Part shown: positions 1-21,246 of the stretch, piece after piece
How positions within the stretch are numbered: the first letter of the stretch is position 1
How the letters are laid out: every line of letters begins with the position of its first letter
DNA from: a virus
Strand: one strand, 5' to 3'
IMG/VR virus record: IMGVR_UViG_3300025168_000816
Location: 1 to 21,246 of that record
DNA: 21,246 bases
Position numbers and translations under genes: made by a program
The notes under the pieces: model-generated
Told to the model about the DNA's origin: nothing
The model's input: only the letters and a program-made list of their open reading frames with translations
Database searches by the model: none

Positions 1-1914
1 ATATGCAATTGAGGTGTTTGGAATTAGCTTATTCAAAATTGCAACGTCATTTGACGGCGAGCTGCTGCTTTGATTTGCCGCTGTTATGGACGTGGGTGTG
101 AAATTGTTGGGGACGACGTTGATCGCATAGCTGCCAGCAGTGTCAACAAACGACGTGGCTGTTGAACCTGTTTCTCGCTGTGCGCCCCATACAAAAACAG
201 CACTATTGCTTACGGAATCGGTGCCATCGACGCTTGCGCCATTGCTGTTGCAACTCATGTACGACGTGACCTGAGTTGCAGTATCTGTCGTACAGGTAAG
301 ACTACATCTGTAAAAACCGTTACCAACAGCGGTCATTGTGGCCGAATTATTGGAGAAGGCGCTTCCTAACAATGGCGTTGTGAACGTACCATCGTCGAGG
401 TTAAAAATTGCATTAGCCCGACCGTTTGGGTAGGTGCCTTGTAGGTGCAAAACAAAAAAGTTACCAACTGATTTTTTTGCATAGCAACTTAGAGTGTACG
501 TGTCTTCGACCGCCGCTTTACTAAGACCAGTTTGCCCCCAATAGGTTGTGGCTGTAGTCGTTCGCGTAATCAATTCCGCCGTCGTTGTTCCATCTGGCGC
601 AACCGTGTTATCGGCGGTGACAGTCGGGCTTCCAACTTTAAACCACGACGCATTGTCAAATTCTTCTGTTCGCAGAAGTAGATTTTTCGGCGTGGGAACG
701 TAGGTTCCAAGTGTGCCTTGTTCGAGTTGCATTCCCCACATACCAACGACATCGGTGCCTTCCGCCGACTGTAAGCGGGGATTCAGATATATAAGATTCG
801 TTCCGGACACGGCTGTAAAACTAAACGATATTCTGTGCCAGCCGTTGCCAACGTCTTTGAAGACAATGTTACTGCAATTGGATTGGGCATGTTGAGTCGG
901 TGAGCCACCGGACCATGCGATCTCAAGATTCGCAACCAAAGCGCTCAAATGATTGCCAATGTAAATCCGAGTCCTGTTACTTTGGCCGTGCTTAAAATGG
1001 CCAGACACGGTGTAGAGTGTTGACGCAACTAAAGACACCGACGCTCGGATGCTATCATTTTGGGGATAGGTCGAACCGGTTCCCTGCGCGATAGTATCGG
1101 CAGTTTGGCTACCATCCGGCGCAACGAGAGCGTTTGCCACGCGAACAGTGTTAATATTCGTCCACTGATCCAACTGCTGAGAGTAAGTCAGAAAATTATG
1201 CGGGCGGCTATCGTGACCGAGATGGGCACTGTCGCTAAAATCCAGCGCGAAACTGTTGCCACCAGCGTCAGCTGCCAATGCTGTAATAGCAGCGCTGGAT
1301 TTTGGACCGTATTGACTGCCACTGGTGCCAAATTCAAACGACTCTAAAAAATCTGTGATTTCTATCGATCCAGATTGAATGGATTTGCCGTCAAGCATTA
1401 CAGGTTGAGCAATATAGCCATTTAAAAAAATATTTGTGGAAATACTACCAATGGACTGGGTAGTTGTGCTTGCAAAGCTAGTTCCCCAGCTGGCTCTGTT
1501 ATCGGCTGAAAAGCTAGTCACCTCGACGCCGTTTACATACAAATTTCCTTTATCGCCAACGGCGGCCTCGTTGAGGTTAAAGCTTGCCAGAACATGATAC
1601 CATCCAACGTCACGGTACAGTGCGCTGGTCACCGCAGCCTGACCGTTGACATACAAATACAATGCGCCATTAGAAAACCAAATGCCGCTGTTGGTGCTGC
1701 CAGACGTGCCGGTTCCCAAGCCCATCAGGGCAACATCACCAGTGAATTTTGACAACTTGACCCAGCACGCCATTACAAGCTTCGCGGGACTGTGACTGGA
1801 CGTTGCTCTTGTCATCTGGTCCGCCGTGCCGTCCAGCCACACCGAGTCCTCGATGAGCCTCGTGTCAAACCCGGAACTGAGATTGCCGCCTAAAAGTGGG
1901 TTAATAAGCGTCAT
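1..1914 (-). CDS. LamG-like tail/adhesin protein, 3' end cut by window edge
   Basis: The frame is open from an ATG at 1914 to the left edge, so at least 637 residues are present and the C-terminus is missing. Residues 1-190 look like a LamG/concanavalin-type jelly roll, with the typical WVK, GLGTG, LYVNG, WYHV and LYVNGV strand pattern. Two homologous modules of about 170 residues follow (about 239-405 and 410-595). Each starts with an NFLTYS or NLLLRTEEF plus W motif, has an APDG..TA.. segment and an NG(W/F)(H/Y)R segment, and ends with WG.Q.E.G. These modules are common in marine phage tail fibres and probably bind host surface glycans. The start overlaps the preceding stop (TAATG), and GGAG lies upstream, so translation is coupled. 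GCG, ACG, TCG and CCG codons are noticeably more frequent than in its neighbours, hinting at an acquired adhesin. The exact virion role is inferred. Confidence 0.85.
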   Translation of the reverse strand, partial: MTLINPLLGGNLSSGFDTRLIEDSVWLDGTADQMTRATSSHSPAKLVMACWVKLSKFTGDVALMGLGTGTSGSTNSGIWFSNGALYLYVNGQAAVTSALYRDVGWYHVLASFNLNEAAVGDKGNLYVNGVEVTSFSADNRASWGTSFASTTTQSIGSISTNIFLNGYIAQPVMLDGKSIQSGSIEITDFLESFEFGTSGSQYGPKSSAAITALAADAGGNSFALDFSDSAHLGHDSRPHNFLTYSQQLDQWTNINTVRVANALVAPDGSQTADTIAQGTGSTYPQNDSIRASVSLVASTLYTVSGHFKHGQSNRTRIYIGNHLSALVANLEIAWSGGSPTQHAQSNCSNIVFKDVGNGWHRISFSFTAVSGTNLIYLNPRLQSAEGTDVVGMWGMQLEQGTLGTYVPTPKNLLLRTEEFDNASWFKVGSPTVTADNTVAPDGTTTAELITRTTTATTYWGQTGLSKAAVEDTYTLSCYAKKSVGNFFVLHLQGTYPNGRANAIFNLDDGTFTTPLLGSAFSNNSATMTAVGNGFYRCSLTCTTDTATQVTSYMSCNSNGASVDGTDSVSNSAVFVWGAQRETGSTATSFVDTAGSYAINVVPNNFTPTSITAANQSSSSPSNDVAILNKLIPNTSIAY

Positions 1915-2966
1915 TAAGCAATCTCCAGAATTTCCAAAACTTGTGTACCATCAATGACAGTGGAGCGCATAAGATGTTTGGCAGATGCAGCGTTGTTGTA
2001 AGTTCCAGAAACCTTATCAAACCCAGAAGTGGTAATTGTGTAACCACCTGTGACGTTGTTGGTTGTGATTACTGCAATTACCGAATTTACAGTCTGTGGA
2101 GCAAGGGTAAAGCTGCCGTTAATTGTAAGCGTTTTAAGGTTTTCTTTTGCCGTTGCAATTTCAAGAGTCTGTGTACCTGTTCCAGAATTTCCTATTGCCT
2201 CAATGTCACTGGAGTAACCAGCAGTGAGGTTATCACTGACATCTGCAAAAAGCGTATCAGCATTGTAAGCAGCAACGTTTGATCCAATTGCAACTCCTAA
2301 GTTGGTCCTGGCGGCAGCTGCATCACTTGCCCCCGTGCCACCATCTGCAACAGTGATGTCTGTAATACCGGTAACAGCACCTCCGCTAATAGATACAGAG
2401 TTACTGGCCTGTGTTGCTATTGTTCCTAGACCTAAGCTGGTTCTGGCAGCACCGGCTGATGTAGCGTTAGTACCACCATTGGCCAATGGCAAGGCACCAG
2501 TTACTTTTGATGTAAGATCAATTGAACCAGCCAGCATAGAATTTGTAATAGTAGACCATGCTGGATCAGTTCCATTTGTAGTAAGAACTGTATTTGCTGA
2601 ACCAATTGCAAGCCTTCCAGTTGCAGAGGCTCCTCGTGTAATAACATCCCCTCTGGTGGTCAGGGGATCAGTATAGGTGCTAGCCCCTAGGGCAGTTAGT
2701 GCTGCTCCAGCAGAAGTAGCACCAGTTCCTCCAGATGTAATAGGAACAGTGCCTAAGCTTACTGTTACAGACCCGGTGGCCTGATCAACAGCTACTGGCG
2801 TCGTTGCTGCAAGAGTAGCCACACCTGCCAAAGCAGATGCCAAAGTTGACTTTCTAACTTTAAACGTCTCTTCAGCACTAACATCTACAATTGCTAGAAC
2901 ATCATCATTTGCCAAATCCGCTTCAACTAACTCTGTAAGCTCAGTGATTTTTTTGTTCGTAGCCAT
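1914..2966 (-). CDS. Tail fibre protein with GGTGA(T/S) repeats
   Basis: This 350-residue protein is probably a trimeric tail fibre or collar protein. The N-terminus (residues 1-45, starting MATNKKITELTELVEAD) is a charged segment like those that attach such fibres to the virion. The body has three copies of a short repeat, (S/N/D)GGT(G/N)A(T/S) followed by a helix rich in A and ending in (T/S)(A/S/N)LG, at about residues 78-95, 163-180 and 208-225. A TRGD...RLAIGSANTVLTTNGTDPAW segment (104-138), typical of phage fibre shafts, lies between the first two. The C-terminal 100 residues are beta-rich with no recognised enzyme motif. An AGGAG ribosome site precedes the ATG. It is co-oriented with the portal and the LamG protein, and its stop overlaps the LamG start. 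No receptor-binding specificity can be read from it. Confidence 0.85.
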   Translation of the reverse strand: MATNKKITELTELVEADLANDDVLAIVDVSAEETFKVRKSTLASALAGVATLAATTPVAVDQATGSVTVSLGTVPITSGGTGATSAGAALTALGASTYTDPLTTRGDVITRGASATGRLAIGSANTVLTTNGTDPAWSTITNSMLAGSIDLTSKVTGALPLANGGTNATSAGAARTSLGLGTIATQASNSVSISGGAVTGITDITVADGGTGASDAAAARTNLGVAIGSNVAAYNADTLFADVSDNLTAGYSSDIEAIGNSGTGTQTLEIATAKENLKTLTINGSFTLAPQTVNSVIAVITTNNVTGGYTITTSGFDKVSGTYNNAASAKHLMRSTVIDGTQVLEILEIA

Positions 2967-2978
2967 TGTAAACTCCTA

Positions 2979-3278
2979 TTAGCCTTCCAGCCAAGTAATA
3001 TTAACCGTAGCAGTTCCGCTGGGGGTAATTGCAGCTACTTCGTCATCTTGAACAACTGTAAAAATGCTAGAATCTGATGAGTTTATCAGCACACCAGCTG
3101 CAACTGTAGCCGTTGGGTCCGCACCAGGACCAATTTTAACAAACACATCTGCGGTTGTAGCAATCCTAACCTTGGTAATCTGTGCTGGGCATCCTCCAGA
3201 ACGAGTTGCTCCAGAGCTAGTTGTAGCAGACAAGTTTTCACTTGAATTTACTCTGTAGTAGTTATTTTGTCGGGCCAT
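2979..3278 (-). CDS. Small virion-associated protein, unknown
   Basis: This is a 99-residue protein with no membrane segment and no charged cluster. From about residue 33 to the end it is a continuous series of short beta strands (KVRIATTADVFVKIG, GVLINSSDSSIFTVV, EVAAITPSGTATVNITWLEG), as expected of a small jelly-roll or decoration/stopper protein. It sits 9 bp after the portal stop and 12 bp before the fibre gene, with AGGAAAG upstream of its ATG, so it belongs to the structural operon. A head decoration, head-tail joining or fibre-adaptor role is only an inference from position and composition. Confidence 0.75.
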   Translation of the reverse strand: MARQNNYYRVNSSENLSATTSSGATRSGGCPAQITKVRIATTADVFVKIGPGADPTATVAAGVLINSSDSSIFTVVQDDEVAAITPSGTATVNITWLEG

Positions 3279-3287
3279 TTGACTTTC

Positions 3288-5306
3288 CTAAGCTTTAATG
3301 TTTTTATCTGAGTTCATTTCAAAACCTAGCTCTATACCTTTGAGCTTTAGTTCTTCTCTTTTCAGTGCCATGTTATGTTCAAGCTCAATACGCTCTAATT
3401 CCATCTTAGCAGTTTTTAACTCTAGCTCTTTAGCTTTTACCTGAGCTTCCAATTGAGATGCTTGCGCTTCTGTTATCAAAGCTTGTGCTTGAGCCTGTGC
3501 TAGTTGCTCTTGTGGACTCAATGGCATAGGTTCTGTCGGAGGCTGGCTAATAAACTTGTCTACGTTTTTGATGCCCATCTCGTCTGCTATTTCAGTAACG
3601 AGATTGTATATGTTTTGGGGCTGGACAATTCCTTTGGTTTGCGTAGCAATCTTTTCTATAAGACCAGCAAAATTGCTTATGTTTTGCAGTTTTACATCTT
3701 GGTCGCCATATCCAATTCCAACCTCAACATTTACATCTAGGTCTTCTCGCCAGCTGCCTGGATCAATTTCAAAATATTCATTGTTCAAACGTACAACTTT
3801 TTTACGATCTTCGTAACGTTGAATAAGATTGTAAATTTGTTTAAATAAGTTTCTAATGCCGGTGTCAGCAAATATTCTAGCAATTAACTCCAACCGTCCT
3901 TGTGCATTTGTCAAGGCAGCTGTTACTGCGCCCGTTGTTACATGCGTTTTTAAAACATCAGCTGACAACCCTTGGGTTTTAGGATTGACACCAGTGCGTC
4001 CGCTTTTGATATCCTCCCAGTATTGTAGCATTTTAAAGCTATCACCACTCAATGGAGGTGTTATAATAGGAGTTAAAGCACTGGGACTACGGGTACGGAC
4101 AATTCCACCTGGGCGGTTTGTTAAAAGATCGTCAATGTTTACCTGGCCCTCAACAACTTGGAACCTACCGTTGTTGGCAAGGTACATATTGTCTAGTAAA
4201 TTACGAGTCAGGGTAGAACGAATAAGTTGGATGTCTTGTACTGTCTCTGCGACACTTAATCCAAAAAACTTGTGTGGGATCGGGATTGGGCAAATTGTAG
4301 AAAACGGAATGTAATCAATTGGCTCAATATCTAACAACTCGTCACCAGAATGACAAATTTTATGCAGGACACTAATACCAGAACCATCCATGTCTATTCT
4401 CATGTATGACTCGTATATCTGAACAACCATTTCTGAGTCGTCAGAAGCCTGATTAGGATAGACATCTGTTGCATCGTAAGCGTGGCGAGCCATGTACTCT
4501 TGAGACGTTGTAATATCGTCAGCACCTCCGACATACCCTGGAAGAGAATCTACAACGTCTGCATCATAGCCCATCCTTAGCAGATCACTTTTGGACTTGT
4601 GCGAGCGGTGACAGATAAACCTAGCGTCTTCGAGCGTCTTAGCACCTCTGTTTATTAAAAACTCTTCTGGCGGTACGTTTTCAACAGTGACTTTACCAGT
4701 CATTACCGACCTTACAAAGGTAACATCGTGCGAAATCTCTTCGACCTCTACAGGCTCGCCTGTCATGGGGTCCAGTGCTTGTTTTGAAACAACAGTTTCC
4801 GTATGCTCGATTTCGTCTAGTTTTTCGTCTTGTATTAATAAATTATATTCGTTGTTTGTTAAATTTTTGTATGTTTCAGTTGTGGTCTTTTCAATATCTT
4901 CCCAGTAATGCTTTACAACGCCTACCTTTTGCATTAATGCATCTAGGAACATATTGTATAAGACCATAAAACCATCGTTTTGCTTGTAAAAAACATGGTT
5001 TACATACTTGGTAGCCTGGTCTGCAACGTCTTCGTCTTCTGGACCTTCCGGAACAAACTTGACAACTTTGTCGCCAGCTGTGAAGATACGCATCAGGGAT
5101 GGCATCATCCACATCAGGGTATCTTGAACGTCTGTTACAACAACCTGAGAGCGACCTTCTTCTTCGTTTCCAAAAGGCTCCCCGTAAAAGTACTCCATTG
5201 CCTTTTCGCGTTGGGAGCTAATCTCAGAATCCATATAGTCAGAGGAGCCGTTAATCTCTCCCTCGACCATTGATAAAATTTCATCATCGTCTAGGTTATG
5301 GGCCAT
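3288..5306 (-). CDS. Portal (head-tail connector) protein
   Basis: This 672-residue protein forms the ring through which DNA enters and leaves the capsid. It has the features of large podoviral portals: an acidic N-terminus (LDDDEILSMVEGEI), then a hallmark segment around residues 50-95 (SQVVVTDVQDTLMWMMPSLMRIFTAGDKVVKF). It continues with long alpha/beta wing and stem regions and a segment with NPKTQGLSADVLK (about residue 450). The last 75 residues (about 600-660) form a highly charged Q/E/K-rich heptad helix, as in the barrel or crown of P22-type portals. It lies 18 bp downstream of terL, the usual terS-terL-portal order. The family call rests on remembered similarity and synteny, not alignment. 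Gene order after it is unusual: no scaffold or capsid gene follows inside the window. Confidence 0.88.
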   Translation of the reverse strand: MAHNLDDDEILSMVEGEINGSSDYMDSEISSQREKAMEYFYGEPFGNEEEGRSQVVVTDVQDTLMWMMPSLMRIFTAGDKVVKFVPEGPEDEDVADQATKYVNHVFYKQNDGFMVLYNMFLDALMQKVGVVKHYWEDIEKTTTETYKNLTNNEYNLLIQDEKLDEIEHTETVVSKQALDPMTGEPVEVEEISHDVTFVRSVMTGKVTVENVPPEEFLINRGAKTLEDARFICHRSHKSKSDLLRMGYDADVVDSLPGYVGGADDITTSQEYMARHAYDATDVYPNQASDDSEMVVQIYESYMRIDMDGSGISVLHKICHSGDELLDIEPIDYIPFSTICPIPIPHKFFGLSVAETVQDIQLIRSTLTRNLLDNMYLANNGRFQVVEGQVNIDDLLTNRPGGIVRTRSPSALTPIITPPLSGDSFKMLQYWEDIKSGRTGVNPKTQGLSADVLKTHVTTGAVTAALTNAQGRLELIARIFADTGIRNLFKQIYNLIQRYEDRKKVVRLNNEYFEIDPGSWREDLDVNVEVGIGYGDQDVKLQNISNFAGLIEKIATQTKGIVQPQNIYNLVTEIADEMGIKNVDKFISQPPTEPMPLSPQEQLAQAQAQALITEAQASQLEAQVKAKELELKTAKMELERIELEHNMALKREELKLKGIELGFEMNSDKNIKA

Positions 5307-5324
5307 GCTTTTTCTCTTTGTCCA

Positions 5325-6761
5325 TTATACGATCCCTACACTGGAGTACTTGATTTCTTTTTCAAACCCGTATTTCCTGTAGTGCGTTTTGTTCTTCATT
5401 TGTTCTCCAAACCGCTCTATGGAAAGAGAAGCGTATCTCATTGCGCTTATAAGATCGTCTTTAATTGGCACCACTCGTCCATTTTTTCTATGGTAGAGAC
5501 GCATTTCCTCAAGGGTTTCAACACAAGACATAAAAATTTGCAAGCGACCAGTTTCAAAGCGTTGCAACATGACGCTAAGGCCCGCTTCAACAGAGTTATT
5601 ACCATTTAATTTGCCCTCCGTAGGGGGATTGCTAAAGTGATCAGGTAGCATGGATACGCCTAGGTCTCTGTATTGCTGTGCTAACTGTATTCCCGACCCT
5701 TTGTCATGCTGTAACCCATCGTGGGGAAACGCTACTGGTATCCCTGGTGTTCTTGAGTTTAACACAGCTGCGTGAGTCAGTGGTGTTTCTTTGCTTCTCC
5801 GGTGTTCATCGTAGACGTAAATAATATCATCATCTGGATTATAAGCTGTCCAAGAAACTGCGGTAGGGTGGTCATATCCGAAATCAATAGCGGCCAGTTT
5901 TGGATAATAGTCCGGTATCTCAAAGTCTTCACATACAATATCGTCTTCAGATACAGGAAATATTAATCCTGAGCCAAATATGGGTATTCCCCTGGAGCGC
6001 ATGTCCCTTTCAGCAGGGCTATATACTGATAAAAGTTGCTCTTTTGTTTTTTCGTCTAGGTGTTCCACATCGTCCCAGGTTGCTGTTATCAAGCTCTGCC
6101 CAGGCTTTAGATCGTTCATAAAACTGCTTACTACTGACGTCATCCCACGTTCTGGGGTAAAGGTCATGTAAACTATACCATTTGTATCTGCGGTCCTGGT
6201 TATACATTGGGAAAATATTTCCTGCTTAGGTTCCTCATCAAGCCAGACAACATCAATAGCCTCGCCCATAAACTTTTCAAACCCTTGCTCATATGCCTTA
6301 AAACTAATCTGGGAGTTTCCTCCACTCCTATGTTTGACCAATACGCTAGAAAAAGCATTCGGCACTCCTGGTTTACGAACGGTTTCTACAATATTGTCCA
6401 AGGGTACTGCCCCTGTTCCCTTTTTCAAGGGGTCTTGTGGGTTACCAAATAGCTCTTTTTGAATAATGTCTCTTGTAGTGTCGTTTGACTCACCAGCTGC
6501 CCATGCCCTGATAGGCTTGTTAAACCTACGACCTTCCCACCACTCCGGATAGCTACCTGTTAGGTGGTAAGACGTTTCAGCTGCTCCGCAATAGGTTTTC
6601 CCTACTCTGTTTGCAGCCATTAAAATTCTTTGGGCGCAACCTTTACTTTCCAAATGAAACCTAGTTTGGTAATCGTAGGGATCATATTGCTCAATGCGCC
6701 TTGTTTCAAACCGGCGATGTTTTTCCTGGAGCAGCTTTAAAATTTCTTCTTTACTTGCCAC
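5325..6761 (-). CDS. terL: Terminase large subunit (ATPase and nuclease)
   Basis: This 478-residue packaging motor cuts concatemeric DNA and translocates it into the prohead. The ATPase half has a Walker A variant MAANRVGKT at residues 48-56 and a Walker B with catalytic glutamate, IDVVWLDEE, at 169-177, followed by a coupling segment (YMTFTPERG, 198-206). The RNase H-like nuclease half has its first metal-binding aspartate in AIDFGYDH (D293), a central FPHD (346-349) and the final acidic pair in KDDLISAMRYA (435-436). All key residues are present and the length is normal. Its start overlaps the end of terS by 11 bp, so the two are translated together. The short YQxRFHLE segment before Walker A matches T7/P22-type podoviral terminases. 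Confidence 0.95.
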   Translation of the reverse strand: MASKEEILKLLQEKHRRFETRRIEQYDPYDYQTRFHLESKGCAQRILMAANRVGKTYCGAAETSYHLTGSYPEWWEGRRFNKPIRAWAAGESNDTTRDIIQKELFGNPQDPLKKGTGAVPLDNIVETVRKPGVPNAFSSVLVKHRSGGNSQISFKAYEQGFEKFMGEAIDVVWLDEEPKQEIFSQCITRTADTNGIVYMTFTPERGMTSVVSSFMNDLKPGQSLITATWDDVEHLDEKTKEQLLSVYSPAERDMRSRGIPIFGSGLIFPVSEDDIVCEDFEIPDYYPKLAAIDFGYDHPTAVSWTAYNPDDDIIYVYDEHRRSKETPLTHAAVLNSRTPGIPVAFPHDGLQHDKGSGIQLAQQYRDLGVSMLPDHFSNPPTEGKLNGNNSVEAGLSVMLQRFETGRLQIFMSCVETLEEMRLYHRKNGRVVPIKDDLISAMRYASLSIERFGEQMKNKTHYRKYGFEKEIKYSSVGIV

Positions 6762-7209
6762 GCAAAGGCACCACGTTCTCAGAAAGACGCTGGATTTGCT
6801 CGTCTAGCTCATCGTCTGTAAGCTCGGAAATCTCCATAACAACTGTTTCTTGTTTGTGTACAGCGTCGTACCCAGCCCTTGATAAGATATCCCTGGCAGC
6901 GTTTAGTTTAACATTCTCAGAATCAGCTTCTCGCATTAGGCTTTCCAAGACAGACAGGGCAAGGGTTGCCGTCTCGCCTACTTTTTCCTTAATGCGCTTT
7001 TCAATATGGAGCCAAAGGTGCCGCTGTAGCCTTTTGGACCTATGCCCTGCATGAGAGCCTTCAGCTTTGTACCCAGCTGCGTGAAACGCTTGCTCAGGTT
7101 CTAGGTGCTTGTCTACTAACTGGACGACAAACTCATATTCCTTAGAGGTCATCTCTTTGTCTAGGGGCTTTGGGTCTTCGTAGCTGGCAAACTTTCTTGT
7201 TTTCGGCAT
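6751..7209 (-). CDS. terS: Terminase small subunit
   Basis: This 152-residue protein precedes and overlaps terL, the standard place for the DNA-recognition subunit of the packaging terminase. Residues 20-75 are helical with a helix-turn-helix-like stretch (EYEFVVQLVDKHLEPEQAFHAAGYKAEG) resembling the DNA-binding region of phage small terminases. Basic helices (RSKRLQRHLWLHIEKRIKEK) follow, then a long central helix with LNAARDILSRAGYDAVHKQE, a pattern seen in many TerS proteins. The tail is acidic, then basic (LTDDELDEQIQRLSENVVPLRGK). The predicted late promoter lies about 100 bp upstream. The upstream ribosome site is weak (GAG 9 nt before ATG), so coupling to the small upstream ORF at 7161-7298 is possible. 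Confidence 0.85.
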   Translation of the reverse strand: MPKTRKFASYEDPKPLDKEMTSKEYEFVVQLVDKHLEPEQAFHAAGYKAEGSHAGHRSKRLQRHLWLHIEKRIKEKVGETATLALSVLESLMREADSENVKLNAARDILSRAGYDAVHKQETVVMEISELTDDELDEQIQRLSENVVPLRGK

Positions 7210-7298
7210 ATGGTTTTTCTCAGTTTGTTTACGATTTGTTCTCGTAATGTAGGCACTATTACAGGTGTGCCACCAAGGTATCCAGGAATGTATTTCAT
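7161..7298 (-). CDS. Small 45-codon ORF at the late transcription start, possibly leaderless
   Basis: The ORF encodes 45 residues beginning MKYIPGYLGGTPVIVPTLRE and is followed by a basic stretch (NKLRKTICRKQE). It overlaps the first 49 bp of terS in another frame. Its ATG falls where transcription from the minus-strand promoter at 7305-7333 should begin (7 nt after the -10 box). Any translation would therefore be leaderless, with no room for a ribosome-binding site. The N-terminal half reads like a protein, but the ORF is short and a chance frame remains possible. Product unknown. It may mainly serve to load ribosomes that continue into terS. Confidence 0.35.
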   Translation of the reverse strand: MKYIPGYLGGTPVIVPTLREQIVNKLRKTICRKQESLPATKTQSP

Positions 7299-7304
7299 AA
7301 TGTT

Positions 7305-7333
7305 ATTATACTACAGATTTACAATTGTGTCAA
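7305..7333 (-). promoter_or_regulatory. Consensus sigma70 promoter for the late operon
   Basis: Read on the minus strand, TTGACA (7333-7328) and TATAAT (7310-7305) are separated by exactly 17 bases, a perfect match to both hexamers and to the optimal spacing. Transcription should start near 7298 and run into terS, terL and the structural genes. A host-type housekeeping sigma factor would read it with no phage factor. Why a late operon should have such a strong constitutive promoter is unclear, and the repeats just upstream (7438-7618) are good candidates for repression or timing control. Confidence 0.85.
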
Positions 7334-7437
7334 TAGGTTTTCAAAATGTCCCCCGGAATGAACGCACTGGACTATAAAGTAATTAGCTACCACCGGGGGG
7401 GTCGCGTTCTCTCTTTGTTCCTGGTTTGTCCAAGGTT

Positions 7438-7488
7438 GAGAACAAAACGTGAACAAAAGCAGATTCGACAAGAGAACAAAACGTGAAC
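7438..7488. repeat. 17-bp direct repeat of GAAC boxes
   Basis: The 17-mer GAGAACAAAACGTGAAC occurs identically at 7438-7454 and 7472-7488, a 34-bp period. Within each copy GAAC recurs at an 11-bp step, so the boxes lie on one face of the helix. Related GTTC boxes in inverse orientation occur at 7406 and 7417. The pattern suits a protein-binding array between the late promoter and the rest of the control region. The binding protein is unknown. Confidence 0.7.
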
Positions 7489-7496
7489 GCCCAATG

Positions 7497-7618
7497 GTGT
7501 GACAAATTTGCAACACTGTTGCTTATACATCACTGTTGCAATAGTGTCACAGTGTTGCGCTCGGGCAACAGTGTGACAATTGTGTAACACTACTGTTGCA
7601 ATAGTGTCACAGTGTTGC
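7497..7618. repeat. 27-bp direct repeat with inverted TGTGACA/TGTCACA boxes
   Basis: A 27-bp sequence beginning ACTGTTGCAATAGTGTCACA is repeated exactly at 7532-7558 and 7592-7618 (60-bp period). Each copy is preceded by GTGTGACAA (7497, 7571), giving alternating TGTGACA (7498-7504, 7572-7578) and TGTCACA (7545-7551, 7605-7611) boxes in inverted arrangement. A 13-bp near-palindrome GCAACACTGTTGC lies at 7510-7522. Two diverged copies of a roughly 50-60 bp unit are thus visible. It could be an origin iteron array or an operator for a dimeric regulator. It is not a CRISPR: only two copies and no leader or cas genes. Confidence 0.75.
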
Positions 7619-7690
7619 AGGATTGCTACAAATATTTTAAAAGTGTGCGCGTGTGTGCCGATTGAACATAGTTTGGCATTGAAATTGCAT

Positions 7691-7736
7691 GGTATGCGTT
7701 TGGTGAATGGATTAGCTTTAAGGTATGCATTTGGTG
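7691..7736. repeat. 15-bp direct repeat GGTATGC(G/A)TTTGGTG
   Basis: Copies lie at 7691-7705 and 7722-7736 with one mismatch and a 31-bp period, about three helical turns. GCAT and TGCATATGG motifs flank them. They form the third repeat family of the control region, closest to the rightward genes, and could be activator or initiator sites. Confidence 0.6.
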
Positions 7737-8002
7737 CATATGGTCCTAAAACGCTCTAGGAAGCCCACTGGTGCGCGTTGGCGACAGGCTACCTAGGGTA
7801 TGTAAAAATAAACTGAGCGAATGTAGCATAGTTGGCATGGCGTTTGCTTAGACAAATATCATGCCAGGATAATGTACGCAACGAAATAGCGCCTAAACTG
7901 GTTCCGGATATTATTTTTGAGTTAGCACTTGAAACAGATGTAAGGCGCACCATGTATATATAGAGACAATAGGCAGCAACCAGAGAAGAAAAGGAAAACA
8001 AG

Positions 8003-8218
8003 ATGAATGCAGACCAGACAGAATGGCTTAACCGTGTAACTCCTGAAAAGGCAATAGCGTTGCTTGATAAATTTAATCACGACATTGGCGAAGCCCACGC
8101 GAAAAGCGAATCCGCCGTTAATGCTTTTCGTTTTTGTTGGGAAATTGCCAAGCCTACTAGTTACTGGCAACGAGTAAATACCGCTAGTGGTACATTTTAT
8201 AATTTGGTGGAGGTATAG
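8003..8218 (+). CDS. Hypothetical protein, first rightward gene
   Basis: This is a 71-residue soluble protein of unknown function. It is helical, with a charged central region (EKAIALLDKFNHDIGEAHAKSESAVNAFRFCWEI) and a hydrophobic, aromatic C-terminus (SYWQRVNTASGTFYNLVEV). The ATG at 8003 has AAGGA seven bases upstream. As the first gene of the early arm it would be made immediately after infection, which suits a host-takeover or regulatory role, but no domain is recognised. It ends 2 bp before the next start codon, so the two are cotranscribed. Confidence 0.65.
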   Translation: MNADQTEWLNRVTPEKAIALLDKFNHDIGEAHAKSESAVNAFRFCWEIAKPTSYWQRVNTASGTFYNLVEV

Positions 8219-8220
8219 AT

Positions 8221-8424
8221 ATGGCTAAATTGGTAAAAACGGCAGGCTTAAACGACGGCACCAGTGGCAAGCGGTTCGCCTGGGGATTGTATCGCGTTCG
8301 GGCTGTTAAGTCTCGATGGGGTATCACTACGGGCCCGACCATGACCGGCATCCATGCTGGCCGTCGCTCGCTCTATGTAGAGCGCAAAGCAGCGGTCCGA
8401 CACTTGCACCACTTCGCAGGTTGA
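8221..8424 (+). CDS. Hypothetical small basic protein
   Basis: This protein has 67 residues and is strongly basic (many K and R, few acidic residues), starting MAKLVKTAGLNDGTSGKRFAWG. The ribosome site GGAGG lies about 6-7 bases before the ATG. It uses more GC-rich codons than the gene before it. Its stop codon lies inside the first arm of the hairpin at 8421-8467, so translation would reach into that structure. No recognised domain. A nucleic-acid-binding role is possible from its charge but not shown. Confidence 0.6.
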   Translation: MAKLVKTAGLNDGTSGKRFAWGLYRVRAVKSRWGITTGPTMTGIHAGRRSLYVERKAAVRHLHHFAG

Positions 8425-8467
8425 TACAACGGAGCGCCGGGGCAATCCTGGCGTTCTATTGTATCAA
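8421..8467 (+). other. Leader hairpin, copy 1
   Basis: Arms TTGATACAA (8421-8429) and TTGTATCAA (8459-8467) pair perfectly. Inside them GAGCGCC (8432-8438) pairs with GGCGTTC (8450-8456), giving a stem of about 17 pairs around an 11-nt loop. The stem ends immediately before the ribosome site GAGGA of the gene at 8485. A homologous element lies at 9163-9208 before another gene. No T-tract follows, so it is not an intrinsic terminator. An RNA processing site, mRNA stabiliser or translation control element are the plausible roles. Confidence 0.7.
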
Positions 8468-8484
8468 TCGAGGACTATCAGATA

Positions 8485-9162
8485 ATGACAACTTTAAAGC
8501 AAACCCATGCGGCCATAATCGACAGTCGCACAATGTACAGCAAGAATGTGCATACCCTTGACACTTATGCACACAAGGCCTTGAAGCCTTCGACTAATAA
8601 AAAGCTAGGTCGCAAGGTTACCAAGGGCAAACTTGCCGGTATACCTATCTATACCTTAACCCTGGAAGAACGTAAGACATGCGACAGCGCTTGTGAGCAT
8701 TGGCTAGACTGTTATGGAAACAATATGCCATTTGCACACCGTATCGACACTACTGGCCTCGAAGCTCGCCTAGAGACAGAACTGGACACGTTAGACAGCA
8801 AGCACAAGCGAGGCTACTTGGTCCGTCTACATGTCCTAGGTGACTTCTATTCTGCTGACTATGTTACATTCTGGCAAGCCCAAGTTACCAAGCGCGATAA
8901 GTTGCACGTCTATGGCTATTCCAGACATCATCCAGGGAAGCCCGTAGGTGACGCCCTACGCCACGCCCGTAGTGTCCTAGGCTTCAATCGCTTTGCTATC
9001 AGGTTCTCTACATTGCCAAGTGACAACTTATCTGCGAACACAATTCACAACACTACCAAGGATGCTATTACCTGCCCGGTCCAGCTAGACAAAACAGACA
9101 ATTGTGGCACATGCTCACTATGTTGGACCGTCCAGAAACCCATAACATTCCTTGATCACTAG
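8485..9162 (+). CDS. Cysteine-rich phage protein, Gp88-like
   Basis: This 225-residue protein resembles the phage 'gene product 88' family of unknown function. A TCDSACEHWLDCYG segment has C66-x3-C70-x5-C76. A conserved RLHVLGDFYSADYVTFW core lies at residues 114-130, then HVYGYSRHHPGKP (141-153). A second cysteine set is at C197, C207, C210 and C213 (GTCSLCW). The spacing suggests Zn or Fe-S binding; it is not the radical-SAM CxxxCxxC motif. Start ATG with GAGGA 10 nt upstream and the 8421-8467 hairpin just before it. The gene is longer and better conserved in appearance than its neighbours. No enzyme activity can be assigned. The family call is from motif memory. Confidence 0.75.
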   Translation: MTTLKQTHAAIIDSRTMYSKNVHTLDTYAHKALKPSTNKKLGRKVTKGKLAGIPIYTLTLEERKTCDSACEHWLDCYGNNMPFAHRIDTTGLEARLETELDTLDSKHKRGYLVRLHVLGDFYSADYVTFWQAQVTKRDKLHVYGYSRHHPGKPVGDALRHARSVLGFNRFAIRFSTLPSDNLSANTIHNTTKDAITCPVQLDKTDNCGTCSLCWTVQKPITFLDH

Positions 9163-9208
9163 TTGACACAACGGAGCGCATGGTATAACATGCTCTCTAG
9201 TGTATCAA
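9163..9208 (+). other. Leader hairpin, copy 2
   Basis: The element begins TTGACACAACGGAGCGCATG and ends TAGTGTATCAA. It pairs into an imperfect stem with the same outer arms and ACGGAGCGC segment as copy 1 at 8421-8467. Several stem positions differ in the two copies yet still pair (inner GAGCGCC/GGCGTTC versus GAGCGCAT/ATGCTCTC). It directly precedes GGAGG and the ATG at 9224. It also contains TTGACA (9163-9168) and TATAAC (9184-9189), only 15 apart, so a weak promoter cannot be excluded. Confidence 0.65.
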
Positions 9209-9223
9209 TTGGAGGATTAGACA

Positions 9224-9430
9224 ATGCATAGTTTAAAAGACAATCAGTTAGTGGTGTTTGAACACCTACGACAATTTCTAGAAGCGACAATTGAGGGCAT
9301 GTATCCACTCAGTAGCAAGCATGTGGCTAGAATATACACTGAAGAGATACTAGACTACGCATACGTTCCAATTTGCGAACTTGCAGACGACATCGAAGCA
9401 ACAGAAAAGACCAATCCAGACATTTATTAA
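9224..9430 (+). CDS. Hypothetical small acidic protein
   Basis: The gene encodes 68 residues, starting MHSLKDNQLVVFEHLRQF, mostly helical with an acidic C-terminal part (CELADDIEATEKTNPDIY). The ribosome site GGAGG is 8 nt before the ATG, right after leader hairpin copy 2. No known domain is recognised. It lies between two regulated leaders and is followed by the promoter and palindromes of 9441-9538, so it may be the last gene of the first early transcript. Confidence 0.6.
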   Translation: MHSLKDNQLVVFEHLRQFLEATIEGMYPLSSKHVARIYTEEILDYAYVPICELADDIEATEKTNPDIY

Positions 9431-9440
9431 TTCTTACCCC

Positions 9441-9470
9441 TTGACAATCGACAGTGTCGTACTATATTAT
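9441..9470 (+). promoter_or_regulatory. sigma70-type promoter for genes from 9559
   Basis: The -35 box TTGACA (9441-9446) is perfect. The -10 is TATATT (9463-9468, spacing 16) or TATTAT (9465-9470, spacing 18). A start near 9475-9478 falls in the first CTCTATAGAG palindrome, so the array just downstream is well placed to repress it. It lies in the only sizeable intergenic gap (128 bp) of the early arm after 9163. Confidence 0.7.
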
Positions 9471-9471
9471 A

Positions 9472-9538
9472 CTCTATAGAGTACACAATAGAGATATTAA
9501 TAAAGTTACACTGTAGCTCTATAGAGTACTCTATAGAG
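9472..9538. promoter_or_regulatory. Operator-like array of CTCTATAGAG palindromes
   Basis: The 10-bp palindrome CTCTATAGAG occurs three times: 9472-9481, 9517-9526 and 9529-9538. The last two, joined by TA, form a perfect 22-bp palindrome, and the first is extended to TACTCTATAGAGTA. They overlap the transcription start of the 9441 promoter and reach to the ribosome site GGAGGAGG of the next gene. The arrangement is what a dimeric repressor would bind. In RNA the 22-mer would also form a short hairpin ahead of the ribosome site. No candidate repressor gene is evident. Confidence 0.7.
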
Positions 9539-9558
9539 ACCCACCGGAGGAGGATAAA

Positions 9559-9717
9559 ATGAGATGCGCTATTTGTGACGCAAAACTACCAGACAATCAG
9601 CCATTGGAGAACGATATCTGTTCTGTTTGTCGAAATGCCATACGCCAAGCGTTTACCTATGAAATCGAAGAGGACGACAATATTCAATGTTTGCAGGACT
9701 TGTCGGAAAACTATTAA
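9559..9717 (+). CDS. Small zinc-finger-like protein
   Basis: A 52-residue protein starts MRCAICDAKLPDNQPLENDI and has two CxxC pairs (C3-C6 and C21-C24), the spacing of a small zinc ribbon. The tail is acidic (EIEEDDNIQCLQDLSENY). The ribosome site GGAGGAGG lies just upstream of the ATG at 9559, the strongest in this region. It follows the operator array and is the first gene of that transcript. Such Zn-knuckle miniproteins recur in marine phages, and many interact with nucleic acids or host transcription, but this one has no assigned role. Confidence 0.75.
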   Translation: MRCAICDAKLPDNQPLENDICSVCRNAIRQAFTYEIEEDDNIQCLQDLSENY

Positions 9718-9743
9718 TAACAGCCTACAATATGGAGACCAGT

Positions 9744-9920
9744 ATGAAGCGCCGAGGAAAAGAGGCACATGCCCTACAATCACCATTGTATCGCCAACGT
9801 GTCAAAACGACAAAAAAGCGTCCGTACTATGACGCTAAAGAGGTCATGGACAATGACTTTTCCCATGAAGGACTGACCCCTATTGGGTACTACATTGAGG
9901 AGACTGTAGGAGATGAATAG
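9744..9920 (+). CDS. Small basic hypothetical protein
   Basis: The chosen start, ATG at 9744, has GGAG six bases upstream and gives 58 residues starting MKRRGKEAHALQSPLYRQRV. An in-frame ATG at 9732 is possible but has a poorer site. The N-terminal half is very basic with the pattern SP(L/K)YRQRV followed by K-rich residues, recalling a small protein type common in marine phages. The C-terminal half is acidic (DNDFSHEG... EETVGDE). It overlaps the next gene by 8 bp. Function unknown. Confidence 0.6.
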   Translation: MKRRGKEAHALQSPLYRQRVKTTKKRPYYDAKEVMDNDFSHEGLTPIGYYIEETVGDE

Positions 9921-10221
9921 AGACGAAATCCTGGAGACCGCACGTAGTCTAATCAATGGAGAACGTGCTGAACAATACGGAGACGCATCTTTGAACCATG
10001 CCAGGATTGCGGCATTGTGGACCACCTATATCCGTTCAAAGCCCGACGACCTTACCCCTGTTGATGTTGCCATGATGCTTGTCTTGATGAAAGTCGCCCG
10101 CAGTATCGAGACACCCAAGGACGATAGTTTTGTCGATATAGCAGGGTATGCAGCACTGGCAGGGGAGATGTCCACTGTTGGATGGCGGAAACACAAGCGT
10201 TCAAGAGGTTCAGATGAGTAA
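9913..10221 (+). CDS. DUF6378-like phage protein
   Basis: This 102-residue protein begins MNRDEILETARSLINGERAEQYG and matches the DUF6378 pattern: an N-terminal helix, (E/D)RAxxYG, NHxRIAxLWxxYL, then LTPxDVAxMMxLxKxAR and a DxFxDxAGYAALA segment. Members are common in phages of Alphaproteobacteria and others, and the fold resembles all-alpha NTP-pyrophosphatase helices, though activity is not established. The ATG overlaps the previous stop. It shares its end with the start at 10214, so these small genes are translationally coupled. Confidence 0.8.
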   Translation: MNRDEILETARSLINGERAEQYGDASLNHARIAALWTTYIRSKPDDLTPVDVAMMLVLMKVARSIETPKDDSFVDIAGYAALAGEMSTVGWRKHKRSRGSDE

Positions 10222-10483
10222 CGAAAACACAGTCGGTGTCCCGTCATTACCCTTTCAAGTCTTTATGAAAGGCTTGGAGGACATATTTGGTCTTGATAAA
10301 TCTGTCGCACCATTCCTGTTGAGTTTGGCAGAGGTCAACAACAAGCCAGCTGAGTATTTTATCTGCATGGCCCTTGAGGAGTTCAAGATTTATCTTGACC
10401 AGGAGCCTCATTTCGATATAGACTTAGAAGACGACGACGACGATGGTCTTCATAAGATGTTAAGCAAAAAGGTAAGTCATTGA
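10214..10483 (+). CDS. Hypothetical protein upstream of primase-helicase
   Basis: The start at 10214 has AAGAGG about 5 bp upstream and gives 89 residues (MSNENTVGVPSLPFQVFMKG). A longer frame exists upstream but would overlap DUF6378 by 70 bp. The centre is helical and hydrophobic (FLLSLAEVNNKPAEYFICMALEEF). The C-terminus has an acidic run (DIDLEDDDDD) followed by a basic tail. Its stop shares one base with the next start (TGATG), so it is coupled to the primase-helicase. No domain recognised. Confidence 0.7.
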   Translation: MSNENTVGVPSLPFQVFMKGLEDIFGLDKSVAPFLLSLAEVNNKPAEYFICMALEEFKIYLDQEPHFDIDLEDDDDDGLHKMLSKKVSH

Positions 10484-12108
10484 TGAGCGACGTTGTAGCC
10501 GTTAAGACCCACCAACCCTGTGACAAATGTGAATCATCAGATGCCGTGGCTGTTTACGACGACGGGCATACCTATTGCTTCAGTTGTAATACCTATGGCG
10601 ATGCGAGAGAGGATTATGTGCAGCCTTTGAGAAAACAACCCAAACCAGACACACCTTGGTCCTCTAGGAATATATCCAAGGCAGTGCAAGACCTATACGA
10701 GGTGACAGCTTCTGATTTTACAGTCAGTTTTCCTTATTTTGACAAGGACGGTATGAAAGTTGCTTCTAAGATCAGGAACCAAGGTAAGGAATTCAAGACA
10801 GAAGGGAACTTCAAGAACTCAGTTCTTTTCGGATCGCAAACCCTGGGCAAGGATGTCGGGGTTAGCTCAGACACCTTGATCGTTACTGAAGGCGAAGCAG
10901 ACGCATTAGCAGCGTTCCAGATGGCTAACGGTGTCTCGCCAGATGCACAGAACTATAGCAAGGGCAGACATTCGTCCAAGATTGTCCATGTAATGTCCAT
11001 ACGATCAGGACAAGCCAGTGCAGAGCGTGACTTCAAGAGCAATCTCGAACTGCTTGAGAAGTTCAAGCGGGTGTTCATCTGTTTCGATGCAGAGCCAGAG
11101 GCTAGACAGAACGCTGAGAAATGCGCTAGGCTACTCAGACCCGGCAAGGCGTACATCGTAGAGCTAGAACACAAGGATGCTTGTGAGTACACTACCAAGG
11201 GCCTACAGAGCGAGTTCCTTGCACGGCTGAAGAATACCCAGTGCTACACCCCAGCTGGCATCAGGAACGCTGCTACGGACTTCGACGGGCTATGGTCTGA
11301 ACAGAACCTACGCAGTATGCCTTTCCCTTTTCCAAAGCTGCAAAGCAAGACCCTTGGCACCAGGGCCAGGGAGATCGTTACTTGGGCAGCTGGCACAGGG
11401 GTAGGCAAGAGTTCCCTGTTACGGGAGCTACAACACTATTATCTAAAGACTACAGACCAGAGCATTGGCATTATTGCCCTTGAAGAATCAGTGGATCGGA
11501 CTAGGCGTGGTATCTTGGCGGTTGAAGCCAACGACCGCTTACATCTTAATGAAGTATTCGAGAAGTATTCGAGAGAACAAATCAGGGAATACTTTGACAA
11601 TACTTTAGGAACTGGACGAGTATTTATCTACGATCATTTTGGATCGCTGGAGATGCACGACCTGTTAGACCGTGTCCGATACATGGTACAGGGCTTGGAT
11701 TGTCAAGTGGTATTTATAGACCACCTGAGCATCCTAGTGTCTGGTCTGGAGGTCACTGACGAGCGTAAGGCAATTGACCGCACCATGACCCTCCTAAGAC
11801 AGGTCACTGAAGAGACAGGATGCTGCATACACCTAGTCACACACCTGAGACGCTTGTCGTCTGACAGGTCGCATGAGGAAGGCATGGAGGTCAACCTAGG
11901 GCATCTCAGGGGCAGTCACGGGATAAGCCAAATCAGCGACAGCGTGATTTCCTTGGAAAGAAACACGCAGAGCGACGATCCTGTGGAGTGCAACACTACC
12001 ACCCTAAGAGTTCTGAAATGTCGATACACTGGTGACGTTGGTACAGCTGACCGCTTGCTATATGATAAGAGTTCTGGTAGAATGGATGTAGTAACAGAGG
12101 AGTTCTGA
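10483..12108 (+). CDS. T7 gp4-type primase-helicase
   Basis: This 541-residue bifunctional replication protein unwinds the fork and makes RNA primers. The N-terminal zinc finger has C13, C16, C32 and C35. The TOPRIM primase core shows VTEGEADALA with E136 and a second acidic motif FDAEPE near D202, a slight variant of the usual DxD. The RecA-type helicase has Walker A GTGVGKS (304-310), an EES segment (334-336), Walker B VVFIDHLSIL (409-418), HLVTHLRRL (450-458) and RGSHGISQISDSVISLERN near the end, matching T7 gp4. Start is the ATG at 10483; a TTG one codon earlier is unlikely. All three parts are intact and the length is close to T7 gp4. It sits upstream of ThyX and DNA polymerase. Confidence 0.95.
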   Translation: MSDVVAVKTHQPCDKCESSDAVAVYDDGHTYCFSCNTYGDAREDYVQPLRKQPKPDTPWSSRNISKAVQDLYEVTASDFTVSFPYFDKDGMKVASKIRNQGKEFKTEGNFKNSVLFGSQTLGKDVGVSSDTLIVTEGEADALAAFQMANGVSPDAQNYSKGRHSSKIVHVMSIRSGQASAERDFKSNLELLEKFKRVFICFDAEPEARQNAEKCARLLRPGKAYIVELEHKDACEYTTKGLQSEFLARLKNTQCYTPAGIRNAATDFDGLWSEQNLRSMPFPFPKLQSKTLGTRAREIVTWAAGTGVGKSSLLRELQHYYLKTTDQSIGIIALEESVDRTRRGILAVEANDRLHLNEVFEKYSREQIREYFDNTLGTGRVFIYDHFGSLEMHDLLDRVRYMVQGLDCQVVFIDHLSILVSGLEVTDERKAIDRTMTLLRQVTEETGCCIHLVTHLRRLSSDRSHEEGMEVNLGHLRGSHGISQISDSVISLERNTQSDDPVECNTTTLRVLKCRYTGDVGTADRLLYDKSSGRMDVVTEEF

Positions 12109-12109
12109 G

Positions 12110-12343
12110 ATGATTAAATGGTCTTACGATGAGGAAATCACAGCTGAAGAGTTTATCAGGCGCATACAGCCAATTGTTTGTGATCCAGTTTCTGTTATGA
12201 TGGAATGCGACGGTGATATGTGGTTGAGTGACTACAGCAAACTTGTTTCTGCCTTTTGGCATTTGAAGAATGCTGTAGACAATATGGATAAGGAGGAAGA
12301 TACACTGGAAATGTTATCCAAGATGGACGAACAGAATGGCTAA
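12110..12343 (+). CDS. Hypothetical small acidic protein
   Basis: This encodes 77 residues starting MIKWSYDEEITAEEFIRRIQ, with two Met-Cys-rich segments and an acidic C-terminus (DNMDKEEDTLEMLSKMDEQNG). GAGGAG lies upstream of the ATG, one base after the helicase stop. It overlaps the next gene by 8 bp. No domain recognised, but position and spacing show it is a genuine member of the replication transcript. Confidence 0.65.
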   Translation: MIKWSYDEEITAEEFIRRIQPIVCDPVSVMMECDGDMWLSDYSKLVSAFWHLKNAVDNMDKEEDTLEMLSKMDEQNG

Positions 12344-12479
12344 ACCTAATATTCTAACCTATACTCCCCGCACCAAGGTGCGTAGACGTAACAAACCAAG
12401 ACCCTTTAATCACTCCAAGAAAGTTTCCAAACGGTCTGGTTTTAAAGGCATGAGAAAACGCATGAGAGGACAGGGATGA
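12336..12479 (+). CDS. Small highly basic protein (47 aa)
   Basis: The product starts MAKPNILTYTPRTKVRRRNK and contains about 18 K/R residues out of 47 with no acidic residue, ending KGMRKRMRGQG. The ATG at 12336 overlaps the previous gene, and its TGA overlaps the thyX ATG. This tight packing supports it as a real gene. Such a protein could bind DNA or RNA. No family recognised. Confidence 0.6.
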   Translation: MAKPNILTYTPRTKVRRRNKPRPFNHSKKVSKRSGFKGMRKRMRGQG

Positions 12480-13129
12480 TCAAGGTTGCTTTAAAGGACT
12501 CTATGGGTAGTGATCTTTCAGTGGTCAACGCTGCCAGGGTGAGCTTTGACAAAGAGCATGAGTATGTCAAAACTGGCGACACTAAGCTTATAAAATATCT
12601 TGCCGATAATAATCACTGGTCTCCGTTTGCACACACCAGTGTACAGTTCAGGATCAAGGCTCCTATCTTTGTCGCTAGGCAATTGGCAAAGCATCAGGTA
12701 GGCTTGTCATGGAACGAAATTAGCAGGCGATATGTTGACCAAGAGCCTGAGTTTTACTATCCTGAAAAGTGGAGAGGGAAGCCTGTGGATAAAAAACAGG
12801 GTAGCTCTGAAGAAATAATCGATATTAATCCCGTTACTAAATCTGGACCTGCAATGGTGGACGAATACCGCCACGCTATTAAAAAGTGCATATGGACTTA
12901 CAATAATCTTTTATACAAAGGAGTTGCACCTGAGATGGCAAGGATGGTCTTACCCCAGAGTATGTTTACCGAGTGGTACTGGACAGGTTCTGTTTATGCC
13001 TTTTCCAGGGTTTGTAAACAACGTTTGAGTAAGGATGCTCAAGAGGAAACCAGTGAGGTTGCGTCTTTGATATCTAAGCAGTGTAAAAGAATTTTTCCAA
13101 TTTCATGGGGAGCTTTAGGCAATGTTTAA
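12476..13129 (+). CDS. thyX: Flavin-dependent thymidylate synthase ThyX
   Basis: This 217-residue enzyme makes dTMP from dUMP using FAD and methylene-tetrahydrofolate. The N-terminal AARVSFDKE (19-27) and HWSPFAHTSVQFRIKAPIFVARQLAKHQ (47-74) match the family. The ThyX signature region is GLSWNEISRRY (76-86), with S78, N80, E81, S83 and R85 preserved. The preceding RHR of the canonical RHRxxSxNExSxR is instead HQV. LPQSMFTEWYWTGSVYAFSRVCKQRL and a C-terminal helix complete the fold. Size is normal for ThyX. It begins four bases before the stop of the basic 47-aa gene and belongs to the nucleotide-metabolism group with RNR and MazG. The host may lack or have insufficient ThyA/ThyX during infection. 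Confidence 0.9.
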   Translation: MIKVALKDSMGSDLSVVNAARVSFDKEHEYVKTGDTKLIKYLADNNHWSPFAHTSVQFRIKAPIFVARQLAKHQVGLSWNEISRRYVDQEPEFYYPEKWRGKPVDKKQGSSEEIIDINPVTKSGPAMVDEYRHAIKKCIWTYNNLLYKGVAPEMARMVLPQSMFTEWYWTGSVYAFSRVCKQRLSKDAQEETSEVASLISKQCKRIFPISWGALGNV

Positions 13130-13259
13130 AAAACCAAAGATACAACTCTTTGATCGCAATTGGAAGCCAATTGAAATTAAACAAGTTGTCTTGACAGTCT
13201 ATGACAGATACGGTAAAATTTGTAACACATACTCTCAAAAACAAGGTCAAACATACTAG
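13122..13259 (+). CDS. Small hypothetical protein (45 aa)
   Basis: The product starts MFKKPKIQLFDRNWKPIEIK and continues with beta-like QVVLTVYDRYGKIC. The ATG overlaps the thyX end and the stop is just before the ribosome site of the MazG gene. Read as protein it is well behaved: aromatic and charged residues alternate. A promoter candidate (13191-13219) lies within it. Function unknown. Confidence 0.55.
   Translation: MFKKPKIQLFDRNWKPIEIKQVVLTVYDRYGKICNTYSQKQGQTY
13191..13219 (+). promoter_or_regulatory. Internal sigma70-type promoter before MazG/polymerase
   Basis: TTGACA (13191-13196) and TAAAAT (13214-13219) are separated by 17 bases: a perfect -35, one mismatch in the -10, optimal spacing. 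Transcription would start near 13226 and supply MazG, DNA polymerase and SSB. It lies inside a small gene, so the sequence could also be a coding coincidence. Confidence 0.5.
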
Positions 13260-13268
13260 GAGAAAACA

Positions 13269-13586
13269 GTGAACATGAACGAGTATCAACGCAAGGCCTC
13301 TTTAACTGCTGTGTATCCTAAAGAGAAAGCCTTTGAGTATCTTGCCACTGGATTAGCAGCGGAAGCAGGAGAAATATCTAGTATAGTTTCTAAGTGGATC
13401 AGGGGAGACAGGGGAGCCATACCAAATCTTAAAATGCAGAGAGAGCTAGGAGATGTGTTGTGGTTTGTCTCTGAAATGTCTAAAATGATAGGCACTAACT
13501 TATCCATGGTAGCTGAAGTCAATCTAAAGAAACTAGAAGACAGGCAGAAACGCCACGTATTAAAGGGGGATGGAGACGACAGGTGA
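13269..13586 (+). CDS. MazG-like NTP pyrophosphohydrolase
   Basis: This 105-residue protein is of the all-alpha NTP-pyrophosphatase (MazG-like) fold. It has AAEAGEISSIVSKW with E32 and E35 and ELGDVLWFVSEM with E59 and D62, the two acidic metal-binding helices, and ends with the usual NLKKLEDRQKRHV...GDGDDR. It probably hydrolyses noncanonical or excess NTPs and may lower the host's (p)ppGpp or adjust pools for replication. The start is most likely GTG 13269, six bases after AGGAG. ATG 13275 is an alternative with poorer spacing. It overlaps the polymerase start by four bases. Confidence 0.85.
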   Translation: MNMNEYQRKASLTAVYPKEKAFEYLATGLAAEAGEISSIVSKWIRGDRGAIPNLKMQRELGDVLWFVSEMSKMIGTNLSMVAEVNLKKLEDRQKRHVLKGDGDDR

Positions 13587-15223
13587 GAACAATATTCCTC
13601 GACATAGAAACAGACGATTTAGATGCTACTTTAATCTATTGCGTAGTTACTTACGAGGAATCTGTATGCTTTAAAGAGTGGCTAGAACCAGACGGGTTAG
13701 CCGATTATCTTAAAGGTGCTGTGGTGGTTGCCCACAACGGCCTTAGCTTTGACTTTCCTGTATTGGCTAGGTTGTGGGACATACGTCTTACAATGGATCA
13801 GATGCGGGACACGCTTCTATTGTCAATGATGGAGAACCCATCCAGGGAAGGGGGACACAGCTTAAAATCATGGGGTACTCGTCTGGGATACGAGAAAGTA
13901 GAGTTTAACGACTTCACAGCTTTTACCTCAGAGATGCTAGAGTATTGCAGACAAGATGTTACAGTTTGTAGGCACCTATATCGTTTCCTACAGAATGCTA
14001 TGCTGGAGTTTTCAGAGAAGTCTATATCAGACGAGCATCGTATGAGGATCGTAGCGGACCGGATCAGCAACAACGGTTTTAAACTGGACAAGGACAAAGC
14101 TGTCAAGCTGTACAATTCCCTTGTCCTGGAACAAGAACAGATCGAGCAAGAATGTCGTAACCTATTTCCGCAAATTGTCGAGGAAAGGTATTCTGATAAA
14201 ACAGGTAAAAAATTAAAAGACAGGGTCATTGACTTTAACCCATCATCCAGACAACAAATAGCGTCTAGGTTAATTGAACTAGGGTGGGTCCCTAAAGAAC
14301 TTACGCCTACTGGTCAACCCAAGGTGGACGAGAAAACATTATCCAATTGTAATATCCCGGTTGCAGAAACATTGGCTACATACTTTATGCTTCAGAAGCG
14401 TTCTGCTCTTGTAAAGTCCTGGGTTAAGTCATGCACAGATCAAAACAGGGTCCATTGCAGATACCGCACCTTGGGAGCAATTACAAACCGGATGAGTTGC
14501 GTTGATCCTAATCTACAACAAGTCCCAGCTGTCAGGGTCCAGTATGGCAAGGAGTGCAGAGAGTTGTTCAAAGCTGCCCCTGGTAGCAAGTTGCTGGACA
14601 CAGATGCAGCAGGGCTGGAGCTTAGGGTACTGGCCCACTACATGAGCGATGACAAGTTTACCAAGGAAGTCTTAGAGGGAGACGTACACACAGCTAACCA
14701 GAAAATGGCAGGACTTGATACGAGAGACCAAGCCAAGACATTCATTTATGCTTTGTTATATGGGGCAGGTGATGCCAAAATAGGCGCTGTGGTCAATGGC
14801 AGTGCCAAAGACGGTGCAGAACTACGGTCACGATTTATGGCTAATATGCCAGCTTATAAGAGACTTAGCGAAGCTGTCATTAGAAAAGGAGAAAGCCAAG
14901 GCAAACTAAAGGCTATTGACGGCAGGGTCTTGCGGGTACGATCCGGCCATGCCAGTTTGAACACCCTGATACAGGGATCATCAGCTGTCCTAATGAAGAA
15001 ATGGTTTATGTATGTCGATCACCATCTCAGAACACGACAGATACGATCCAAGATTGTCGCCATGATCCATGACGAATTAGTTTTGGAAAGCGACGAGAAA
15101 GATATTGACGCTGCCACAGAATCTGTTATACTATCTATAGCGCAAGTTAACAAAGCCTACGATCTACGTTGCAAATTGGAATGTGATGTACAAGTGGGCA
15201 ACAACTGGAGTGAGATACACTGA
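13583..15223 (+). CDS. polA: DNA polymerase, family A, with 3'-5' exonuclease
   Basis: The 546-residue replicative polymerase starts at a GTG overlapping the MazG stop. The exonuclease is intact: motif I DIETDD (D7, E9), motif II HNGLSFDFPV (N52, D57), motif III YCRQD (Y121, D125). Polymerase motif A is TDAAGLELRVLAH with D341. Motif B is RDQAKTFIYALLYG (381-394) with R381, K385, Y389 and Y393. Motif C is IHDELVL (H496, D497, E498). It resembles T7 gp5 but is about 150 residues shorter. Tyr389 is the equivalent of E. coli Pol I Phe762, a position that influences fidelity and ddNTP discrimination in viral PolAs. No 5'-3' nuclease domain. An internal promoter lies near its 3' end. Confidence 0.95.
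   Translation: MRTIFLDIETDDLDATLIYCVVTYEESVCFKEWLEPDGLADYLKGAVVVAHNGLSFDFPVLARLWDIRLTMDQMRDTLLLSMMENPSREGGHSLKSWGTRLGYEKVEFNDFTAFTSEMLEYCRQDVTVCRHLYRFLQNAMLEFSEKSISDEHRMRIVADRISNNGFKLDKDKAVKLYNSLVLEQEQIEQECRNLFPQIVEERYSDKTGKKLKDRVIDFNPSSRQQIASRLIELGWVPKELTPTGQPKVDEKTLSNCNIPVAETLATYFMLQKRSALVKSWVKSCTDQNRVHCRYRTLGAITNRMSCVDPNLQQVPAVRVQYGKECRELFKAAPGSKLLDTDAAGLELRVLAHYMSDDKFTKEVLEGDVHTANQKMAGLDTRDQAKTFIYALLYGAGDAKIGAVVNGSAKDGAELRSRFMANMPAYKRLSEAVIRKGESQGKLKAIDGRVLRVRSGHASLNTLIQGSSAVLMKKWFMYVDHHLRTRQIRSKIVAMIHDELVLESDEKDIDAATESVILSIAQVNKAYDLRCKLECDVQVGNNWSEIH
15105..15132 (+). promoter_or_regulatory. Internal promoter ahead of SSB
   Basis: TTGACG (15105-15110) and TATACT (15127-15132) are 16 bases apart, and the -10 has an extended TGT just before it (TGTTATACT). 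A start near 15139 would give SSB extra expression, which is expected because SSB is needed in stoichiometric amounts. The site is inside the end of the polymerase gene. Confidence 0.45.
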
Positions 15224-15675
15224 TGGCTAATAAATATTCCTACCTTGAAGGCACAATGTTCTACCCGTTCATCTTTGATCAGACGGATAAGTTTGATCGC
15301 TACTCTGTTGCCCTTGGTCTTGAAGGGGATCAGGTAAAAGCGGCCAAGAACTTGGGCTTGAGTGTTAAGCAAGAAGCTGGCAAGATGGACGACATGGCAT
15401 ATGTCCAGTTGAAGAGTAACTACAAGCCTGTCCTGGTGGACAGTGAAGAGAACGAGTACGCTGGCCCAGTGCAACTCAGCAACGGCTCTAAAGGCGTTGT
15501 ACGACTGTCCCAACGTCCCTATAACAACAAGTACGGGGAGGGAGTTACTACGTTTATCAACGCTGTCAAGATCACTGACCCTATTGAGTACGTCAGCTTG
15601 GATGACGAACCCGGTGGGTTCTCCACACCTAAGAAAGAAGTCGTTGACGATATGAGCGACGATGTTCCGTTCTAG
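15223..15675 (+). CDS. ssb: Single-stranded DNA-binding protein, T7 gp2.5-like
   Basis: A 150-residue protein coupled to the polymerase (TGATG overlap). Its body begins MANKYSYLEGTMFYPFIFDQ and is beta-rich with basic patches (KAAKNLGLSVKQEAGKM, KSNYKPVLV), fitting an OB fold. The C-terminus is the SSB signature: acidic residues ending DDMSDDVPF, like the DDIPF tip of bacterial SSBs and the acidic tail of T7 gp2.5, used to recruit replication proteins. It coats ssDNA at the fork. Sequence similarity to gp2.5 is weak, so the call rests on tail, size and position between polymerase and nuclease. Confidence 0.85.
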   Translation: MANKYSYLEGTMFYPFIFDQTDKFDRYSVALGLEGDQVKAAKNLGLSVKQEAGKMDDMAYVQLKSNYKPVLVDSEENEYAGPVQLSNGSKGVVRLSQRPYNNKYGEGVTTFINAVKITDPIEYVSLDDEPGGFSTPKKEVVDDMSDDVPF

Positions 15676-16308
15676 GTGACTGGCAAAAAAGATTACGGAC
15701 ATTGGGACACTAGTCTGGTAGGCAAGTTTAACCCTGATAAGCATCTTGGGTTTGTCTACCAGATTACCCATAAAGAGTCCGGTAAAAGCTACATAGGCTG
15801 TAAGCACCTTTGGAAGTTTAGGAAACGCAAGAAAGTAAGTGCTAGTGAATGGCGTTACTATTATTCCAGCGGTAAATACCTAAAGCCTCACATTGAAGAG
15901 TTAGGAGAAAACGCGTTTACCTTTGTCATTCTAATGTTATGTAATAACAAACGTGATCTGTATTACAATGAAGAGAAAATACAGATGCAGTTGGGAGTTC
16001 TTGAGAGAGAAGATTACTATAATGCCCACGTTGGCGGAAGACGTTTCTACCGTCCTGTAAAGAGCTATGATGAAAACTTTAGAAAGAAGCTCAGTGAGTC
16101 AGCTAAGGGTACGGGCAACGGTAGATACAGAGGTAGCTTTTATATTCTCTACGACAGCGGCATAGAGGTACTGGTAGAAAACCAAACAGTAGAACAATGG
16201 TGCGAGGAAAACGGGTATAACAAAAGCGGATTGTCCAGATTACGCAGAGGTAATCAGAAGACTTACAAAAACATAGTAGCAATGGAGTATGCAAGTGAGC
16301 GAGACTAA
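15676..16308 (+). CDS. GIY-YIG-like endonuclease with C-terminal DNA-binding modules
   Basis: This 210-residue protein starts at GTG 15676, right after the SSB stop. GFVYQI (25-30) and SYIG (38-41) form the GIY-YIG pair in a shortened form. W59...SSGKYLKPHIEELGENAFTFVIL, an E99/E100 catalytic glutamate candidate and YYN (114-116) match the phage Seg/Hef-type nuclease fold. From residue 137, KLSESAKGTGNGRYRG resembles NUMOD3 and the last 40 residues (VEQWCEENGYNKSGLSRLRRGNQK) resemble a NUMOD1-like helix-turn-helix. It could be a freestanding homing endonuclease or a replication/recombination nuclease. Overlap with the next gene by 14 bp argues it is part of the operon. Confidence 0.75.
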   Translation: MTGKKDYGHWDTSLVGKFNPDKHLGFVYQITHKESGKSYIGCKHLWKFRKRKKVSASEWRYYYSSGKYLKPHIEELGENAFTFVILMLCNNKRDLYYNEEKIQMQLGVLEREDYYNAHVGGRRFYRPVKSYDENFRKKLSESAKGTGNGRYRGSFYILYDSGIEVLVENQTVEQWCEENGYNKSGLSRLRRGNQKTYKNIVAMEYASERD

Positions 16309-17125
16309 AACCATAGACACTCTGGTAGCTGACATTTATAATCTTGTCAACACTGGAAAAAAGAAACCAGATCAGGAAGCCTTGTTTGCTTTGGGTAGTA
16401 CAGTTATGGATGCCGTCAAGCGTCAGTTATGGATGGCTACCTCAGACATGCCCGGTAGGTTACGCATGTCCAACATAGGCAAGCCGTGTAGTAGGTCTCT
16501 TTGGTATGATGTTAATGGGGATGACAAAGTAGAATCTCTCAGTCCTGAAACACGTTTAAAGTTTATGATTGGTGACATTGTAGAAGCTCTTGTGGTTTAT
16601 TTAGCCAAAGAAGCTGGACACTCTGTTACTGATCAACAAGCAGAAATTGAAATGGAAGGTATCAAAGGCCATATCGATTGCGTAATAGATGACGAGCTTG
16701 TCGATATTAAATCTGCATCTTCGTTTGCCATGAAGAAATTCAAAAACGGTACGCTACCTGATGACGATCCTTTTGGTTACATCTCCCAGATCAGTGGCTA
16801 TGGCAACGCACTTGGTAAGAAACGTGGGACATTCCTTGCTTTCGACAAGAGCAGTGGGGAACTGGCTACATACACGCACTCTCAATTGGAGAACACTGAG
16901 CTTAAAATCAAAGAAGTCAAGACAGCTGTAGCGTTACCTGAGCCGCCTGACAGGTGCTTTGAAACGGTTAAGGACAGGCAAACAAGTAGGCAAAAGCTAG
17001 GCGTCAACTGTTCCTACTGCTCTCACAAACATACTTGTTGGGCTGGAGAGCTAGACCTTAAATTTAGATCAGGACGCCCTGTGTTCTTTGTAGGAAAGGC
17101 AGACGAAAATGTCCACACTTTCTGA
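16295..17125 (+). CDS. RecB/Cas4-like exonuclease with Fe-S cysteine set
   Basis: This PD-(D/E)xK nuclease has about 276 residues. Start GTG 16295 has GGAG seven bases upstream; an ATG at 16289 is closer to that site. Counting from 16289, the core is GHID (D130), VDIKS (D139, K141) and QISGY (Q167, Y171), the RecB-family active site with QxxxY. A lone C67 (KPCSRSLWY) and C241-x2-C244-x5-C250 near the end match the split four-cysteine Fe-S pattern of Cas4/AddB nucleases. It probably degrades or resects duplex DNA in replication or recombination, taking the role of T7 gp6. It overlaps the GIY-YIG gene and the next small ORF. Confidence 0.85.
   Translation: MSETKTIDTLVADIYNLVNTGKKKPDQEALFALGSTVMDAVKRQLWMATSDMPGRLRMSNIGKPCSRSLWYDVNGDDKVESLSPETRLKFMIGDIVEALVVYLAKEAGHSVTDQQAEIEMEGIKGHIDCVIDDELVDIKSASSFAMKKFKNGTLPDDDPFGYISQISGYGNALGKKRGTFLAFDKSSGELATYTHSQLENTELKIKEVKTAVALPEPPDRCFETVKDRQTSRQKLGVNCSYCSHKHTCWAGELDLKFRSGRPVFFVGKADENVHTF
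16314..16342 (+). promoter_or_regulatory. Candidate promoter inside the nuclease gene
   Basis: TAGACA (16314-16319) and TATAAT (16337-16342) are 17 bases apart, the same hexamers and spacing as the Hsp20 promoter at 19512-19540. It would start near 16349, inside the nuclease coding region, and could boost RNR and downstream genes. Being within coding sequence, it may be a coincidence. Confidence 0.35.
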
Positions 17126-17282
17126 TGAGCAGCTTAGTGACTTAGCAGAGGCGTATAGTTGTGAACAGATTATAGACATACTTGGTCTGGAACCTATACA
17201 ATTGCTGCTTGCTTTTAGCGAAGAAGTAAATTATTATATAGCTGACTTTAAACTTAGACCTGTGGATTGCCATGACCTTTAA
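17109..17282 (+). CDS. Small acidic hypothetical protein between nuclease and RNR
   Basis: The 57-residue product starts MSTLSDEQLSDLAEAYSCEQ and has two acidic helices with a leucine pattern (IIDILGLEPIQLLLAFSEEV), ending with a Cys-His tail. It overlaps the nuclease by 17 bp and the RNR start by 11 bp. The compact overlaps and protein-like composition support a real gene. A similar small acidic gene precedes RNR in several marine phages, from memory. Function unknown. Confidence 0.6.
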   Translation: MSTLSDEQLSDLAEAYSCEQIIDILGLEPIQLLLAFSEEVNYYIADFKLRPVDCHDL

Positions 17283-18954
17283 ATCAAACGAGAACCCAAT
17301 GTTCCGCTCTAAGTTTAGCGAGGACATCTTTAAACAAAAGTACGCCCACCAGGGTTGTCACACCTGGGCAGACCTGGCTAAGACCTTGGTCGATGATGTG
17401 TGCGGAGAGTTTCTTCCCAAAGATGAACTGGACGACTTAACAGAAATTATTACCAACCTGCAATTTATCCCAGGCGGTAGGTATTTGTATTACGCTGGTC
17501 GTCCTTCCAAGTTTTTTAACAATTGTTATTTGTTAAGGGCCGAGGAAGACTCCCGACAAGATTGGGCAGACCTAAGCTGGAAGTCAGAAAGCTGTCTAAT
17601 GACAGGCGGCGGTATCGGTATTGACTACTCTGTATACCGACCAGAGGGGGCCGGTCTGAGTAAGACAGGTGGTCTAGCTTCTGGTCCTATTCCTAAGATG
17701 CAGATGATCAACGAAATTGGCCGAAGGGTCATGCAAGGCGGTAGTCGTAGGTCTGCTATTTATGCAAGCCTTAACTGGAAACACCGGGACATTGATACGT
17801 TTTTAAATAGCAAAAACTGGTACGACATGCCAGTTGGTAGCACGGGCTTTACCGTTGGTCAAATTAAGGAGCAAGACTTTAACTTTGCCGCACCCCTGGA
17901 CATGACTAACATCTCTGTCAATTATGATACAGAGTGGTTGTTAAATTACTGGAACACAGGTAAGGTTGGTGATGTCTTTAAGAATAATGTACGTCAAGCA
18001 TTGAGTACAGCGGAGCCAGGATTTAGCTTTAACTTCTTCGACAAGGAAAACGAAACTTTGCGGAACGCCTGTACAGAGGTGGTAAGCGACAAAGATAGCG
18101 ACGTTTGTAATCTTGGAAGCTGCAACCTTGGACGCATTGATAATCTAAAAGACTTTAAGAAGGTTGTAACACTGGCGACTAAGTTTCTGTTGTGCGGTAC
18201 GGTAAAGGCTGAGTTGCCCTATGAAAAGGTTTATAAAGTCAGAGAGCAATACCGACGCCTTGGTCTTGGCCTAATGGGTATGCACGAATGGCTTATCAAA
18301 CGGGGGAGTCGTTATGAGGTTACGCCAGAGCTTCACAGATGGTTACGGGTGTATAAGAGCATGTCTGATGCTACTAGCTCTGGCTTTGCTAACGATCTTG
18401 GCGTTTCCGTACCTGTTGCTAATAGAGCTATTGCGCCAACGGGGAGTATTGGTATTCTTGCTGGTACTTCTACTGGCGTCGAGCCTATATTTGCTGTGGC
18501 CTATAAGCGCCGCTACTTAAAGAACGGCACTAAGTGGCACTATCAGTATGTTGTAGATAGTGCTGCTCAAGAGCTAATTGACCTATACGGAACAGAGCCG
18601 GAAAACATTGAATCAGCCTTAGACTTGGCAAGCGACTACAAGCGTAGAATAAAATTCCAAGCGGACGTACAAGATTATGTGGACATGTCTATTTCCAGCA
18701 CAATCAACCTTCCTCAGTGGGGTAGTAAAGAAAACAATGAGGACACTGTTGATGATTTTGCTTCTACTCTTGCTGACCACGCTCACAGGTTGCGGGGTTT
18801 TACTGTATACCCTGATGGTTGTCGGGGAGGACAGCCCCTTACCCCAGTCGCCTACTCCGACGCTTTGGGAAAATTGGGGGAAGTCTTTGAAGAGTCAATA
18901 GAAACCCATGACATTTGCGACATTACCGGACACGGTGGAAGCTGTGGGGTATAG
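17272..18954 (+). CDS. nrdJ: Class II (cobalamin-dependent) ribonucleotide reductase
   Basis: This 560-residue enzyme reduces ribonucleotides to deoxyribonucleotides using adenosylcobalamin to form the active-site thiyl radical. It has FIPGGRYLYYAGR (65-77), SCLMTGGGIGIDYS (107-120) and QGGSRRSAIYASLNW, all typical of RNR catalytic subunits. The catalytic triplet is NACTE (N265, C267, E269). Redox cysteine candidates are C85 (NNCYLL) and C279 (VCNLGSCNLGRID); APTGSIGILAG (388-398) is the loop near the radical site. The C-terminus has C549 and C558, possibly the reductant shuttle. No separate beta subunit or activase gene is nearby, supporting class II. It is shorter than bacterial NrdJ. It feeds dNTPs to the polymerase, and the host must supply B12. 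Confidence 0.92.
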   Translation: MTFKSNENPMFRSKFSEDIFKQKYAHQGCHTWADLAKTLVDDVCGEFLPKDELDDLTEIITNLQFIPGGRYLYYAGRPSKFFNNCYLLRAEEDSRQDWADLSWKSESCLMTGGGIGIDYSVYRPEGAGLSKTGGLASGPIPKMQMINEIGRRVMQGGSRRSAIYASLNWKHRDIDTFLNSKNWYDMPVGSTGFTVGQIKEQDFNFAAPLDMTNISVNYDTEWLLNYWNTGKVGDVFKNNVRQALSTAEPGFSFNFFDKENETLRNACTEVVSDKDSDVCNLGSCNLGRIDNLKDFKKVVTLATKFLLCGTVKAELPYEKVYKVREQYRRLGLGLMGMHEWLIKRGSRYEVTPELHRWLRVYKSMSDATSSGFANDLGVSVPVANRAIAPTGSIGILAGTSTGVEPIFAVAYKRRYLKNGTKWHYQYVVDSAAQELIDLYGTEPENIESALDLASDYKRRIKFQADVQDYVDMSISSTINLPQWGSKENNEDTVDDFASTLADHAHRLRGFTVYPDGCRGGQPLTPVAYSDALGKLGEVFEESIETHDICDITGHGGSCGV

Positions 18955-18956
18955 CA

Positions 18957-19514
18957 ATGTACGGTGAAGTTTTCTATTCTGGGGAAGTTTTGCCAAACAT
19001 AGAACCTGACTTCTGCGAGGCTATAATACAACTGTCAAACAACATAGGAGAACAGGAGTCTAATGTTCTGGGGAATAGCAATAATAATGTCAGGACTAAT
19101 TCTATATTTCCTATTGAGGATGAGGATTTTAAAAAGATAGTACTATCGTGGATAGAAAGGGCTAACATCGAAAGCGGCTGGTGGTTTGATATAGCAGGAC
19201 TAGAAAACCTACAACTTAGTAAATATAGTGAAGGTGAAAAATATAGTTGGCACTATGATTTGATTCCTGGAAACAAGGTACGAAAACTTACCTTTACTGT
19301 TTCTTTAAACGATGATTACGAAGGAGGGGGCTTTCAATTTAGTTGGGGCCAGCCAAATTGGAAGTACAAGAAAAGAACAATTGAAGAACCAGCATTGGAC
19401 ACTAAAGGAAAGTTTGTGATCTTCCCCAGTTACTACTTTCACAGAGTCCTACCAGTGACTAAGGGTACTAGGTACAGCCTGACTGGTTGGGCATACGGGC
19501 CACCTTTTAGGTAG
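18957..19514 (+). CDS. 2-oxoglutarate/Fe(II)-dependent oxygenase
   Basis: This 185-residue protein begins MYGEVFYSGEVLPNIEPDFC two bases after the RNR stop. The iron triad is WHYD (H99, D101) and YFHRVLP (H162). R172 in KGTRYSLTGW is placed to bind 2OG. The double-stranded beta-helix pattern LTFTVSLNDDYEGGGFQF is also typical. It resembles the small prolyl-4-hydroxylase/PiuC-like oxygenases found in many cyanophages and pelagiphages. The substrate is unknown; DNA, nucleotide and protein hydroxylation are all possible. It has only a weak GGGG ribosome site and the Hsp20 promoter begins inside its stop codon. Confidence 0.85.
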   Translation: MYGEVFYSGEVLPNIEPDFCEAIIQLSNNIGEQESNVLGNSNNNVRTNSIFPIEDEDFKKIVLSWIERANIESGWWFDIAGLENLQLSKYSEGEKYSWHYDLIPGNKVRKLTFTVSLNDDYEGGGFQFSWGQPNWKYKKRTIEEPALDTKGKFVIFPSYYFHRVLPVTKGTRYSLTGWAYGPPFR

Positions 19515-19540
19515 ACAATGTTGTACAGCTGTGTTATAAT
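19512..19540 (+). promoter_or_regulatory. Promoter for hsp20, extended -10
   Basis: TAGACA (19512-19517) and TATAAT (19535-19540) are 17 apart, with TGT immediately before the -10 (TGTTATAAT). The predicted start is 19547, leaving a leader of about 50 nt to ATG 19598. It overlaps the 2OG oxygenase stop codon. It is very close to consensus, so Hsp20 should be expressed independently of the upstream operon. Confidence 0.75.
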
Positions 19541-19597
19541 TAGTAACGAGGAGTGCCAATAGTGGGCTTCTCATTATCTCGCCATAGGGAGAAAGTT

Positions 19598-19999
19598 ATG
19601 TTTCCAAATAGTGCTTCATTAGGTTTCGAGCGTTTGTTTGACAATATGCGTAGGGTTCAAGACGCTATGTCAGACGACCACTACCCACCCCACAGCATCG
19701 TTAAGACAGGACAAGACAGCTTTGAAATAGCAATGGCAGTTGCGGGCTTTTCTGAAGACGATGTGGTAGTCGAGGTAAAAGAAGATATATTGTATGTATC
19801 TTCAGAGGGGTTAAAAAATAAAGAAGAAGGTAAAGAAGTTCTATTTAATAGAGTAGCTTCCAGACCTTTTAAAAAGATGTTTTTGTTAGGTGAACATATA
19901 TCTATCAATGCAGGAACATTAAAAGATGGTATGCTTAGGATTGAAATGGAACGTAAGCTACCATATGAAAAGAAACCTAAACGTATAAAACTAAACTGA
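19598..19999 (+). CDS. hsp20: Small heat-shock protein, Hsp20/alpha-crystallin
   Basis: The 133-residue ATP-independent chaperone starts at ATG 19598 with AGGGAG six bases upstream. GTG codons at 19553 and 19562 are in frame but have little leader after the predicted transcript start. MFPNSASLGFERLF is the hydrophobic N-terminal arm. The alpha-crystallin domain (about 31-120) has SFEIAMAVAGFSEDDVVVEV, the loop ILYVSSEGLKNKEEGKEVL and the signature GTLKDGMLRIEMER (106-119). A short K/R tail KRIKLN contains an IxL-like motif. Such genes are frequent in cyanophage and marine phage genomes and may protect virion assembly or host proteins. It is followed immediately by a terminator. Confidence 0.92.
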   Translation: MFPNSASLGFERLFDNMRRVQDAMSDDHYPPHSIVKTGQDSFEIAMAVAGFSEDDVVVEVKEDILYVSSEGLKNKEEGKEVLFNRVASRPFKKMFLLGEHISINAGTLKDGMLRIEMERKLPYEKKPKRIKLN

Positions 20000-20005
20000 T
20001 ACTAT

Positions 20006-20030
20006 GGGGGCGCTTCGGCGCTCCCTTTTT
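20006..20030 (+). terminator. Intrinsic terminator at the end of the rightward unit
   Basis: Stem GGGGGCGC (20006-20013) pairs with GCGCTCCC (20018-20025), eight pairs including one G-U, closed by a TTCG tetraloop and followed by TTTTT. It is a strong rho-independent terminator just after hsp20. Opposite it the leftward P/A-rich gene ends at 20029. The reverse strand has the stem but no useful T-tract, so leftward termination here is doubtful. Confidence 0.9.
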
Positions 20031-20439
20031 ATATGCCTAGTATACCCTTGGGCTTTTCTTCTTCTTTCTTTTCCGCAGCGGTAGACAGTAATCCCCTAGG
20101 TGGGACTTGTCGTGTTTCCTCTACCCTTTCAGAAGGAGACTGGAAAAATTTCTGATCGTCTAAATCTGCCAGTCTTGTTTGAATCTGATTTTGGTCGAGA
20201 CCTTGTTTAAGCAGCAACTGTATCATCTGCTTACGTTTGTCTTCTTCACCAGGAATAGGCTGTGGCACTTGTGCAGTAGCTCCAGTGTTCACAGCTGGGG
20301 CCTGTTGAGCCTGTATTCCAGGCATCTGTGGTGTCTGTGCTAACGCCGCCACTGCACCAGCTTGCGGAGTAGCTGCCTGTCCAGCGGGTTGTCCTCCTGG
20401 CGCACCGCCACCTAAAATACTGCTTACTATGTTTCCCAT
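20029..20439 (-). CDS. Pro/Ala/Gln-rich hypothetical protein
   Basis: The product has 136 residues starting at ATG 20439 (MGNIVSSILGGGAPGGQPAG) with GAGGT upstream. An earlier start would overlap the previous gene by over 100 bp. The first two thirds are low-complexity P, A, Q and G. A short helix (EEDKRKQMIQLLLKQGLDQNQIQTRLADL) and a charged tail (EKKEEEKPKGILGI) follow. It is the last gene of the leftward group. Disordered, proline-rich phage proteins are often scaffolds, assembly factors or tail-end virion proteins. No specific function is claimed. Confidence 0.7.
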   Translation of the reverse strand: MGNIVSSILGGGAPGGQPAGQAATPQAGAVAALAQTPQMPGIQAQQAPAVNTGATAQVPQPIPGEEDKRKQMIQLLLKQGLDQNQIQTRLADLDDQKFFQSPSERVEETRQVPPRGLLSTAAEKKEEEKPKGILGI

Positions 20440-20441
20440 AA

Positions 20442-20882
20442 CTACCTCGCGTTCTTGACCATAGATGCTCCAAAGTAGAGACCTATAATCGCCGATAATA
20501 AATGTGTGTCTAATGGTGTAAGAACAAGACCCTTCATATGCTGCCAAGTGACAGATTCAGTGCCTTCTGTAAAGAATAAAAATCCTGGGTTCCACTGAGT
20601 ATACCCGACAACTACTGGAACATCTGGGAACAAAACAGGAACAACTTTAGGCCAAACAATGACGGCAAACACAGCAGATAGGGCTATGATGCGTCTTGTT
20701 ACTTGGAAACCTTTGTTTTCGTACTTTCTAGCTAAGTCAGTAGCCTCAGACTGAGCCGCTAATCCAGATATGGCACGATCAAGCGCAGCTTGTTTTGCCT
20801 TCTGGCTTTGGCTCCACAGTGTCATAAGGCCCGACATTAGTCCAGAGCCTAGCATGGTCACAAGTTCAAACGGTACAGGCAC
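20442..20882 (-). CDS. Membrane protein, possible holin-like
   Basis: A 146-residue protein starting at GTG 20882, sharing one base with the preceding stop (TAGTG). Two hydrophobic segments are likely membrane spans: RRIIALSAVFAVIVWPKVVPVLF (about 63-85) and PLDTHLLSAIIGLYFGASMV (122-141). An N-terminal amphipathic helix (SQKAKQAALDRAISGLAAQSEA) precedes them, and GYTQWNPGFLFFTEGTESVTW lies between the spans. Topology and place among late genes fit a holin or other membrane-disrupting protein. However, the sequence matches a conserved marine phage membrane protein without proven lysis activity. Confidence 0.65.
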   Translation of the reverse strand: MPVPFELVTMLGSGLMSGLMTLWSQSQKAKQAALDRAISGLAAQSEATDLARKYENKGFQVTRRIIALSAVFAVIVWPKVVPVLFPDVPVVVGYTQWNPGFLFFTEGTESVTWQHMKGLVLTPLDTHLLSAIIGLYFGASMVKNAR

Positions 20883-21244
20883 TACGAAGCCTCCCTAGTG
20901 TCTTTAACAGGCGGGTGTACAGTATTATGCATCTTTTCTAGGTGGGTTATGTCGTCTTGCATTTGTTTCACGTTTGTTAGCAGTTTTGCCAATGTCATGT
21001 GATCTCTTCTGAGGTTGTCAGGGGATAACATACCGGACAAGATAGACATGCGTTGTCCCAATGTTTCAATGTTGGTTTCTTGTTTGTCAGTGGTGGAATC
21101 CAAGGCGCGAAACCTTGACTCCATATCATCTAGCCTTTCCAGGATAACCTTGATTTGCATCTTGGCTACCGCACTGGCCGCTACTACAGACACTAGCATA
21201 CCTGCCAGTGTTAGTACCAGCCTAAGATCAATTGAGCTTTCCAT
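20882..21244 (-). CDS. Single-span coiled-coil protein, possible spanin or virion accessory
   Basis: This 120-residue protein has an N-terminal membrane span (LVLTLAGMLVSVVAASAVA, about 9-27), followed by a basic/amphipathic coiled-coil (ILERLDDMESRFRALDSTTDKQETNIETLGQRM) and further helices (MTLAKLLTNVKQMQDDITHLEKMH). Topology with short cytoplasmic end and long helical domain resembles an i-spanin. No lipoprotein partner is seen, so this remains a suggestion. ATG 21244 lies two bases from the window edge and overlaps a likely upstream stop (TAATG), so another leftward gene precedes it. It is coupled to the membrane protein at 20882. Confidence 0.65.
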   Translation of the reverse strand: MESSIDLRLVLTLAGMLVSVVAASAVAKMQIKVILERLDDMESRFRALDSTTDKQETNIETLGQRMSILSGMLSPDNLRRDHMTLAKLLTNVKQMQDDITHLEKMHNTVHPPVKDTREAS

Positions 21245-21246
21245 TA

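Follow-up and report, generated by a model that had tools for sequence, protein, structure and literature searches.

The window, which is the whole stretch of DNA analysed here, is a virus record of 21,246 bases and probably an incomplete piece of a virus genome. Leftward genes lie on its left, among them those for an SU10-type portal and a terminase, and rightward genes lie on its right, among them those for a T7-like primase-helicase and DNA polymerase A. The terminase is nearest to those of Vibrio podophages (53-56%), the DNA polymerase A to those of Pelagibacter phages (40%), and the GP88-like protein has relatives in roseophages (41%); no DNA matches to named phages were found. Near the start of the rightward arm there is a block of small rightward genes with two hairpins, in the order 67-aa gene, hairpin, GP88-like gene, hairpin, 68-aa gene. 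The 67-aa gene (MAKLV...HFAG*, family F2; 8221-8424, plus strand) has no match in Pfam. The GP88-like protein of 225 aa (8485-9162, plus strand; Pfam PF17338, GP88, E 6e-6) is of a kind encoded by many IMG/VR contigs and corresponds to gp1 in named roseophages. The 68-aa gene (MHSLKDN..., family F3) follows at 9224-9430 on the same strand.

Two other regions near this block carry regulatory-looking sequence. The region at 9441-9539 has a strong sigma-70-like promoter (TTGACA-N16/18-TATATT/TATTAT), and two palindromes of the CTCTATAGAGTAC type stand between it and the gene that starts at 9575; this arrangement is kept in relatives of the group and looks like a promoter with operators. The divergent intergenic region at 7437-7624 holds two GAGAACAAAACGTGAAC repeats and several CAAYRGTGTGACAA...ACACT-type repeats, which are possibly an origin or repressor sites, and a perfect TTGACA-17-TATAAT promoter lies beside them on the minus strand (7333-7305).

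The two hairpins had been proposed from the sequence by the initial annotation, and folding confirms both of them. Copy 1 (8421-8467, plus strand, 47 nt) consists of a lower stem (8421-8429/8459-8467), an internal loop (8430-8431/8457-8458), an upper stem (8432-8441/8447-8456) and an apical loop (8442-8446). Its RNA folds at -34.8 kcal/mol (z -7.0). Copy 2 (9163-9208, plus strand, 46 nt) has a weaker lower stem (9163-9171/9200-9208) and an internal loop at 9172-9173/9198-9199, and folds at -24.2 kcal/mol (z -4.5); for neither copy did any of 200 shuffles equal these values. The covariance model R1 scores them at 64.5 bits (E 2.8e-12) and 57.4 bits (E 1.7e-10), both copies being seeds of the model. 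The two copies have the 5' arm TTGAYACAACGGAGCGC in common, which matches exactly at these two places only within the window, where 0.13 matches with up to three mismatches are expected by chance.

Both hairpins lie directly between a stop codon and a ribosome site. The TGA stop of the 67-aa gene (8422-8424) is inside the 5' arm of copy 1, and the TAG stop of the GP88-like gene (9160-9162) abuts copy 2. Copy 1 is followed by the leader TCGAGGACTATCAGATA (8468-8484), with a Shine-Dalgarno GAGG at 8470-8473 and ATG at 8485, and copy 2 by the leader TTGGAGGATTAGACA (9209-9223), with GGAGG at 9211-9215 and ATG at 9224, which gives stem-to-ATG distances of 17 nt and 15 nt. The claim that each hairpin ends at a ribosome site is therefore borne out. 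The further claim that differing stem positions still pair holds less well for these two sequences, since copy 2 has C.A and A.G mismatches in its lower stem and a C.U in place of one upper-stem pair. The copies of the window alone are thus weak evidence for covariation, whereas the family as a whole provides strong evidence.

Distribution, fold and covariation of the hairpin family

The initial annotation had suggested that further copies and covariation be sought in relatives, and both were found. Our first scan of IMG/VR used the 5' arm alone as the query and left the 3' arm free. It matched 13 contigs, and in 10 of them a complementary 3' arm and a ribosome site were present at every one of 11 matches, the remaining three contigs being chance matches. 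The set was then enlarged by further patterns and by GP88-bearing relatives. The covariance model detects the hairpin in 27 other IMG/VR contigs of the same phage group, with at most four copies per contig, and in one unrelated phage, L014. Apart from L014, the hairpin-bearing contigs are close relatives, with a GP88 identity of 76% or more wherever they carry the gene. L014 is a podophage with a different portal and an ArdC-like protein, and no GP88 was found on its contig. Its single hairpin (3160-3204, minus strand) has the family core CAACGGAGCGC...GCGTTCTATTG, a lower stem that differs in sequence yet pairs, a TAG stop at its base and a ribosome site on its 3' side. No relatives of L014 carrying the hairpin were found; the copy suggests either horizontal movement or a shared recognition factor.

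Beyond these phages the model gave no match in phages with a GP88 of no more than 63% identity, in roseophages CRP-114 and CRP-361, in Pelagibacter phage HTVC115P, in Vibrio phages BA6 and 1.262.O, or in Lucius and 45A6. No Rfam family scored above its gathering score (best 17.8 bits against a cut-off of 45), and a pattern of the exact core gave six chance matches and no full hairpin in 84,980 bacterial genomes. Core matches in L001, L008, L013, L015-L026, L070 and other IMG/VR contigs lack the fold and were rejected as chance.

All 40 distinct copies form 18-20 pairs within 46-49 nt. The plan of the family is a lower stem of 9 bp and an upper stem of 9-11 bp on either side of a 2x2 internal loop, most often C.A and G.U; the upper stem is 99.5% paired when folded in its mRNA context. 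Among 39 distinct copies, 95.4% of the helix is paired and 11 pairs show double changes; double-change cells number 51, whereas shuffles give 14.7 and slid controls no more than 12, and all pairing measures lie above 500 shuffles and every slid control. These counts are inflated, since some copies were chosen for their pairing and several are related. A cleaner set was therefore chosen by position: for each 67-aa homologue, whatever sequence lies 3' of its stop codon. This set holds 15 distinct sequences; they are 97.4% paired, and double-change cells number 26 where shuffles give 10.5. Together the shuffles, the slid-pair controls and the position-chosen copies rule out a chance origin of the hairpins. 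The internal loop (columns 10-11 with 39-40) remains mostly non-Watson-Crick, only 7 of 78 cells being Watson-Crick, though its letters change.

The changes also differ by strand. Outside the internal loop and column 5, G.U is found in 46 cells and A.C in 4, and the plus strand gives the more stable fold in 32 of the 40 distinct hairpins. Tolerance of G.U but not of A.C indicates that selection acts on the sense RNA, and this asymmetry and the strand stability favour an RNA hairpin rather than a DNA palindrome.

Position of the hairpin and gene exchange at its joints

The placement seen in copy 1 is the common one. Of 42 distinct junctions, 25 have the upstream stop codon at hairpin nucleotides 2-4 (offset 1), reading T followed by TGA, TAA or TAG, with the 3' arm mostly altered to match, and in 7 more the stop codon ends immediately 5' of the hairpin. 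On the other side a leader of 14-25 nt, with the Shine-Dalgarno site in it, separates the hairpin from the start codon. The view of the hairpins as leader elements of the adjacent genes is thus half right: they do precede a ribosome site, but they usually start inside the upstream stop codon, and all intact 67-aa homologues found in the group have a hairpin after them. After GP88, some group members carry a copy and others do not. In more distant phages that lack the element, the same joint is a stop codon adjoining a ribosome site, such as CTAGGAGGTTATCATG in L161.

The genes that meet at these joints vary. Depending on the relative, the 67-aa gene and its hairpin are followed by GP88 or by a gene beginning MERECELN, MDYSK, MTLEL, MWYLG, MSKRD, MHSLK, MNTIR or MYFTR, and GP88 and its hairpin by one beginning MHSLK, MTLEL, MEREC or MDYSK. 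L003 has GP88 and the 67-aa gene in inverted order, again with a hairpin at each joint. The leader sequence tracks the downstream gene (0 of 2000 permutations). The whole hairpin does so less strongly (p 0.0045), and its loop tracks both neighbouring genes. The alternative that the hairpin sequence follows the upstream gene was not borne out (p 0.13). This gene variety and the tracking by the leader fit cassette exchange at the hairpin joints, and the presence of one upstream gene and hairpin before different genes in different relatives fits the earlier suggestion of small modules spread between genes. A formal test for an excess of hairpins at variable joints was flat, on ORF calls that include spurious frames.

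Proposed function and rival readings

Our preferred reading, to which we give about even credence, is that the hairpins are a dispersed intercistronic RNA element, a site of mRNA processing or 3'-end protection that doubles as a joint for gene cassettes. A processing or protective function is inferred from the fold, covariation and sense-strand preference of the family, its place from stop codon to ribosome site, its multiple copies, the gene swapping and the analogues described below. Support for processing or protection comes from the length of the duplex (about 20 bp), from its internal loop, from the place of the element and from the precedent of T7. The sense mRNA would fold as a rod of about 20 bp whose lower stem usually includes the upstream stop codon. 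A host endonuclease of the RNase III type might then cut at or near the internal loop, or alternatively the rod might block 3'-exonucleases. Small early genes would in this way be split into individual messages, each with a short and clean ribosome leader, in the manner of the T7 R-sites, and copies of the TTGACA type may additionally carry a weak promoter. Since the element spans the whole intergenic space and is common to many joints, it could also provide homology for the swapping of gene cassettes. We speculate that it may explain how some environmental phages swap small early genes with expression intact: a gene ends in or before a standard hairpin, and the next gene starts with a standard leader.

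The T7 comparison has its likenesses and its limits. R1.1 of T7, which lies between genes 1.0 and 1.1, forms a hairpin of 60 nt whose internal loop is cut by RNase III (PMC6121014), and the enzyme cuts T7 early mRNA at five such sites (PMC4858673). The hairpins described here are likewise rods of about 20 bp that lie between early cistrons and have an internal loop. However, the loop of R1.1 is asymmetric (4/5 nt) while the predicted one here is a symmetric 2x2, and our family repeats a near-identical core and holds the stop codon inside the stem. A further point against it is that the duplexes required by an alphaproteobacterial RNase III were longer than those of its E. coli counterpart (PMC6121014). 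The conserved core letters CAACGGAG...YTCTATTG, which are present in the unrelated L014 as well, suggest recognition by sequence; such conservation appears to exceed the generic needs of RNase III and counts against plain processing by this enzyme.

Processing alone also leaves unexplained a TTGACA-N17-TA motif embedded in many copies, such as TTGACA-N17-TAACAT at 9163-9191 (plus strand) in copy 2. This motif raises a rival that we consider possible but rather doubtful, namely that the 46-nt element is a composite of a sigma-70 promoter (TTGACA-N17-TANNNT) and a stem-loop. The transcript would start in the 3' arm, so that every downstream gene had a short-leader message of its own, and the hairpin would act on read-through transcripts. 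A TA exactly 17 nt on is found in 24 of 25 TTGACA-type copies, where 2.5 are expected from shuffled loops, and in 8 of 15 other copies (Fisher p 0.002, a value overstated by the relatedness of the copies). TTGACA is retained even where this breaks the pair 5-45 (16 C.A cells), and TTGACA-type promoters are used elsewhere by these phages (9441-9470). On the other hand, 15 of 40 distinct copies have TTGATA, TTAATA, TTAAAA or TTAGCA instead without losing the hairpin, the -10 region is matched weakly (3-4 of 6), and the TA in the loop could be a loop preference. The composite would, moreover, leave the covariation and the stop-codon overlap unexplained. We therefore keep processing or protection as the preferred function, with an embedded promoter as a possible added function of the TTGACA class.

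Because the stop codon sits in the stem of most copies, with a ribosome site within about 10 nt, the hairpin could also act in translation: a terminating ribosome would melt the 5' arm and aid the next start, or the hairpin would gate the ribosome site. We regard this as unlikely. The predicted probability that the Shine-Dalgarno site is unpaired is 0.46 with the hairpin and 0.49 without it (p 0.29), which leaves the translation switch of the initial annotation unsupported; nor was any conserved pairing with the Shine-Dalgarno site seen, and the same genes occur elsewhere without a hairpin.

That the hairpin is a mobile or selfish element of the REP or MITE kind, or purely a DNA recombination site, whose position is merely tolerated, seems improbable to us. 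Its multiple copies, its presence and absence at orthologous joints, the copy in the unrelated L014 and the variety of genes on its two sides would suit such a view, but the copies examined are all in sense orientation and all between a stop codon and a ribosome site, the strong asymmetry of G.U over A.C points to selection at the RNA level, and no mobilising enzyme gene was seen nearby. REP elements of bacterial genomes are dispersed short imperfect palindromes with conserved mismatches that lie between genes. The hairpins here differ from them in being strictly oriented, always placed from stop codon to ribosome site, and carried by phages, with no RAYT-type transposase seen. An intrinsic transcription terminator between the genes, which a stable GC-rich intergenic stem might suggest, is very improbable, since no copy has a T-tract after the stem, as the initial annotation had observed for the two in the window, and neither of these is called as a terminator.

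Related and look-alike elements

In the open-licence literature we found no description of this hairpin element, and its closest known kinds appear to be PeSLs and ESAS. The PeSLs (promoter early stem-loops) of T4-type phages are described, in a text that cites the original work, as regulatory stem-loop cassettes that recur among small early genes and are associated with the shuffling of genes (Arbiol 2010 and Comeau 2014, as cited in PMC4503421). Our hairpins are similar in being repeated stem-loops between small early genes, and one class of them holds a promoter-like TTGACA-N17-TA. They differ from PeSLs as described there in that the phages are not T4-type, the internal loop is conserved, the stop codon is built into the 5' arm, no copy is followed by a terminator T-tract, and the promoter-like motif is inside the stem and missing from many copies. 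The SAS/ESAS of cluster K mycobacteriophages include imperfect inverted repeats just 5' of start sites; ESAS accompany a subset of non-structural genes, several per genome, and the consensus of their inverted repeats differs between subclusters (PMC3203893). An inverted repeat just upstream of the start sites of several genes is found here too. In contrast, the repeat sequences are unrelated, and the part of that paper on SAS/ESAS mentions no overlap with stop codons (PMC3203893). The 13-bp SAS, GGGATAGGAGCCC, is absent from the window, which has one match with three mismatches where 3.0 are expected by chance. With both the T-tract terminator and the SAS sequence missing, the hairpin is filed under neither PeSL nor SAS/ESAS.

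The geometry and place of the hairpin recur in other phages although the sequence differs, as judged from structure scans, so that part of the pairing in these analogues reflects the way they were picked. L197 (GP88 46%, 67-aa homologue 41%) has two hairpins of 9 bp, a 2x2 loop and at least 9 bp whose sequence is unlike that of the family. They lie at 7460-7510 and 7930-7978, both from stop codon to ribosome site, one after the stop of the 67-aa homologue and the other before GP88. L161-L165 (GP88 62-63%) carry a separate, unrelated hairpin family with a TAATTAAT lower stem at the same intergenic position. Its members were found in L161 at 514-570, 719-775, 1522-1580, 1705-1765, 2920-2977 and 8333-8384, one of them directly before GP88, in L163 at 6649-6703, 7128-7185 and 7433-7490, and in L164 at 7434-7494 and 9061-9112.

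We tentatively propose that this TAATTAAT family, the L197 pair and the family of the window may belong to one general class in environmental phages. Such stop-anchored intercistronic hairpins, of about 8-9 bp, a small internal loop and about 11 bp between a stop codon and a ribosome site, would process or protect polycistronic early mRNA and join gene cassettes, with a promoter folded into the 46 nt in one class. The same geometry across unrelated sequences points to a conserved host factor, for which RNase III is the obvious candidate, and the covariance model of our family can be used for finding the host and further copies. Within the TAATTAAT family several hairpins start at the stop codon, two in L161 with TAA itself. 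Most copies have one or two mismatches, and the apical loop GTTCTTACGAAC is frequent among those of L161. Almost every copy has its own upper stem of about 10-11 bp (8 different), and 88 of 90 cells are paired, against 51.6 after the arms are re-dealt.
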